This document shows positions 1 through 60,081 of a stretch of 60,081 nt of DNA, in pieces (position 1 is the first letter of the stretch; each line of letters opens with the position of its first letter). Position numbers and translations under genes: made by a program. The notes below the pieces were generated by a model, which saw nothing but the letters and a program-made list of their open reading frames with translations, was not told the DNA's origin and made no database searches. Origin of the DNA: Lentisphaerota bacterium (lineage in GTDB: Bacteria; Verrucomicrobiota; Lentisphaeria; Victivallales; Victivallaceae); the NCBI GenBank assembly GCA_015061495.1, contig SUWL01000007.1, positions 1 through 60,081 of the forward strand. Reading direction: 5' to 3'.

Positions 1-155
1 AAGGTAACTTTGGTATTGTTGAACGTCGCCAGGATGTAGGCGATACCGCTGGGAATATAGCGACCGCTTTTGCTGCGCTGTTTCGGGGCAGCGGCGGGGG
101 CGGTGGCTTCTGCCTCCGGGGCGGCGACTTCCGCAACTTTCACTTCTTCAGCCAT
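1..155 (-). CDS. rpsK: 30S ribosomal protein S11 (N-terminal part, cut by window edge)
   Basis: Only the first 51 codons are inside the window; the gene runs off the left edge. After an Ala/Glu/Pro-rich leader of about 28 residues the protein reads SGIAYILATFNNTKVT, matching the conserved N-terminal S11 pattern (GIAHIxASFNNTxVT). S11 lies on the 30S platform and contacts 16S rRNA near the E site. It follows rpsM on the same strand by 63 nt, the usual rpmJ-rpsM-rpsK order. A GGAAAG purine stretch precedes the ATG. The acidic leader is longer than in the E. coli protein. Identity is confident even though the gene is partial. Confidence 0.9.
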   Translation of the reverse strand, partial: MAEEVKVAEVAAPEAEATAPAAAPKQRSKSGRYIPSGIAYILATFNNTKVT

Positions 156-218
156 TTTTCTATACTTTCCAAATTGATATTGTTAATAATCTTGACGTTT
201 GATCAGGCTGCTGATTTA

Positions 219-617
219 TCAGCCTTTGGCAGCGAGACGACGCTGAGTTTTGTCACGGATAGCACCGATCGTAACTTTTTTACCTTTGCGGGTACGGGCG
301 TTGGTTTTGGTACGCTGACCGCGGACAGGCAGGTTGCGGCGGTGACGGATGCCGCGATAGCAGTTGATCTGCTGCAGGCGGCGGATGTCGGCGGCGACGG
401 CACGGCGGAGGTCACCTTCGACCAGGAGGTCATCCTGAAGCATTTTGGTGATGGCGGCGATCTGATCCTGGGTCAGATCTTTGGCCATGAGGTTGCGATC
501 GATGCCGACCTGCTCAATGATTTTGAGAGCGAGAGCCGGACCGATGCCGTAGAGGTAGCGCAGAGAATATTCGACGCGCTTGTTTCCGGGGATGTCCACA
601 CCAATGATACGGGGCAT
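219..617 (-). CDS. rpsM: 30S ribosomal protein S13
   Basis: Full-length S13 (132 residues). It starts [19 protein letters not shown], carries the helix-two-turn-helix segment with [10 protein letters not shown], and ends in the basic tail with [20 protein letters not shown] that reaches the decoding region and P-site tRNA. S13 sits in the 30S head and forms bridges with the 50S subunit. AAGGATC lies just upstream of the ATG. It is the second gene of the rpmJ-rpsM-rpsK unit. The C-terminal end is slightly longer and more basic than in E. coli. No oddities. Confidence 0.97.
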
Positions 618-670
618 GATTTTGATCCTTTATAGTTAACTGTTATGAATGAAATTCCATTCTCCGGGCA

Positions 671-787
671 TCAGCCCTGACACTGTTTGTGGCGCGCATC
701 GCGGGAGCAGATGACCCGGATCTTGCCGTTACGTTTGATGATCTGGCAGAATTCACATCTGCGTTTCACCGACGCTCTGACTTTCAT
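671..787 (-). CDS. rpmJ: 50S ribosomal protein L36
   Basis: A 38-residue ORF starting [14 protein letters not shown] and ending [12 protein letters not shown]. Cys and His are spaced as in the zinc-binding (C+) form of L36: the CxxC pair, then C and H in the second half. L36 is a small 50S protein near the peptidyl-transferase region. GGAG lies 9 nt before the ATG. It is the first gene of the ribosomal unit continuing into rpsM and rpsK. A promoter about 250 nt upstream suggests a long 5' leader. Zinc-dependent regulation is possible for C+ forms but is not shown here. Confidence 0.95.
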
Positions 788-1043
788 TGTTCTTTCTCCT
801 GTTTGATATTGAACGTTGTTAAAAGTTTTCAGTTTTCAGCATTTTTGTATCGCCTTTAAGGTATCTGCGGTAATTTGCAGACACGAAAAAGGTGTGCAAC
901 CATCCTTCCCTTCCGGAAACGGTCGGGACAACGGTGACACGTCACAAACTAAGCTTGTCATTGTCTTCAGGAAACCGCGTTTTTCCCGGTGTGCGGTGGA
1001 ATAGTGCCACCGGAAAATGCAATTCACTTCCCTTATTCTACAT
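788..1043 (-). other. Long 5' leader of the rpmJ-rpsM-rpsK operon, no gene seen
   Basis: About 250 nt between the predicted promoter and rpmJ, with no convincing ORF. It contains a small hairpin around a GGTGG/CCACC pair (near 1000-1016, minus strand) and A/T-rich sequence close to the start codon. Leaders of ribosomal operons often hold r-protein binding sites, but no known motif could be identified here. Confidence 0.35.
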
Positions 1044-1072
1044 AAAATACACTCGAAAGCGCATTTTTTCAA
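1044..1072 (-). promoter_or_regulatory. Sigma70-type promoter of the rpmJ operon
   Basis: On the minus strand TTGAAA (1067-1072) and TATTTT (1044-1049) are separated by exactly 17 nt. The arrangement matches other predicted promoters in the window. Transcription would start near 1037. Confidence 0.65.
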
Positions 1073-1113
1073 GGAGAAATCCGTTATTTTTTTATAATTT
1101 TCCGGATTTCTCC
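1073..1113. terminator. Inverted repeat between pyrD and the ribosomal operon
   Basis: GGAGAAATCCG (1073-1083) and CGGATTTCTCC (1103-1113) form a perfect 11-bp inverted repeat around a 19-nt A/T-rich loop. It lies directly after the pyrD stop and against the -35 box of the ribosomal promoter. There is no clean U-tract on the minus side, so its role as pyrD-operon terminator is plausible but not certain. It could also be a protein-binding site. Confidence 0.4.
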
Positions 1114-1124
1114 CTGTTTGAAGC

Positions 1125-2048
1125 TCAATTCAGCAGAGAACCGGTAAGTTCACTGACACTTTTCATGCCGTGCCGGTCGCAGTAATCATTGATGAAGCCG
1201 ATGACTTCCAGCGGCACAAACGGATCGACAAAGTTTGCCGTTCCCACCGCCACGGCTGCGGCACCGGCGATCATGAATTCCACGGCATCGGCGCCGCAGG
1301 ATATTCCGCCCATGCCGATGATGGGGATTCTGACTGCTTTGTACACTTCGTTGACCATGCGGATCGCGACCGGTTTGACTGCCGGGCCGGAAAGTCCGCC
1401 GGTGCGGTTGGCGATTTTGGTCCGGCGGGTTTCGATGTCGATCGCCATGCCGGAAATGGTGTTGATCAGCGAAACGGCATCACTGCCGCAATTTTCCGCG
1501 ATGCGGGCAAATTCGGCGATGCTGGTCACATTGGGGCTCAATTTGGTGATCAGGGGCATGGTGGTTGCTTTGCGGACGGCGGAGATCACCGATTCGGCAA
1601 GTTTCGGGTCCGTGCCGAACGCCGCTCCTCCGGCCTTGACATTGGGGCAGGAAATATTGATTTCCAGCGCAGTGATATCATCTTTGGCTTCCGCTTCGAG
1701 CCGGGCGGCGACTTCAGCGTACTCTTCAGCGGTTTTGCCCCAGATATTGACGATGATGGCGGCTCCGGTCTTTTTTACTCCGGGCAGATAGTGGTCATCG
1801 TGGAGGAATTTTTCCACGCCGGGGCCCTGCAAGCCGATGGCATTGAGCATACCGCCGGTGACTTCCGCCACCCGGGGCGTGGGGTTGCCGTCGGACGGGA
1901 CACTGCGGATGCCTTTGACCACGATCGCGCCCAGGCGGGAAATATCGTAAAACCGGGAATACTCCAAACCGTATCCGAATGTGCCGGAAGCGGTCATCAC
2001 CGGATTTTTCAGCTGAAATTTGCCGAAATCAACATTAAGATCTGCCAT
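1125..2048 (-). CDS. pyrD: Dihydroorotate dehydrogenase B, catalytic subunit
   Basis: Oxidises dihydroorotate to orotate in pyrimidine synthesis. The 307-residue protein has the class 1B architecture: an FMN-binding TIM barrel with NISCPNVKAGG, where Cys is the catalytic base (class 1A uses Cys too; class 2 uses Ser). It also has IIGMGGISCGADAVEFM for the phosphate/FMN site near the C terminus. It follows pyrK by 6 nt in the same operon. Class 1B enzymes pass electrons through PyrK to NAD+, so the pair forms a cytosolic heterotetramer. The start at MADLNVDFGKFQL is well supported by alignment logic and length. Confidence 0.95.
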   Translation of the reverse strand: MADLNVDFGKFQLKNPVMTASGTFGYGLEYSRFYDISRLGAIVVKGIRSVPSDGNPTPRVAEVTGGMLNAIGLQGPGVEKFLHDDHYLPGVKKTGAAIIVNIWGKTAEEYAEVAARLEAEAKDDITALEINISCPNVKAGGAAFGTDPKLAESVISAVRKATTMPLITKLSPNVTSIAEFARIAENCGSDAVSLINTISGMAIDIETRRTKIANRTGGLSGPAVKPVAIRMVNEVYKAVRIPIIGMGGISCGADAVEFMIAGAAAVAVGTANFVDPFVPLEVIGFINDYCDRHGMKSVSELTGSLLN

Positions 2049-2054
2049 GATAGA

Positions 2055-2834
2055 TTACTCCGTATAAATATCTGCAAGTTTGAATACCGGACCGTCCGCA
2101 CAGCTGCGGGCGTACATCCATTCGCCCGGATGGGCGTGATCGTTGACTTTTACCACACAGCCGAAGCATGCTCCCACGCCGCAGCACATGATATGATCCA
2201 CGCTCAATTCGCCATCCAGACCTTTTTCGCGCAGCAGTCTGGCAAGCGCCATCAGCATCGGGTGCGGGCCGCAGCCGTAGAAAAAGAGTTTTTTACCTTT
2301 GTACTCTTCCAGAAGTTCCGGGAAAAGATCGGTCACTCTGCCTTTGATGCCTTCCGAGCCGTCATCGGTGGCGACTTTGACCTGAAATCCGGCTTCGGCA
2401 TACTCTCCGGTCAGCAGCAGATCGTTTTTGCTGCGGGCTCCCAGCAGCAGGACTCCGCCGTTTTTGCTCCGCCGGGTGAGCATGTAAGTTGCTGCTGCGC
2501 CGTAGCCGCCGCAGACTGCCACCGGAATGGCATCAGCATCCGGAGTGGAGAAGCCTCTGCCGCAGGGCCCCAGAATATCGCACACCGTTCCGGCGGGCAG
2601 CTCCGAAAGAGCCAGGGTCCCTTTGCCGACCACCTTGTAAACGATGGTGAGTTTGCCGTTTTCGGCATTGTGGATGCTGAATGGGCGGCGGAGCATGTGA
2701 TCCAGACGGTTGTCGATACGGATGTGGACGAATTGTCCCGGGTTGCTCAACGGGGCGATCTCCGGAGCGTCAAAAATTGCCCGGAAGTAATCGCCGTGCA
2801 TGCGGGCGTTGGAAATAATGGTACAGTTTGACAT
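2055..2834 (-). CDS. pyrK: Dihydroorotate dehydrogenase B, electron transfer subunit
   Basis: Flavoprotein subunit (259 residues) that takes electrons from PyrD and reduces NAD+. An FAD-binding barrel comes first (RRPFSIHNAENG, the RxxS-type FAD motif), followed by an NAD-binding domain with VCGGYGAAATYML. The C-terminal cysteine cluster CCGVGACFGC plus a later Cys in RSCADGP is the [2Fe-2S] ligand set of PyrK. It lies 10 nt downstream of the hydrolase gene and 6 nt upstream of pyrD, consistent with one transcript and a PyrD-PyrK complex. Confidence 0.94.
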   Translation of the reverse strand: MSNCTIISNARMHGDYFRAIFDAPEIAPLSNPGQFVHIRIDNRLDHMLRRPFSIHNAENGKLTIVYKVVGKGTLALSELPAGTVCDILGPCGRGFSTPDADAIPVAVCGGYGAAATYMLTRRSKNGGVLLLGARSKNDLLLTGEYAEAGFQVKVATDDGSEGIKGRVTDLFPELLEEYKGKKLFFYGCGPHPMLMALARLLREKGLDGELSVDHIMCCGVGACFGCVVKVNDHAHPGEWMYARSCADGPVFKLADIYTE

Positions 2835-2844
2835 ATTTTTTCCT

Positions 2845-3456
2845 TCAATTCAAATATGGGTTGTGTTTCTTTTCAAAGCCGATCGAGGTCTCTTCACCGT
2901 GACCGGGATAGACGGTCAGATCATCAGGAAGCGTGAGCAGTTTGCCGGTTATGGAGTCGATCAGTGCGGCATAATCTCCTCCCGGCAGGTCGGTTCTGCC
3001 GATGGAGGTGCAAAAGAGTGTATCGCCGGAAATGAGGAACTTTTCTTTGCCGTCATTAAAAAGAAAACCGCTCCCGCCGGGGGTGTGTCCGGGCAATCCG
3101 ATCACGGTGCAGCTGGTTATTGTACTGAAATCCCGGACTTCCGGCAGGTCGTCCGGGTGATCGAAGTACGGGGGGATGGCGTTCAGGGGGCTGTTGTACA
3201 TGAGGTGATCTGCCGGAGCAAGTTCCGCATAAGGGATATTCAGCGAAGCGGCGACTGTGCCTGCAGCATGGATATGGTCGATATGGGCGTGGGTCAGCAG
3301 GATCCGCGCTTTTTTGAAGGGGAATTTTTTGGCTTCCGCCACGATTTTTTCTGCTTCAGATGCGGGGTCGATGATGAATAGTTCTTCCGTTTCCGGCATG
3401 AATACCAGAAAACAGTTGGTGGCAAACGCCCCCAGCGGCAGTTGTTTAAGGATCAT
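2845..3456 (-). CDS. Metallo-beta-lactamase-fold hydrolase (glyoxalase II-like)
   Basis: A 203-residue, single-domain MBL-fold protein. LLTHAHIDHIHAAG carries the HxHxDH metal motif, LPGHTPGG gives the next His, SGDTLF the bridging Asp, and YPGHGEETS the last His. The compact form (no C-terminal HAGH domain) resembles YcbL-type hydroxyacylglutathione hydrolase-like enzymes. The substrate cannot be read from sequence. It sits 6 nt after the transglutaminase-like gene and 10 nt before pyrK, so it is co-transcribed with unrelated pyrimidine genes. It is cytosolic, with no signal peptide. Confidence 0.88.
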   Translation of the reverse strand: MILKQLPLGAFATNCFLVFMPETEELFIIDPASEAEKIVAEAKKFPFKKARILLTHAHIDHIHAAGTVAASLNIPYAELAPADHLMYNSPLNAIPPYFDHPDDLPEVRDFSTITSCTVIGLPGHTPGGSGFLFNDGKEKFLISGDTLFCTSIGRTDLPGGDYAALIDSITGKLLTLPDDLTVYPGHGEETSIGFEKKHNPYLN

Positions 3457-3462
3457 GGAAAA

Positions 3463-6400
3463 TCACTCCGTAATGAAAAAGATGTGTTCAGTTGAAAAAT
3501 CATTGAGTTTGTTTTTGAGCTGCCGCAGATATTCAAAAATCTCCGGTGAAGCGATACCGCTTTGCTTGGTCAGCATGAAACTTATCAGATGCTTGCGATT
3601 GTATGCAAGATAAAGATAATCATGGTCAAAAAAGATCGTTCCCGCCGAAATATTGAGCGGTTCCGGGCGGACGATGCGGAAGTTTTCCGGTACGCTGATC
3701 TCATAATCCATATTCATGTTCAGTTGTGAACGGTGAAAATAGGGGGTTTCCCGTTTTTTCGCCGGGATGGACAGTTCTGCATTCAACAGTTGGAATGCGG
3801 GCAGGGGCAGATAGACGAATTTGCCGCTGCGTCTGGCGAAATCCGGAATGTGAAGTTTCAGCATCATGGTATCCGAAGCAAAACCGCTTTCCAGAATTTC
3901 CGCCTGCGGAGCGATGCCGGAAGCGTACTTCTCAAAGAATTGCCGTTCGGTCGCCGGAGTAAATCCGGCAAATTGTTCCCGGAGCTTTTCCAGATGGGTA
4001 CCGTAAGGGGTGTATTTCAAAGTCACTTCGGCGGAAAGATCTTTCTTGAGCGTGACGGAGATATCGAGATCTTTGCCGTTTTTATCTCCGGAAACAAGTA
4101 CATCGAGTTTGCCGTTATCCAGACACATGTATTCCTGATGGTGCAGCGTTCCGGCAGGGGCATGCAGTCCGGAATCATTCAGGCAGACGATACCTTTGCC
4201 GGTATCGACCTTCAGGAGCAGGTCGGAACAGATGTTTTCCGGAAATTCCCTCAACTGATCCGCTCTCCGGCTGGAAAACGGCTCGCAGGTCACCGGGATG
4301 AACCGGTATCCGATACCCAGAGATTTCAGCATTGCCGCCATCAGTATGGCGCGGTCGGTGCTGTTGCCGCAGCCGTCACGCAATGTGGTTTGCGGCGCGG
4401 AAAAGTCCGACGGCAGCATATCGTTCAGCGGCAGATTCACCTTGCGGATGTGCCGGTAAACATACTTTTCCACGGCATCGGCGATCTCGGCAGGAGATTT
4501 TTTTCCGGCAGCGATCTTGCGGGCAACTCCGGCGATTTCCGGGGAGGCGGCATCGACCTGCTTTTGAGCGGCAGAGGTGTAATAGTTTGCCAGCTCTGCA
4601 AAATCGATCGAGGTGATTTTTACTCCGGGTACGAACACACTGGGATCCGGCTGATCCGGTTCATCGGGGAGCCTGGGCGATTTGCCAACGGTGTAACGGC
4701 GGATGATCCGCTTGCCGCCGAAGGTGATCGAATCCCGGATCTCCGGAGGGATATCGGAGATTTTCAACTTCATCTTTGCCGGGTGTTCGATGATCAATTC
4801 ACTTGCCAGAGCCGGGGTGTCACTGCGCGTGAGCAATCCGGTGCTGAAGCCAGGCATATTTTTCCGGAGGGCGGAAACGGTCAGTTCCACGGTGCTTCCG
4901 ACATCCATCCCGGGCAGGGTGATTACCGCCAGTTTCCGTTTCGCATAGCGGGGGACCGCAGAGATCTCCTCATCGTCCATATATTGGATGTCCTTTGTCG
5001 AAAGGGTGTGTTTTTGACCTTTGGAATCGGTGACGATGGCACTGATTTCCGGTTTTCCGCAGCTTTCCACGTACTCCAGCGGGATATTGGCGTAATACTT
5101 CATCCCGGCGTAGTTCAACACCCGGAAGTGCGATGTGACAGTATATTTCCAACTGTGCGGATCAATGATATCGTAATGGCGCACAACTTTGATGACTTCG
5201 GCTTTTTCGCCGTCGGTGGAGTATCCGGTGTTTTTTTCGGCAATGGGCATGGACAGGCGGTTGTTGCGGGCGGCGGCTGCGGCACTGCGGAACTTCGGAT
5301 AATCCTGCGGTGAAACCCGCATGGAATCCAGTGCCATGAAAAATTCTTCGGTAAGTTCATGGTTTTTGATGGAACTTTTGCTTTGCAGCCGGAGCAGTCC
5401 CTTTTCCTGCAAATCGATATCCGGCGGCAGTTCGTATTTGAATCCCGGGGCAAGCTGCATGACGATCTTTTCTCTGACTGCCCGGGGCATGACCCGCAGC
5501 GGGAACCGGCGTTTTTTCAGGGCGGTACAGGTGAACAGTGTGCGCATATTGCCCAGTATGATCCCGGCGCGTGGCAAGGTGAGTGCCTGCAGATCACGGT
5601 CGGAACGCCCGGAATCCGGAATTTTGAACTCCAGGGTCACGGCAAGCGGACAGCTCATATCCCGCACGTTTTCCGGACGGATGTTCACTTTGGTAAACTC
5701 TGCTCCCGGCATGATTTCCCGAACCAGAGAGGCAAAGAAATTTCTGATATCATCCGGATGCCATTCGGAAAATGCCGAACGGAACATGTTGTCGTAAATT
5801 CCGGAAAATTTTATTTCCATGCGGGCAGCGGCATTTTTTACGTTGGTATTTATTTCCAGCAGGTTGCTTTCCGCTTTGACCGGCGGTGCGGTACGGAGCG
5901 TATCTCCCTGCGGTTTGGCAACCAGATAGGAGTCGCCAGCCAGATAACCGGGGAACAATTCGGTGGTGGTTTCAAATGTCGGGTCCATCAGGATGTATCT
6001 GCCGGGGGCGGTTTCCACGGCAACGATGGCGTGATTGAAGTAGATGTTTGCTATTTCCGGATCTTTGGGTGTGCCGGACATGAAAAGCGTGGGGTAGGCT
6101 TTGAATCCCGCCAGTTTGAGCATGGCGACCAGCAATGCCGCTTTGTCCCGGCAGACACCGTGTTTCTGATCGAATGTCCGGTCAACATCGTGCGGTTCGT
6201 ACCCCGGCGCGCTCTCTTCATCAGTTACTCCGGTGTAGCGTATCTGCTGGGAAACGAATTGGAAAAGGGCGGTGATCTTTTCCATATCCGTCTTGTTTCC
6301 GGCGGTCAATACGGCGGTTTTCTGCTTCATTGCCTCATTGACCTTTGCCAGATGCGGTTCGCAAAGTTTATCGTACCAGCGGGAGATATTTTCCCATGAT

Positions 6401-7098
6401 TTGACGGTGGAAACCAGTACCCGCTGGGTGCAGGTGTACATGGGGGGCATGGCGGTTTCCGGAATGGCTTGCGGGACATTTTTGGCAGTCCAGGAGTAGA
6501 TTATGCGGGAATCCTGACGTTTTTCAGCAAAGGTCAGCGTGCCAGGAACTTCATCTTTTACACAGAAATTCAGGGGTTTCCCGGCGGGCATGCTGATGGA
6601 ATACTCATAATTTTTGATGGGGAAATCCGCCTGCAGTACGGCGATATCGCTGAATTCTCCGGGCAGTCGGGCTTTGGTCTGTTTTTCCAGCGTGGTAACT
6701 TCCAGAGTATCGCCGATTTCCAGACCGGGAACGGTGACATGGAGAACCTTGTTTGCCGGATCGTAGATAGCGGAATCCATCTGGCTGCTTTCAGTGGAGA
6801 CCGCAGAATTTTTCGCCGGGTCGACTGTAATGCGTTTGCCGTCGGTTTTGACGATTGCCAGATGGGTGACGGAAATCGTGCCGTAGTCGGCGTTGAAGTG
6901 GAACGACATTTTCTGCAGCTGCCGCAATCCGCGATGGTTCAGCACTTGATATACGCACTCATCGACTGTTGAATTGGTACCGTCAGGTTCGACAGTGACC
7001 GCTTCCCGGTCGTTGAGCAGGATCATCGTCGCTTCCGGAGCGGCGGCGGAGAGAAAAACTGCTCCGAACAACAATAATATCGCGGTCAAACGCTTCAT
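3463..7098 (-). CDS. Exported tandem DUF3857/transglutaminase-like protein
   Basis: About 1211 residues, beginning with a signal peptide (MKRLTAILLLFGAVFLSAAA). The ATG at 7098 is preferred over the upstream TTG because AGGAGT sits just before it. The first half is a DUF3857 beta domain followed by a transglutaminase-like core with Cys in HGVCRDKAALL (near residue 320), His in YFNHAIV and Asp in LMDPT. The second half repeats the plan: a DUF3857-like part, then DGCGNSTDRAILMAAML. There the His position reads FPENICSDLLL, so the second core lacks the catalytic His. It is probably periplasmic or surface-attached. DUF3857-transglutaminase proteins are common in Bacteroidetes/PVC; substrate unknown. 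It heads the operon with the MBL hydrolase and pyrKD. Confidence 0.85.
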   Translation of the reverse strand: MKRLTAILLLFGAVFLSAAAPEATMILLNDREAVTVEPDGTNSTVDECVYQVLNHRGLRQLQKMSFHFNADYGTISVTHLAIVKTDGKRITVDPAKNSAVSTESSQMDSAIYDPANKVLHVTVPGLEIGDTLEVTTLEKQTKARLPGEFSDIAVLQADFPIKNYEYSISMPAGKPLNFCVKDEVPGTLTFAEKRQDSRIIYSWTAKNVPQAIPETAMPPMYTCTQRVLVSTVKSWENISRWYDKLCEPHLAKVNEAMKQKTAVLTAGNKTDMEKITALFQFVSQQIRYTGVTDEESAPGYEPHDVDRTFDQKHGVCRDKAALLVAMLKLAGFKAYPTLFMSGTPKDPEIANIYFNHAIVAVETAPGRYILMDPTFETTTELFPGYLAGDSYLVAKPQGDTLRTAPPVKAESNLLEINTNVKNAAARMEIKFSGIYDNMFRSAFSEWHPDDIRNFFASLVREIMPGAEFTKVNIRPENVRDMSCPLAVTLEFKIPDSGRSDRDLQALTLPRAGIILGNMRTLFTCTALKKRRFPLRVMPRAVREKIVMQLAPGFKYELPPDIDLQEKGLLRLQSKSSIKNHELTEEFFMALDSMRVSPQDYPKFRSAAAAARNNRLSMPIAEKNTGYSTDGEKAEVIKVVRHYDIIDPHSWKYTVTSHFRVLNYAGMKYYANIPLEYVESCGKPEISAIVTDSKGQKHTLSTKDIQYMDDEEISAVPRYAKRKLAVITLPGMDVGSTVELTVSALRKNMPGFSTGLLTRSDTPALASELIIEHPAKMKLKISDIPPEIRDSITFGGKRIIRRYTVGKSPRLPDEPDQPDPSVFVPGVKITSIDFAELANYYTSAAQKQVDAASPEIAGVARKIAAGKKSPAEIADAVEKYVYRHIRKVNLPLNDMLPSDFSAPQTTLRDGCGNSTDRAILMAAMLKSLGIGYRFIPVTCEPFSSRRADQLREFPENICSDLLLKVDTGKGIVCLNDSGLHAPAGTLHHQEYMCLDNGKLDVLVSGDKNGKDLDISVTLKKDLSAEVTLKYTPYGTHLEKLREQFAGFTPATERQFFEKYASGIAPQAEILESGFASDTMMLKLHIPDFARRSGKFVYLPLPAFQLLNAELSIPAKKRETPYFHRSQLNMNMDYEISVPENFRIVRPEPLNISAGTIFFDHDYLYLAYNRKHLISFMLTKQSGIASPEIFEYLRQLKNKLNDFSTEHIFFITE

Positions 7099-7307
7099 CA
7101 GTATACTCCTGTTGACAGTCAAAGATACTCAAAAAACAGTTCCGGGCGGCATCCGGGATGCGGCTGTCCGAACCATAACGCCGGGATGTTCCGGTTTTGA
7201 GACAATTTCAAGTTGCTTTCAAAAAGATAATTTACTTCCGTTTTGTCCTTTTATCAAGGCGCAATGCAATGATTTTGAAAAAAATGCCACTAATATGCGG
7301 CGGCAGG

Positions 7308-7336
7308 TTGAAATTTGTGAAAAGTGCAACTATATT
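7308..7336 (+). promoter_or_regulatory. Sigma70-type promoter for the small PVC-like gene
   Basis: TTGAAA (7308-7313), a 17-nt spacer, then TATATT (7331-7336). A start near 7343 would give a 44-nt leader to the ATG at 7387, with an ACGAGGA ribosome-binding site. The flanking gene at 7098 is divergent, so the 7099-7386 gap serves both directions. Confidence 0.75.
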
Positions 7337-7386
7337 AAACCATGACAACTTGGATTGTGTCAATTTTTAACGAAACGAGGATAAAA

Positions 7387-7482
7387 ATGGGACAGCAGCA
7401 CAACAAGATCGAGAAACGCAACCGGCGCAAAGCATATCTCGCCCGCAAGCGTGAGCAGATCAAAGCCCTGATCAAAAAATAA
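7387..7482 (+). CDS. Small basic protein resembling the PVC signature protein
   Basis: A 31-residue ORF starting MGQQHNKIEKRNRRKAYLAR and ending in lysines; about half of the residues are Lys, Arg, Gln or His. GAGG sits about 9 nt before the ATG, and a strong promoter lies upstream. The MGQQ start, the KR-RR cluster and the AYLARK motif resemble the short basic protein described as conserved across the PVC superphylum and suggested to bind nucleic acid. That comparison is from memory and was not searched. No other function can be assigned. The frame ends cleanly with TAA. It could be shorter than homologues, which would be worth checking. Confidence 0.65.
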   Translation: MGQQHNKIEKRNRRKAYLARKREQIKALIKK

Positions 7483-7627
7483 TCTGAATTTTTTTGATCG
7501 TTTACGGCCGGGAGCGGAATTCGGTGGATATCATCCATGAGGACTCTGTTTCCGGCTTAAATTTTGTTATTCTCCAATTGCTGTGCATCACGATAAATAG
7601 GCCAATAACTGAAAAAGGAAAATCTTT

Positions 7628-8107
7628 ATGACAGATGTACGTATCGGTCAGGGATTTGATGTCCACCGGCTGGTTCCGGAAAGAAAACTGATCCTCTGCG
7701 GAGTGGATATCCCCTGCGAATATGGCTTGCTGGGACACAGTGATGCGGATGTGGCGATCCATGCGCTGATGGATGCGCTGCTCGGTGCATTGGCATTGGG
7801 GGATATCGGGATGATATTCCCGGATAATGACCCGGCATACGCCGGAGCAGACAGTGTGGAGCTGTTGAAAAAAGTGCTGGCATTGCCGGAATTTGCCGGA
7901 TACCGGGTGTTCAACTGCGACGTGACAGTTATCGCCCAGAAGCCGAAACTTGCACCATATCGCGAAGCTATGCGCCGCCGGATCGCTGATGCCGCCGGTT
8001 GGGATATCGACCGGGTGTCGGTCAAATTCACCACTACAGAAAAACTCGGATTCACCGGCAGAGGCGAAGGCATCGCCGCCACTGCCGCCGTTATGCTCGG
8101 GAAATGA
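7628..8107 (+). CDS. ispF: 2-C-methyl-D-erythritol 2,4-cyclodiphosphate synthase
   Basis: Converts CDP-methylerythritol 2-phosphate to methylerythritol 2,4-cyclodiphosphate with release of CMP (MEP isoprenoid pathway). The 159-residue protein has the metal site DVH in RIGQGFDVHRL and the second His in GHSDADVAIHALMDALLGA. It also has DIGMIFPDND and, near the end, the family signature TTEKLGFTGRGEGIAA. Length is typical. It acts as a cytosolic homotrimer. AAAGGAAAAT precedes the ATG. The downstream galactosidase-like gene starts 3 nt after its stop, so the two are likely co-transcribed despite unrelated roles. No ispD lies in the window. Confidence 0.96.
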   Translation: MTDVRIGQGFDVHRLVPERKLILCGVDIPCEYGLLGHSDADVAIHALMDALLGALALGDIGMIFPDNDPAYAGADSVELLKKVLALPEFAGYRVFNCDVTVIAQKPKLAPYREAMRRRIADAAGWDIDRVSVKFTTTEKLGFTGRGEGIAATAAVMLGK

Positions 8108-8110
8108 ATT

Positions 8111-9277
8111 ATGGATCACTTGAATTGTGCCGCTGAAGTTCAGGAATTTTATGCCGGTCAGCCCTTTACTGTGAAACTGCTGGATATGATGACCGGCAGG
8201 ATCATGGTTCGCTGCCGCCAATCGTGCGGCCGCATTGCCGGCAAGTGGCAGTTGGAAGTTGACGGTACCCGTCACTCATTCGGGCAGTTTCTGGTTAATG
8301 ATATGGCTGCCGGAGAGGAACGGGAGCTGCTGCTTTCTGTGGAAGTGCCGGATCTTTTTTACGGATCAACCGCGGTGCTGATCATCCGGTTTTTTGACGA
8401 AAACGGCACAGAGGTCGCGTTTGAAAGTTTTGAAATGCAGCCGTCTGTCCGGCTTTTGCCGCTGTCGGTGAAAGAACAGTACTTTACCGGCGTGCGCTTC
8501 GGGGTTTCCGGCGCGATCATTTCCAGCGGTAAACTCTCTGCGGAAATTGATGCCAACGGGATGCGCGAATTGCGTTACAACGGCGAAAAACTCTTTACCG
8601 GCGGTCCCCGGCTCTCGCTTTACCGTGCCGGACTGGTTCCGGAATCTTTGAAAAATTTGAAACTTGACCGGTTGAAAGTCGCTGCCGACCGTTTTGTTTC
8701 CGATGGCAGTTCGGTCGAGTGCCACGCCATCGCTCTGCCCACGCTTATGGAGATGGACGAATTGGAATTTACCCAGCGTTTTACTCCACAGGAGGATGGT
8801 TCCATCCGCTACGATGCGGAATTTGTCGTGCCGGAATCTTTTGCCGGGATTCCCCGGCTGGGCGTGTACTGGTACTTGTCCCCGGCAATGAAATCTGTCA
8901 CTTTTAACGGCAACGGTCCGTGGGAGAACTATCCCGGTGAAGCCGGTTCGGTAAATTCCCGCTATACTCTGCCGGTAGACACCATGTATCCCCGCAACAG
9001 CCGGATCTCTGCCGGATGCCGCAGTAATGTGTCATCGGTGATCTTCCCGGATGAGGTTTCCGGATGCGGATTGCAGATCATTTCCGGAAGTACATTTTCA
9101 TTTACGGTACTGCCGTTTGATGAATTCGCCATTGCTGATGCGGCAAAATCCGGCAGTACTCCGTTGGCATCTTCCTGCCCGGTGCTTTATATCGACTGCC
9201 GGATCGGCAGGAATCAGCCGGTCAAAGCAGGGGTGTACCGGATGACTCTCTTTTTCCGGGGGATACCGCAGAAGTGA
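8111..9277 (+). CDS. Free-standing beta-galactosidase C-terminal (small chain)-like protein
   Basis: A 388-residue protein without a signal peptide. Residues from about 150 to the end resemble domain 5 of LacZ (Bgal_small_N, the LacM subunit): GMRELRYNGEKLFTGGPRLSLYRA early, then IPRLGVYWYLSP, then FNGNGPWENYPGE, which corresponds to the YGRGPxENYPDR motif. TVLPFDE and YIDCRIGRNQPV match later strands. The first 140 residues look like a beta-sandwich. There is no TIM barrel with the catalytic glutamates in this gene or next to it, so it cannot be a galactosidase by itself. It may be a carbohydrate-binding or partner subunit. It is tightly coupled to ispF (3 nt), which is odd. Confidence 0.6.
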   Translation: MDHLNCAAEVQEFYAGQPFTVKLLDMMTGRIMVRCRQSCGRIAGKWQLEVDGTRHSFGQFLVNDMAAGEERELLLSVEVPDLFYGSTAVLIIRFFDENGTEVAFESFEMQPSVRLLPLSVKEQYFTGVRFGVSGAIISSGKLSAEIDANGMRELRYNGEKLFTGGPRLSLYRAGLVPESLKNLKLDRLKVAADRFVSDGSSVECHAIALPTLMEMDELEFTQRFTPQEDGSIRYDAEFVVPESFAGIPRLGVYWYLSPAMKSVTFNGNGPWENYPGEAGSVNSRYTLPVDTMYPRNSRISAGCRSNVSSVIFPDEVSGCGLQIISGSTFSFTVLPFDEFAIADAAKSGSTPLASSCPVLYIDCRIGRNQPVKAGVYRMTLFFRGIPQK

Positions 9278-9292
9278 TTTTTCTGCCGCTGA

Positions 9293-9457
9293 TCAATTGA
9301 ATGTGCCGTATGGATTCAGTTCCCATGCGGCAGGTGTATTGTGCGGGATCGGGCTGATGCCGTCCCGTTCGATTTGAGTGCATCCGGCAATCAGCAATAA
9401 AAATACCGCTGTCAAAACGACAGCGGTAATTTTTCTTATACATTTGTTCCGGTTCAT
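9293..9457 (-). CDS. Putative 54-residue lipoprotein
   Basis: A short ORF starting MNRNKCIRKITAVVLTAVFL. A basic N terminus is followed by a hydrophobic stretch and the lipobox LLIAGC, then about 30 polar residues ending NPYGTFN. Its ATG overlaps the stop of the upstream 46-codon ORF (ATGA), which suggests coupled translation. The signal-peptide codons also form a perfect 10-bp hairpin flanked by A and T runs, so this DNA may work as a terminator instead of, or in addition to, coding. Function unknown. The lipobox and overlap favour a real gene, but the evidence is modest. Confidence 0.5.
   Translation of the reverse strand: MNRNKCIRKITAVVLTAVFLLLIAGCTQIERDGISPIPHNTPAAWELNPYGTFN
9404..9428. 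terminator. Bidirectional intrinsic terminator-like hairpin
   Basis: TACCGCTGTC (9404-9413) and GACAGCGGTA (9419-9428) form a perfect 10-bp stem around AAAAC. The plus strand continues AATTTTT and the minus strand continues TTTTTATT, so both directions carry a U-tract. It lies between the converging galactosidase-like and coiled-coil operons, inside the signal-peptide codons of the 54-residue lipoprotein ORF. Confidence 0.6.
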
Positions 9458-9594
9458 TGTGCCAATCCGAATTTGACCATCAGCGTTTCAAAGAGGCTGT
9501 ATTCAACCATCTCCAGAGCCTGCAGTGTTACCACTGCGGCGGCACTCAACAGGGTCAACGCAAGCATCACTGTGAAAAACTTTGAATTCAGCAT
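9454..9594 (-). CDS. Small single-span membrane protein (46 residues)
   Basis: ORF starting MLNSKFFTVMLALTLLSAAA with one hydrophobic segment (about residues 7-24) and a short tail ending MVKFGLAQ. GGAGGGTAAC lies upstream of the ATG. It follows the coiled-coil gene by 20 nt and overlaps the lipoprotein ORF by 4 nt (ATGA). All three would be on one minus-strand transcript. The arrangement suggests a small envelope complex with the large coiled-coil protein. Not recognised; function unknown. Confidence 0.5.
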   Translation of the reverse strand: MLNSKFFTVMLALTLLSAAAVVTLQALEMVEYSLFETLMVKFGLAQ

Positions 9595-9614
9595 GATTTG
9601 TTACCCTCCGGAAA

Positions 9615-11348
9615 TTATTTCTTGAATGTAACCTTGTCGCCGACTTTGACGATATCCGCTTTGTCAGCCGGGATGTGGGCGGTGGATTCTTTGGCTCCGA
9701 TATTGGAGAGTGTGACGGTGGCGATGAATTCACCGTTGCGGGTGACGTTGAAAGTCAAGCCGCCTTCCAGATCCGGATTGACCGGCTGATTCTTGTTGCC
9801 GATGGTCTGGATAACTTCGGTGTCGGCACCGATATTCAGCACGACATAGCCGTATTTTGCAGAAACTTTGGTCACTTCGCCGACCACCATGGCACGGGCA
9901 TCGACGGAACCGCGTTCCCAGGCTTTGGGATGAGCATCTTCCGGTTTGAGTTCCAGAATGGTTCTGTAATCGTTGATATGTCCATTGAGCTTGCTGATCT
10001 CTTTGTTGCGTGCATCAACGGTGTTGTTGAGATTGCCGATATTGCGGTGTGCAGTTGCCAGCTGATTCTGCAGGACGGGGATTTTGTCAAGCTCTTTGTT
10101 GTTGGCTCTGATTACGCTGTCGGTGGCAGAATAGCTCTTGGTGGCGTCATCTTTGAATGCCACTTTGTGACGGGCGGCGACGGCGGCGACGGCACCGGCA
10201 TATTTCTGACGGGCGGTCTTATGGATATTGTACTGGGTTTCAAAGGGCGTCAGACCTTTGCGGACATTGGCAAATATGGCATTGCTGTCAAGTTTTTTGC
10301 CGCTGATGCGTTCCATTTCTTTGATCATATTGTCGCGGTTGGCAACCATTTTGTTGACAGCCTGACTGACCCGGTCGAGACGTCCCTGATAGGTGTTGAC
10401 GTTGACGAAATCTTTTTCCGCACCGGCATTGGCATTTACACGATTGCCGATGGTGGCGTAGTATCTGGCCATAACATTGCGCTGCTGGGTGGTGCTGTTG
10501 AGCTCCCGTTTGGTTTGGGCGAGGACTCTGCTGGTATCTTCAAAATCTTTTTTCCACTTGTTGCGGTCAGCGGTCATTGCTTCGTATTTACGTTTCCACT
10601 CGTTGCGGTCGGCAGTCATGGCTTCGAGTTCTCTTACGCGGGTGTTGTATTCACTGATAAGTTTATCATTCTGCTCGGCAAAATTGCGGAGTTTTTCCTG
10701 AAAGGTGCGGATGTTGAAGTTTTTGGGGTCAAATGTAAGCTCTCCGGGAAGCAGTTTGGAGAATGACGCATCACCCTGTTTGAGGATCGCTTCGCGTTTC
10801 TTTGCATCGCTGCTCAAAATTCTGGTGAATGCCTGCCAACCTTTCATCGCATCTTCATACTGTTTGACGAATTCATTGTTCTGATCAATGAAGCGTTTGA
10901 GGGCACTGCCGAAATCTTCTGCGCTGAATTTGCTGTTGTCAGCTTCAAAAGCCAACTCTCCGGCTTCGAGAACTTTGCTGTTTTTGAGGTATTTGCCGCG
11001 CTGACGGGCGTTTTCAGCCAGAGTTTTCGCCAGAGCATCCCAGCCAGCCATGGCATTTTCATACTGCTTGACGAAGTCACTGCTCTGGGTGGTCAGATTT
11101 TTCAACTGCTTCTGCATGCCGTCCTGGGAGTAGGTCTTGTGCGAAAGTTTATCGACTGTGAGTTCTTTGGCATATTTTTTGCTGCCCTGTTCGTCGATTT
11201 TCTTTGCACTGGTCTGGATCGCAGTGGTCATCTGCTGCCATCCATCGACAAACTGGACTCTTTTCTCATAGAGGAAATAGGAGAATACTGCGCTTGCCAT
11301 TGCCAACAGCAAAATAATGACACAGGCGATAATGTTGAAGACTTTCAT
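9615..11348 (-). CDS. Membrane-anchored coiled-coil protein of unknown function
   Basis: About 577 residues. The N terminus is a single transmembrane anchor (IIACVIILLLAMASAVFSYF). Then come roughly 400 residues of charged, Lys/Glu/Asn-rich helix with repeated patterns (QYENAMAGWDALAKTL, QYEDAMKGWQAF, repeated TADRNEWKRKYEAM-like units), typical of coiled coils. The last 100 residues form a small beta-rich domain (KYGYVVLNIGADTEVI to VKVGDKVTF). The ATG at 11348 is chosen over a GTG nine bases earlier because GAGGGTG lies at a proper distance. Two tiny membrane/lipoprotein genes follow in the same operon. It is probably an envelope-spanning or scaffold protein. No enzyme motif seen. Confidence 0.7.
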   Translation of the reverse strand: MKVFNIIACVIILLLAMASAVFSYFLYEKRVQFVDGWQQMTTAIQTSAKKIDEQGSKKYAKELTVDKLSHKTYSQDGMQKQLKNLTTQSSDFVKQYENAMAGWDALAKTLAENARQRGKYLKNSKVLEAGELAFEADNSKFSAEDFGSALKRFIDQNNEFVKQYEDAMKGWQAFTRILSSDAKKREAILKQGDASFSKLLPGELTFDPKNFNIRTFQEKLRNFAEQNDKLISEYNTRVRELEAMTADRNEWKRKYEAMTADRNKWKKDFEDTSRVLAQTKRELNSTTQQRNVMARYYATIGNRVNANAGAEKDFVNVNTYQGRLDRVSQAVNKMVANRDNMIKEMERISGKKLDSNAIFANVRKGLTPFETQYNIHKTARQKYAGAVAAVAARHKVAFKDDATKSYSATDSVIRANNKELDKIPVLQNQLATAHRNIGNLNNTVDARNKEISKLNGHINDYRTILELKPEDAHPKAWERGSVDARAMVVGEVTKVSAKYGYVVLNIGADTEVIQTIGNKNQPVNPDLEGGLTFNVTRNGEFIATVTLSNIGAKESTAHIPADKADIVKVGDKVTFKK

Positions 11349-11503
11349 TCTTGTCACACCCTCAATTTTATGTTATTATAAATTTTTGAAAATACTGCAA
11401 AATAAAATGTACTCTATAGAATCTATCACTGAAATGGCAGTTTTCAAATCAAAAACGTGAAAAATATCAAAAAAAAAGCATTTTTTTTACAAAACAGCTT
11501 TTT

Positions 11504-11773
11504 TCAGAGCATGAAACGCACTCCATGCACTTTGGATAATTCTGCCGCCAACTCTTTGGCATGAACCATGGAATCTACTTCGCAGGCGACCCGCAGGGCA
11601 CAATATTTGCCACCTCCGGAACTTTCTCCTGCGGTGATCTGCAGGTCTTTGCATCCGGCGACTTTTCCGGATGCTTCCGCCCGGCTTTTTTCAACGGTTT
11701 CCGCCATGACGATCAGCCGGAATTCCCACCGGCAGGGAAACTGGATCTCGGCATTTTGAGTTTTTCCCATCAT
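11504..11773 (-). CDS. DUF493 (YbeD-like) family protein
   Basis: About 89 residues with a ferredoxin-like plan: PCRWEFRLIVMAET at the start, ITAGESSGGGKYCALRV in the middle and a final AAELSKVHGVRFML. These match the DUF493/UPF0250 family, small cytosolic proteins of uncertain role (YbeD in E. coli is linked to the lipoate gene region). The ATG at 11773 overlaps the stop of the cysteine desulfurase gene (ATGA) and has GGGAGG upstream, so an upstream TTG is not needed. Last gene of the MFS-ceramidase-desulfurase operon. Confidence 0.75.
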   Translation of the reverse strand: MMGKTQNAEIQFPCRWEFRLIVMAETVEKSRAEASGKVAGCKDLQITAGESSGGGKYCALRVACEVDSMVHAKELAAELSKVHGVRFML

Positions 11774-12957
11774 TTTTCCTCCCAATACGGGGAAATTTCC
11801 CGCAGTCTGGCGATGATCGCCGGAAGTTTCCCGGCGGTGAAATCCAACTCTTCGGCAGTGTTGCAGCGGGACAAGCTGAAACGGATCGTGCCGTGTGCCG
11901 CACTGTATGGAATGCCCATTGCCCGCAGGACATGCGATGGTTCCAGACTGCCGGTGGTACAGGCTGAACCGCTGGAGGCGCAGATGCCGAAAACATCCAG
12001 CAGCATCAGGATACTTTCACCTTCAATACATTCGAAACTTACTGAACTGGTTCCGGGCAAGCGGTTTTCCAGATCTCCGTTGATCCGGATGCGGGGAATT
12101 GAGGCAAGCAGTTTCTGCTCAAAGTTGTCCCGCAGATTTTTCAGATAGGCATACTCCTCATCCAGATTGGCAGCGGAAATTTCACAGGCTTTGCCCAAGC
12201 CGATGATGGAAGCGACATTTTCGGTGCCGCCGCGTCTGCCGCGTTCCTGATGTCCGCCGCATATCAGCGGGTCAAAGATGATCCCCCGGCGCACATAGAG
12301 CGCTCCGACGCCTTTGGGCGCATGGAGTTTGTGACCGGAAATCGAGAGGAAGTCCACTGCGGTATCGACCACATCGATTTTTACTTTGCCAGCCGCCTGG
12401 ACCGCATCGGTGTGGAAGTACGCCCCCGCGGCATGGGCGACGGCGGCGATCTCTTTTACCGGGAAGATCGTTCCGGTCTCATTATTTCCCCACATGGCGG
12501 AAACAATGGCGGTATTGCTGTCTACCGCTTTTTTCAGTGCTTGCATATCCAGTCTGCCGCAGTTGTCGACACCGATCTTTTCCACGGTGAAACCCTGACG
12601 GGTCAACTCTTCACAATAGTGCAGCACCGCAGGATGTTCCACGGCGGTGGTGACGATTTTTTTGCGTTCCGGCAGGGCGTGGAGTGCCGCGTTGATGGCG
12701 GCGTTGTCGCTTTCTGTGCCGCAGCTGGTGAAAATTATTTCCGTAGCGCAGTTGTCGCTGTCCCGGTAGGTGGCGCCGAGCAGGGAGGCGACCTGCCGCC
12801 GGGCATTTTCAATATCTGCTGCCACACTGCCGCCGAAGCGGTGGATACTGGAAGGATTGCCGAATTTCTCGCAGAAATAGGGTTTCATCGCTTCGAATAC
12901 TTCCGGAGCTACCTGCGTGGTGGCGTTGTTGTCGAGGTAGATGATCTGGTTATTCAT
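11770..12957 (-). CDS. Cysteine desulfurase (NifS/IscS family)
   Basis: PLP enzyme that removes sulfur from cysteine for Fe-S clusters, thiamine or tRNA thiolation. About 395 residues starting MNNQIIYLDNNATTQVAPEV. GNNETGTIFP and HTDAVQAAGK line the PLP site, SISGHKLHAPKGVG carries the Schiff-base Lys, and CASSGSACTTGS holds the persulfide Cys. The ATG at 12957 is preferred over an upstream TTG at 12972. It follows the ceramidase-like gene by about 11 nt and overlaps DUF493 by 4 nt. No IscU or SufU lies nearby. NifS or IscS type cannot be decided. Confidence 0.93.
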   Translation of the reverse strand: MNNQIIYLDNNATTQVAPEVFEAMKPYFCEKFGNPSSIHRFGGSVAADIENARRQVASLLGATYRDSDNCATEIIFTSCGTESDNAAINAALHALPERKKIVTTAVEHPAVLHYCEELTRQGFTVEKIGVDNCGRLDMQALKKAVDSNTAIVSAMWGNNETGTIFPVKEIAAVAHAAGAYFHTDAVQAAGKVKIDVVDTAVDFLSISGHKLHAPKGVGALYVRRGIIFDPLICGGHQERGRRGGTENVASIIGLGKACEISAANLDEEYAYLKNLRDNFEQKLLASIPRIRINGDLENRLPGTSSVSFECIEGESILMLLDVFGICASSGSACTTGSLEPSHVLRAMGIPYSAAHGTIRFSLSRCNTAEELDFTAGKLPAIIARLREISPYWEEK

Positions 12958-12968
12958 GGGGGTACCGC

Positions 12969-14285
12969 TCAAAGATTTTTCAGTGCCGCATTAATGATTT
13001 CGTCCGCCGCTTCCGGAGCGACGGTGTCAACTCCGGGCTGCACTTCGTAACCGCCGCGGGGGAAGCACTCTTTCATCGGCACATATCCGGACTGGGATTG
13101 GGAAAGCGTGACGATGAAGGTGTTTTCAAACGGGGACTGCTCTCTGATCGACTGGGCGATGCCGTTGAATGGTTCTCCGGGCAGGGAGACCAGCGCGAGT
13201 TTTCTGCCGAATTCAATGGCAGTGAGACGGCAGTCATGGGAAGGTTTGCTCTTTGCCCGGCAATCCAATGCCCGCTGGGCGAAGTAACGCAGTGCGGCGG
13301 GAACTTTATTCGCCAGATCCTGACTCTCAAAATCTCCCTCTTTGGGGATATCCGGCACGGTGGCAAGCGTATGTTCCGCTTCGGCGACTTCGGCATCGGT
13401 CAATTTGCGGTGCGGGATCGTGACGGTGGAGTTTTTGATGACCATTTCATCGGTGTCCAGTTTGGTCAGTTTATCCAGCTGGGCGAGGACGATCGCCGCA
13501 TATCCTCTGCCGATACGGACGGCTTCATCGTAGTTGGTCTGGTTGATCTTCTGCCGGAAATCGAAGTGGTTGATATTGCCGGAAGCATCATCCAGCACCA
13601 GCACCGGCATGCTGGCTTTGAGTTCATGCTGGATCTCCTGGACGAATCTGCCGTACCAGTCGGCGGAAACAATGTTGCCTCCGATGGTATCGCCGTGGTT
13701 GGCGATATTGCAGAGCAATGCGGCGGTTTTGCCGTTCTGGATGATGCGGATGATGCCGATGGTGCGGTCAAAGTCGCTTTCCGGTTTGTCGATATCGGGA
13801 TTGCCCCAGCCGGGGTTGGTGACGATATCGCCGCTTTTCATCCAGTAGCGGCGAACGAAACCGTAAGGGTTGTTGTAGACTGAACCGTATTCGATTTCGC
13901 CGGGCTGCAGATTCATGATGGCGCGTTCAAGTGTGCGGATGGCACCGTCGATCATCCGGTCGAGAGCGAACCGGGCGCGTTCATCGAGACCTTGACGGAA
14001 CTCCGGACCGGTGTGAGTGTGCGTGGCGCAGATGATGGTGTTGTTGAAAAATTCTTCGCCGAATTTTGCCACCATGCGCTCTTTGAGCGGCGTAAGCACG
14101 GGATTGCTGATACTGATGAGGTCAAAACTCAACACCGCACTGCGGGCTTTGCCGTTGTCGAAGACCACGGTTTTGACATACAGATCGTCGTACATGCCCA
14201 CGTTGGGGCGTTTATTCATATATCCGGCGAGTCCCACTCCGATGGGCGGAGTGATGATTTCCTGGGCGTAACCGATATTAAGCAT
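12969..14285 (-). CDS. Neutral ceramidase-like protein (N-terminal domain family)
   Basis: 438 residues. It opens with IGYAQEIITPPIGVGLAGYM, the usual start of the neutral/alkaline non-lysosomal ceramidase N-domain. Metal-site signatures follow: FDLISISNP, then CATHTHTGPEF with the conserved HTHTGP, and SLPGEPFNG near the end. No signal peptide is visible, so it is probably cytosolic, unlike secreted neutral ceramidases. Many such bacterial proteins act on unknown amide or ester substrates, so true ceramide cleavage is not claimed. It follows the MFS gene by 39 nt, suggesting uptake and hydrolysis of one substrate class. Confidence 0.82.
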   Translation of the reverse strand: MLNIGYAQEIITPPIGVGLAGYMNKRPNVGMYDDLYVKTVVFDNGKARSAVLSFDLISISNPVLTPLKERMVAKFGEEFFNNTIICATHTHTGPEFRQGLDERARFALDRMIDGAIRTLERAIMNLQPGEIEYGSVYNNPYGFVRRYWMKSGDIVTNPGWGNPDIDKPESDFDRTIGIIRIIQNGKTAALLCNIANHGDTIGGNIVSADWYGRFVQEIQHELKASMPVLVLDDASGNINHFDFRQKINQTNYDEAVRIGRGYAAIVLAQLDKLTKLDTDEMVIKNSTVTIPHRKLTDAEVAEAEHTLATVPDIPKEGDFESQDLANKVPAALRYFAQRALDCRAKSKPSHDCRLTAIEFGRKLALVSLPGEPFNGIAQSIREQSPFENTFIVTLSQSQSGYVPMKECFPRGGYEVQPGVDTVAPEAADEIINAALKNL

Positions 14286-14324
14286 GATTTTTACTCCTTG
14301 AGTTATTGGATTTGTATATGATAT

Positions 14325-15611
14325 TTATTCCTTGTATCTTCTGATGTAGTGTCCTCTGGTTTCCGGGAGTTTCCAGGAGGTGACAAAGGCGGTGACAGCG
14401 ATTGCCGCCAGAAAGATGAACAGTGCCAGATAAGCATTTTTCGAATAGGTGATGACCCCTGCGGCATCAGAGGTTTTTTCGAAAGAGTTGAGAATGAATC
14501 CGGCAAGCTGCGAAATCACACCTACGGCGATATATCCGGCCATATTGGATATTGCTGATGCCTGGGCGATGATGCTTCTGGCGTTGTACTCCTGCATGAT
14601 CATCGTGAATATGGGCGGCATACCGGCGGCAACGGCAAAGGCGCAGAAAATTGCGGCGAAAACGAGACTGTGCCAGTGATAATAGATCGCCGGGATCATC
14701 AGCAGACTGCTGACCATACATATTCCCAGAGCGGTGATTGCCAGCGGACGGCGCCGGTTTCCGGTCAGCCGGGTGAGGAAACTTGTTCCCAGCATGGTGG
14801 TCATGCAGAGGATCGTTAAAATGAAAATCACCGTTGCTGCACCGTTACTGCTCATACCGGCAAAATCCTGCAGGAATTTTTTGCCGAATACCGTCTGGAT
14901 CACCATGTAAATGCAAAATACGGTTCCGCCGCATCCTGTTGCCAGCCAGCTTAACGGATTGCGGATGATCATGGCAAACGGTTTCAATGAAAACGGCGTT
15001 TTCGGCACGGGCGGCAGGTCGGCCTTGCGGATATTGAGCAGCAGAAACAGGTAGATCACTGCCGATATGAGAGCGGCGGCAAGCAGCACTTGCTGCCAGG
15101 GGAAATGTTCGCAAAGTGCGGCAAACGGCAGTGTCCCCATCAATCCTCCGCCGTATCCGAAGGTGTAGGCGATGCCGAATATCACTGCGTAATTTTTTCT
15201 GCCGAAAAGCCGGTCGGTTTCCCGCACCAGACTTAAGTACATCGTGCTTGCTCCGATGCCGGTCACTGCCCGTGCCAGATACATGTACGGCAGATGATCG
15301 TTGCTGGAAATCAGGGGAAACAAAAATATCCCGGTCAGGAAAATCAACCCGCCGACCAGCACCACCCGGGTGCCGCAGAAGCGGTCTGTCATTGCTCCGG
15401 AAATCAACTGGCACAAGGCATACGGATAGAGAAATGCCGCCGCGATATTGGCAATTTCCACCGCATCCAGCTGCAAATCGGCAGTCAAGTGGTCAATGAT
15501 CGTACCCGGCAGAGCGGTACGCTGAAAATATGAAGCGGCATAGATCAGCATCAGAGGGATGAAGATCCACAAACCGCGTCTTTTCTGATAAATTTCCTGC
15601 CACATTGTCAT
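14325..15611 (-). CDS. Major facilitator superfamily transporter
   Basis: About 428 residues with 12 predicted membrane helices. Features include SYFQRTALPGTIIDHL in helix 1, GAMTDRFCGTRVVLVGG as the helix 2-3 loop motif of MFS, and a second half after a central cytoplasmic loop (KADLPPVPKTPF). The ATG at 15611 is chosen over 15641 because the -10 box is only a few bases from the latter, whereas GAGG sits properly before the former. It heads the operon with the ceramidase-like gene, cysteine desulfurase and DUF493. Substrate unknown; the PROT family (sugar/organic anion-like) is possible. Confidence 0.88.
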   Translation of the reverse strand: MTMWQEIYQKRRGLWIFIPLMLIYAASYFQRTALPGTIIDHLTADLQLDAVEIANIAAAFLYPYALCQLISGAMTDRFCGTRVVLVGGLIFLTGIFLFPLISSNDHLPYMYLARAVTGIGASTMYLSLVRETDRLFGRKNYAVIFGIAYTFGYGGGLMGTLPFAALCEHFPWQQVLLAAALISAVIYLFLLLNIRKADLPPVPKTPFSLKPFAMIIRNPLSWLATGCGGTVFCIYMVIQTVFGKKFLQDFAGMSSNGAATVIFILTILCMTTMLGTSFLTRLTGNRRRPLAITALGICMVSSLLMIPAIYYHWHSLVFAAIFCAFAVAAGMPPIFTMIMQEYNARSIIAQASAISNMAGYIAVGVISQLAGFILNSFEKTSDAAGVITYSKNAYLALFIFLAAIAVTAFVTSWKLPETRGHYIRRYKE

Positions 15612-15644
15612 TGCTGCTGCCTCATCAAGTTTGTCAATCATATT

Positions 15645-15673
15645 ACTATAGCATTCCGGAGGCTTTTTTTCAA
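15645..15673 (-). promoter_or_regulatory. Sigma70-type promoter of the MFS operon
   Basis: Minus strand TTGAAA (15668-15673), 17-nt spacer, TATAGT (15645-15650). Transcription would start near 15638, leaving a leader of about 27 nt to the ATG at 15611. It is back to back with the plus-strand promoter at 15681. Confidence 0.8.
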
Positions 15674-15680
15674 TCTCAAC

Positions 15681-15709
15681 TTGACAAAAAACCTCATCGG
15701 TGTTATCTT
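15681..15709 (+). promoter_or_regulatory. Sigma70-type promoter of the NifS-like/TolB/folC unit
   Basis: TTGACA (15681-15686), 17-nt spacer, TATCTT (15704-15709). The ATG at 15741 follows, with a G-rich ribosome-binding site (GGGGGGAAAG). Confidence 0.8.
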
Positions 15710-15740
15710 TTGCAAAAGGATTTTTTTCAGGGGGGGAAAG

Positions 15741-16823
15741 ATGACAAGGGAGATTTATCTGGATAACGCAGCGGCGATGATGCCGGATGCGGATATTCTG
15801 CAGTTTTATTCAGAAGTTTCCGGCAAATATTATGCCAATGCCGAAGCGGTACATTCGCTTGCCTACCGTTCCAGAAAAGCGCTGGACTCTGCCGGGGAAA
15901 ACTTGTCGCAGCTGCTCTTTGGCCATCCCGGTTATCCGGTGATCTGGGGAGAATCGGCAACCGAATTATTCCGGGTGATCTCTTCATTTGACCAATTCAG
16001 AAGTTCGGCGGCTTCGATGCTTGAACATCCGGCATTGATCGCAAATTTGCGGACGCATACCGCCTTTGTCCCATTGCCGGTGGATGCCGCCGGAGCGATC
16101 ATTCCGGAAACGGATATTGCCGGGGTCGATCTGCTGGCGCAGTATCAGGTGCAAAGTGAACTTGGCATGATTCCGGAAACGGCGGTCTGGAAATCTTCTG
16201 CTGCCGCTTTCCGGCTGGTCGATGCGGTACAGGCGGCAGGCAGGATCCCGCTTTGCCGTGAAGCGGACGGCTGGATCATTTCCGGAGTGAAATTCGCTGC
16301 TCCCGGCGGCGCGGCACTGCTCCTTGCTCCCGGCGGCAGATACACCGGTGCGCTGCTTGCTCACGCTCAAAATCTCCGTCATCAGGAGTATGCTGTATCC
16401 CGGGTCAATGTGCCGCTGATGCTGACGATGGTGCGGGCACTGGAAAAAGCAGTGAGTTTACGGGAGGAAAATTACCGCCGTATTTCTGCGCTCAATGCCC
16501 TGGCAAGGCGGGGGGCTGCGGAATTGGGGATTTTGCCGACTTTGCCGGACGGGGTGAAAACATCTCCTTACATATTGAATATGCTGCTGCCCGCCCAGGA
16601 GTCGGCTGTGGTGGTGCGGGCGTTGAGCAGCAGCGGGATTTTTATCGCTTCCGGAAGTGCCTGCAGCGCGGAAAGCGGCAAGCCGTCCCCGGCGTTGACC
16701 GCCTTGAAATTCCGCCGGGAAAAAGCCTACCGTGCCATCCGGGTAAGTTTTGGTTTCGCCAACCGGGAGGAAGAGGTGGAAATTTTCCTCGCAGAATTGA
16801 AAAACGTGTTGAAAAATTATTGA
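15741..16823 (+). CDS. Divergent class V aminotransferase / NifS-like protein
   Basis: About 360 residues beginning MTREIYLDNAAAMMPDADIL, so it is clearly in the NifS fold. Differences from the canonical enzyme at 11770-12957: the NNETG motif reads QSELGMIP, and the PLP-Lys region reads IISGVKFAAPGGAAL (Lys kept, preceding His lost). The Cys loop is kept as SGSACSAESG. A desulfurase with altered specificity or a related lyase is possible. The ATG at 15741 has a strong purine RBS; an upstream in-frame ATG at 15681 overlaps the promoter and is rejected. First gene of a plus-strand run with a TolB-like gene and folC. Confidence 0.78.
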   Translation: MTREIYLDNAAAMMPDADILQFYSEVSGKYYANAEAVHSLAYRSRKALDSAGENLSQLLFGHPGYPVIWGESATELFRVISSFDQFRSSAASMLEHPALIANLRTHTAFVPLPVDAAGAIIPETDIAGVDLLAQYQVQSELGMIPETAVWKSSAAAFRLVDAVQAAGRIPLCREADGWIISGVKFAAPGGAALLLAPGGRYTGALLAHAQNLRHQEYAVSRVNVPLMLTMVRALEKAVSLREENYRRISALNALARRGAAELGILPTLPDGVKTSPYILNMLLPAQESAVVVRALSSSGIFIASGSACSAESGKPSPALTALKFRREKAYRAIRVSFGFANREEEVEIFLAELKNVLKNY

Positions 16824-16846
16824 TGGTGGATTACATTTAGTATAAT
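16817..16846 (+). promoter_or_regulatory. Possible promoter upstream of the TolB-like gene
   Basis: A perfect TATAAT (16841-16846) with TTATTG (16817-16822) at an 18-nt spacer. It overlaps the end of the NifS-like gene and would start transcription about 35 nt before the TolB-like ATG. The -35 is weak, so read-through from 15681 may also serve these genes. Confidence 0.5.
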
Positions 16847-16886
16847 GTCATTGAAGAACGGTTTTTGCAGAAAGGAAAAGACGGGA

Positions 16887-18098
16887 ATGTTGAAAAGATG
16901 GTTGGCAGTTTTTCTGTTTTGTTCAACTTTGCTGCCGGTGTTTGCCGCCGGCGGCAGGATGATCACGGTCAGCAAATCAGCGGCGCTGAATCCGACGGTT
17001 AAAGTCGAGGTCGCCGGTGATGCCGAATTATCCGGCACCCTGCCGCGTTTTTTCCAATTTTGCGGCTGGTTTGATCCGGCAGTGCCGAAAAAGACCGCCG
17101 ATTACACAGTTCGTGCTTCCCGGAGTACGGATGGAGTGTCGGTGTTTGTCTACCGCGGTGATGATACCAAATATCTCGCCGGATGGCGTTTCGCCAAAAC
17201 CGGAAACAGCCGGGAACTTGCCAAGTCGATCGTGGACACGGTTATCGAATATCTTTTCAAAGATTTGAAAGTTAAAGGTTTCTGTCACAGCCGCATCGTT
17301 TTCTGCGCCCAGACCGAGATCGGCGTGCGAAATATTTTTGTCTGCGATATCGACGGTCAGAATCTGGAAACCCTTACCGCATACCGCACGCTCAATGTCG
17401 AACCTGCTTGGAGTCCGGATGGTAAAAGTGTGTTTTTCTCCAAATACAGCCGTTCCGGGATCGATATCGTGGAAACCACGATCCGCACTCCACGGCGCAG
17501 CAGAATACTTTCATCTTTCCGGGGGATCAATACCGGAGCTGCGATTTCTCCGGATGGCAGCAGTATGGCGGTGATTTTGAGTCCCGATCATCAGGTCGAT
17601 CTTTACGTTTTGGGATTGAAACGGAAGTTCCGCAAGCGCCTGACCACCGGTATCGCTGTTGAAGCATCTCCATGCTGGAGCCCGGACGGTAAACGGATCG
17701 CTTTTGTCAGCGACCGCCGGGGCAACCCCCGGATTTTTGTCATCAATGCTGACGGTTCGGGGTTGACCATGCTGCCGAGTGTGGGGATAGATGCGGTAAC
17801 TCCCTCGTGGAGTGATGATAATAAAATTGCTTATGCGACCAGATTGAGCCGTTCCGGCAACTACGTGCTGGCAGTGCTGGATATGGATTCAAAAGAGAAT
17901 AAGGTCGTCTCCAAGGGCGAAGGCAGCTGGGAATCCCCCGGCTGGGCAGCCGATAACCGGCAGGTTGTCTGCAAACGGACGGTGAATGGCAAATCATCTT
18001 TGTGGGTGGTCGATACCCGTTCCGGTAACTCCCGGGAATTGCTCCGTACCGGAACGCCGCTTTTCGATCCCTCGTGGTCGCCCTGTTTGAAACGGTGA
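16887..18098 (+). CDS. Exported TolB-like beta-propeller protein
   Basis: About 403 residues. It has a signal peptide (MLKRWLAVFLFCSTLLPVFA), an N-terminal alpha/beta domain like the TolB amino domain, then six propeller blades with WSPDGK repeats (VEPAWSPDGKSVFFS, ASPCWSPDGKRIAFVSD). TolB is a periplasmic component of the Tol-Pal system of the outer membrane. No tolA, tolQ, tolR or pal lies nearby, so assignment as TolB proper is likely but not proven. The ATG at 16887 is chosen because the signal peptide begins there. folC follows after 4 nt, so the two are on one transcript. Confidence 0.82.
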   Translation: MLKRWLAVFLFCSTLLPVFAAGGRMITVSKSAALNPTVKVEVAGDAELSGTLPRFFQFCGWFDPAVPKKTADYTVRASRSTDGVSVFVYRGDDTKYLAGWRFAKTGNSRELAKSIVDTVIEYLFKDLKVKGFCHSRIVFCAQTEIGVRNIFVCDIDGQNLETLTAYRTLNVEPAWSPDGKSVFFSKYSRSGIDIVETTIRTPRRSRILSSFRGINTGAAISPDGSSMAVILSPDHQVDLYVLGLKRKFRKRLTTGIAVEASPCWSPDGKRIAFVSDRRGNPRIFVINADGSGLTMLPSVGIDAVTPSWSDDNKIAYATRLSRSGNYVLAVLDMDSKENKVVSKGEGSWESPGWAADNRQVVCKRTVNGKSSLWVVDTRSGNSRELLRTGTPLFDPSWSPCLKR

Positions 18099-18102
18099 AA
18101 TA

Positions 18103-19353
18103 ATGTTTGATTGTGAAGCATATTTGAATTCCCTGGATATGTTCGGCATCCGTCTGGGACTGGCGGCAACGGAAGAGTTGATGGCGCTCGCCGGTCATCC
18201 GGAAAAAGGTTTGCGTTTTATCCATCTTGCCGGGACTAACGGCAAAGGCTCGACCGGAGCCATGCTGGAACGCTGTTTCCGCAAAGCCGGTTTGAAAACC
18301 GGTTTTTACACTTCTCCCCATTTGATCGATGTCCGGGAACGTTTCCGGATCAACGGCAAAGCGGTTTCCGTAGAGGAGTTCAACTGCGCCGGAGAGTTTT
18401 TGAAAGAGCGTGCGGGGGAGGGGAAGTTCAGTTATTTTGAATTTGCCACCGTTCTGGCGATGGTGATATTTGCTCGTAATCAGGTCGATGCCGTTATTTG
18501 GGAAACCGGCATGGGCGGCAGACTGGATGCGACCAATGTGGTCATGCCGGAAGCGTGTGTCATCACCAATATCGCTTTGGATCATCAGGGGCATCTTGGG
18601 GATACCACGGCGGCGATCGCCGGAGAAAAAGCCGGGATCATCAAACGCGGGGTGCCGCTTTTTCACGGGGTGCTGCCGGATGATGCCGCCAGGGTGATCT
18701 GCCAACGGGCAAAAGAGTTGGATGCTCCGGTTTTTCCGCCCCGCGAAGCGGTTCCTGATGTGGACGATTTCACCGGGAAATGCCAGAATTTTGTTTATGA
18801 CGGCAGGCGGATCTCGCTTTCACTGCCCGGCAGAATGCAGCGGGAAAACTTCCGCATCGTCTACGAAGTACTCTCCTGTTTTGCGCCGCGCTGGCACTTT
18901 GATGTCGGAACGGTGCTGACGGCGTTAAGTGAAGTTTCCTGGCCCGGCAGATTCCAGCATGTCGATGGTTTGATCATTGACGGCGGGCATAATCCCGACG
19001 GCGTGCGGGCGTTGACCGAGGCGGTCAAAGAACGTTATCCTTATGAGAAGTTTCTGGTGGTCTACGCTGCATTCGGCGACAAGGCGGCGCCCCGGTGTCT
19101 GCCTTATCTGGATACGATCGCCGAACGTTATATCTTTACCACTCCCGGGGCGGGAGGCCGCGCGGCATTTGCTCCGGAGGAGTTGACCGGTATGACCGGA
19201 AAACCGGCAGCCGCGATTACTGAACCGGCGGTTGCGATCCGGCAGGCGCTGGCGGAGTGCGGTGATTTGCGGATCATCGTTTCCGGTTCACTTTACCTCG
19301 CCGGGGTCGCTCTGGAGATCGTTCTGCCGCCGGAATCGGTTCTTGATCTGTAA
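18103..19353 (+). CDS. folC: Bifunctional folylpolyglutamate/dihydrofolate synthase
   Basis: Adds glutamate to (dihydro)pteroate or folates with ATP in the cytosol. The 416-residue protein has the ATP loop HLAGTNGKGSTGAM (near residue 40), FYTSPHLIDVRERF, the ETGMGGRLDATNV signature, and ITNIALDHQGHLGDT for metal and substrate binding. The C-terminal domain has DGGHNPDGV. Length and motif order match FolC/FPGS. The start lies 4 nt after the TolB-like stop. No other folate gene is in the window. Confidence 0.95.
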   Translation: MFDCEAYLNSLDMFGIRLGLAATEELMALAGHPEKGLRFIHLAGTNGKGSTGAMLERCFRKAGLKTGFYTSPHLIDVRERFRINGKAVSVEEFNCAGEFLKERAGEGKFSYFEFATVLAMVIFARNQVDAVIWETGMGGRLDATNVVMPEACVITNIALDHQGHLGDTTAAIAGEKAGIIKRGVPLFHGVLPDDAARVICQRAKELDAPVFPPREAVPDVDDFTGKCQNFVYDGRRISLSLPGRMQRENFRIVYEVLSCFAPRWHFDVGTVLTALSEVSWPGRFQHVDGLIIDGGHNPDGVRALTEAVKERYPYEKFLVVYAAFGDKAAPRCLPYLDTIAERYIFTTPGAGGRAAFAPEELTGMTGKPAAAITEPAVAIRQALAECGDLRIIVSGSLYLAGVALEIVLPPESVLDL

Positions 19354-19377
19354 ACGCTTTTGGTGGGAGATGTCACT

Positions 19378-20277
19378 ATGAATGAATATGCTGAATTTGA
19401 TTTTCACTTGCACACGCTCTGGAGTTACGATGCCACGACTCCGGTGGATGAGTATTTCCGTCTGGCACAGGAAAATCACGTCAAAACCATCGCCATTACT
19501 GACCACCATACAATTGATGCGTGGGAGGAGGTCAAAGCCGCCGGAAAAAAATATCCGGATGTTTCCTATATCGCCGGTGCGGAACTTACTGTGACCACAC
19601 CTTACGGCGCGATGGATCTGGTCTGTTTGAATATGCCGGATAAACCGGCTGGCGATCTGGCGGAAGTCCTGAACAGTTATCACATCTGGCAGCGGGAAAG
19701 CGGCTCGGCGTACTCCCGTTATCTCACGCAGGGCGGCTTTACCTTTACCGACAAAGACCGTTATGAATTGATCGCCCGCTACCGTGAACCGCGCTGTATG
19801 GCTCTGCAGGGTACGACCCATGTGCAGGCGGGGATGCTGATTGATTACATGGTCAATGAGAAGCACTATTTCCGTGACCGGGCGGAATTCTGGGGGTTTA
19901 TCCGTAAACATGATATGCCCCTTTACCCGGATCATGCGGAGGTGGTTCCGGCGGTGAAAAAAGCCGGCGGTCTGGTATTTCTTGCCCATCCGGTCAACTA
20001 TTTTCTGAAAAATGATCTTAACCGGATGGATGAATTACGGGAGTTGCTGCAACTGGACGGTATTGAATGCGCTCACAGTGAAGTCCCGGGGGAGTTGACG
20101 CCGTTTTACCGGGAATATTGCGAGAAACACAAATTGCTCTCTTCGGCGGGATCGGATTGTCATTCACTGCCAGGTCAACCATACTGTTTCTGTCCGGATT
20201 GTAAGTTCGGCAGGGTCCCGGCAGATCCGAAGTGGCGGGAGGAGATCGCCGAACGGGTGAAAATTTTCAATGCGTGA
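19378..20277 (+). CDS. PHP-domain phosphoesterase
   Basis: About 299 residues. The PHP metal site is visible as EFDFHLHTLWSYDATTP (HxH), AITDHHTIDAW (DH), VFLAHPVNYF (His) and SAGSDCHSLPG (DxH) at the C-terminal end. PHP enzymes (histidinol phosphatase, YciV/RnaAM-type 5'-nucleases) hydrolyse phosphoesters with Mn/Zn. The middle insertion is not diagnostic, so the exact substrate is open. The ATG at 19378 has GTGGGAGA just upstream; it lies 24 nt after folC. Followed by a strong bidirectional terminator. Confidence 0.83.
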   Translation: MNEYAEFDFHLHTLWSYDATTPVDEYFRLAQENHVKTIAITDHHTIDAWEEVKAAGKKYPDVSYIAGAELTVTTPYGAMDLVCLNMPDKPAGDLAEVLNSYHIWQRESGSAYSRYLTQGGFTFTDKDRYELIARYREPRCMALQGTTHVQAGMLIDYMVNEKHYFRDRAEFWGFIRKHDMPLYPDHAEVVPAVKKAGGLVFLAHPVNYFLKNDLNRMDELRELLQLDGIECAHSEVPGELTPFYREYCEKHKLLSSAGSDCHSLPGQPYCFCPDCKFGRVPADPKWREEIAERVKIFNA

Positions 20278-20348
20278 TCAGTTTCAAAATTTTTTCTTAA
20301 ATTCCCGGATGGATATACCGTTTTTCGTATGACATGACCGGAAAATAA

Positions 20349-20377
20349 AAAGGACCGCTGTTTCGCAGCAGTCCTTT
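20349..20377. terminator. Bidirectional intrinsic terminator
   Basis: AAAGGACCGCTG (20349-20360) and CAGCAGTCCTTT (20366-20377) pair over 12 positions with one C/A mismatch and a 5-nt loop. The plus side is followed by CTTTT and the minus side by TTTATTTT. It separates the plus-strand PHP gene from the converging jag gene. Confidence 0.8.
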
Positions 20378-20396
20378 CTTTTGGTATCGGAATTGA

Positions 20397-20966
20397 TTAT
20401 TCGGCTTTGGCAAGTGAGATGACCACTTTTTTCATTGCGCCTTCGCCTTCGGATTCGGTGGTGACTTCAGCATCTTCCTTGAGGGTGATGTGGATGATGC
20501 GGCGGTCATGGGCGTTCATTTCCGGCAGTTTGACCGGTTCGCCCCAGCGTTTGACCTCTTTCGCGGCATCCCGGGCGAGTTTTTCCAGCTGTTCCACACT
20601 GTTGCGCGGAGCGCCGTCGCCATTGTTACGGCGGGGGCGGCGGCGGTATTCTTTGGTTTCCCCCTCTTCGCCGTTGTCTCTGGCTTCGCGGTCACCGGCG
20701 GCATAGCCGTCGATATCCAGCGTGATGTGCGGGCACTCTTCGTCGGATTTGAACATCATGCGGTTGACCAGCAGCTGCAGACTTTCCAGGGTTTGCCCCT
20801 TTCTGCCGATGATCCGTCCGGCATTGTCGCTGGAGATGATCACGCTGATTTTACTGCCTTTTTCCTCGATTTTGAAATCCCCGTTGAGCGAAAGGTAATC
20901 AAACATCCGCATCAGGATCTGGAGGATCTGTTCTTTGTACTCGTTGAATTTCGGATTTTCTGCCAT
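20397..20966 (-). CDS. jag: KH/R3H RNA-binding protein (Jag/KhpB family)
   Basis: 189 residues. A KH domain (about residues 10-95) has the GXXG loop in AGRIIGRKGQTLESLQLLV, a basic linker follows (KEYRRRPRRNNGDGAP), and an R3H domain carries EMNAHDRRIIHITL. Jag/KhpB binds RNA, and in Firmicutes forms a complex with KhpA that affects cell-wall and division genes. The usual N-terminal Jag_N domain is missing here; the protein starts directly with the KH part, and a short acidic C-terminal tail follows the R3H. It ends the rpmH-rnpA-yidD-yidC-jag block, the classical order. YidC lies 18 nt upstream. Confidence 0.9.
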   Translation of the reverse strand: MAENPKFNEYKEQILQILMRMFDYLSLNGDFKIEEKGSKISVIISSDNAGRIIGRKGQTLESLQLLVNRMMFKSDEECPHITLDIDGYAAGDREARDNGEEGETKEYRRRPRRNNGDGAPRNSVEQLEKLARDAAKEVKRWGEPVKLPEMNAHDRRIIHITLKEDAEVTTESEGEGAMKKVVISLAKAE

Positions 20967-20984
20967 TTTAATGATTCCTTAAGG

Positions 20985-22721
20985 TTATTTGCTCTGACCG
21001 TTTGCGGCGGCTTCCAGAGCCCGGTTGCGTTTCTGCTGCAACCAGAGTTGAATGATACTGAAAAGGTTGCTGATCGTCCAGTAGAGGGTCAAACCGGACG
21101 GTAATGAATAGAGGAATATCAACATGATGATGGGCATCATCATCATCATCCGCTTCTGGGCGGGATCCATGGAGGCGTTTGGGGTCATGCGCTGCTGGAT
21201 GACCATCAGAGCGGTCATCATCAGCACCAGCGGGTTGACCGGAATGGCACTGATATTTGCCAGCGGCAGCGTGAAGCCCAGCGGAATGGAAAAGATCGTA
21301 TCCGGAGCCGCGAGGTTTTTTGCCCAGAGGAAAGAGACGTGGCGCAGCGCGATCGCATTATCCAGCATGGCATACAGGGCAAAGAAGATGGGGATCTGCA
21401 GCAAAATGGGCAGACAACCGGCGAATGGATTGATCCCTTCGGCACGGTAGAGTTCGCTCATTTTCTGATTGAGCAGCTGGGGATTGTCCTTGTACTTTTC
21501 CCGGAGTTCTTTGAACATCGGCTGGACCTTTTGCATTTTGCGCATGGATTCATTGCTTTTGGCGGTCAGCGGATAGAACAAGGTGCGCACCAGCAACGTC
21601 AGTATGATGATACTGATGCCGTAACTGTTGAAAAGCGCATAGAGCAGATTGAGTATCCACATGAGGAAGCGGGCGAGGATATTCAGCGGGCCCCATGCCA
21701 GATGCATGACCTCTTCGCCATCGGGGACAAACGCAGCGACAGTATCGCTGTTTTTAGGACCATTGTAGGAGGAGTAGTTCAAAGTTTTGGATTCGCCGGG
21801 TTTCAGCACCATTTCCGGAACTTTGGCACCGGCGGTGATGATATTGTACTTTTTATCATTGCGGTCGGTGACGGTGGGGCGGGGATCTTCCTGCCAGATG
21901 GTGAAAATGTTGTTTTCAGCTTCTTTGAGGATACTGCAGAAGTATTTGTTGCTGACGGCTGCCCATTTGACTTTGGGCGGCTTGCTGAAGTAATAATCTT
22001 CATCGTCCTCGTCGGCATCGATATCCTCGTGGTCATTTTCTGCGGTCAGCAGATCCAGCCGGTGTGACATGGTGCGCTGGATATCTCCGGCGATGGTGTG
22101 CCAGGGGGCGGCGGATCCGCCGCAGATCACCATGCTGTCAAGATCCAGAGCGGCATTGGAAATGTTGCGCAAAGTATATTCACAGTTGACGATATACTGA
22201 TCTTTGATGGTGAACTTCTGTTCGATCTGAAGTTTGCCGTCAAAAGCGGTGATAACGGCGGTAACGGCGTCGTCATTGTCCTTTTTCAGCTGGACATTTT
22301 TGACGGTGCCGGGGAGGATCAGTTCAAAAAGTCTGGCATCGGAAGCGATGTTGTTCCGGCGGTCGTCATGCAGATATTTGAGGAAGCGGATATTGCTGAT
22401 GCACCCTTTTTCTGCAGAAACCGTCAAGTCGATATATTCATTGCTCAAGTGCAGGTCGTGATCTTGCACGATGGTGTTGGCGATCTCTTTGGCGGGAATT
22501 TTGACAGTTTCAGCGGGAGCAGCTTTTTCCGCTTTATTTTCAGCTTGCTCAACGGATTTTTCGGCAGGGATAGCGGCGGGCTGCTCTTTTTTGACTTCGG
22601 AGACTTCGGCGGTCTCCTCTTCAGTGGAGAACCATCCCATATAATTGCAGATCGACGGCCACGCCAGAAGCAGCAGCAGACAGACGCTCAAACTGATGAT
22701 AGTTTCTTTATCAAATTTCAT
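20985..22721 (-). CDS. yidC: Membrane protein insertase YidC
   Basis: Inserts and folds proteins in the inner membrane, with or without SecYEG. 578 residues: first TM (SLSVCLLLLLAWPSI), a low-complexity Glu/Lys/Ala linker, then a large periplasmic domain of about 250 residues (Gram-negative form). The insertase core follows, with ILNLLYALFNSYGISIIIL and a cytoplasmic coil ending in QPMFKELREKYKDNPQLLNQK. FAGCLPILLQIPIFFALYAM and the last helices complete the core. The periplasmic domain carries an acidic Asp/Glu insertion (around residue 235). It lies 6 nt after yidD, as usual, and 18 nt before jag. Confidence 0.96.
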   Translation of the reverse strand: MKFDKETIISLSVCLLLLLAWPSICNYMGWFSTEEETAEVSEVKKEQPAAIPAEKSVEQAENKAEKAAPAETVKIPAKEIANTIVQDHDLHLSNEYIDLTVSAEKGCISNIRFLKYLHDDRRNNIASDARLFELILPGTVKNVQLKKDNDDAVTAVITAFDGKLQIEQKFTIKDQYIVNCEYTLRNISNAALDLDSMVICGGSAAPWHTIAGDIQRTMSHRLDLLTAENDHEDIDADEDDEDYYFSKPPKVKWAAVSNKYFCSILKEAENNIFTIWQEDPRPTVTDRNDKKYNIITAGAKVPEMVLKPGESKTLNYSSYNGPKNSDTVAAFVPDGEEVMHLAWGPLNILARFLMWILNLLYALFNSYGISIIILTLLVRTLFYPLTAKSNESMRKMQKVQPMFKELREKYKDNPQLLNQKMSELYRAEGINPFAGCLPILLQIPIFFALYAMLDNAIALRHVSFLWAKNLAAPDTIFSIPLGFTLPLANISAIPVNPLVLMMTALMVIQQRMTPNASMDPAQKRMMMMMPIIMLIFLYSLPSGLTLYWTISNLFSIIQLWLQQKRNRALEAAANGQSK

Positions 22722-22727
22722 TTTTCT

Positions 22728-22970
22728 TCACTGGTTGGACGTTTTTCGGGAGAGATGACTTCTGAAACCACGTTCCGGAACCGGGTCATACCCGCCTTTG
22801 CAAAATGGCTGGCAACGCAGCAGTCGCCATGCAGTCAGCAGAGACCCTGCCCAGAATCCGCGTTTGCGGAATGCTTCGACGGCATAATGCGAACAAGTCG
22901 GTTCAAAACGGCACTGATCCGGCAGATACGGAGAAATTGTCCGCTGATAGATGCGGATCATGAAAATCAT
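22728..22970 (-). CDS. yidD: Membrane protein insertion efficiency factor YidD
   Basis: 80 residues starting MIFMIRIYQRTISPYLPDQC, with the family signature CRFEPTCSHYAVEAF and a final RLLRCQPFCKGGYDPVP. It is a small peripheral membrane protein thought to assist YidC. The chosen ATG at 22970 overlaps the rnpA stop (TAATG). A longer upstream frame exists but would overlap rnpA fully, and the family never has such an extension. Fits between rnpA and yidC. Confidence 0.94.
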   Translation of the reverse strand: MIFMIRIYQRTISPYLPDQCRFEPTCSHYAVEAFRKRGFWAGSLLTAWRLLRCQPFCKGGYDPVPERGFRSHLSRKTSNQ

Positions 22971-23380
22971 TATTCTTGATCCGAAGGAACTTCCGAGCGC
23001 ATGACCTGCTGTTTTTTCAGAATTCCGCTCAACTCTGCAGTGGCTTGTATCCGGTTGTAGTTCTGCATTTTGCGGCGTGGTATCAGCAGTATGCGACATG
23101 GGGAGAGATCCGGTTTCAACATCCGGAAACTCTCCCACATCAACCGTCTTGCCCGGTTGCGAACAACCGACAGAAGACTGTATTTTTTGCTGCATATTAC
23201 GCCGCACTCCAAACGGTTTTCCGGGGAGGGGGCAACGACCACGACCATACCGGGAGCTACGCTTTTGACTCCGTCGCGCCGTAATTGATCGAATTGCGAT
23301 TTGAAGCGCAATTTTTCACTTTTTTTGAGGCGGAATCGGATTTGTCGGCGGCAATCCGCTCCGGCAGCTGCGGTCGGCAC
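22970..23380 (-). CDS. rnpA: Ribonuclease P protein component
   Basis: Protein subunit of RNase P, which matures the 5' end of tRNAs. 136 residues; the core shows LKKSEKLRFKSQFDQLRRDG, GMVVVVAPSPEN and the conserved basic helix VVRNRARRLMWESFR that binds the P RNA. The start is a GTG at 23380, about 11 nt downstream of the rpmH stop, with no clear RBS. A shorter start close to LKKSEK is possible but has no good codon. The stop overlaps yidD. The C-terminal extension is slightly longer than in E. coli. Confidence 0.93.
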   Translation of the reverse strand: MPTAAAGADCRRQIRFRLKKSEKLRFKSQFDQLRRDGVKSVAPGMVVVVAPSPENRLECGVICSKKYSLLSVVRNRARRLMWESFRMLKPDLSPCRILLIPRRKMQNYNRIQATAELSGILKKQQVMRSEVPSDQE

Positions 23381-23391
23381 GTCACACCGGA

Positions 23392-23526
23392 TCAGGCAGT
23401 GAGCCGGGCGCGGCCCTTCTGACGGCGGCGTCTGATGACATTGCGGCCGGCGGCAGTGGCCATACGTGCGAAGAAACCGATCCGGCGTTTGCGGCGGCGG
23501 TTCGAGGGCTGAAAGGTTCTTTTCAT
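23392..23526 (-). CDS. rpmH: 50S ribosomal protein L34
   Basis: 44 residues, [20 protein letters not shown] followed by [20 protein letters not shown], the standard L34 layout. It opens the rpmH-rnpA-yidD-yidC-jag unit. AGGAT sits upstream of the ATG and a good promoter lies at 23629-23657. In many bacteria dnaA lies divergently upstream of rpmH; here a phage-like gene block lies there instead. Confidence 0.96.
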
Positions 23527-23628
23527 TTTCGTTTCATCCTGTTTTTATTTAATTGAACACTCAATAAAACCTGCTGCAGAATTCCGATCTGCAGACATAA
23601 TACTACAACTTAAAATTGTCGTTTGATT

Positions 23629-23657
23629 AAAATAACACCGATTTGCAAGTTTTTCAA
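23629..23657 (-). promoter_or_regulatory. Sigma70-type promoter of rpmH
   Basis: Minus strand TTGAAA (23652-23657), 17-nt spacer, TATTTT (23629-23634). It gives a leader of roughly 95 nt to the rpmH ATG. The rest of 23527-23918 holds no gene; it is A/T-rich and contains the inverted repeat at 23819. Confidence 0.7.
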
Positions 23658-23818
23658 GTCCCTGCTGCTTTTTTTTCGGAATAATGTTGACAAAACGGGG
23701 CATTGACAGAGACAGGAATTTTCAAAGAGTGCCGGAAGATAAAAAAATGTCCTGAATTTTGTAAACTTTGCATTCAGGTGTCGTTATACTGCGGTGATCA
23801 CAAACATAAGAACACATT

Positions 23819-23840
23819 ATTGACATCATGACTTGTCAAT
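23819..23840. promoter_or_regulatory. Inverted repeat upstream of the phage-like block
   Basis: ATTGACA (23819-23825) and TGTCAAT (23834-23840) are a perfect 7-bp inverted repeat with an 8-nt spacer. The left arm also looks like a -35 box (TTGACA), but no good -10 lies at the expected distance. A TATACT at 23785-23790 could be a -10, which would put the repeat just downstream of a start. It is an operator candidate for the phage-like genes. Confidence 0.4.
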
Positions 23841-23918
23841 CGCGCAATAACGGTCAGTTCCACACGGCAGATGCATCACAACAAACAGGACAATAACAAC
23901 AAAAAGGAGATTTGCCAA

Positions 23919-24761
23919 ATGAAAATAGAACGGTCAGCCGCAGAAAAACGCAAACTTGACCGCTTCGGGCGTTGCGAAAATGCCCGGATATCCTACGTGG
24001 CAAGCGGCGTGCGCGGCGATGAAGTCGATCAGGCGCTGGCGGCGGTTTTTGCCGCAGCACCGGATTTATGGGAGGGAGTACCTAAAAATTCCGTGGAACT
24101 TGTCCGTTCACCGGGCGGCGGCATTCTGGAAGCGGTGGTGGATTATCAATATCCGGACCGCTCCGCTTCTTCGCACCGTCGGGATATCAAGTCCAATGGC
24201 GACCGGGAGTGGCTGGTGGAGATCTCCACCAAAATGGCGCACTGCAAATACGCTCACTCTCATATTTTCTCGCGCAAACTTGATGAGAATGCGCCGGATA
24301 TCGATCCGGGACTGCTGGTCGATTGGAACGGCAAGACCGGCAGTGCCAGTGTTTCCGGCACGATCCCGATACTGGAGTCTCTGGCGGAAATCACCTGTAT
24401 TGCCACTTTCCGCAGGGACAAGGTGGACAACCGTGCCTATCTGCGCAATGCCGTAAATCTGGTCGGTAAAGTGAATTCCGAAGCGTTCCACAACTGGCAC
24501 GCCGGAGAGGTGCTTTTTGGCGGATTGAAAAAGAGCGTCCTCTTTGAAGGAAAACACGGCGAAGACCTCTGCAATCTTTACTTCCGCTTTTTTATCCGTA
24601 CCGGCGGCAAACGGCAGATCGCCGGAATGGATATCGGCCATGTTGACGGCTGGGATCATCTCTGGCTGTTGCGTTCTCACGGAGCGGGCAGAGAACGCAT
24701 CCATTCGGTACATGTCAGCCGCCTTTATCCGCGCTCCTCTTTTGCCGTACTGGATATTTGA
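23919..24761 (+). CDS. Phage-like protein of unknown function (first gene of cassette)
   Basis: 280 residues, not recognised. The start is MKIERSAAEKRKLDRFGRCE at 23919 with AAGGAGA upstream; an earlier in-frame ATG lacks a site. It has a mixed beta-rich pattern, no signal peptide and no membrane span. GLVDWNGKTG-like and MDIGHVDGWDHLWLL segments recall virion structural proteins but match no family known to me. It opens an eight-gene plus-strand array ending at 31415. It lacks terminase, portal or capsid motifs. Function as a structural or baseplate-like component is inferred only from the neighbouring tail-fibre gene. Confidence 0.55.
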   Translation: MKIERSAAEKRKLDRFGRCENARISYVASGVRGDEVDQALAAVFAAAPDLWEGVPKNSVELVRSPGGGILEAVVDYQYPDRSASSHRRDIKSNGDREWLVEISTKMAHCKYAHSHIFSRKLDENAPDIDPGLLVDWNGKTGSASVSGTIPILESLAEITCIATFRRDKVDNRAYLRNAVNLVGKVNSEAFHNWHAGEVLFGGLKKSVLFEGKHGEDLCNLYFRFFIRTGGKRQIAGMDIGHVDGWDHLWLLRSHGAGRERIHSVHVSRLYPRSSFAVLDI

Positions 24762-24777
24762 GAAAGGGGCGCAAACG

Positions 24778-25650
24778 ATGTTTTTCAGCGATGTTTTTGA
24801 ATCTGAAGAGCGGGGGATCGAACCGGTATCCCGTTACAATGCGGTCAATATGCTTCTGCGGTCGGGGGTTCCGGCTGCAGTTGAGGCGATACCCCGCAAT
24901 TCCGCCATGGGAGTGGTGCAGTTTTTCAACCGTTCTGAAAAAACGATACCCCGTTTTTCGGCGGTTGCGCTGGCCGGGGTACATCCGGATGATCCGCTCG
25001 ACCCGGAAGAACGCGCCGATGGACAGGCGATATTCACCGGCGAAGCGGCTGTTGATGACTCTGTTCCGTGGGGGATCGCGATGGAACAGATCGCTCCGGA
25101 TACTTACGGAGAAGTCGCTGTTTCCGGGTGTGTACCGGCAATTTTTTACGGGACCGGCAAATTTGTGGTCCCCGGCAGTTCCGGTTTGACCGCTGGAAGC
25201 AGCGGCAGTGCCAGAGTGCTGCTTTATCCGGGGGTTACGGACAAACAGACAGCTGTTCCGGGATTGCTGCTGCTCGGAGCGGCAAGTCCGGCAAAGGATA
25301 ATGAGTATTTCGGAATATTCAAGCTCGGGGCACTGTCGGCACAGAGTTTGGAAATATTCAACTCCTATGATCCGGATTCGGAATATTGCGGCAGTACCGA
25401 TGTCCCCGGATTGAATAAGATCCCCCGGACGGTGATGACCTTTGAAGACGGCAGTTACAAGGAGATATTCCTGGCTTTTTTCTACGACTCTGACACGCGT
25501 ATTTACAGCTGCCGTTTTTGCACATCGCTGCCGGAAAATACCGTATTTTCCCAGTTGATCGGCACTTTTCAAAACGGATTTATCAATCAAATCTACCGGC
25601 AGTCATCCGATCGGCGTATGATATTCGGAGAGGAGTGGTACTTGCGATGA
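24778..25650 (+). CDS. Virion-like structural protein (decoration/tail accessory type)
   Basis: 290 residues. The middle part has the pattern seen in many phage accessory structural proteins: FFNRSEKTIPRFSAVALAGV, followed by a GIAMEQIAPDTYGEVAVSGC strand and a VPGSSGLTAGSSGSARVLL segment. That is, a 'variable-start, allowed-value, signed-off' beta repeat. No catalytic motif, signal peptide or TM. It follows the first cassette gene by 16 nt with AAAGGGG upstream, and its stop overlaps the next start (ATGA). Assignment as virion-like is by general resemblance, not a family match. Confidence 0.5.
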   Translation: MFFSDVFESEERGIEPVSRYNAVNMLLRSGVPAAVEAIPRNSAMGVVQFFNRSEKTIPRFSAVALAGVHPDDPLDPEERADGQAIFTGEAAVDDSVPWGIAMEQIAPDTYGEVAVSGCVPAIFYGTGKFVVPGSSGLTAGSSGSARVLLYPGVTDKQTAVPGLLLLGAASPAKDNEYFGIFKLGALSAQSLEIFNSYDPDSEYCGSTDVPGLNKIPRTVMTFEDGSYKEIFLAFFYDSDTRIYSCRFCTSLPENTVFSQLIGTFQNGFINQIYRQSSDRRMIFGEEWYLR

Positions 25651-26645
25651 AGTGGCTCGGAGAACGTCCCCGTTCCATCGTGGAAGCGTGGAACATTCTG
25701 TGCGAAGCGCTGAATGAACGCATGGAATTTTACGGATACAGCGGCGGATCGTACCGTTATTCTCCGATCCCGGCAGTGCCCTGCCGCCGTGCCGGCAGGA
25801 AAATCCGGGATATGATTCCGGAAATCCGGGCAATGATCTGCCGGATGGTGGGAATTTCTTATGACTGGACAGCTTCCGGCAGTTGGGTCAGTGATCCATG
25901 TTTCAGCGTGCCGGAAGACCCGGAAGATCCGTTATTTGCCGGGAGCGGGGTTGACGGATTGGCATTTTTCAGTACTCCGGAAACGCTTCCTGCCTGTCGG
26001 CACGTGTCAAGTGAGTTTATCAAAGCTGCCGCCGGGGTGTTGGATTTCGCAGTCCGTTATCCGGTGCCGATGTTGTGTGAAAAGCCGCCGAATGTCGCCG
26101 GATTCGGAGTTTCGGCATTGCTTGCCGCCGAATCTTTTGAAAATGGTTCTGTTCTCCGGGGAACCTCTCTGGACGATGGTGTGCTGGTACTGCCGGATGA
26201 TATGCGGCCGTTGGTGAATGTTTCCTGGAATATATTGGCTCGCTGGGATAAAGATGTCGGCAGGGAGCGGGCTTACAACCACCGGCTGGTTTATCATGGC
26301 GCGGGCCGAGAAATCGGCAACAATCGTGTTTCATACCGGTTGCCGTATCTTTATGGCAAATGCGGCATACGGGTGGATGCGCATGTCAAATGCCGGACAG
26401 TCCTCCCCGGGGAAGCGGAAAAAGTCATCGACCTTGACCGGCAGGAATTTACCATTGACTTCAGCACCGGGCTGGGGGATGACAAACTGGATTTTTCCCG
26501 GGCTTCTCCGGAAATTTCTGATGCATGGAATTGCCGCGAAGATGATCCGGCTGTCCGCAGAAGTGTACTGCTGTATATCGATCAGATGGAAGTAAAAATC
26601 GGGACGGATAATTTCGCCCCGCTGAAGTATAAGTTCATCTCCTGA
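25647..26645 (+). CDS. Phage-like protein of unknown function
   Basis: 332 residues starting MKWLGERPRSIVEAWNILCE, translationally coupled to the preceding gene by ATGA. A helical N terminus (about 70 residues, EIRAMICRMVGISYDW) precedes a beta-rich body with many Cys and Trp residues. No recognisable enzyme motif, signal or membrane span. Neighbourhood (virion-like gene before, collar/fibre genes after) suggests a structural role. A longer upstream frame beginning at 25518 overlaps the previous gene and lacks a ribosome-binding site. Confidence 0.5.
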   Translation: MKWLGERPRSIVEAWNILCEALNERMEFYGYSGGSYRYSPIPAVPCRRAGRKIRDMIPEIRAMICRMVGISYDWTASGSWVSDPCFSVPEDPEDPLFAGSGVDGLAFFSTPETLPACRHVSSEFIKAAAGVLDFAVRYPVPMLCEKPPNVAGFGVSALLAAESFENGSVLRGTSLDDGVLVLPDDMRPLVNVSWNILARWDKDVGRERAYNHRLVYHGAGREIGNNRVSYRLPYLYGKCGIRVDAHVKCRTVLPGEAEKVIDLDRQEFTIDFSTGLGDDKLDFSRASPEISDAWNCREDDPAVRRSVLLYIDQMEVKIGTDNFAPLKYKFIS

Positions 26646-26714
26646 ATTACCTGCAGGGAAAAGATGTTTTACACAAATGAATAATAACAATAACATTCAA
26701 GGAAACAGGAAAAT

Positions 26715-27404
26715 ATGCAAAAAATCCGATCAATTTTAAAAATCGGCAGTTCCGGAGCCGTTTTGTGTGACAGTTACGGTTCTGAATCCGGTATTTCTCT
26801 GGAATTGATGCTGGGCACCGGCGGCATTCTGGAGTTTGAATTGCGGACAGATACCGGCGGCGAGAGTGCTGTCCTGCCGGATCTGCCGTTGTCCGAAGTC
26901 GCTGCCGCCAACTACTATTTCGCCATGGATATCACTTGTGCCAACAGCGATGATCCGGCGCTGCTGATTTTCAATGGAGTTACTGTCGGTCAGGACAGCG
27001 GCGGTCATACGGTGGTATCGGTGCCGGTGATCAATAATTCTGCCGCCGGTATTGCTGCTGCTTTGGAACGGCGCACATCTGCGGAATTTTTTTGTGAGAT
27101 CGGCGGGTTTGATGCTGCCGGAACGGCACTTTTTGCCTGGCAGTTTCCGGTGACAGTCCGCAGTCGGGTCTATCTGGGCGGCGGAACTGAAACAGAGATC
27201 TCTGATCCGGCATTTTACACTGCTGTTCAGGTTGATGCGCTGATCGCGGCTTTGAAAAAACGGATAGATGATCTGCCGGCAGCGGCGGAAAATATTCCGA
27301 TTGCCGATGACGGGGAGAATTTTTCAGCGGAGAATGTGGAAGATGCCTTGCAGGAACTTTACACTCTGCTCAATGGGACAAAGCAAACTCTGGAGACTAT
27401 TTGA
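26715..27404 (+). CDS. Phage-like protein preceding the tail fibre
   Basis: 229 residues. Beta-rich N-terminal 160 residues (FELRTDTGGESAVLPDLPL; VPVINNSAAGIAAALER), then a helical C-terminal stretch VDALIAALKKRIDDLPAAAE and a last helix VEDALQELYTLLNGTKQTLE. That tail resembles the short trimer-forming segments that end phage fibre or adaptor proteins. It lies 3 nt before the large fibre gene, so it may be its adaptor or chaperone (inference). A 69-nt gap precedes it; AAGGAAACAGG gives the ribosome-binding site. Confidence 0.5.
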   Translation: MQKIRSILKIGSSGAVLCDSYGSESGISLELMLGTGGILEFELRTDTGGESAVLPDLPLSEVAAANYYFAMDITCANSDDPALLIFNGVTVGQDSGGHTVVSVPVINNSAAGIAAALERRTSAEFFCEIGGFDAAGTALFAWQFPVTVRSRVYLGGGTETEISDPAFYTAVQVDALIAALKKRIDDLPAAAENIPIADDGENFSAENVEDALQELYTLLNGTKQTLETI

Positions 27405-27407
27405 TAT

Positions 27408-30400
27408 ATGAGTATTTCAAGCGAAATCAAACGTATCGTTGATGCCAAAAAAGCTTTGAGTGCGGCGATCAATGCCAAAGGCGGCAATCTGACCGGAACG
27501 CAGCTGCTCGATGATTATGCCGCCGCAGTGACCGCTTTGCCGACCGGAGAATCTGCCGACCTCTCTTTTATCACCGCTTCGGCAGAGGATATCTTGTCCG
27601 GAAAAGTCGGTGCCGATGCCGACGGAAATCCGGTTTACGGCACTATCCAAACCGTTACCGCAACTTTGACCGATAACAAAGTGACAGTTCCGAAAGGTCA
27701 TATTGCAAACGAACAGACTTTGACCGTGGCGGAGATGGCTGAACCCTCCGTTTCTGCCAATGTGGTTACGATCGGCAAAGGCTACAACAAGGCGCAAAAG
27801 ACCGTTACCATCCCGGAAGCCGGAGAGTTGACCGTTTCTGAAAACATTGTCACTGTCCCGGTCGGTTATGTGAAATCGGTACGGACTGTTGAAATTCCGG
27901 CTGTTTCTGCCACTCTTTCCGGCAACAAAGTGACTATTCCGGCAGGGTATAACGGCGGTCAGACCTTGACGGTTGCGGAAGCTAAAGCACCGGAGGTTGA
28001 CGGAAATGTTATCACCATTTACCCCGGATATGTGGCGCAGGAGCAGACCGTTGAGGTTGAAATCCCTGCAAGCGGCACTTCCATGGAGTTCTACAAGTGC
28101 GCCGCCGTTCACGGTCCGGAGGAAGTTGTATGTTATGAGGTTACGGGTTGTCCTGACTCTGAATACAACGGAAGATATCTTCCCACCGAATTTGAAACGT
28201 CAGGCTATGAACAGACATACATCGTTTACAAGCACGAAACGAATAATGTCTATTACTTTTACAGCGATGGTTACGGAGAATTCGGCCTGGGTAACGACTA
28301 TGAAGATGGTTCTTTTACGTATCGAGGCTCTGTCGATGCATCGTGGTATGATAATGATTGGATGACTGTTGAAGGCATGTCTATGACCGAAAGCACCACT
28401 CTTATAAATACCGATGTCCCGAAAACGTGGGATGGCTGCAAGGCGGTTTTGAGCGATGGAGTTTATACGTTTGAGGAAACTGTAACAACCGGACTGAAAT
28501 GGTCGGACATCAGACCTGAAATACCGCACGTTTATTCAGCCGATGTCAAAATAAAAGCGGATTGGCTGGATGATGGCGACAAGTTTTCTAAAGGGCTGAT
28601 ATTCCATGCTCCGCTTACAGATAGACTTGACTATGCCGAAACCGGGCAAATGTTGGAGAATCACGGCGTTCAACTTACCACTTTGGATGGGGTGAAATGT
28701 GCAAGGTTTGATGGAAGTTCATATATCTCCATTCCAAGAAAATTTGCGGCAAGACTGTCAACCGGGTCATCGACTCCATTAACGATAATTGTAAATTTTC
28801 GGGGTGACACAAATTCCAGCGGAAACGTACTCCAAACAAGATCAGGCTCAACGGTCAGTGAAATCTATCCTATCCCAGGCAAAAGTAACTGGTTTTTTCA
28901 ACTGCGTTCCCGCAGTATAGGCGACTACACTGCAACCAGTTTTTACGAGCCTAACCGATGGTGGACGATTGTCATGACTACACACCTTGATAAAAAACAA
29001 TCCGGGGTCGTGATCGGTAAGACACTATATGCGACAAGTTCAATATCGTCGTATGATTCGTTTTACAATGCAATGTACATCGGGACGAGTGAGGGGGATC
29101 CCAGTCGCGCGTTTGCCGGGTACATCAATGAAGTCCGCATTTACGATCGCGCTTTTACTTATGAAGAAGCGTGCGAATATGTGGATCGCTATGGATTTAC
29201 AAAGCCAGAAGCGGTTTTTTACGCACCTTTGTCGGAATCGACAACTGCCGCTGAAACCGGACAGGCGTTGACCGTTTCCGGCAATGTGACTTACGGAACT
29301 GTGGACGGGGTGCCTTGCGCCACTTTTGACGGTAACAGTGACATCACTTTTCCGGATGCCGGAATGCCAACTGGAACTGCCGGCAGAACTTTGAGCTGCT
29401 GGTGCAAAATCAATTCCATTGAAACCAATTCCAACCCGGCTCTTTTCGGGTACGGCGCAAGGGAAAACGGGAAATTCTGCGGTCTTTTCATCGAATCGGA
29501 TTTGAAAGTGGTGTTTTCCGGCTACAATGAACAAAATCACCTCTATTCACCTGCCGGTGCGGTTTCGGTCGGCAAATGGTATCATGTGGCGGCGGTCAAA
29601 AACGGTGCTTCGGAAAAACTCTATATCAACGGTGTCAAAGTTGCGGAAGGAACAACCGGTAAAAATACTGAACTCGCGCTTGGAACTATTGCTTATACGA
29701 CAGATACCACTGTTCATAAATTCAACGGTTCACTTGCTGCCTGCCGCATTTACGACGGCGCATTGAGTGATTCCGAAATCGCTGAACTGGCAGATGAGTT
29801 TGTACCAACTGGAATAAATTATCCGGTATTCTACGCACCGTTGAGCGAAGCAAGTTCAACCGCAGAGACAGGGCAGGCACTTACCACCTCGGGTAACGTA
29901 ACTTACGAGACCGTTGATGGTATTCCGTGTGCTTATTTCGATGGCAATGCAACAATCTATATGTCCGATAATGATGAAAATATCTTACGTCTGCCGAGAG
30001 GTAACACGCCGGGGACAATTTCTCTCTGGTTCAAAAGCACTGCCGCACAATACGCTTCGATAATGAACTACTGCGGTGAACAGCGAACCGCCAGAGGTAT
30101 ATGGCTTAACACCAACGGTAATATCACGCTTGACGACGGCGGCGGCAATTTAAGCGATACCGTCGGTTTCTGCGATGATGTGAACCACTTCAATGGTAAC
30201 TGGTGCCATGCCCTTATCACCTATAATGGCACAACACTTAAACTGTATATTGACGGAATTGAAAAATCCTCTGTGGACTATGAGTTGAATACCGGAGCGA
30301 TACGTTTCGGCATAGGTGCATGGGCTTGGGGTCACATTACACATTACTACACCGGATATGTTGCCGCTGTCAGACTGTATGACCGGGTTGTAACTGCCGG

Positions 30401-30437
30401 GGAAATTCAACAGCTTGCCGGGGAGTTTGATGTATGA
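27408..30437 (+). CDS. Tail-fibre-like protein with repeats and three LamG domains
   Basis: 1009 residues. The N terminus MSISSEIKRIVDAKKALSAA followed by INAKG and LDDYAAAV is a recurrent start of phage fibre proteins. Residues about 75-220 hold four or so imperfect 35-residue repeats (NxVTIPAGYxxxQTxTV). Residues about 226-385 form a linker module with KTWDGCKAVLSDGVYTFEE. Three LamG/concanavalin-like modules follow (about 395-600, 605-800, 805-1009), each beginning with a FYAPL or FHAPL strand. The last two start almost identically at protein level but differ at many synonymous sites. GC drops visibly between 28.1 and 29.2 kb. Likely a carbohydrate- or surface-binding adhesin; no signal peptide. 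Confidence 0.75.
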   Translation: MSISSEIKRIVDAKKALSAAINAKGGNLTGTQLLDDYAAAVTALPTGESADLSFITASAEDILSGKVGADADGNPVYGTIQTVTATLTDNKVTVPKGHIANEQTLTVAEMAEPSVSANVVTIGKGYNKAQKTVTIPEAGELTVSENIVTVPVGYVKSVRTVEIPAVSATLSGNKVTIPAGYNGGQTLTVAEAKAPEVDGNVITIYPGYVAQEQTVEVEIPASGTSMEFYKCAAVHGPEEVVCYEVTGCPDSEYNGRYLPTEFETSGYEQTYIVYKHETNNVYYFYSDGYGEFGLGNDYEDGSFTYRGSVDASWYDNDWMTVEGMSMTESTTLINTDVPKTWDGCKAVLSDGVYTFEETVTTGLKWSDIRPEIPHVYSADVKIKADWLDDGDKFSKGLIFHAPLTDRLDYAETGQMLENHGVQLTTLDGVKCARFDGSSYISIPRKFAARLSTGSSTPLTIIVNFRGDTNSSGNVLQTRSGSTVSEIYPIPGKSNWFFQLRSRSIGDYTATSFYEPNRWWTIVMTTHLDKKQSGVVIGKTLYATSSISSYDSFYNAMYIGTSEGDPSRAFAGYINEVRIYDRAFTYEEACEYVDRYGFTKPEAVFYAPLSESTTAAETGQALTVSGNVTYGTVDGVPCATFDGNSDITFPDAGMPTGTAGRTLSCWCKINSIETNSNPALFGYGARENGKFCGLFIESDLKVVFSGYNEQNHLYSPAGAVSVGKWYHVAAVKNGASEKLYINGVKVAEGTTGKNTELALGTIAYTTDTTVHKFNGSLAACRIYDGALSDSEIAELADEFVPTGINYPVFYAPLSEASSTAETGQALTTSGNVTYETVDGIPCAYFDGNATIYMSDNDENILRLPRGNTPGTISLWFKSTAAQYASIMNYCGEQRTARGIWLNTNGNITLDDGGGNLSDTVGFCDDVNHFNGNWCHALITYNGTTLKLYIDGIEKSSVDYELNTGAIRFGIGAWAWGHITHYYTGYVAAVRLYDRVVTAGEIQQLAGEFDV

Positions 30438-30874
30438 CAAAGATTGAAGAACATTTTTACACGATGCAAAGAATTGATGCTTTGCGGAAGACTGTGGAGT
30501 TTTACGGTTTGGAAGTGCCGCTTGAGTTTTGGAACTTGAGTCTGCCGAAGTTGCAAAAGTATTGCAACGGATGCGGTGCAGAGAATTGGAGCGTAATCAA
30601 ACGCCAAGCCCTGACTGCGGCACTTTCCCGGTACGAAGCGGCGTTTTTCGTCCATGACATCTGCTATGAACTCATGACCGACCGCGCCGAAGCCGACAAG
30701 ATGCTGCTGCGTAACATGCGTGCCATTTTCCGCCGGGATTTCGGGCTGTTCTGGTGGCTTACCAAACGCGGCTGGGCTGAAAGAATCGGCATCATCCCGG
30801 TGGTCTATGGACTTGTGGCATGGGGCGGCGAGGATGCTTACCAAGCCGCCCGGAAAGATGGAGACGAAACCTGA
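30434..30874 (+). CDS. Phage protein with PLA2-like HD motif
   Basis: 146 residues. YCNGCGAENW, then FFVHDICYEL and DRAEADKMLLRNM, reproduce the pattern (GCG...HDxxY...ADxxFLxNM) of small prophage proteins related to phospholipase A2-like folds. In PLA2 the His-Asp pair does catalysis; calcium-binding residues are not evident here, so activity is uncertain. The last 40 residues are hydrophobic and may associate with membrane (IIPVVYGLVAWGG). Start overlaps the fibre stop (ATGA); stop overlaps the holin-like start (TGATG). Confidence 0.55.
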   Translation: MTKIEEHFYTMQRIDALRKTVEFYGLEVPLEFWNLSLPKLQKYCNGCGAENWSVIKRQALTAALSRYEAAFFVHDICYELMTDRAEADKMLLRNMRAIFRRDFGLFWWLTKRGWAERIGIIPVVYGLVAWGGEDAYQAARKDGDET

Positions 30875-31080
30875 TGACCACCTACGAATGGCTCGGCTTG
30901 ATCGTGGTACTGATCGGCGGCTTCTGGAAGTTGAGCAACAAATTGACCAAGATCGAAGTGGCTCTTTCCGGCAAAGTCGGTTTTGACGATTGCGCCGAAA
31001 AACAGGGGAAATGTCCCTGTCATAAACGTGTTGAAGAGATGGAAAAGTTAATGGAACAGCTCCATCCGCACCAAAAATAG
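30874..31080 (+). CDS. Small one-TM, holin-like protein
   Basis: 68 residues: MTTYEWLGLIVVLIGGFWKL forms one membrane span, followed by a charged helix with CAEKQGKCPCHKR and VEEMEKLMEQLH. Size, single TM and position after the fibre genes resemble class III-type holins or phage membrane accessory proteins. Three Cys residues could bind metal or form disulfides. No endolysin is adjacent, so a lysis role is only suggested by position. Confidence 0.55.
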   Translation: MTTYEWLGLIVVLIGGFWKLSNKLTKIEVALSGKVGFDDCAEKQGKCPCHKRVEEMEKLMEQLHPHQK

Positions 31081-31094
31081 AAAGGAATAAAAAC

Positions 31095-31415
31095 ATGAAA
31101 GAAATTATCGCACTTATCGCTTTTGCCGCCGTACTGCTCCTGACCGGATGCGGGCATAATGTCCTGACCTTTGCTTCCGGGAAGTATCTCAATTTCGGCG
31201 TTGATCCAAGCACCAATAAAATGGGTGTCCAGTATGTCAACGGCGAACAGATCACCGTGGTGGAAAAGGATAATGCCAAACTTACCGTCGAAATGCGTGA
31301 TACCCTTGATTCAGACGGCAAAAAGACCGCCAAAGTTTCCAAAATCACCTACGAAATCGGCGAACAGATCACCGGCAGTGATGTGGAGGCAATGAAAGTT
31401 TCTGCGGGCAAATGA
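31095..31415 (+). CDS. Small lipoprotein at the end of the phage-like cassette
   Basis: 106 residues: MKEIIALIAFAAVLLLTGCG is a signal peptide with lipobox LLTGC. The mature part (about 87 residues) is polar with KLTVEMRDTLDSDGKKTAKV and YEIGEQITGSDVEAM. AAGGAATAAAAAC precedes the ATG. In phages a small lipoprotein beside a TM protein can be an o-spanin (Rz1), but this one is longer and not proline-rich, so the role is open. Its stop is only one base from the converging sel1 gene. Confidence 0.65.
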   Translation: MKEIIALIAFAAVLLLTGCGHNVLTFASGKYLNFGVDPSTNKMGVQYVNGEQITVVEKDNAKLTVEMRDTLDSDGKKTAKVSKITYEIGEQITGSDVEAMKVSAGK

Positions 31416-31416
31416 T

Positions 31417-32667
31417 TCAGCGCAGGTATTCTGCGGCTTCCCGGTCACCGGCTCTGGCGGCGGTACGGATAAATTCCATCCCGGCTGCGTAGTCCCGGAC
31501 GACTCCGCGCCCTTCCAGCAGTGCTTTGCCGGCTTCCCGCATCGCTCCGGGATGTCCGGCAAGTGCTGCTTTATGGAAGTAACTGAATGCGGCACTGTAA
31601 TTTTTCGGTGTCATCTGTCCATCCCTGAAGCAGCATCCCAGTAAAAAAGCCGCCTGATTGCTCCCTTTTTCGGCGGCAAGTTGATAAAATTCCAGCGCTT
31701 TGGCATGGTTTTTTTCTGTACCGATGCCGTCGGCATAACAATCCCCCAGTTTTTTCAGAGCCGGGGGATAATTTTTTTCTCCGGCGGATTTCAGCAATTC
31801 AAATGCCCCGACCGGGTCGTGGGGCATATATATCCCCATTTGTTTAAGTCCGGCGATATCGGTCATTGCCCGGGATGAGCCGAGTTTCCGGGCCTCATCG
31901 TAGAGTTTCAATGCCTGCTTGCGGTCTGCGGGCATCCCGAAGCCGTTGAACATCATTTCCGCCAGCTGTGCGATGGCTTCCGGATGTTTTTTTTCTGCAG
32001 CTTTGCGGAGTATTGCCGCTCCAGCCGGAGGATCGGGGATGAATCCACCGAGTCCGGAACGCAGACATGCGGCATAGATCACCAGAGCTTCCGGATCCGG
32101 ATCGGCGGTGTTTGAACAGTATTGTTCCAGCATTTTACGCAATTCCGCTCCGTGGCTGGCGGCATCGGCAAACAGATAACGGGCGAGTGGGAGCAGGGCA
32201 TCGGTTTCGCCGGATTTAACACATTTGCGCAGGATATCCAATGCCCGTTCGGGATCAGACTTTACTGCCGGGAGAACCAATTCATAATAACTGCCCTCTT
32301 CCACACCGCTGAAAAGCATTTCGGCATAACGTACTGCGGCTTTGCTGATTCCCTGATTCATGGCAAGACCGTAAAAGTGAAATGCCGCTGCCGGATTGGC
32401 TTGTGTGCCGATGCCATTGTGCAGAAAAAGTGCCAGATTGTATTGGGCATGAGGTGAATTTGCCGCTGCCGCTTTGCGGAACCAGTAAAGTGACAACGGA
32501 AGATTTTTCCGGCGGTTTTTCCCGTAAAAATATTCGGTTGCCAATTGCAGTTGACTGGCAATGTCGCCGCTGCGTGACCGGATCAGCAGTTCATCCGCTG
32601 CCGACAGAGAAAAGGCGGCAAAAAATGCCGCCGCAATGATCAGAATAAGCTGGAGTTTGTACCGCAT
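31417..32667 (-). CDS. Exported Sel1-repeat protein
   Basis: 416 residues with a signal peptide (LILIIAAAFFAAFSLSAADE) and about nine Sel1-like TPR repeats, e.g. PLSLYWFRKAAAANSPHAQY, ALKLYDEARKLGSSRAMTDI, ALEFYQLAAEKGSNQAAFLL. Sel1 repeats are scaffolds for protein contacts in the periplasm. The start overlaps the lpxD stop by one base (TAATG), so it is co-transcribed with guaB-ompH-lpxD. Partner unknown. Confidence 0.88.
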   Translation of the reverse strand: MRYKLQLILIIAAAFFAAFSLSAADELLIRSRSGDIASQLQLATEYFYGKNRRKNLPLSLYWFRKAAAANSPHAQYNLALFLHNGIGTQANPAAAFHFYGLAMNQGISKAAVRYAEMLFSGVEEGSYYELVLPAVKSDPERALDILRKCVKSGETDALLPLARYLFADAASHGAELRKMLEQYCSNTADPDPEALVIYAACLRSGLGGFIPDPPAGAAILRKAAEKKHPEAIAQLAEMMFNGFGMPADRKQALKLYDEARKLGSSRAMTDIAGLKQMGIYMPHDPVGAFELLKSAGEKNYPPALKKLGDCYADGIGTEKNHAKALEFYQLAAEKGSNQAAFLLGCCFRDGQMTPKNYSAAFSYFHKAALAGHPGAMREAGKALLEGRGVVRDYAAGMEFIRTAARAGDREAAEYLR

Positions 32668-33707
32668 TACTTGGACAACTCTTTGATTTTGGCTTCCAAC
32701 TCTTTGATTTTGGCATCCAGTTTCTGAACTTTTTTGGGCAGACCGACCCGGGCAAGGAATTCCCGCTGCGTTTCCGCCGGAGTACCCACAGCGATTTGTC
32801 CCGGAGGCAGACTTTTTACCACCGAACTGGTTCCGGCGATCTGACAGCCGTCACCGATGGTGATGTGACCGTTGACACCGGCTTTACCCGCCAGGATCAC
32901 GCCTCTGCCAAGTTCCGCACTGCCGGCGATGCCGCACTGGGCGATGAGGATGGAACTTTCGCCGACGATAACGTTGTGGGCGACCATCACCTGATCGTCG
33001 ATTTTGACGTTGTCTTTGATCATGGTTTTGCCGAATCTGGCACGGTCAATGGTGGTATTTGCACCGATTTCCACATCGTTGCCGATGACCACGATGCCGG
33101 TTTGAGGAACTTTGACCAGTCCGGCAGGACCGGGGATGAATCCGAATCCGTCGGCACCGATGACCACACCCGGATGGATGATGCATTTGGCACCGATTTC
33201 GCAGCGGTACATCACTGTTACATTGGGGTAAAGGAGCGTACCGGCACCGATTTTTACTTCATGACCGACGTAGCAGAGCGCACTGATAACGGCGTTATCG
33301 CCGATGACGGCATTTTCTTCGATGACGGCATTGGCACCGATGGAAACATTCTGTCCGATGACGGCACTGGCGGCGATCACCGCCGAAGGATGGATCCCGG
33401 GAACCGCCTGCGGAGGTTCTTCGGCAAAAAGTGCGCTCATTTTAGCAAATGCCAGATCCACATTATCGCAAACGATCAGGGTGCGGTTTTCAGTGGAAGC
33501 TCCGGCGAGATCTTTGCAGATCAGAATGATTCCGGCGGCGGTTTCTCCGAGCTGATGTTCATATTTTTTGCTGCCGACGAAACTCAAATGGTTGGCGGCG
33601 GCATATTTGATACCGGCGATACCGTCAATCGTCCGCTGCGGATCTCCGCAAATCGTACCCTGAACGATTTCAGCGATCTTCTCGGCACTCATGGAAATCT
33701 GTTTCAT
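32667..33707 (-). CDS. lpxD: UDP-3-O-acylglucosamine N-acyltransferase
   Basis: Third step of lipid A synthesis: adds the N-linked hydroxyacyl chain to UDP-3-O-acyl-glucosamine. 346 residues: an N-terminal uridine-binding domain (AGIKYAAANHLSFVGSKKYE) and a left-handed beta helix of hexapeptide repeats (ASAVIGQNVSIGANAVIEEN). The catalytic His lies in MVAHNVIVGES, and a C-terminal helix KIKELEAKIKELSK extends the trimer. It follows ompH directly, the order seen in many Gram-negatives. Presence implies LPS-type lipid A. Confidence 0.95.
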   Translation of the reverse strand: MKQISMSAEKIAEIVQGTICGDPQRTIDGIAGIKYAAANHLSFVGSKKYEHQLGETAAGIILICKDLAGASTENRTLIVCDNVDLAFAKMSALFAEEPPQAVPGIHPSAVIAASAVIGQNVSIGANAVIEENAVIGDNAVISALCYVGHEVKIGAGTLLYPNVTVMYRCEIGAKCIIHPGVVIGADGFGFIPGPAGLVKVPQTGIVVIGNDVEIGANTTIDRARFGKTMIKDNVKIDDQVMVAHNVIVGESSILIAQCGIAGSAELGRGVILAGKAGVNGHITIGDGCQIAGTSSVVKSLPPGQIAVGTPAETQREFLARVGLPKKVQKLDAKIKELEAKIKELSK

Positions 33708-34289
33708 TTATCTTCTCCCGGAGTTAGGTTTGGCGGCGGAACGGTTGAGTTCCCTGATGACCGCATCGGAAATATCATTGGCTTTTGGGTAGACCAGCAC
33801 GACCGGCAGCTGATTGGCGCTCTGTCCGGAACAATCAAAGACAAAGGCATAGTTGCCGGCGGCGGCACGGCGTTTGATTTCCGCCTGAATATCGGCGATG
33901 ATCTCGTTGCGGCGCTGCTGTTCCAGACGGCGCAGTTCTCTCATGCGTTCGTTGGTGTAGAGCTGGATCTCCGTCTCTTTGGCTTTGACTTTGGCAAGAG
34001 CTTCATCGGCGGCATCGGCGGCTTTTTTGCGGGCGGCATCAGAAAGTGCCGGATTGTACGCATTGGTTCCCAGCCGCCGGGCCTCGGACTTCAGCGATTC
34101 AAGCGAAGTGTTGAGCTGGTTCATATAGATCCGGGCAGCCTCCATTTGCTGGGTGAGAAACTCTTCAGCTATCCGGCTCTTGTAGTACTCTTTGAAAACC
34201 CGGTCGAGATCGACTACAGCGATCCGTGCTTCTGCGGCAGAAAGCGCCGCAGAGCAGATCACAAACAGAACGATGAGAACTTTTTTCAT
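33708..34289 (-). CDS. OmpH/Skp family outer-membrane chaperone
   Basis: 193 residues with signal peptide (MKKVLIVLFVICSAALSAAE), the short beta segment RIAVVDLDRVFKEYYKSRIA typical of Skp/OmpH, and a long charged coiled-coil arm (about residues 50-140). It closes with a second beta segment (YAFVFDCSGQSANQLPVVLV). Skp is a trimeric periplasmic holdase for outer-membrane proteins. It lies between guaB (3 nt) and lpxD (no gap), matching the ompH-lpxD linkage. Confidence 0.87.
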   Translation of the reverse strand: MKKVLIVLFVICSAALSAAEARIAVVDLDRVFKEYYKSRIAEEFLTQQMEAARIYMNQLNTSLESLKSEARRLGTNAYNPALSDAARKKAADAADEALAKVKAKETEIQLYTNERMRELRRLEQQRRNEIIADIQAEIKRRAAAGNYAFVFDCSGQSANQLPVVLVYPKANDISDAVIRELNRSAAKPNSGRR

Positions 34290-34292
34290 ATT

Positions 34293-35792
34293 TCAGATGG
34301 AGTTTGAGGTGTAGTTGGGCGCATCTTTGGTGATGACCACATCATGCGGATGTGCTTCGCGCAGACCGGCGGCACTGACCCGGACCATTTTTGCTCTTTC
34401 CTGCAGTTCAGCGATGGTTTTGGTACCGCAGTAACCCAGACTGTAGCGCAGACCGCCGACGAACTGGTGGATCACATTGCGGACCGCTCCGCGGAAAGGC
34501 ACCATCGCTTCGATGCCCTGCGGGACGAGTTCGTTGTCATCTTCCACATCATCCTGACCGTAACGTTCACGGCTGCCTTTGTTGCATTTCATAGCTTCCA
34601 GAGAACCCATGCCGCGGTAGGTGACATAACTTCTGCCCTGATGCAGAACCACATCACCGTTGCTCTCACTGGTACCGGCAAGCGCAGAACCCATCATGAC
34701 ACAGGACGCACCCACGGCGATGGCTTTTGCCACGTCGCCGGTCTGCTTGATCCCTCCGTCTGCGATGACCGGGATATCTCCGGCAATGGCTTTGCGGACA
34801 GCGTAAACTGCGGAAACCTGCGGCACACCGACACCGGCGACCACGCGGGTGGAACAGATCGAACCGGGACCGATACCGACTTTAACGCCGTCTGCACCGG
34901 CATCAGCGAGGGCTTTGGCACCTTCGGAAGTGGCGATATTTCCGGCGACGATATCAACTTTGCTGCCGTAGCGGTCTTTGAAAAGCCGGACAGTTTCGAT
35001 CACGCCTTTGGAGTCCCCGTGGGCGGTGTCAATGACCAGCGCATCGGCACCGGCATTGACCAGCGCATCGGCGCGCACTTCGTCGTAGGGGCTGATGGCG
35101 GCTGCGACCCGCAGCTGATGGCGGGCATCGCGGTTGTAACCCGGCTCATCACCGGCGATCAGGGTTTTGACATCGAGGAAGCTGAACAAGCCGGTAAGTT
35201 TACCCTCTTTATCCACCATCGGCAGTTTGCCGACTTTATTTTTAAGCATGATCTGATAGGCATCCGCAATGGCGGTGTCGGTTGCGGCGGAGATCGGGTT
35301 TTTGGTCATCACTTCGCTGATTTTGATATCATAATTGGTGAGGAATTTGATATCTTTGCTGGTGATGATGCCGACGACCACCCCGTTGTCATCCACGATG
35401 GGGAAGCCGGAGAAGTTGTATTTTTTGCGTTTTTTCTCATAGAGCATCTCCGCAACGGTCTGTTCGGGATGGAAGACTACCGGAGTGCGGATGACACCGT
35501 TGAGATAGAGTTTTACTTTGCGGACCTCTTCAGCCTGACGTTCGGGGGAGAGGTTTTTATGGATGACGCCGATACCGCCGAGACGTGCCATGGCGATCGC
35601 CATTTCGCTCTCGGTAACGGTGTCCATGGCGGCACTGACGAATGGGATGTTGAGTTTGATGTTTCTTGAAAACCAGGTGCTTACATCCGTGTCGTGCGGA
35701 AGGAAATCGGAGTATTGAGTCACCAGAGAGATGTCATCAAAGGTCAATCCTTCAAAGGGGAATGCTGCCATAAACTGATCGATGTAACGCAT
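34293..35792 (-). CDS. guaB: Inosine-5'-monophosphate dehydrogenase
   Basis: Oxidises IMP to XMP with NAD+, the committed step to GMP. 499 residues: [10 protein letters not shown] start, two CBS domains (about residues 95-215), the catalytic Cys loop [18 protein letters not shown] (Cys near 310), the phosphate site, then [17 protein letters not shown] and [11 protein letters not shown] with the catalytic Arg flap. It heads the guaB-ompH-lpxD-sel1 transcript, with a strong promoter at 35838-35866 overlapped by an inverted repeat. Confidence 0.96.
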
Positions 35793-35816
35793 AGTACTTT
35801 ACTTCTCCATGATTAG

Positions 35817-35845
35817 TGTATATTATACCGTTCGCTTAATATACA
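35817..35845. promoter_or_regulatory. Inverted repeat (operator candidate) over the guaB promoter
   Basis: TGTATATTA (35817-35825) and TAATATACA (35837-35845) form a perfect 9-bp inverted repeat with an 11-nt spacer. The right arm contains the predicted -10 of guaB and the rest covers the start point, so a bound dimer would block the polymerase. The regulator is not known. Confidence 0.55.
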
Positions 35846-35866
35846 TCACGAAGCAAGTTTTTTCAA
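35838..35866 (-). promoter_or_regulatory. Sigma70-type promoter of guaB
   Basis: Minus strand TTGAAA (35861-35866), 17-nt spacer, TATATT (35838-35843). It gives a leader of about 40 nt to the guaB ATG, with GGAG before it. Confidence 0.82.
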
Positions 35867-35879
35867 GCATAAAAGTGCA

Positions 35880-35921
35880 AAAAACGGAACAGTTTCTCCG
35901 TGAATTGCCGTGTTTACGGCA
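35880..35921 (-). terminator. Terminator region of the batA operon
   Basis: On the minus strand a perfect TGCCGT/ACGGCA hairpin (35906-35921) covers the batA stop codon. Then comes a weaker 5-bp ACGGA/TCCGT hairpin (35884-35901) followed by TTTTTTGC. The second is the better candidate for intrinsic termination; the stem is short. Confidence 0.45.
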
Positions 35922-36927
35922 GACGGACTTTGACGACCGCTGTCAGCATGATACCCAGAGTGAATATCCCGGCAGCGATCAGGGCCAGAAGCGGAGCGTA
36001 TTCGTGATAGGAAGCCACTTGAGGTGCGGTCGGGTCGGTGCGTTCCAGAGCGTTGATATCCGCCATGACCTGCTTCATACCCGCGGCATCGGCGGCGGCG
36101 AAATATTTCCCGCCGGTAATGGCAGCGATCTCTTTGAGCAGTTTGACATCCAGATCGCTCTGCACCGGGAGGATACGGTTGTATTGTATGGCGTATGAAT
36201 TGGGTGAACCGACTCCTACGGTGTGGATGATCACATTGAATTTGGCGGCGGCTTTAGCGGCATTTTGCGGTGAAAGCCGGTTGGCGGCGGTGTTGGCACC
36301 ATCGGTAAAAAGCACCAGTACCCGCCGCGGGGAAGGGGCATTTTTCAGACGCTGGGCGCCGCTGCCGATGGGCGATGCGATACCGGTGGCGTTGCCCAGA
36401 TCGCCGGGGTTGAGATCTTTGAGTCTTTCCAGAAGCAATGCGTGATCCAGGGTCGGCGGCACGAAACTGTATGCCAGATCGGCAAATCCGATCAGTCCGA
36501 TGCGGTCATTGGGGCGGGCTTCGATGAATGTCCGGATTTCGGCTTTGGCGTTTTCCAGCCGGTTGCCGACAGTGTTGCTGCTGATATTTTCAAAGAACTT
36601 TCTTTCACTGACACCTTCCGGACGGTCGTAACATGACATGGACTGGGACATATCCAGTGCCAGAATGATATCCACGCCGGGCGGACGGATGATGCCGGAC
36701 GTCGCCGGTTTCCGGGGACGGGCGAGAGCGGCGAAAAGCACCGTCAGGGCGAGCAGCAGGGAAATTTCCGGTATGGTCAGCCGGAACCTCCTTTGGCCGC
36801 CGGTTTTTTTGACGGCAGAAACTGAAGAAACAGTGACCGCCGGGCGTTTTCGCAGACCCATGAATATTGCCAGCAGGATCACGGCGGCAATTCCGGTAAA
36901 GAACCACGGATATTGGAATGAGATCAT
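35914..36927 (-). CDS. BatA-like von Willebrand A membrane protein
   Basis: 337 residues: two N-terminal membrane helices (WFFTGIAAVILLAIF; LLLALTVLFAALA), then a vWA domain (about 90-300) with MIDAS DMSQS at Asp 92, GFADLAY and LFTDGANTA. A final TM helix (YAPLLALIAAGIFTLGIML) closes the protein. BatA proteins belong to Bacteroidetes aerotolerance-type operons with MoxR and DUF58. It is last in moxR-DUF58-DUF4381-like-batA and overlaps the previous gene by 4 nt. Role in envelope stress is by family, not shown. Confidence 0.88.
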   Translation of the reverse strand: MISFQYPWFFTGIAAVILLAIFMGLRKRPAVTVSSVSAVKKTGGQRRFRLTIPEISLLLALTVLFAALARPRKPATSGIIRPPGVDIILALDMSQSMSCYDRPEGVSERKFFENISSNTVGNRLENAKAEIRTFIEARPNDRIGLIGFADLAYSFVPPTLDHALLLERLKDLNPGDLGNATGIASPIGSGAQRLKNAPSPRRVLVLFTDGANTAANRLSPQNAAKAAAKFNVIIHTVGVGSPNSYAIQYNRILPVQSDLDVKLLKEIAAITGGKYFAAADAAGMKQVMADINALERTDPTAPQVASYHEYAPLLALIAAGIFTLGIMLTAVVKVRLP

Positions 36928-37892
36928 TGTTTTTCCTCCTTCGGCGTGGCGGCAAGCACCAGTTCTGCAGCCTGGGCGGCGGCTCGGTCGAACATCAGTT
37001 TATCGGCATTGGCGCCGGCGAATTTGATCAGATCGGCACTGTTGAGGAAGCCGGTCAGAAAGAGCTGTTCCCGGCGTTCCGGCAGCAAGGCACCGATATC
37101 CATACTGCGGAGGAACTCCTCCGTAGTGGAACGGGTGACCGGCAGAGCAAAGCGTTTTTCCAGATAACTGCGCAGGATATCGCACAGCAGGGCAAAGGCG
37201 TGTTCCGGGCGGATGTCGCCGTTTTTCACCTGTCCGTTGAGCTGCTGTATGTCCCGGATGACGACGGTTTCCAGCGGGAGAGAATGCTGTTTTTTCCGGT
37301 GCAGGAAAATTATTGAGATGATCACTGCGGCGATCAGCAGCACTGTCGCAGCGACGATCAGATAAAACGGTGTGCGGCGGTAAAATGGGGTGTGCGGCGT
37401 TTCGCCAGGAGCTTCCGTTTCCGGAGCGAGGAACAACTCTTCGCCGGTAACGGTGTTTTCCGGGAGTTTGACGCTGATTTCCGGGATTTTGACGGTCAGG
37501 ACACTGCCGGAAGCTGGAGCGAAAATATCGGCAGTTGTGATCTCGATCCTGCCATCCCGGATATCTCCATTGTCAAAGACCCGGAAATTGCCGGATACTT
37601 CCCAGTGATTGCGGTCCCAGCGCCAGCTTTTGAACCGGGCGGCAATTTCGCTGTTTTTGATCCCGGAAGCGTGCAGGACCGTGTTGACGATCTTCACATT
37701 TTCAGGCAGGGTCAAGGCGGCACGGAAATCGACCACCCCGCCGGGGGATACGGCATCTTTGCCGGAGGTGATTTGAGCATATTCCGGCAGGATGTTTTCC
37801 GGCGGCATCAGCCAGGATTTGAGCATACCTGCAAGGCAGATAACCGCTGCTGTCAGCAGGATGAAAAAGGTGATTTTCAATACTTTTTTCAT
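36924..37892 (-). CDS. Membrane protein of the Bat/MoxR operon (DUF4381-like)
   Basis: 322 residues starting MKKVLKITFFILLTAAVICL (ATG at 37892; a longer upstream frame overlaps the DUF58 gene and is rejected). One N-terminal TM helix, a beta-rich periplasmic domain of about 170 residues, a second TM (YLIVAATVLLIAAVIISIIF) and a cytoplasmic helical domain (AFALLCDILRSYLEKRFALP, TTEEFLRSM). The C-terminal part resembles DUF4381-type proteins found in such operons. Probably forms a membrane complex with BatA. Overlaps batA start by 4 nt. Confidence 0.72.
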   Translation of the reverse strand: MKKVLKITFFILLTAAVICLAGMLKSWLMPPENILPEYAQITSGKDAVSPGGVVDFRAALTLPENVKIVNTVLHASGIKNSEIAARFKSWRWDRNHWEVSGNFRVFDNGDIRDGRIEITTADIFAPASGSVLTVKIPEISVKLPENTVTGEELFLAPETEAPGETPHTPFYRRTPFYLIVAATVLLIAAVIISIIFLHRKKQHSLPLETVVIRDIQQLNGQVKNGDIRPEHAFALLCDILRSYLEKRFALPVTRSTTEEFLRSMDIGALLPERREQLFLTGFLNSADLIKFAGANADKLMFDRAAAQAAELVLAATPKEEKQ

Positions 37893-37897
37893 GGGGT

Positions 37898-38767
37898 TCA
37901 CCTGAAGCGTTTTTTTCTTTCGGCAAAGAATCCGATCAGCGGTTTGAGCACGTCCTGTCCGCAAATGACATTGATCAGATCCACTCTTGCCCGGCGGCAA
38001 ACGGCGGCTTTTTCTTCCGCTTCAGCATGGAGTTCGGCATTGAATTTCGACAGATTGCCGTTGTATTCGACGATCTCTCCGGTTTCGGCATCTTCAAAGG
38101 TGATCCGGTTGTTGAGCGGGAAATTCAGCTCATTGGGATCGGACAAGCCGATGGCGACGACGTCGTGCCGGGTTTTCAGCAGTTTCAATTCGGCGGCGAA
38201 TTTTTCCGGGGCGATCAGGTCGCTCAACAGGAATATGACGCCGCGTTTTTTCATCAGCATGGCAGTCTCCCGCAAGGCGGCGGCGATATCGGTACCCTTG
38301 TTTTGCGGTTCAAAAGCCAGCAGTTCCCGGATGATGCGCAGGGCGTTGGTTCTGCCGGAACGCGGCGGCAGATAGAGTTCGATCCGGTCAGTGAAGAGCA
38401 GCAAACCGACCTTATCCCCGTTTTTCCCGGCGCTGAATGCCAGTAAAGCAGCCAATTCTGCCGCAGTCTGCCGCTTGCTTTTTGGAGTTGAGCCGAATGC
38501 TCCGGAAGCGGAGAGATCGACCGCCAGCATGACAGTCAATTCCCGCTCTTCCACGAACTTTTTGACATAGGGAACTCCCATTCTGGCAGAAACATTCCAG
38601 TCGATCGACCGGACATCATCATCGGTGGTGTACTCCCGGACTTCATCAAATTCGATCCCCCGGCCTTTGAATACACTGCGGTATGCTCCGCCGGTGATCT
38701 CCTCGACCAGATGATCGGTGCGGATCTCCAGCAGCCGGATCTGGTGCGCCAACTCTGCAAGCTGCAT
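37898..38767 (-). CDS. DUF58 domain protein (vWA-like)
   Basis: 289 residues. GAYRSVFKGRGIEFDEVREY is the DUF58 signature, followed by SIDWNVSARMG and a vWA-like fold with LAVDLSASGAFG replacing the MIDAS. Cytosolic, no TM. Members work with MoxR ATPases in the same operon and are thought to act in metal insertion or complex assembly, but the client here is unknown. It follows moxR by 15 nt and precedes the membrane gene by 5 nt. Confidence 0.88.
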   Translation of the reverse strand: MQLAELAHQIRLLEIRTDHLVEEITGGAYRSVFKGRGIEFDEVREYTTDDDVRSIDWNVSARMGVPYVKKFVEERELTVMLAVDLSASGAFGSTPKSKRQTAAELAALLAFSAGKNGDKVGLLLFTDRIELYLPPRSGRTNALRIIRELLAFEPQNKGTDIAAALRETAMLMKKRGVIFLLSDLIAPEKFAAELKLLKTRHDVVAIGLSDPNELNFPLNNRITFEDAETGEIVEYNGNLSKFNAELHAEAEEKAAVCRRARVDLINVICGQDVLKPLIGFFAERKKRFR

Positions 38768-38782
38768 GACTTACTCCTGAAA

Positions 38783-39805
38783 TTACGGTGTCCTCAAGGC
38801 GGCAAGGATACGGGAAATGATCATATCCGCATCGATATTTTCCGCTTCAGCTTCATAGGAAAGCACCAGCCGGTGGCGCAAGACATCCGGGGCGAGGGTT
38901 TTGACATCCTGCGGCAGCACATAAGCTCTGCCCTGCAGCATGGCATAGGCTTTGGATGCCAGAGCCAGAGCGATCGAACCGCGCGGCGATGCTCCGAAGG
39001 ATATCAGTTGCGGCAGTTCACGCAGATCGGCATCTTTCTGTCTGTCAGAGAGCTGCAGATGCTGACCGGGTCTGGTGGCGATGATGATATCCAGAATATA
39101 TCCGGCGATCTTCTCATCCATGTATACCTTGTCGGCGATCTCTCTTGCCGCGACGATATCATCCAGTTTTGCCACCTGGATGCTGTTTTCCGGCGGAGCG
39201 GGGTGCGCCATGCGTTCCATGACGGACAGCTCTTCGCTGCGGGAGGGGTAATCGACTTTGAGCTTGAACATGAAACGGTCGAGTTGTGCTTCGGGCAGCG
39301 GGTAAGTGCCTTCCTGTTCGATGGGGTTCTGGGTGGCAAGGACCATGAATGGAGCGGGGAGGGCGAATTTTTCTCCGGCGATGGTCAACTGTTTTTCCTG
39401 CATGGCTTCCAAAAGGGCGCTTTGCACCTTTGCCGGAGCGCGGTTGATCTCATCGGCAAGCACGATATTGGCATTGACCGGACCGATGCGGGTCATGAAT
39501 TCTCCGCTTGAAGCGTTGTAGATCCTTGTGCCGATCACGTCCGCCGGAAGCAGGTCCGGGGTGAATTGCAAACGGGAAAAGGTCCCGGATAGAGAGTTGG
39601 CAAGGGTTTTGACGGTCAGGGTTTTTGCCAATCCCGGGACACCTTCGAGCAGAACATGCCCGTCGGAGATCAAAGCCAGCAGCAGCCGGTCGACCAATTC
39701 TTTCTGTCCGGCAACGATCCTGCCGACTTCATCCCGGACAGCCTGCAGCGGGGCGGCTGTTTTCTGGATCTGCATTTGCAGTTGTTCGATTTCTCTGTTG
39801 TCCAT
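38783..39805 (-). CDS. MoxR-family AAA+ ATPase
   Basis: 340 residues. Walker A GVPGLAKT (about 55-62), Walker B VLADEINRA, sensor regions in VLATQNPIEQEGTYPLPEAQ, and Arg finger in DRFMFKLKVDYPS. MoxR ATPases are chaperones that act with vWA proteins, matching the downstream DUF58 and BatA genes. It heads the operon with a promoter at 39830-39857 and a GGAG ribosome-binding site. Confidence 0.94.
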   Translation of the reverse strand: MDNREIEQLQMQIQKTAAPLQAVRDEVGRIVAGQKELVDRLLLALISDGHVLLEGVPGLAKTLTVKTLANSLSGTFSRLQFTPDLLPADVIGTRIYNASSGEFMTRIGPVNANIVLADEINRAPAKVQSALLEAMQEKQLTIAGEKFALPAPFMVLATQNPIEQEGTYPLPEAQLDRFMFKLKVDYPSRSEELSVMERMAHPAPPENSIQVAKLDDIVAAREIADKVYMDEKIAGYILDIIIATRPGQHLQLSDRQKDADLRELPQLISFGASPRGSIALALASKAYAMLQGRAYVLPQDVKTLAPDVLRHRLVLSYEAEAENIDADMIISRILAALRTP

Positions 39806-39829
39806 ATCTGATTTCTCCTTCTGTACATC

Positions 39830-39857
39830 AATATACGCGGTTCCGGAACAAACTCAA
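39830..39857 (-). promoter_or_regulatory. Promoter of the moxR operon
   Basis: Minus strand TTGAGT (39852-39857), 16-nt spacer, TATATT (39830-39835). A TTCCGGAA palindrome lies in the spacer. The region also contains the end of the nitroreductase transcript. Confidence 0.6.
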
Positions 39858-39863
39858 GTCCCG

Positions 39864-40460
39864 TCAGCGCGGAAATCCGACCGGATGTACCAGAAGCGGG
39901 GTGTTTTTTCCCAAATTCAACTCTTTTATCAGCTCTGCCCGGTCGGAGATCGAACCCATGGCGCAAGTACCCAGACCTTCCGATTGGGCAGCAAGATAGA
40001 TATTCTGACTGACATATCCGGTATCCACCGCTGCGAAAATTTCCCGGGACTGTTTTGCTTTGTCCGGGACGAGGATCAGATAGCAGGGGGCATCGTATCT
40101 GCCGCAGCTTTTGCGCAGATCTTTGCCGGTGATTTTTACCAGCAGATGTTTTGCCGGATCATAGAAATATCCGCCGTCGGATGCGGCAAGGAAGATCATA
40201 ACTTCCTGCTTGTTGAGCGCGCTGGGGGCGGTTCTTTTGCCGTCCGGACGGTTGATGCCGTTGGCGCACCACAAAATATTTGCCAGCTGCTGATCGCTCA
40301 ACTGCTTATTCCGGAAACTTCTCACGGTGTGCCGGTCATTGAGGATTTTTCTCAAACCGGGACCGCCGTCTTTTTGAGCTGCCGGTAAAAGTTTGGTTTC
40401 TCCGGCAGTGACCGCTGTTGTGCAGAGCATAAACATCCAAAAAATCACTTTTTTCATCAT
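39864..40460 (-). CDS. Exported SagB-type nitroreductase
   Basis: 198 residues with a signal peptide (VIFWMFMLCTTAVTAGE), unusual because most nitroreductases are cytosolic. FMN-site residues are RHTVRSFRNKQLSDQQLANI, then APSALNKQEVMIFLAA, and the C-terminal GLGTCAMGSI. The SagB-like subgroup oxidises or reduces small molecules; its substrate here is unknown. AAGGAGG precedes the ATG. If it binds FMN outside the cytosol, the flavin must be delivered to the periplasm. Confidence 0.82.
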   Translation of the reverse strand: MMKKVIFWMFMLCTTAVTAGETKLLPAAQKDGGPGLRKILNDRHTVRSFRNKQLSDQQLANILWCANGINRPDGKRTAPSALNKQEVMIFLAASDGGYFYDPAKHLLVKITGKDLRKSCGRYDAPCYLILVPDKAKQSREIFAAVDTGYVSQNIYLAAQSEGLGTCAMGSISDRAELIKELNLGKNTPLLVHPVGFPR

Positions 40461-40529
40461 AGACCTCCTTGTTTTGAAACCGGGTGATATTTATTTTTTT
40501 GAAGTGTTCCCGAATTTTGAGGAACCTGC

Positions 40530-40553
40530 CACGGCGCAGTGAAACGAAGCCGG
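40530..40553 (+). repeat. Dispersed 24-nt repeat (copy 1)
   Basis: A 24-nt stretch here matches 59949-59972 at 21 of 24 positions; the shared core is AGTGAAACGAAG. It lies in the 124-nt gap upstream of the nitroreductase gene. The second copy is inside a prepilin coding region. Confidence 0.5.
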
Positions 40554-40584
40554 GTGGATGCAGTACGGGATAAATGCGAAACAA

Positions 40585-41022
40585 CTACTTTTTACCGGTA
40601 CTGCCGAAGCCTCCGGCGCCTCTGCCGGAATCGCTCAATTCTGCCGCCGGGATCAGGGAGACTTCCGGCAGTTTCATGATCACCATCTGGGCGATCCGGT
40701 CGCCGCGGCTGATGGTGAAATCCTGCTGTCCGGCATTGAACATGATCACGCCCACTTCGCCGCGGTATCCGGCATCAATGGTGCCGGGGGAGTTGGTCAG
40801 CATGATATCGTTTTTCAAAGCCAGCCCGCTGCGGGGGCGGATCTGTGCTTCATATCCGACGGGCAGTTCCATTTTGAATCCGGCAGGAACCAGCGTGCTT
40901 TTTCCCGGTCGCAAAACCATATCTGTTCTTGCCCGCAGATCATACGCCGCATCGTCGCAGTGTGCTTTGCCGGGGAACAGATCGGAGCAGTTTTCCAGTG
41001 TACAAATCTTTATTTCAGTCAT
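40585..41022 (-). CDS. dut: Deoxyuridine 5'-triphosphate nucleotidohydrolase
   Basis: 145 residues. Five dUTPase motifs are visible: DAAYDLRA, PRSGLALK, GTIDAGYRGEVGVIMFN, RGDRIAQMV and the final GGFGSTGKK (P-loop-like arm). It hydrolyses dUTP to dUMP, keeping uracil out of DNA and feeding thymidylate synthesis. Cytosolic trimer. A perfect AGGAGGT lies before the ATG. The candidate ncRNA at 41170-41268 lies just upstream on the same strand. Confidence 0.96.
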   Translation of the reverse strand: MTEIKICTLENCSDLFPGKAHCDDAAYDLRARTDMVLRPGKSTLVPAGFKMELPVGYEAQIRPRSGLALKNDIMLTNSPGTIDAGYRGEVGVIMFNAGQQDFTISRGDRIAQMVIMKLPEVSLIPAAELSDSGRGAGGFGSTGKK

Positions 41023-41169
41023 ATTTACCTCCTGCTGTTATCTAAAGATAATCTGCAGGCGGGAAAATTTCAACACCGGGCGGGATATTTTTTGCAAAAT
41101 ACTTTACCGGCAGGCTGTGAAAGGCAAAATCTGCCGGAAAATATAAAAAATCGCGAGATGAAAAATAAT

Positions 41170-41268
41170 AAAAAAAGAAGGCAGGTGTATTACTCGCGGC
41201 GACACGACGTACAATAAGCTCAAAAGAGAGCCCGATGCAAATATTGTTCCGAGAAGAACCTGCCTTCT
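41170..41268 (-). ncRNA. Candidate structured small RNA (about 99 nt)
   Basis: On the minus strand a predicted promoter (41276-41304) precedes a segment closed by GAAGGCAGGT/ACCTGCCTTC (41258-41267 with 41177-41186, perfect 10 bp) and followed by seven U. Inside, shorter pairs (CTCG/CGAG, ACAATA/TATTGT, GCTC/GAGC) suggest one long bulged rod. No SRP GGAAG/AGCAGC motif, no 6S-length bubble and no riboswitch core recognised. Likely a real sRNA gene, or the 5' part of a dut leader that terminates early. Confidence 0.5.
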
Positions 41269-41275
41269 GGAGGAG

Positions 41276-41304
41276 AATATAACCGTCGCTGCCGGATTTT
41301 TCAA
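41276..41304 (-). promoter_or_regulatory. Promoter of the candidate sRNA upstream of dut
   Basis: Minus strand TTGAAA (41299-41304), 17-nt spacer, TATATT (41276-41281); start about 41268, at the base of the closing stem. Confidence 0.65.
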
Positions 41305-41396
41305 GCGGCGGCGGGGCGAATTTTTGCCAAAAAATACGATTTATTTTCATTTTGAAAAGTGCGGCGGGTTTTTTCAGGAAAAAAGCTGTAAGGGAC

Positions 41397-41425
41397 TTGC
41401 AATTTCGGTATACCTGCGCTATAAT
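41397..41425 (+). promoter_or_regulatory. Promoter of the nucleotide-sugar operon
   Basis: TTGCAA (41397-41402), 17-nt spacer, TATAAT (41420-41425). Transcription near 41432 gives a 45-nt leader to the ATG at 41477 (GGAGG upstream). Confidence 0.82.
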
Positions 41426-41476
41426 ATTAAGATGATATATACGCACAGGCACTCTCTGGTGCATGGAGGAAATTTT

Positions 41477-42754
41477 ATGGAATTGACAGACAATTTGCAA
41501 ATCGCCATTATCGGTATGGGGTATGTGGGGTTGCCGCTTGCCATTGAATTCGGCAAAAAATACCGTACCTGCGGTTTTGATGTGAAACGTGACCGGCTGG
41601 AAAAACTCCGGGCAGGGATCGATGTCACCTGTGAGACGACTTCCGGAGAACTCCGTTCGGCGGAATATCTTACGTTTTCTTCGGATGAGGACGATCTGCG
41701 TTCGGCAGATGTGTTCATCGTCACTGTTCCCACGCCGGTGGATAAGTATAACCGTCCGGATCTTTCTCCGCTGTATCTTGCCAGCGAAACCGTCGGCAAA
41801 GTGATGAAATCCGGAGCGGTGGTCATCTATGAAAGTACCGTATTTCCCGGCTGTACCGAGGAAGAGTGCGTGCCGGTGCTGGAGAAATTCAGCGGTTTGA
41901 AATTCAATACCGGTTTTTTCTGCGGTTACTCTCCGGAGCGTATCAATCCGGGTGATAAGGAACACTCACTGCTTAAAACTGTGAAAATCACTTCCGGATC
42001 AACTCCGGAAACGGCTCTTTTCGTTGACCGGCTCTACAACTCCATACTCTGTAACGGCACCCACCGGGCAAGTTCCATCAAAGTTGCCGAAGCTGCCAAA
42101 GTCATCGAGAACTCCCAGCGGGATCTTAATATCGCTTTTGTCAACGAACTTGCCAAAATATTTCATCTCATCGGCATCGACACATCCGAGGTGCTGGAAG
42201 CCGCCGGAACCAAGTGGAACTTCCTCAAATTCCGTCCCGGTCTGGTCGGCGGTCACTGTATCGGGGTCGATCCCTATTATCTGACCCATAAAGCACAGTC
42301 GCTGGGGTATCTGCCTGAAGTGATCCTTTCCGGCAGACGAATCAATGACGGCATGGGCAAATATGTGGCGGAATGCATTGTGAAAAAGATGATCAAACTG
42401 GGTTCCAAGATTCTGAATGCCAAGGTTCTGCAGCTCGGGATAACCTTTAAGGAAAATTGCCCGGACTGCCGCAACTCCCGGGCGGTCGATGTGGTTCGCA
42501 ATCTGCAGGAATTCGGTTGTCAGGTCGATATATTTGATCCCTGGGCCGATCCGGCAGATATCCGCAAGGAGTATCAGTTGGATTCATACCATGATTTTAC
42601 GCAGATTGCCGGTAAAAAATACGATGTGATCGTCCTGGCGGTAGCCCACCGGCAATTTCTGGAACTGGATATTGCCGCATTGAAAGGTGAAAAAGCCATT
42701 GTATACGATATCAAATCAGTCCTGCCGGCAGAGCTGGTCGATGACCGTTTGTAA
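41477..42754 (+). CDS. Nucleotide-sugar 6-dehydrogenase (UDP-GlcNAc/ManNAc type)
   Basis: 425 residues. Rossmann start IAIIGMGYVGLPLAIEFGKK, middle EGxxNP-type SPERINPGD, catalytic Cys region HCIGVDPYYLTHKAQSLGY with the preceding GGHCIG, and a second Rossmann domain with QLGITFKENCPDCRNSRA. The Y-YLT motif suggests the UDP-N-acetylhexosamine dehydrogenase branch (WbpO/TviB/VipA-like) rather than UDP-glucose dehydrogenase; this is inference. It makes a uronic acid for surface glycans. The start at 41477 has GGAGG; an upstream in-frame ATG would add a non-conserved leader. First of four plus-strand genes. Confidence 0.88.
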   Translation: MELTDNLQIAIIGMGYVGLPLAIEFGKKYRTCGFDVKRDRLEKLRAGIDVTCETTSGELRSAEYLTFSSDEDDLRSADVFIVTVPTPVDKYNRPDLSPLYLASETVGKVMKSGAVVIYESTVFPGCTEEECVPVLEKFSGLKFNTGFFCGYSPERINPGDKEHSLLKTVKITSGSTPETALFVDRLYNSILCNGTHRASSIKVAEAAKVIENSQRDLNIAFVNELAKIFHLIGIDTSEVLEAAGTKWNFLKFRPGLVGGHCIGVDPYYLTHKAQSLGYLPEVILSGRRINDGMGKYVAECIVKKMIKLGSKILNAKVLQLGITFKENCPDCRNSRAVDVVRNLQEFGCQVDIFDPWADPADIRKEYQLDSYHDFTQIAGKKYDVIVLAVAHRQFLELDIAALKGEKAIVYDIKSVLPAELVDDRL

Positions 42755-42780
42755 ACACAGCAGACAGGAGAATTTATGCC

Positions 42781-43593
42781 ATGAATAAACTTCCGGATAT
42801 CCCGTTGATGATCCTCTGCGGCGGCAAAGGTACGCGTTTGCGCGATGTTACAGAAATTTTACCCAAACCGATGGTTGCCATCGGTGAACAGCCGATAGTC
42901 TGGCATATCATGAAAAGTTTTGCCGCATTCGGCATCCGCCGTTTCATACTCTGTCTGGGGTACAAGCGGGAAGTTTTTGTGGACTACTTCATGAATTACC
43001 ATTTGCGTACTTCGGATGCAACGATCCGCCTGGGACATAGTCCGGATATCACATTCCACGGCGAATCCGAGGAGTCCAACTGGGAGGTCACCCTTGCCGG
43101 AACCGGTTTGGAATCCATGACCGGCTGCCGGGTGTTCCGGGCAGCCAAATATTTGCGGGAAACGGATGAAGATTTCTTTCTCACCTATGGTGACGGCGTA
43201 AGTGATGTGAATATTGCCAAACTCTGGCAAACCCATACGACCGGGAAAAAGCTGGTGACTGTCACCGCCGTCCATCCGGAAGCCCGCTTCGGGCAGATGC
43301 TTCTGGATGGTGATCTGGTCAGCGGCTTTGAAGAAAAACCTCCCCGGGGCGACGGTTATATCAACGGCGGATTCATGGTGGTGAAAAAAGAGTTTATCAC
43401 CCGTTATCTGGCGGATGATGAAGATCTCTTTCTGGAGCGTACCCCGCTGCGTCAGGCGGCTTCCGACGGTGAAATGAGTGTCTGCCGCCATGAAGGATTC
43501 TGGCAGTGCATGGACAACCAGCGCGAATATATGCTGCTCAACTCACTTTGGGAAAATAACCGCGCTCCGTGGACAAAATATTGGAGCAAATGA
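42781..43593 (+). CDS. rfbF: Glucose-1-phosphate cytidylyltransferase
   Basis: Makes CDP-glucose from CTP and glucose 1-phosphate. 270 residues: LMILCGGKGTRLRDVTEILP is the nucleotidyltransferase start, followed by KPMVAIGEQPIVWHIMK. FFLTYGDGVSDVNI gives the metal Asp, and GYINGGFMVV is also present. It ends in the usual WTKYWSK-like tail. It is followed by rfbG, whose ATG overlaps the stop (ATGATG). Commits carbon to CDP-linked dideoxyhexoses. Confidence 0.94.
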   Translation: MNKLPDIPLMILCGGKGTRLRDVTEILPKPMVAIGEQPIVWHIMKSFAAFGIRRFILCLGYKREVFVDYFMNYHLRTSDATIRLGHSPDITFHGESEESNWEVTLAGTGLESMTGCRVFRAAKYLRETDEDFFLTYGDGVSDVNIAKLWQTHTTGKKLVTVTAVHPEARFGQMLLDGDLVSGFEEKPPRGDGYINGGFMVVKKEFITRYLADDEDLFLERTPLRQAASDGEMSVCRHEGFWQCMDNQREYMLLNSLWENNRAPWTKYWSK

Positions 43594-44681
43594 TGTTTGA
43601 TTCGGTTTATCAGGGCAGACGGGTGCTGGTTACCGGGCATACCGGATTCAAAGGATCGTGGCTGTGTGCATTTCTGCATACGCTTGGCGCGGAACTTTGC
43701 GGCATATCGCTTGCTCCGGAAACTTCCCCGTCCCACTGGGAACTGCTGGATATTCCCATGCGTTCGGAGATCGGCGACATCCGCGACCGGGAGTTTTTGC
43801 GGCAGATCATGGGGGATTTTCAGCCGGAAATCATCTTTCATCTGGCGGCACAACCCATTGTGCGTTACTCCTACGAAGTACCGGTGGAGACTTTTGAAAC
43901 CAACCTTATGGGGACGGTGAATCTGCTGGATGTTTGCCGTTATATTCCAACTCTGCGTTCAGTGGTGGTGGTAACCAGCGACAAATGTTACGAAAACCGC
44001 GAGCAGTCAGCGGGCTATACGGAAAGTGACCCGATGGGCGGCTACGATCCCTACAGTGCTTCCAAAGGGTGTGCTGAATTGGCGGCAAGTTCTTACCGCC
44101 GTTCATTTTTCAACCCGGACGGATACGGTTTGACCCATCAGGTGCTGATCGCCACTGCCCGGGCGGGCAATGTCATCGGCGGCGGGGATTGGGCAAAGGA
44201 TCGGCTGGTTCCCGATATCATGCGGGCGGCGGCGGCAAAGACTCCGGCGATCATCCGCAATCCGTTTGCCACCCGGCCGTGGCAGCATGTCCTGGAACCG
44301 TTGAGCGGTTATCTGCAGTTGGGTGCGAAACTGTTCCAGGGGGATGTTTCAGCGGCTTCTCCGTGGAATTTCGGCCCCCGGAACGACGGCGTCACCGATG
44401 TGAAAACTGCTTGCATCAGGCTGCAGAACTGCTGGGAGGATATCGCATTTGAATTTCCGGAACTTCCCGGTCAGGTGCATGAAGCGCAAAAACTTACACT
44501 GGACTGCACCAAAGCGGAAAAATACCTGTACTGGCACAGTGTATTGACCGCAGATGAGATGTTCTCATTTACCGCCCGGTGGTACCGGAAATTTTATCTT
44601 GCAGGACAGTGTCTTACTCTTGAACAACTTACCGCTTATATCGAATTGGCAAAGGAGCGCCGTTTACCATGGACAGATTAA
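43590..44681 (+). CDS. rfbG: CDP-glucose 4,6-dehydratase
   Basis: Short-chain dehydrogenase-type enzyme (363 residues) that converts CDP-glucose to CDP-4-keto-6-deoxyglucose. NAD site TGHTGFKGSWLCAFL, catalytic loop TSDKCYENREQ and YDPYSASKGCAELAA (YxxxK as YSASK), followed by RAGNVIGGGDWAKDRLVPD. The start at 43590 overlaps the rfbF stop; GGAG lies upstream. It overlaps rfbH by 13 nt, so the three enzymes are strictly co-transcribed. Confidence 0.94.
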   Translation: MMFDSVYQGRRVLVTGHTGFKGSWLCAFLHTLGAELCGISLAPETSPSHWELLDIPMRSEIGDIRDREFLRQIMGDFQPEIIFHLAAQPIVRYSYEVPVETFETNLMGTVNLLDVCRYIPTLRSVVVVTSDKCYENREQSAGYTESDPMGGYDPYSASKGCAELAASSYRRSFFNPDGYGLTHQVLIATARAGNVIGGGDWAKDRLVPDIMRAAAAKTPAIIRNPFATRPWQHVLEPLSGYLQLGAKLFQGDVSAASPWNFGPRNDGVTDVKTACIRLQNCWEDIAFEFPELPGQVHEAQKLTLDCTKAEKYLYWHSVLTADEMFSFTARWYRKFYLAGQCLTLEQLTAYIELAKERRLPWTD

Positions 44682-46000
44682 AGGCTCAACAACTGCACGA
44701 TGAAATTCTTGACAAAGTTGCGGAATATTATCGTTTGTTTCACGCTCCGGCGCAAAATGCCCCTTTTGATCCTGACACCGGCAGGGTCAATTACGCCGGT
44801 CGGGTCTTTGACGAGAAAGAGATGGTCAATCTTGCCGATGCCGCATTGGAATTCTGGCTGACCGGCGGCAGATACACTGCCGCATTTGAGGAGAAACTTG
44901 CCGCGTTTCTGGGAGTCAGGTATTCTTTGATGGTCAATTCCGGATCTTCTGCCAATTTACTGGCATTTTTTGCTCTGACTTCGCCGCTGTTGGGTGAGAA
45001 GCGCATAAAACGGGGCGATGAGGTCATCACTGTTGCCTGTGCTTTTCCCACGACCGTGGCTCCGGTCATCCAGTATGGTGCAGTTCCGGTATTTGTGGAT
45101 GTGCAATCAGATACTGCCAATATCGATCCGGAACTGCTCGAAGCGGCATATTCACCGCGCACCCGGGCGGTAATGCTTGCCCACACGCTTGGAAATCCAT
45201 TCAACATCAAAGCGGTGAAAGATTTTTGCGACCGCCGTGGTTTGTTTCTTATAGAAGATAACTGCGATGCGCTGGGATCGGTCTATGACGGTAAATATAC
45301 CGGCAGCTGGGGGGATATCGGGACTTCCAGTTTCTATCCGCCGCACCATCTGACCATGGGCGAGGGCGGGGCGGTCTACACCTCGGATCCGCTCTTGTAC
45401 AAAATTCTGCTTTCCATGCGCGACTGGGGCAGAGAGTGCTGGTGCCGTTCCGGAGTGGACAATACCTGCGGCTGCCGCTTTACCCGGCAATTCGGTCAGC
45501 TGCCGGTCGGTTACGATCATAAATATGTTTACAGTCACTTCGGATTCAATCTTAAAGGTACCGATCTGCAGGCCGCTGTCGGCTGCGCCCAACTGGACAA
45601 ACTGGCAGATTTTACGGCGAAACGCAAAGAAAATTTCCGCATTTTGTATGAAGGATTAAAAGATGTCGGACATCTGGAAATTTTCCGAAAATATCCCGAC
45701 AGCGATCCATCCTGGTTCGGTTTTCTGATGACGGTCAAAGAGTCCGCGCCATTTTCCCGCAACAATTTGACCGCGTTTCTGGAACAGCACCGTATCCAGA
45801 CCCGCAACCTTTTCGCCGGAAATTTACTCAAACATCCCTGCTTTGAAACCTTGACCGAAAACACCGATTACCGGGTCGCCGGTAAATTGACCAATACCGA
45901 CCGGATCATGAACCGCAGCTTCTGGATCGGTCTTTACCCCGGCATGAGCGAAGCAAAACTCAATTACATGATCTCCCGTATCCGGGAATTTTGCCGCTGA
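44669..46000 (+). CDS. rfbH: CDP-6-deoxy-4-keto-glucose 3-dehydratase (E1)
   Basis: PMP-dependent, [2Fe-2S]-containing dehydratase that removes the C3 hydroxyl (RfbH/DdhC/AscC). 443 residues in the DegT/DnrJ/EryC1 fold. The internal Lys is replaced by His (SSFYPPHHLTMGEGG), the hallmark of E1 enzymes, and Cys residues in ECWCRSGVDNTCGCRFTRQF supply the Fe-S ligands. The reductase partner (E3) and later dideoxysugar genes are not in the window, so the pathway is incomplete here. AAAGGAGCGC precedes the ATG. Confidence 0.95.
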   Translation: MDRLKAQQLHDEILDKVAEYYRLFHAPAQNAPFDPDTGRVNYAGRVFDEKEMVNLADAALEFWLTGGRYTAAFEEKLAAFLGVRYSLMVNSGSSANLLAFFALTSPLLGEKRIKRGDEVITVACAFPTTVAPVIQYGAVPVFVDVQSDTANIDPELLEAAYSPRTRAVMLAHTLGNPFNIKAVKDFCDRRGLFLIEDNCDALGSVYDGKYTGSWGDIGTSSFYPPHHLTMGEGGAVYTSDPLLYKILLSMRDWGRECWCRSGVDNTCGCRFTRQFGQLPVGYDHKYVYSHFGFNLKGTDLQAAVGCAQLDKLADFTAKRKENFRILYEGLKDVGHLEIFRKYPDSDPSWFGFLMTVKESAPFSRNNLTAFLEQHRIQTRNLFAGNLLKHPCFETLTENTDYRVAGKLTNTDRIMNRSFWIGLYPGMSEAKLNYMISRIREFCR

Positions 46001-46072
46001 TCTGCTGCCCGGCAAGTGCCGCGGAGAAGCATCCGAAGCGTGGGATTGCCCATAATGCAAAGCAAAAAAAAG

Positions 46073-46096
46073 AACGCCAGCGCGTGCGTTGGCGTT
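46073..46096 (-). terminator. Intrinsic terminator of the glycan gene block
   Basis: AACGCCAGCG (46073-46082) pairs with CGTTGGCGTT (46087-46096) with one G-U wobble and a 4-nt loop. The minus strand then runs CTTTTTTTTGC, ending the 1525-codon gene. The plus-strand side lacks a U-tract. Confidence 0.85.
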
Positions 46097-46109
46097 ATAT
46101 GATCAGCGT

Positions 46110-49100
46110 TTACTTTTTTCGCTTAAAAAGTTTGATATCCAGCGGTTTGAGAGTCATTTGCTGCGGGGCATCGGATTCGCTGAAAAGTTCTTTCCATTCG
46201 CCTTTTGGCAGTTTGACTGTCAACGGCTGCTTATTCCAGTTGATCACGTAGAGCAGTTTGCCGTCGGCGGTGGAGCGGTATTCCAGAGCCCAGAGTTTTT
46301 TGCCGTCCGTGCCGGTGACATCGCATGCGGCTTTGATGCCGTTATCGGCAAAGATTTTTGCCAGGATCGGGAAGTAGCTTTGCGGGTCGGAAATTTTGAA
46401 AAGCGGCAGCTTTGCGAGGGCTTTGACACGGTCGGATTTGACGTGGCCGTACTCATCCATGGTGAGGGATTTTTCCCCGAAGCGGATCACTTTGACCCCC
46501 TGTTCAGCGCGTTTCATCAGCGCGGCGAACACTTCATCAGACACCCGTCTGGCATCGGGGACGAGGATGACTTTATAATCGGCGAATTTGCCTTGCAGCA
46601 AAGTTTTTTCGGTGATGAATCCCGGGGCGATACCGTGAAAGTAGCTGCCCTGATAGAGATCATTGATCTTTTTATAGTTATTGACATCGCAGAATGAGGG
46701 CAGACTGTAGAAGATACCGAACTGCCGTTTTTCCCTGCGGAATGCGGCGATCTCATCCGCCAGACGGCGGGCATCCAGTGCGGCGATACTGGCACTGTGG
46801 AAACTGTCGGCGCGGGTGAATGCATAACTGCCCCAGGGATCGTGGAAATCCTTTTCCCACTTCCACATGACCCCGGCGTTTCTGCCGTGGAGCATTTCGG
46901 ATATCTGGGCGGTATAGATAAATTGTTTATCCACGTCATAGGAGCAGTTGATGGGGAAGTTGTGGGTTTCGTTGTTGGTGACCGGTTTTTCCGGGAAAAG
47001 TGAACGGGAGAAGTCACAGAGCATCATCACCGCTTCCCAGCTGGCGGCGTAATAGCGGCTTTCCAGACGGACACCGGCATCGTATCCGGCGATATCGCAC
47101 TCTTCGTAAAGAGCTTCAAAGTCGGCGCAGTTGCGCAGCGTATCCCATGCCGTCCAGTGGCTGGTGGAAATATGGGTGGTGGTGGGTTGTTTCCAGAACT
47201 CCCGTTTCATTTTGTTGCTTTCTTTCAGAGCTTTGAAGTTAGCTTCTTTCTCAAAGAGGAATATTTCATAACGCACCGCCGGATTGGCACGGTCGCTCTC
47301 TTTGAAGTCGCTGAAAGATCGGTAGCTGGTGCCAAGAACTTTATTTGCGGCATCGACGGTGGTATATTTTTTCTCCAGATGGGCAGCCATATTTTTCTCA
47401 AACCGGGGCATGTTTTTCTCATGAGTGAATGATTCCAGATGGCTGATGAGGTAGATCAGGTGCGGCTGATCGGCTTCAAAACGCCAGACTTCGTGATCGG
47501 AAGCGGCGGTTTTTTTGTAGTGATCCGGGGTGTCCAGGTTCTGGACATAACTGCATCCTGCGAATTGACGGGCAAAGAAGTAAAGACCCATATCCCGGCT
47601 TTTCAACAGCACATTGGGGTTGAAGCGGTTGTCAAGTTTTTCATGGACGTACTCTTCATCCACGGGGGTGATGGGCACGGTGGTGTTGCGTCTGCCAAGT
47701 CCGGTAACGTCAAAGAGGTTCATTCCGGCACCGGCGATATCTTTCAACTGTGTGTAGTGGATCTGCCAGGTATTCGGACCGAGGAAGAACATCTCTTTGC
47801 CGTTGAGGGTGAATCCGCCGTTTTTGATCTCCATTTTTGCGGCGATGGGCATGGGAGCGACTTTGCGGTCGGGGGCTTTACCGGCGAGGATCGCATCGGC
47901 TTCGGTGACGCCGTTATTGAGCATTTCGATACAGTAGTTCAAGTTGCGGACACTGCGGCGGTAGATCCAGCGGCGGTATTCCGGGGTGACCGGGGTCATC
48001 TGTTTTTTGACCCGGGTGGCGGGCGCGCGGAAGATCACATCTTTGCTGTTGTCCAGCCGCACCATCCGGATGAAGTAATCGGCAAGGGCGAGGCGGTTGG
48101 TGAAGTAAGCGGTATTTTTGCCGTGTTTTTCCAGTTTTTTGACAGCGGCTTTAAGTTTGTCGGCGGCAGCTTCGGTCTCTTTGCAGAGTTCTTCAACTCC
48201 GGCGCGGGTGACAATGCGGGTGGATTTGGTGATGCGGTAAAGTTCTTTACCGTCTTTACCGGAAATCACGGCGGAGATATCCAGTTTACCGGCAACCAGC
48301 TCTTTGGGGGCAATGGTGTATTGGAAAGAGTTGAATCCGACGTTAAGTTTTTCTTTCCAGACCTTTTTACCGGCGGTTACGGTCAGGGTCGCTCCGGCGA
48401 GTTTTTCCGGGAGCATCTGGGCAACGGAGAAATTCAGCGGTTCTTCGCCGACGGTGGTATCGGAATCCATCCGCAGCAGCGGGGTGGGGTCTTTCATCCC
48501 GGCGAGGAGGACTTTTTCGGGATTGGTGAAGTAAAGCGGCTGGTAAAGTGCGGGGTTTTTGCCGCCGGCGATACCGTCGGTGATCCCCATCCAGTGGCGG
48601 GGGCCCACGCCGTCATCATCCAGCATGACGATGTTGAAACCCATTTTTGCCCGGTCGACTGAAAAGGGTTTGAGCATTTCCCACGGGATGGCGACTTCGT
48701 AGACATATCCGCCTTTGCGGTGAGTACCGCGGATCTTGCAGTATTTGGAAACATCGGTTGCGGTATATTTTTTATCCGGGTGATCCCAGCACCATGAAGA
48801 GGGTTTTTCGGTGACGGTGAAACCCAGCAGGATCAGATTTTTGCTGACGGTTTTTTCATTGAGCGGGTCAAAAGCGACCTGCATGCAGTCGCCTGCCCAG
48901 ATTTTGTCGGCTGTTCCGGTCTGGCGGAAAAAACTGTCGGTGACATCGGCGCGGATGTAGAAATAGTTGGGGTCAAAGCCGAATGCCGCATTGAATGAGA
49001 GGTTGTCATCCCCGCCCCAGGTGTCGGTGGTATCCGGGCGCACCCACCCGGAACCTTTGCGGACGACTGACGGAGCGGGCCATTTGACCGGCCAGCCGTC

Positions 49101-50687
49101 TTTACCGGCGGTCACGGGAGAAGCGACCATCTCATTTTGGGAATTGGATTTCTGTTTTTCTTCGGGGATCTGGATGCTGTTGAAAAAGTTTTTCAGTTTT
49201 TCGACATCATTTTTGTCGTTCACGAAACCGATGAAGCCGCGTGATTCCACGAATTCTCCGGGTTTGATGAGGATTTTGCGCCACTGGTTGGCAGGGCCGA
49301 CCCAGGAAAATCCTTTAGCGGGAATGTGGGTTTTTACATTGAGCGCGATTTTGATATCTTTCTGCTCGGCAATGACGTATTCACTGCGGATGGAACTCCA
49401 TTTTTCATTGGGATAGGCGATACGTTTACCGGCGGCGTTGGTGTAGTGGGTGAAGTTTGCCCCGAAATTGCTGTTGAGGGCGCGGACAGTGACGTTGCGG
49501 TCGGTTGCCACCAGCCGGATATTGACTGCCACTCCGGGAACTCCGGCGGTAAAGGAGTAGTAGTAGACCATTTTTGCACCGGCGAAATCCGGTTCTTTTT
49601 TACCGACCCGGCAGATGCCGTATTCGGCGCGGACGGTGAGGGTGCGGGAGGTTTTTTCAACGACGGAAACTTTGACCGGAGTTCCGGAGGGGATGAGTTG
49701 TCCGATCCCGTTGGGGGTAAAGATCTCATCTTCGATGCCGGTATTGGTGGTCAGGCGCAGATTTTTATTGCCGTCAATGGTCAGGGAATATTGCCGTCCC
49801 CATTCGGGTTCGGTTTTTTTATTGATGGCAAAGGTGTGACCGTCGAGGGTGACAATGGCGGCGGTATTGCTTTCCCGGAAGTCGATCGTTCCGGCGGGAA
49901 CAACTTTTTTCGCTTCGGCGGGGATCGCGACGGAGTTGAAAAAATCCTGCAGTTTTTTCACATCGGCATCGTCTTTGACGAAACCGATATAGCCGCGGGT
50001 TTCGGTGAATTGGTCAAGATCAATGGTGGATTTTCTGCTGTTGACCCAGGCGAAGCCTCTGCTCGGATTGCGGGTTTTTGCGGAAACGGCAATTTTAATA
50101 TCACCCTTTTCGGCGACGACGAATCCGCCGGGGATACTGCTCCAGCTTTTGGCGGGATATTCGATGCGTTTGCCGTCTTTGCCGGTGTAATGGGTGAATT
50201 TACTGCCGAAATTGGCATTGAGAGCGGTCACGGATGCGCCGCGATCCCGTGCCAGAATACGGATATTTACGGCAGTACCGGGGATGCCGTCGGTAAAGGT
50301 GTAATACCAGACCATTTTGATGCCGGTATAATCCGGATTCTTTTTGCCGACTTGAGTGATGGCATATTCAGCGCGGACGGTGAGGGAATTTTTATCCTCT
50401 TTAAAAATGGTCACGCTGGGGGCGGTTTTGGAAGATACCATTTGTCCGATACCTTTGCCGCCGAATGCCGGATCGGCGATCCCGGCGTAAGCGGAAAGGC
50501 GTAGATCTTTGCTGTTGTCGATGGTCAGCGTATAATTGCTGCCCCATGACGGAGCGGTTTTCTTATTGATGGCAAAGGTGTGACCGTCAACGGTGACGAT
50601 CAGCTCTTTGGGGGTATCTTTGTACTCCACTGCCCAGAGTGTGCCTGCGGCAAAAGCCAGCAGGAAAAGCAAAGATTTTTTCAACAT
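46110..50687 (-). CDS. Large exported GH42-like glycoside hydrolase with CBM9-like domain
   Basis: 1525 residues with signal peptide (MLKKSLLFLLAFAAGTLWAV). Residues about 25-262 and 273-510 are two copies of one unknown beta domain (each with VDGHTFAINKK or LDGHTFAINKK and a NFGxxFTHYT segment). Next comes a CBM9/DOMON-like domain (about 540-740) with GDCMQVAFDPLNE. A TIM-barrel region (about 930-1250) follows with FLGPNTWQIHYTQLKDI and MWKWEKDFHDPWGSYAF, then a GH42 trimerisation-like and final beta domain (VINWNKQPLTVKL). Catalytic Glu residues could not be fixed with certainty; NNETHN is one candidate site. Acts on galactoside-containing polymers by family analogy only. Confidence 0.7.
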   Translation of the reverse strand: MLKKSLLFLLAFAAGTLWAVEYKDTPKELIVTVDGHTFAINKKTAPSWGSNYTLTIDNSKDLRLSAYAGIADPAFGGKGIGQMVSSKTAPSVTIFKEDKNSLTVRAEYAITQVGKKNPDYTGIKMVWYYTFTDGIPGTAVNIRILARDRGASVTALNANFGSKFTHYTGKDGKRIEYPAKSWSSIPGGFVVAEKGDIKIAVSAKTRNPSRGFAWVNSRKSTIDLDQFTETRGYIGFVKDDADVKKLQDFFNSVAIPAEAKKVVPAGTIDFRESNTAAIVTLDGHTFAINKKTEPEWGRQYSLTIDGNKNLRLTTNTGIEDEIFTPNGIGQLIPSGTPVKVSVVEKTSRTLTVRAEYGICRVGKKEPDFAGAKMVYYYSFTAGVPGVAVNIRLVATDRNVTVRALNSNFGANFTHYTNAAGKRIAYPNEKWSSIRSEYVIAEQKDIKIALNVKTHIPAKGFSWVGPANQWRKILIKPGEFVESRGFIGFVNDKNDVEKLKNFFNSIQIPEEKQKSNSQNEMVASPVTAGKDGWPVKWPAPSVVRKGSGWVRPDTTDTWGGDDNLSFNAAFGFDPNYFYIRADVTDSFFRQTGTADKIWAGDCMQVAFDPLNEKTVSKNLILLGFTVTEKPSSWCWDHPDKKYTATDVSKYCKIRGTHRKGGYVYEVAIPWEMLKPFSVDRAKMGFNIVMLDDDGVGPRHWMGITDGIAGGKNPALYQPLYFTNPEKVLLAGMKDPTPLLRMDSDTTVGEEPLNFSVAQMLPEKLAGATLTVTAGKKVWKEKLNVGFNSFQYTIAPKELVAGKLDISAVISGKDGKELYRITKSTRIVTRAGVEELCKETEAAADKLKAAVKKLEKHGKNTAYFTNRLALADYFIRMVRLDNSKDVIFRAPATRVKKQMTPVTPEYRRWIYRRSVRNLNYCIEMLNNGVTEADAILAGKAPDRKVAPMPIAAKMEIKNGGFTLNGKEMFFLGPNTWQIHYTQLKDIAGAGMNLFDVTGLGRRNTTVPITPVDEEYVHEKLDNRFNPNVLLKSRDMGLYFFARQFAGCSYVQNLDTPDHYKKTAASDHEVWRFEADQPHLIYLISHLESFTHEKNMPRFEKNMAAHLEKKYTTVDAANKVLGTSYRSFSDFKESDRANPAVRYEIFLFEKEANFKALKESNKMKREFWKQPTTTHISTSHWTAWDTLRNCADFEALYEECDIAGYDAGVRLESRYYAASWEAVMMLCDFSRSLFPEKPVTNNETHNFPINCSYDVDKQFIYTAQISEMLHGRNAGVMWKWEKDFHDPWGSYAFTRADSFHSASIAALDARRLADEIAAFRREKRQFGIFYSLPSFCDVNNYKKINDLYQGSYFHGIAPGFITEKTLLQGKFADYKVILVPDARRVSDEVFAALMKRAEQGVKVIRFGEKSLTMDEYGHVKSDRVKALAKLPLFKISDPQSYFPILAKIFADNGIKAACDVTGTDGKKLWALEYRSTADGKLLYVINWNKQPLTVKLPKGEWKELFSESDAPQQMTLKPLDIKLFKRKK

Positions 50688-50717
50688 AAATATTATTTTC
50701 CTTATATTTTCTGCCGG

Positions 50718-51698
50718 TTACCGGGTCTGAATGCCGCTTGTGCCGACGTAATCATCGCTGGGATAATAAAACACTCCCTTGCCGCTGTTGGGTACTTCTC
50801 CGAGGATACCGGTAAGCATTTCATCCAATTCAAAAGCGGATTTCGGTTCCACGTGTCCATCACCCCAGGCGATATTGGCTTTGCCGCTGTGACGGTGAAC
50901 CATCTGGGCTTTGCCGCTGGTAATATATACCACATACTGCTGCTTGTTTCCATCCTGTCTGGAGTCGGTAAACATGTAGAGTTGGGAGTGAGAGAGTTTT
51001 CTGGGAAGATGAAGGTATTTGCAGCTGTCGTAAACACCAGTTTGATCCGCTGTCGGAGTACGGGTGGTAAATTTCATATGCCGTCCGACATGGCCGCGGA
51101 AAACTCCGTAACTGCGGTAAGCCCAGTCGTTGCTGTCATTCCAGTTCGGCTGTTTGCCATCGGGGCAGACCACGGAGTATTTATCCGGGAAATATTGTTC
51201 GGCGATGGAGTTGTTGTACTGCTGTCCCCAGCTGCGGCAGTTGGAACTTTTGCCGTGAGTCGGGAAGTTGGTGGTGTTGTAGATAAAAAATCCGTCATTG
51301 TCATCCACATACATCAATGCGGCGGAAATAACCTGCTTCAAATTGCTTTTGCATGAAGCATCCAGACCGCTTTTGCGCGCTTTGTTGAGGGCGGGCAGTA
51401 AAATTGCCGCCAGAATGGCGATGATCGCGATAACGACCAGCAGCTCGATCAGAGTGAATGCGCTCTTGGGAAGAGGGGAAAAACTTCTTTTCACGGGAAA
51501 AGAGGTTTTTCCCCTCTCCCCAAACCCCACTGCCTTTTTCAAGAAAAGCGGAATTCTTTGTTGAGTTGCAACCGCACTTTTTTGTGCAAAAAAATGCCAT
51601 GATGAGATAACAGTGCTTACGAGCAGTTCGATCAGGGTGAAGCCCATGGGCTTCATCTGCCTTGTGGCAGATGAATGTTGTCTTACAAAATGTTTCAT
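50718..51698 (-). CDS. Prepilin-type (DUF1559-like) protein with duplicated leader
   Basis: 326 residues; AGGAGG lies 9 nt before the ATG. Two prepilin motifs occur: GFTLIELLV at 19-27 and [20 protein letters not shown] from 80. Between them lie 61 in-frame codons carrying a palindromic repeat. The mature part has the H-X9-DG motif ([14 protein letters not shown]) typical of Lentisphaerota/Planctomycete DUF1559-like pseudopilins. Only the second motif has the full hydrophobic helix, but its -1 residue is Ala, not Gly. It follows the regulator by 21 nt and precedes the GH42-like gene by 30 nt. Confidence 0.8.
51472..51531 (-). repeat. Palindromic repeat inside a prepilin leader (copy A)
   Basis: Left arm 51472-51491 and right arm 51498-51517 pair over 20 bp with one G-U wobble and a 6-nt loop. 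Flanking sequence 51495-51531 is identical over 37 nt to 60007-60043. The element is read in frame in the minus-strand prepilin gene, encoding a GERGKTSFP-like peptide. Confidence 0.8.
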
Positions 51699-51719
51699 AA
51701 AAAATTCCTCCTGTTTTTA

Positions 51720-52883
51720 TTAGTTATGATATGGTTTACCGAGAGTTTTTCCATCAATAAAGCCGGTGGCGATTTTCACCACATTGCCGGAGGTATGCCG
51801 GGGGTTGCGGTGACGTTCCAGCAATTCGCATACGGCGGCGTGACCGATGCCGTAAAACGGATGTTGGATGGTCGCCAGTCCGTTGTATTCGGGCAGAGGC
51901 ATGCCGTTGAATCCGACTACTGATAAATTACCGGGGATATCGATATTCAATTCGCCGCACGCCTGAATGACCCATGCGGCAATGATATCATTGTGACAGC
52001 AGAATAATTGCGGCAGGGAACCGGCGGCTTTTTTATTGCGGATATTTTCCAGTACCGCCGGGTAACTGTCACACTTGAAGATATTCCATTTATCATCACA
52101 GATAAAATTCCGGCTGCGGAAAAAATCCCATAAAAAGCTGTCCCGCTTGAAACTGGAATAGGCAGCGTAGGGATTTACTTTCGGAGGGATCAGCGAATCA
52201 AAGTGGGTGATCACCCCGATTTTGCGGATATTCAACGTCCTTAACCGCTGTTCCAGTTTCTTTGCACCGGGAAGTTCATCGGGGATTACTTGCAGAATGT
52301 GGTCATACTGGGTTTCCGCAGAGATGAGTACTTGCGGCAGTTCTTTGTTTTTCATGAGTTGCTGAAGCGGTGAATCCAGACTTAATATCCGGTCGCCCAA
52401 ATGGATGATCCCGATTACCTGCCGGGCAAGATTCCGGATGAATCCGGCATTTCCGGCACTGCGGCTGTTGGCATCCGGCAGCTGAAACATGGCAATGGAA
52501 ATATTTTTTTCATTGGCGGCATCAAAGAACCCTTTGAAGTATTCCGCGATGATGAGGTAATTATCCTTGTCGATCCGGGCGAATTTATCCGGTATCACGA
52601 TGCCGATGCAGGGCGGCGCTGAAATCTGCCGCTCCTTGCCGATGGCACAGACCTGCCAGATCTTTGGCGTTTGGCGGGTGATCAGACCGGATTCGTGCAA
52701 GCGGGCAAATGCTTTGGTCACCGTGGAACGGTCAACATGGAGCATCTCGGAAATTTTTCTTTCCGAAGGCAGTTTGAAATCTGCCGGTGCGGATTCAATG
52801 ATCCGGCGCAGCTCCTCTGCCAACTGATAAAAGAGCGGCAGCGGTGAGGTGCGGTCAAGTTTTATTTCCGAAAAATAATTCAT
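51720..52883 (-). CDS. GntR-type regulator with LacI-like sugar-binding domain
   Basis: 387 residues. The N-terminal winged HTH (about 10-75) reads PLFYQLAEELRRIIESAPAD then LPSERKISEMLHVDRSTVTK, the GntR family. From residue 95 a periplasmic-binding-fold domain follows (CIGIVIPDKFARIDKDNYL; LFCCHNDIIAAWVIQACGEL; VVGFNGMPLPEYNGLATIQH), as in AraR-like hybrids. It probably senses a sugar and controls the glycan genes and itself. Promoter at 52911-52939 is embedded in inverted repeats. The prepilin gene follows after 21 nt. Confidence 0.9.
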   Translation of the reverse strand: MNYFSEIKLDRTSPLPLFYQLAEELRRIIESAPADFKLPSERKISEMLHVDRSTVTKAFARLHESGLITRQTPKIWQVCAIGKERQISAPPCIGIVIPDKFARIDKDNYLIIAEYFKGFFDAANEKNISIAMFQLPDANSRSAGNAGFIRNLARQVIGIIHLGDRILSLDSPLQQLMKNKELPQVLISAETQYDHILQVIPDELPGAKKLEQRLRTLNIRKIGVITHFDSLIPPKVNPYAAYSSFKRDSFLWDFFRSRNFICDDKWNIFKCDSYPAVLENIRNKKAAGSLPQLFCCHNDIIAAWVIQACGELNIDIPGNLSVVGFNGMPLPEYNGLATIQHPFYGIGHAAVCELLERHRNPRHTSGNVVKIATGFIDGKTLGKPYHN

Positions 52884-52888
52884 CAGAT

Positions 52889-52934
52889 AAAATCCCCATG
52901 TAATATCAATATTATATAGCCGGAGGGGGATTTT
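52889..52934. promoter_or_regulatory. Nested inverted repeats over the regulator promoter
   Basis: AAAATCCCC (52889-52897) and GGGGATTTT (52926-52934) form a perfect 9-bp inverted repeat enclosing the -10 and start point. Inside, TAATAT-CA-ATATTA (52901-52914) is a second palindrome at the start site. Probable binding sites for autoregulation. Confidence 0.6.
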
Positions 52935-52939
52935 TGCAA
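52911..52939 (-). promoter_or_regulatory. Sigma70-type promoter of the GntR/LacI regulator
   Basis: Minus strand TTGCAA (52934-52939), 17-nt spacer, TATAAT (52911-52916), a near-ideal promoter. Leader about 20 nt; GGGGAT may serve as the ribosome-binding site. Confidence 0.85.
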
Positions 52940-52971
52940 GAGTTTACGGCTGAAAAACCGGAAATTGAAAA

Positions 52972-53110
52972 GCAAAAATGGCAGGTGTTAACCTGCCATT
53001 AACGGGTAAAAAGGGCTCTGTTCCCGATTTAAACGGGGGATTATGGAAGGCGAAACCTTCCCCGGGAACAGAGCGGATAATTCAGAATAATATATTTGCT
53101 CCCTGCATCT
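52972..53110 (-). ncRNA. Candidate small RNA gene (about 138 nt) with own promoter and terminator
   Basis: Starts near 53110. Contains a perfect 12-bp stem GCTCTGTTCCCG/CGGGAACAGAGC (53063-53074 with 53015-53026) enclosing a 6-bp GGAAGG/CCTTCC hairpin (53045-53061). It ends in a terminator hairpin: AATGGCAGGT and ACCTGCCATT (52977-53000, 4-nt loop) followed by TTTTTGC on the minus strand. No ORF or known family fits. The GGCAGGT terminator arm is shared with the candidate at 41170. Confidence 0.65.
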
Positions 53111-53115
53111 TGAAA

Positions 53116-53144
53116 AATACAGCACCAAAAAGACGATTTGTCAA
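53116..53144 (-). promoter_or_regulatory. Promoter of the candidate sRNA
   Basis: Minus strand TTGACA (53139-53144), 17-nt spacer, TGTATT (53116-53121). A perfect CAACTGC/GCAGTTG repeat (53142-53162) overlaps the -35 and may be an operator. Confidence 0.7.
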
Positions 53145-53190
53145 CTGCCAAATAAGCAGTTGATCGTTTGCATGCTGTCAGGATGCCGTT

Positions 53191-54657
53191 TCAGAGGTGC
53201 TGCAATATCTGCAGTGCGGTGAAGCGTTCTCCGGCGGGCGAGAGGTGTACGCCGTCAGAAACGAAGAGATCTTTGAGTTGCGGATGATTTTTGCTTGGGG
53301 TATAAAGATCGATGTACTTTGCTCCGGCTGCTGCTGCGGCAGCTTTGACCGTGGCGGCGTACTTTTCCATGTGTTCTTCAATGCCGAATTTCCAGACGTT
53401 GTCCTTGCGCTTGAGTATTGCGGCGGCAATGACCTCCTGCCGGGCGGAATTGGTGTGGATGGGGGAACAGAGGATGATCTGTGCCTGCGGAAACTGTTTT
53501 TTCAGCAACGCGAGCAGTCTGGCATAATGCTCCTGCCACTTTTCCGTGGGGACAAAGGTGGTTTTATAACCGCTTTTTGAACTGGCTTTGGTGTCGTTTT
53601 GACCGAGAAAAACGATGATGTGGGTGTATTTTACTTTGGAAATATCCGCATACCGTTTCTGAAAATATTCATCGGCAGATTTGGGGTCAAAGTGGTGATT
53701 CAGACGGCGGGTCACCCGTTTGATATCATCTCCGCCGATGCCGAAATTGTAGAAATTCACCCGGTCTTTGCGGTTGGCATTGAGATAAAAACTCATCTGA
53801 TCGACATAGTTTCTGCCCCGTTCAAAGTCGGAAAGACTGTCGCCGAGGATCAGAACTTTTGCCGGAGCGGTAAGCGAACTTTTGGCCGCTGCTGAATTGA
53901 GCGCGGCAAACTCCGCCGGAGCGACCGCTTCAGTGAATATCCGGCAGGAAATACCTTTGCCGGCGATGGTGTATCCGGTGATCCCGCTGTTTTTTGCCAG
54001 ATTCAGTACGGCATTGCCGCTGCTGTCCGCTTTGACCGGAGTCGCCGAATCGTTGACCAGCAGCTGCAGCTGCGCACCGGCATTGGTCTGGAGTTTGAGC
54101 GTGATATTTCCGGAACTTCCGGCGGGGTAGGCGGTGTAGGAGGATTCCGGGATCAGTTTGGCTCCTTCCACGGTGAATACTTCCACCTTGATACTTTTTA
54201 CTTCTGCCTGCGCTCCGGAACCTTTGAGTTCCAGCCGCGGTTCGAGGGAGATGGGCAGATGTTTGCTCAAATCCAGCGAGTGTTCCACGGTGACAAAATC
54301 ATTGCCCAGCACGACCGCTTCACCGGCGAAACGGGGGTAGGATCTCCCGCCGGAAACGGACTTGACGGTCAGGACAAAGGCGCCGTTAAGTGTTCCTTTA
54401 CCTTTGGCAACGGCAGTGATTTTGATAGTTTTTCCGGCGCACTCCGCCGGAGAGATACGCTTCCAGTTGGCAAGGCGCAACTCATTTTTTGCTCCGGGAA
54501 GCAGTTTCAGCATGCCGTTTTCCGTTTTGGCAGTGCCGAAATTTTTCAGCGCATACCAGTTGGCGGTATTTTTAGTAAAAACGCTGTCGATCAGCACTTC
54601 GGCACGGAGCGCCAACCCGGCGAAAACCACCAGGAGCATACATATATATCTGTTCAT
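53191..54657 (-). CDS. Exported SGNH/GDSL hydrolase with N-terminal beta domains
   Basis: 488 residues; signal peptide MNRYICMLLVVFAGLALRAE. The first 250 residues are beta-rich, with a CBM-like domain and a small Ig-like segment (GNITLKLQTNAGAQLQL). The SGNH domain follows: KVLILGDSLSDFERG (block I, Ser), FGIGGDDIKR (block II, Gly), FLGQNDTKASS (block III, Asn) and SDGVHLSPAGE (block V, Asp/His). Such esterases remove acetyl groups from polysaccharides. It follows the FAD oxidoreductase by 12 nt and ends before the sRNA gene. Confidence 0.87.
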   Translation of the reverse strand: MNRYICMLLVVFAGLALRAEVLIDSVFTKNTANWYALKNFGTAKTENGMLKLLPGAKNELRLANWKRISPAECAGKTIKITAVAKGKGTLNGAFVLTVKSVSGGRSYPRFAGEAVVLGNDFVTVEHSLDLSKHLPISLEPRLELKGSGAQAEVKSIKVEVFTVEGAKLIPESSYTAYPAGSSGNITLKLQTNAGAQLQLLVNDSATPVKADSSGNAVLNLAKNSGITGYTIAGKGISCRIFTEAVAPAEFAALNSAAAKSSLTAPAKVLILGDSLSDFERGRNYVDQMSFYLNANRKDRVNFYNFGIGGDDIKRVTRRLNHHFDPKSADEYFQKRYADISKVKYTHIIVFLGQNDTKASSKSGYKTTFVPTEKWQEHYARLLALLKKQFPQAQIILCSPIHTNSARQEVIAAAILKRKDNVWKFGIEEHMEKYAATVKAAAAAAGAKYIDLYTPSKNHPQLKDLFVSDGVHLSPAGERFTALQILQHL

Positions 54658-54669
54658 TTTTTTTACTCC

Positions 54670-56385
54670 TTATGCTACTGTCCAGGCGAAAATTTTGACC
54701 GTTTCATTACCGTAAGTTTCCAGTACGGTGAATCTCAATGCCGAACAGGTGATATCCAGCGGGATATTCACCAGACGCTGACCGGGGTTGAAAAATTCTC
54801 CGGCATCCACCCATTTGCCATCAGTAAGTGCTTCGATTTTGAAGCGTTTGACCAGTGTGGCAGGTGTGGTGAGCAACGGCATTTTTTTCCAGTGCAGTAC
54901 CGCGATATTTTTCTCTTTGCGGTTAAGATCACTGTCAAAAATAAAGCGGCAATTACGGATCTTTACCGGTGCAGTCCAGCGGTATTCCGCTTGAGAACCG
55001 ATCCGGGCGGTGAATGATTCATCGACCCCGTCGATGACCCGGTTAAGTCCGCCGCGCAAACCTTCACAACTGATTTCCGCGGAAGCGGTAAGTCCGTTGG
55101 CGGCAAAACGTTTACCCGGCAGCCAGATGTCATCGCGCATCAGTGTATTTTGCAGTTCGTCAAGATGTTTCTGACCGACTTCCCGGGGAGAACAGTGATT
55201 TTTTACCGCAATGGCACACGCCGTTCCCGCCGCCTGACCCAGCGTACCGCAGGTCGCCATCACCCGGGTGGAACTCAATGCCGAATGGGTGACACTGATG
55301 TTTCTGCCCGCACAGAAAAGATTGCTGATGTTGCGCGAGTAGAGTGACCGGTAAGGTATGCCGAATGGCGAGGGCGCCGGATGAAAGATCGTCGGTTCGC
55401 CGGGATAGTAGAAGCCGTCGGGGTGGTGATCGTCCATGGGCCAGCCGCCGTAAGCGATGATATCGTCGAATTTGCCGCCGGCGGCGACATCATTCTGATT
55501 CATGATGTGGTCGCCCACATAGCGGTAACTCTCCCGTTTGCCGGGGAGGAAGCCGACCCATTCCAAAGTCCAGTTGCGGTAACGTTCGCGGTTTTTGGGG
55601 GAATTTTTCAGGAAATCCCAGATGCCGAAAGCGATTTTCAGCAGTTCATCCCGGCTCTCATCCACATCGTGCAGGGCATCGGCACTGCCGCCGACTTCGA
55701 TCCACCAGAAGTTCTGCAAGCCGACCAGTTCGCAATCCCGGAAGTTGAACTCCGACTCATCCTGATAACGGTACGCCCATTCCGGGGCGATAAAGTCATG
55801 CGGCTCATCGGTTTCCCGGCATTGGAAAAGGCAACTCATTCCCATGGTCTTTTTATCGCCGGTTTCCGGAGCGATGGATTCGTTGAATTCCTGCCGTTCC
55901 TCTCTGCCGTAACGCAGTTCCGCTTTGGCAAGTACTCCTAAAATACTGTCCCCGGAACAGTCGGCGAAGTAGTCCGCTTCAACCGTGTACCAGGTTTGGG
56001 ACGGGGACTGATAACCCCGTGCGGAAGCGATTTTTTCTCCATCCATGGCAACTTCCGTGCAGACGGTGTTGAGCAAAAGGGTGATATTGCTCTCTTTTTT
56101 GACCAGCGAATACATCACGCTGTCCCAGACGGAGTAGTTGCGTTCCGGGTTGCGGTAAAGATTGTCCAGCAGGATCTCTTCAACGATGCCGCTCTCCCGG
56201 CGGTCATCGCCCCTTGCTCCGCAGATCCACATGCGGATCTCACTGGAAGCATTACCGCCCAGCACCGGACGGTCATGCATCAGAGTGACTTTTATGCCGT
56301 TTCTGGCGGCGGCAAGTGCCGCACAGACACCGGATAATCCGCCGCCGACGATCAGAAGATCGCTTTTTAACTTCAATTCTCTCAT
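54670..56385 (-). CDS. FAD-dependent oxidoreductase (FAD_oxidored family)
   Basis: 571 residues. N-terminal dinucleotide fold DLLIVGGGLSGVCAALAAAR, then RPVLGGNASSEIRMWICGA, the family hallmark, and a middle SCLFQCRETDEPHDFIAP. An NLFCAGRNISVTHSALSSTR motif near residue 360 binds the flavin, and a final beta domain follows. No signal peptide. The family is widespread in polysaccharide loci of Lentisphaerota and Planctomycetes, but the substrate is not known. It follows the BNR gene by 10 nt. Confidence 0.85.
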   Translation of the reverse strand: MRELKLKSDLLIVGGGLSGVCAALAAARNGIKVTLMHDRPVLGGNASSEIRMWICGARGDDRRESGIVEEILLDNLYRNPERNYSVWDSVMYSLVKKESNITLLLNTVCTEVAMDGEKIASARGYQSPSQTWYTVEADYFADCSGDSILGVLAKAELRYGREERQEFNESIAPETGDKKTMGMSCLFQCRETDEPHDFIAPEWAYRYQDESEFNFRDCELVGLQNFWWIEVGGSADALHDVDESRDELLKIAFGIWDFLKNSPKNRERYRNWTLEWVGFLPGKRESYRYVGDHIMNQNDVAAGGKFDDIIAYGGWPMDDHHPDGFYYPGEPTIFHPAPSPFGIPYRSLYSRNISNLFCAGRNISVTHSALSSTRVMATCGTLGQAAGTACAIAVKNHCSPREVGQKHLDELQNTLMRDDIWLPGKRFAANGLTASAEISCEGLRGGLNRVIDGVDESFTARIGSQAEYRWTAPVKIRNCRFIFDSDLNRKEKNIAVLHWKKMPLLTTPATLVKRFKIEALTDGKWVDAGEFFNPGQRLVNIPLDITCSALRFTVLETYGNETVKIFAWTVA

Positions 56386-56395
56386 AATCAGAACC

Positions 56396-59092
56396 TCACT
56401 GTTTTATATCCGGATCAGTCAATTGGTAATAACCGCAGCCGTAAGTTCCGGCAAAAAGCACCGCCGGATCTGCCGGGTGCCATTTCAGCCGGGTGAAACC
56501 CGATGCCGATCCCGCCATCCCGCTGTTGACCCGATCCCAGCTTTTGCCGCCGTCAGCTGAACGCCAGACGCCCGGAGATTTGATCTGCAAAGCGGCATTG
56601 CGTTCAACCGTACAGTAGATGATATCCGGATTTACCGGATTGACCGCCAATGTGGATACCTGCGGAGCGGACAGCAGTTTTTTCCAACTTTTGCCGCCAT
56701 CGGATGAAACGAATACTCCGCCGCTGCTTACCCGGCTGCCGCCGGCAATGAAAATCCTGCCGTCAGTTACGGGAACGACCTGCGAAACACTTGACAGCGG
56801 ACAGGGGATCGGCTGCCAGGTTTTGCCCCGGTCGGTACTTACGAACAGACCGCCGGTGAATTTACTGCGGGGATTGACTGCAGACGCAGCATAGATTTTC
56901 TGAAAACCGCTTCCCGGTGCCGGAACCAGATCCACGATATTCAACGCACTTCCCAGACCGGTGTTGCAGGGGTGCCAGGTTTTGCCGTGGTCGGTGGATT
57001 CGATGATGCCCACGCCGGGTTTGCTGCCGGCAAGCAGATAAACGGAAAATACTCCGTAACGCTCAACTTCCGTATGGGTGGCAAGGAAGCGGCGGTTGTT
57101 TGCCGGTGATGCCGGATCGACCAGCAGATTGGCGATATTGGTCGTGAACATCTTTTGGACCGGCGGCATTTTTGCCGTACCGTCCGCATCGACGTGCATA
57201 TTGACGAAACTTTTGCCGAAGTCGCGGCTTTCGATAAAGTATTGACCTCTCAAGCCGCCGACCAGCCAGTCGCGGCAGTTGAATACCGCATAGAAGCGTT
57301 CCGGATCATCCGGATCGAATGCCGCTGCCAGCACCCACTGGTTGCTGCCGGCCATGATGTGCGGCAGACCGAGGAAGGTTTTGCCGCCGTCTTCGCTGAT
57401 CTTCAAACCGCAATCCGCCATCCAGAAGAGGATCTTTGCCGGTTGTTTGCGGTTGATTTCCAGATCAAAAACACACATGTTGCTGTTGCCCAATCCCCGG
57501 AAACGCTCCCGGGCGGGGTCGATAATGGCATTGGAGGCATCCTGCCAGGTCCTGCCGCCGTCCGTGGAACGGTAAGTTACCCGGTGGCTGTGAAAATAGA
57601 GCAGTTCCGGATTGGAACGGGAAAGGTCGAATTTGCGGATATCCCAGTAGCCGAAAGAAAGTTTGGGCGTGCCGTAATTCATCGGGTGACGGGTCGTCCA
57701 CGCCTGTTTGATGTTGAGCAGCGGGGAATCTTTGGGGACATACTGCTGCCAGGCGGGATTTTTCCACGCTTGCGCGCCCCGGGTGATGCAGAACCAGTTT
57801 TTGCCGCCATCGGTGGTTTTCCACACTCCGTACGGCACCCAGGTGTTGAAAATGGAGACGTAGACGGTTCGCGGATCGCGCGGATCGATCCGGACTGTGT
57901 GGAAATCCGGCAGGATATCAACGGCAGTGCGGCGCACTTCATCGGCAATTTTGCTGATCTCTTTGCTGTTGCGCACCTTGCTCCATTTGCGGTGGAATGG
58001 CGCCGGATCTTTGCGGTAATCCAGCACATCCTGGCGGTAGAGCTGCTGATTTGCCGGTTGTGCCATAAAGTTCTCAAATGCGGTCTTGACGGCGATCAGC
58101 CCATAGGGGGAGGATGCCAGTCCGGATTTGAAATCCGGCAGATCCGCCATCAGTCCGGTCGGGAACCGGAGGTTGCCGGTGATCTCCTGCCAGATGCCGC
58201 CGGGATATTCGCACTTCCAGACGCCGCCGGATGAATGGTATTTGCCGTTGATTTTGCGGTAACTGGATTCCATGGCGCAGACGAGAGTCAGTTGTCCGCT
58301 TGCCGGATCGATCATGCCGTCCATATCGCAGAATACCATATTTGCCGGCAGTCCCTCCATCATGGGGGCAAAAGTCCTGCCGTCATCGGTGGACAGGTGG
58401 ATGCCGCCGTCCGTGACCACAAAGATGTGACCGGGCAGTTCTTTGAACATCAATATATGCAGAGCCATTTCCCCTTTGGGAAAGGCATCGGGCAGATGTT
58501 CCCAGTTTTTACCGCCGTCCCGGGTGACGATCAAACCTTGCGGCAGCCGCCGTTTGCCCCGGATTTCCAGCCGCCTCGGGAAACCGGTGCCAGCCCATAC
58601 TTCATTGGGGTTTGCCGGATGGACGCAGAGGGCGCTGATGGGAACTTTTTTGAACTTGCCGCCAAAAATATTCTCGATCTGTTCCGTGGAAACTCTTTCC
58701 CACGTTCTGCCCCGGTCGGAAGTTTTGAAAATACCGTTGCTTTCGCACCCGGCAAAACCGGTGTCGGGGTGGTCGATGCAGAAATCCACCGCACTGATAT
58801 AGTGCATCCGGGGAAATCCCCAATCCGGATCATTGGTGGATGCGTAACTTTTGCTGCCGTCATGGGTGATGTAACTTGCCTGCATGTCGCAGGACTGCAC
58901 CATGCACTGATCATCGGCAGGATGGATGCGCAGATACCAGGAAGTTCCCCCGTCGCCGGGCGCAAGCTGCTGCCAGCGCAGATCTTTGCGGGACGGTACA
59001 TCCAGTGTGTTCCAGTCGGCATCGGTCAGTACTGTTCCGGCACCGGCGGTAAGAAGCGTTGAAATGGCAAATAAGCAAAGTGATCTATTCAT
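56396..59092 (-). CDS. Exported Asp-box (BNR/sortilin, GH74-like) protein
   Basis: 898 residues with signal peptide (MNRSLCLFAISTLLTAGAGT). At least eight Asp-box repeats are visible: SDRGRTWERVS, DGGKNWEHL, DDGRTFAPM, DGGKNWFCI, DGGRTWQDA, DHGKTWHPC, DRGKTWQPI, DGGKSWKKL. The array of two propellers and the WAGTGF, VFAGTYG-like segments recall GH74 xyloglucanases and VPS10 propellers. Catalytic Asp residues of GH74 could not be assigned, so activity is not claimed. First enzyme after the prepilin gene (5 nt). Confidence 0.8.
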   Translation of the reverse strand: MNRSLCLFAISTLLTAGAGTVLTDADWNTLDVPSRKDLRWQQLAPGDGGTSWYLRIHPADDQCMVQSCDMQASYITHDGSKSYASTNDPDWGFPRMHYISAVDFCIDHPDTGFAGCESNGIFKTSDRGRTWERVSTEQIENIFGGKFKKVPISALCVHPANPNEVWAGTGFPRRLEIRGKRRLPQGLIVTRDGGKNWEHLPDAFPKGEMALHILMFKELPGHIFVVTDGGIHLSTDDGRTFAPMMEGLPANMVFCDMDGMIDPASGQLTLVCAMESSYRKINGKYHSSGGVWKCEYPGGIWQEITGNLRFPTGLMADLPDFKSGLASSPYGLIAVKTAFENFMAQPANQQLYRQDVLDYRKDPAPFHRKWSKVRNSKEISKIADEVRRTAVDILPDFHTVRIDPRDPRTVYVSIFNTWVPYGVWKTTDGGKNWFCITRGAQAWKNPAWQQYVPKDSPLLNIKQAWTTRHPMNYGTPKLSFGYWDIRKFDLSRSNPELLYFHSHRVTYRSTDGGRTWQDASNAIIDPARERFRGLGNSNMCVFDLEINRKQPAKILFWMADCGLKISEDGGKTFLGLPHIMAGSNQWVLAAAFDPDDPERFYAVFNCRDWLVGGLRGQYFIESRDFGKSFVNMHVDADGTAKMPPVQKMFTTNIANLLVDPASPANNRRFLATHTEVERYGVFSVYLLAGSKPGVGIIESTDHGKTWHPCNTGLGSALNIVDLVPAPGSGFQKIYAASAVNPRSKFTGGLFVSTDRGKTWQPIPCPLSSVSQVVPVTDGRIFIAGGSRVSSGGVFVSSDGGKSWKKLLSAPQVSTLAVNPVNPDIIYCTVERNAALQIKSPGVWRSADGGKSWDRVNSGMAGSASGFTRLKWHPADPAVLFAGTYGCGYYQLTDPDIKQ

Positions 59093-59097
59093 TTTTT

Positions 59098-60054
59098 TTA
59101 CAGAGAAGAGGGGTAAAGGTCTACGTCAGAGTGGCTGTGGGTTTTAACCGTGTTGTCGAGCAGATACCAGCCGCGGAACATGAGTTCGTACAACTTTTCC
59201 GGACTGGCAGTTTCAGCATGACCGTCAAAGAATGATACGTTGCAGGCGTTGTTGTGCCGGATAAACGGCAGGGGATTGGAACCGCCGAAACGCAATACCG
59301 CATAGGTGTCTTTGGCAATGCCGTCTTTCAACGCGGCACCATCCATAAAGATGGTCATTTTACTGGCAGGGATCCGGTCATCGTGGACCCCGTGTCTGCC
59401 GTAAGTTTTTTCATAGGTCGGCTGTTTCTTGCGGCGCATGAAATTCATATTCAGTCCGTCATTGCCCCGGTGGATGGCATAGGAGTCGTACATGCGATGG
59501 TTGTTGACATCGGCTTCGCCGTATTTGAATCTTCCGGAGGGACAGAACATGTATTTGTCATGTTTTCCCATCATGCCGGTGTTGACGAACATCTCCGTCC
59601 AGGTGATGTCGCTGCTGTATTTGATCTGCCACGGTACTCCGCTTCCGTCGTAGGCATCAGCGTACATGATATTGATATTGTACAGCTGTTTGACATTGCT
59701 GATACAACTGGCACTTCTGCCCCGTTCCCGGGCGGAATTGAGCGCCGGCAGCAGAATCGCCGCCAATATCGCTATGATCGCAATGACTACCAGCAATTCT
59801 ATTAAAGTGAAATGGGAGTGTGCGGGGGACAAGGAAAACTTTTTTTCACGAGAAAAAAAGTTTTCCCTTTCCCCCGCGCCCCCTTTCTCTTTCAAAAAAA
59901 GCGGACTTCTTTGTGATGGTATATCCGCGCCCCAGCGAAGCGACTCGTCACGGTGTAGTGAAACGAAGACGGAAGGGCGAGTTTTTTCGCAACCCGCCGA
60001 GCGGGCGGGAAAAGAGGTTTTTCCCCTCTCCCCAAACCCCACTTCCCTTTTCAA
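59098..60054 (-). CDS. Prepilin-type (DUF1559-like) protein, 5' end uncertain
   Basis: From [20 protein letters not shown] (codon at 59811) the protein has the pseudopilin helix and a H-X9-DG motif ([16 protein letters not shown]). Upstream, about 80 in-frame codons encode two repeat-derived peptides ([12 protein letters not shown] and [10 protein letters not shown]). The TTG at 60054 has no ribosome-binding site, and the frame stays open to the window edge, so the true start may lie outside. By analogy with the 50718 gene an additional FTLIELL leader is expected beyond the edge. -1 residue before the known motif is His. Confidence 0.72.
59822..59877 (-). repeat. Palindromic repeat in prepilin leader (copy B)
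   Basis: 25-nt arms (59822-59846 and 59853-59877) pair with two mismatches and a CACGAG loop, like the 20-bp palindrome of copy A but with different flanks. The following TTCAAAAAAAGCGGACTTC also resembles copy A. Confidence 0.75.
59949..59972 (+). repeat. Dispersed 24-nt repeat (copy 2)
   Basis: Matches 40530-40553 at 21 of 24 positions. Here it lies in frame within the prepilin upstream region, between palindromic copies B and C. Confidence 0.5.
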
Positions 60055-60081
60055 GAAAAGCGGGATACTTTTGGATGACAG
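60007..60081 (-). repeat. Repeat copy C, truncated at window edge
   Basis: The first 37 nt (60007-60043) are identical to 51495-51531, and the rest (TTTTCAAGAAAAGCGGG) also follows copy A. The left arm of the palindrome is replaced by a different CCCGC/GCGGG hairpin, so it is an incomplete or recombined copy. Confidence 0.7.

Follow-up and report, generated by a model that had tools for sequence, protein, structure and literature searches.

An anciently domesticated phage tail-tip module in a genus of Lentisphaeria

Eight phage-like genes occupy positions 23919..31415 of the window, the whole stretch of 60,081 nt analyzed here: are they what is left of a prophage, or do they serve the bacterium? 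A sequence-only reading had proposed either a domesticated adhesin or display device or a reduced prophage tail module. Its description of eight densely packed plus-strand genes with short overlaps and gaps is confirmed by the coordinates, as is the end of the block one base from the next operon: g8 stops at 31415, and a convergent Sel1-repeat-like gene ends at 31417. The opposite flank consists of rpmH, rnpA, yidD, yidC, and jag. The window contains no tRNA and no Rfam match; a promoter and terminator scan gave the same number of sites as shuffled sequence, and a repeat search for attachment-like block ends gave nothing convincing.

Chance does not account for the block: of the 34 species of this Lentisphaeria genus, the same 31 have both g1 and g2, and the genes recur in the same order. 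For comparison, yidC is found in 32 species, and the three species where g1 was not found have genomes that are 71-78% complete. Genes in the relatives were predicted with our own codon-score caller, and their start positions may be wrong. The genus consists of gut bacteria.

Products of the eight genes

The first three genes, g1 (23919..24761, 280 aa), g2 (24778..25650, after a 16-nt gap), and g3 (25647..26645, with an ATGA overlap with g2), have no match in Pfam, PHROGs, NCBIfam, or PADLOC. The AlphaFold model of g1 has a pLDDT of 80.2 and a pTM of 0.57, and fold searches, which included the question of a distal-tail (Dit) or hub fold, gave no trustworthy fold among the families returned. 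Profiles of g1, g4, and g6 produced 0, 8, and 2 matches, respectively, to PDB sequences at E <= 1, none below 0.1 and all unrelated. Related phages encode this tail-tip protein directly behind the tape measure, and we infer a hub or distal-tail role for g1 from that position. The second tail-tip protein, g2, usually follows g1 directly in these phages, and g3 is a fast-evolving tip protein with an N-terminal AWN..EA..ER..FYG motif, whose position in other species is taken by a gene of similar size.

The next two genes are related to fibers. The fiber- or baseplate-like g4 (26715..27404, 69 nt after g3) matches phrog_7154 in PHROGs (E 8.5e-6), a family of unknown function; one of its phage homologs matches tail-fiber families, its relatives contain collagen-like repeats, and one of them has what is presumably a tail-collar-like stretch. 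The LamG fiber of the sequence-only reading is g5 (27408..30437, 1009 aa, 3 nt after g4), with three Laminin_G_3 (LamG, ConA-like lectin) stretches (E 2.8e-44); it is among the fastest-evolving genes of the block. The PLA2-like HD protein, the one-TM protein, and the lipoprotein of that reading are likewise recognized in g6, g7, and g8, respectively.

The PLA2-like g6 (30434..30874, with an ATGA overlap with g5) has an NG.G loop and the residues of the PLA2/DUF1353 superfamily, namely the His-Asp pair H74-D75 and a second Asp, D88 (positions counted by hand). Its score against Pfam DUF1353 is 16.5 bits, under the 22.5-bit cut-off; alignment of the g6-type family with DUF1353 indicates that they are related (hhalign 94.9%, E 4.6e-8), and a DUF1353 protein holds the place of g6 in other species. 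The block closes with a gene of the PLA2-like or DUF1353 type in 25 of 31 species; in the other six, the contig stops short of it. The DUF1353 protein TtaP has PLA2 activity (PMC11525133, in excerpt). By its sequence, g6 is a predicted phospholipase.

The two terminal genes are small. A single N-terminal TM segment is seen by eye and by a hydropathy script in g7 (30874..31080, 68 aa, with a TGATG overlap with g6), which appears holin-like by size and position; its query was one codon longer (start 30871) in the Pfam, PHROGs, and PADLOC searches and started at 30874 in the NCBIfam search. By the same means, g8 (31095..31415, 106 aa, 14 nt after g7) is a predicted lipoprotein with the lipobox LLTGC. 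Both are missing from several close relatives, and lipoprotein-like genes hold the place of g8 in the G017 and G034 prophages.

Origin from a siphovirus-like tail

Phage relatives of g1 were found only with prophage g1 copies or a 12-row alignment as the query. No viral match was obtained with g1 of the window as the query, nor with a prophage g1 in tblastn against 50,697 INPHARED phage records. The related IMG/VR loci (L115-L146 and L163-L183) belong to uncultured siphovirus-like phages; behind the tape-measure gene these have g1, usually g2, and fiber genes, to which some add a PLA2-like gene. A tape-measure homolog precedes g1 in 30 of 31 viral loci, 27 times directly and three times past small opposite-strand predictions, and the remaining sequence starts at g1. 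Another set of 22 loci comprises 21 viral sequences and one genome contig, some of them near-identical; in 21 of these loci the tape measure is directly upstream of g1. Prophages G017:C7 and G004:C31 carry, in order, terminase, portal, capsid, tube, tape measure, g1, and g2, and the fibers of prophages G034, G158, and G036 precede a PLA2-like or DUF1353 gene. The G036 locus, with no tape measure before g1, was considered as a second domestication; it is read instead as a rearranged prophage because of genes that we take to be integrase-like and portal-like.

Thus, the block genes are homologous to and collinear with the region after the tape-measure gene. Origin from the tip end of a siphovirus-like tail, with hub-side g1-g3, fibers g4 and g5, PLA2-like g6, one-TM g7, and lipoprotein g8, is well supported. 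The phage loci differ in that they also carry tape-measure and tube or head genes; the chromosomal copies lack these and are separate in the g1 tree.

A trace of the tape measure may be present on the chromosome as well. A short helical gene that resembles the C-terminal end of a tape measure precedes g1 in 20 of 30 other species and is missing in the window itself. In a comparison with 72 segments, the tape-measure end ranks first; the profile match itself is weak (3% in global and 31-45% in local mode). These short genes were picked by eye from open frames; 19 of the 20 entered the profile, the long ones trimmed to their C-terminal part.

Inheritance and selection across the genus

The site beside rpmH, previously taken as conserved, is such in 12 of 34 species; the other carriers have the block at other sites, several of them common to close relatives. 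In six species g1 is separated from g2 and the following genes, and both halves are retained. Species G033 lacks g4 and g5, and g2 of G009 contains an internal TGA. Occurrence of the same genes inside a complete prophage, which the sequence-only reading had named as evidence against its interpretation, is superficially observed in G004 and G017, but only as second, separate copies of the phage clade within prophages with head and tail genes, beside the inherited block.

Across the genus, g1 is 25-57% identical to the window's copy. In the g1 tree, a single clade (100/100) contains the 30 chromosomal copies, and the 45 phage copies fall outside it; the tree omits the fragmentary G030 protein, identical phage rows, and phage g1 proteins shorter than 240 aa in the first set of loci or 230 aa in the second. 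The yidC tree covers 31 species; G001, G019, and G024 are left out, and the G013 row is partial. Over 28 species the two trees have 17 of 25 splits in common, compared with a mean of 0.24 and a maximum of 3 in shuffles, and the Mantel correlation is 0.72, where 2000 permutations reach at most 0.31. By AU tests the two topologies are not identical (p 3.3e-5; 0.006 for the reciprocal test); there must therefore be some transfer, conversion, or model error, and the pair of G010 and G022 is in strong conflict between the trees. The g2 tree (proteins of at least 200 aa, thus without the interrupted G009 copy) contains no clean chromosomal clade: placement of the G017 prophage copy and of G030 is floating, and one split is present in 38% of bootstrap trees. 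We conclude that the block has been inherited mainly vertically, with AU tests disagreeing in detail.

The block genes are under purifying selection: dN/dS in six close species pairs is 0.08-0.22 for g1 and at most 0.48 for any of g1-g6. The rates of g1, g2, and g4 show no significant covariation beyond that of housekeeping genes over 25 species, and the g1 rate covaries with jag more than with g2 or g4; covariation therefore provides no support for one joint machine.

Rather than a prophage in decay, the block is a tail-tip module that was domesticated long ago. Of the two initial proposals, the reduced tail module holds for the origin and not for the present state; the single g1 clade, mainly vertical inheritance, and purifying selection support domestication, with adhesion or display as a putative role. 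The block may also be the new particle system raised in that reading.

Possible functions and alternative explanations

A near-universal inherited tip without the rest of the virus suggests reuse by the bacteria for their own purpose. A single capture of the tail tip, at the root of the genus or close to it, is well supported; by then all that lay ahead of the tape-measure gene's end had been lost, and since then descent has been mostly vertical, with purifying selection preserving the genes. The proteins may form a tail tip that has no tube and binds receptors through its LamG fibers. Exit of the tip by local membrane opening or lysis of some cells, via the phospholipase g6 and holin-like g7, is proposed because no signal peptide is apparent by eye on g1-g6; the released tip would then bind surfaces, glycans, or neighboring cells. 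A released fiber-bearing, phospholipase-associated tip acting as an adhesin or effector is the best but unproven account of function. Taken together, single capture, inheritance, and tubeless-tip function are probably the best explanation, which we hold with moderate confidence. A more specific version is possible yet doubtful: a tubeless, headless tip, nucleated by a miniature tape-measure remnant, with lectin fibers and a phospholipase alongside, would be made and released genus-wide to bind or attack cells or rumen plant fiber. If true, it would be a new class of domesticated phage structure.

Divergent tip, fiber, PLA2-like, and lipoprotein parts could also poison the assembly of related phages or exclude them. 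Phages of this tail type do reside in the same hosts, as the G004 and G017 prophages demonstrate, and g8 has a very weak Cor-exclusion match in PHROGs (phrog_1119, E 0.025). However, these prophages coexist with the block, all eight proteins have 0 matches in PADLOC-DB at E <= 0.01, and identity of g1 in the window to the four prophage copies is no more than 20-23%, and to viral ones 23-30% (local matches), which makes co-assembly doubtful; we consider such interference unlikely. Quite unlikely is a fiber-guided weapon, in which the tip brings g6 to the membranes of competitors with no need for a tube. The regular position of PLA2-like or DUF1353 genes at the block end, up to contig cuts, the kinship of these families, the activity of TtaP, and the fast evolution of g5 agree with it. 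However, no physical link between g6 and the tip is known, no immunity gene was identified, and 7 of 14 aligned g6-type proteins carry Asn for the second Asp.

Alternatively, a gene transfer agent or tailocin could be split, with the block as one of its loci and the head or tube genes elsewhere; the incompleteness of the window's genome (89% complete) leaves room for missing genes. Alphaproteobacterial gene transfer agents are likewise phage-derived and show long vertical inheritance; they resemble small viruses and package host DNA (PMC10883770, in excerpt), whereas no head, packaging, or tube genes of the related phages were found with the block. In agreement with the absence of terminase, portal, and tape measure noted earlier, the 89% complete genome has no match to the families searched for this phage lineage, namely PF10145 (tape measure), PF04860, PF05136, and PF20454 (portal and terminase families), and the lineage tube profile. 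Tailocins are phage-tail-like bacteriocins made of tail parts without a head. The block resembles them in this respect and differs in that a tailocin keeps its tube, which, like the tape measure, had no match here. Within the genus, matches are found for the tape measure in 2 of 22 genomes tested, the tube in 2 of 34, the lambda-type portal in 4 of 34, and the GpA-type terminase in 6 of 34, and the tube and tape-measure matches fall only in the two genomes that have a second, prophage-borne g1. Judged from these families, a split agent or tailocin is very unlikely. A decaying prophage remnant or repeated insertion at a hot spot, as the phage origin, the different sites between subclades, and lost or broken genes might suggest, is highly improbable given the near-yidC universality, one g1 clade, tree congruence, dN/dS well below 1, and retention of both halves after the split.

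Two other known systems are comparable. PblA and PblB of Streptococcus mitis phage SM1 are phage-encoded, and their surface expression depends on phage permeabilizing proteins; as excerpted from PMC2920869, they are platelet-binding proteins of a lysogenic phage in another kind of host, rather than a genus-wide inherited block. TtaP, a phospholipase A2 of the DUF1353 family from the typhoid toxin islet, is a prophage-protein-like enzyme used outside a phage; it adjoins a toxin (PMC11525133, in excerpt), whereas here its DUF1353 or PLA2-like relative adjoins tail fibers. Among the papers listed on Lentisphaerota prophages and phage tails and on domesticated tail modules (titles and abstract starts, outside subscription papers and preprints), none describes the block.

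To our knowledge, the domesticated phage machines, such as gene transfer agents, tailocins, and contractile injection systems, retain either a tube or a head. The block seems to keep only the tip, yet it is nearly as universal in the genus as yidC and has persisted through the divergence of g1, which suggests that a tail's receptor-binding end can by itself be a useful cellular device. About 30 natural variants, the split version, and species without fibers or the lipoprotein provide material for defining minimal tail-tip function, and the block adds a host-kept locus where a PLA2-like or DUF1353 protein accompanies tail fibers.

The eight-gene block and its sites

The sequence-only reading had described the eight plus-strand genes at 23919–31415 (g1–g8) as a phage-like cassette, and this description of the block was borne out. 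One border is formed by rpmH-rnpA-yidD-yidC-jag (jag by family match, the others named from their sequence). At the other, a convergent Sel1-repeat-like gene (family match) stands one base past the last stop of the block, followed by genes that, by their sequence, we take to be lpxD, an OmpH-like gene, and guaB. The composition of the block is not strongly foreign, because its GC content is 0.505 vs. 0.531 in the flanks (within 17001–38000). The genome (2.67 Mb, 123 contigs, 89% complete) contributes the window as one entire contig. Those of its relatives that carry names are Lentisphaeria MAGs, and several of these are named for the ruminant gut (goat rumen, sheep colon, and yak colon). Two further minus-strand proteins of the window (50718–51647 and 59098–59895) carry a pseudopilin-like FTLIELLV motif, with an unusual leader before the motif in the second.

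The block adjoins rpmH/rnpA/yidC in 12 species; the far border Sel1-lpxD-ompH-guaB is visible in nine of them, and the contig ends first in three. Genome G021 has one extra gene at this border. Other sites are common to members of several subclades. In six species (G010, G012, G013, G022, G024, and G027), two metabolic genes follow g1, where g2 would stand, and g2 onward lies on a different contig in the usual order. These species form one clade in both the g1 and the g2 tree. The G012 contig starts just before g1, the G022 contig with g2 ends inside the fibre region, and in five of the six g1 adjoins a cluster with a cysteine-desulfurase-like gene. That both halves were kept after the split argues for the use of both.

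Phage relatives of the tail-tip genes

A viral scan with a prophage g1 as query yielded 31 confirmed loci. In 30 of them g1 lies 3′ of a tape-measure homologue, directly in 27 and with small opposite-strand predictions between the two in three (L120–L122); locus L141 starts at g1. Among another 22 loci (one genome contig and 21 viral loci, several near-identical), a tape-measure family match is directly upstream of g1 in 21, and a 504-aa gene without a match occupies this position in L170. The next gene after g1 in phage loci is usually, not always, g2. Two siphovirus-like prophages, G017:C7 and G004:C31, encode a GpA-type terminase, lambda-type portal, capsid, head-tail joining protein, tube, and tape measure, then g1 and g2 (in G004, the terminase, portal, tube, and tape measure were assigned by family or profile searches). 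Their g1-type genes (at loci L051/L089 in G017 and L052/L090 in G004) have no PHROG match and, in G017, also no Pfam match.

Beyond the genus, 29 of the 163 genomes in its class carry g1. Among 20 loci taken from 18 of these genomes, a tape-measure match directly precedes g1 in 13, including L247, where just a 47-aa fragment of g1 was predicted. Long unmatched genes (504, 880, and 906 aa) precede g1 in three more, and two of these, read by eye, look like tape measures. Two loci start at or near g1, and in L248 the tape measure adjoins g2, g1 not being predicted. L249 (G036:C1:1245000–1260000) is read as a rearranged prophage. It has a pair of gene sets in opposite orientation (fibre, 125-aa, 84-aa, and PLA2-like), partly near-identical in sequence and adjoined by an integrase-like gene; the arrangement resembles an invertible switch for tail fibres.

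Twenty of the 30 other species have a short open frame whose end lies immediately ahead of g1 (in G021, just inside it), at L021–L038, L043, and L046, e.g., oriented positions 5826–5987 of L021. It encodes a helix-like segment of some 30 residues, the last two being an aromatic residue and one more; an N-terminal extension of up to about 270 residues is present in eight of the 20 species. The best of 72 segments for its profile was the C-terminal end of phage tape measures (score 18.8, against 13.1 for the runner-up and 10.8 for the reversed tape measure), with a low absolute probability (31–45% in local and 3% in global mode). The short gene is probably what remains of the end of the tape measure. 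It was not found upstream of g1 in the window species and nine others; in a further species, G030, there is no upstream sequence.

The block might be one part of a gene transfer agent of this phage lineage whose genes are split between loci. Matches were found to the tape measure PF10145 in two of the 22 genus genomes tested, to the portals PF04860 and PF05136 in 0 of 22 and four of 34, to a tube profile in two of 34, and to the terminase PF20454 in six of 34; the searches for missing parts covered these five families. The window's genome (89% complete) matched none of the five. For the five families covered, matches are few in the genus and absent from the window's genome, and this scenario is therefore unlikely.

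Inheritance and selection

Both g1 and g2 are present in the same 31 of 34 genus genomes, the window's included, compared with 32 for the housekeeping gene yidC; the three genomes lacking g1 are 71–78% complete. G004 and G017 have a second, prophage-type g1. In the g1 tree, a 100/100 branch separates 30 chromosomal copies from 45 phage or prophage copies. The g2 tree gives a less clear separation: it does not place the prophage copy of G017, or G030, with confidence. For 28 common species, the g1 and yidC trees have 17 of 25 splits in common (1000 shuffles: mean 0.24, maximum 3), one strongly supported conflict, and a Mantel r of 0.72. Three randomly relabelled trees were each worse by >3000 log units, yet AU tests reject identical topology (p 3.3e-5 and 0.006). 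Thus, we read the inheritance of g1 as mainly vertical, with some exchange or model error.

The dN/dS ratios (NG86, six close species pairs) are rough, since dS exceeds 1 in many cases: 0.08–0.22 for g1, 0.17–0.48 for g2, 0.13–0.27 for g3 proper, 0.08–0.39 for g4, 0.22–0.48 for g5, and 0.10–0.38 for the PLA2-like/DUF1353 genes. An in-frame TGA within g2, seen only in G009 (L030), is either decay or an assembly error.

Gene products and a possible mechanism

Strong Pfam matches are confined to g5, with three Laminin_G_3 stretches. The g4 product matches phrog_7154, a phage family of unknown function (E 8.5e-6), and its relatives contain collagen-like repeats. A single TM segment is present in g7, while g8 is predicted to be a lipoprotein. 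Fold searches with the g1 structure model (pLDDT 80.2) identified no fold. By profile comparison, g6 is related to the DUF1353 protein (probability 94.9%, E 4.6e-8) that occupies its place in other species. Of the 31 species, 25 have one or the other gene, and in the remaining six the locus is cut off before that point. The g6 of the window retains H74-D75 and D88; Asn stands at the last position in seven of 14 aligned g6-type proteins. A partial analogy is TtaP, a DUF1353 phospholipase within a toxin islet, which has a His/Asp dyad and whose PLA2 activity has been measured (PMC11525133).

The best reading of the block is a tail tip that would assemble without a tube, be released through membrane opening by g6 and g7, and bind a presumed target via the LamG fibres of g5. 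PblA/PblB, whose surface expression depends on phage holin and lysin, offer a partial analogy for such release (PMC2920869). The idea of a joint machine is weakened by the lack of significant rate covariation of g1, g2, and g4 beyond housekeeping genes, by the absence of g4 and g5 from G033, and by the frequent absence of g7 and g8 among the species compared.

The block is neither ordinary nor an artefact: it is a genus-wide phage tail-tip module, inherited mainly vertically, and it extends the range of domesticated phage structures by a new variant.
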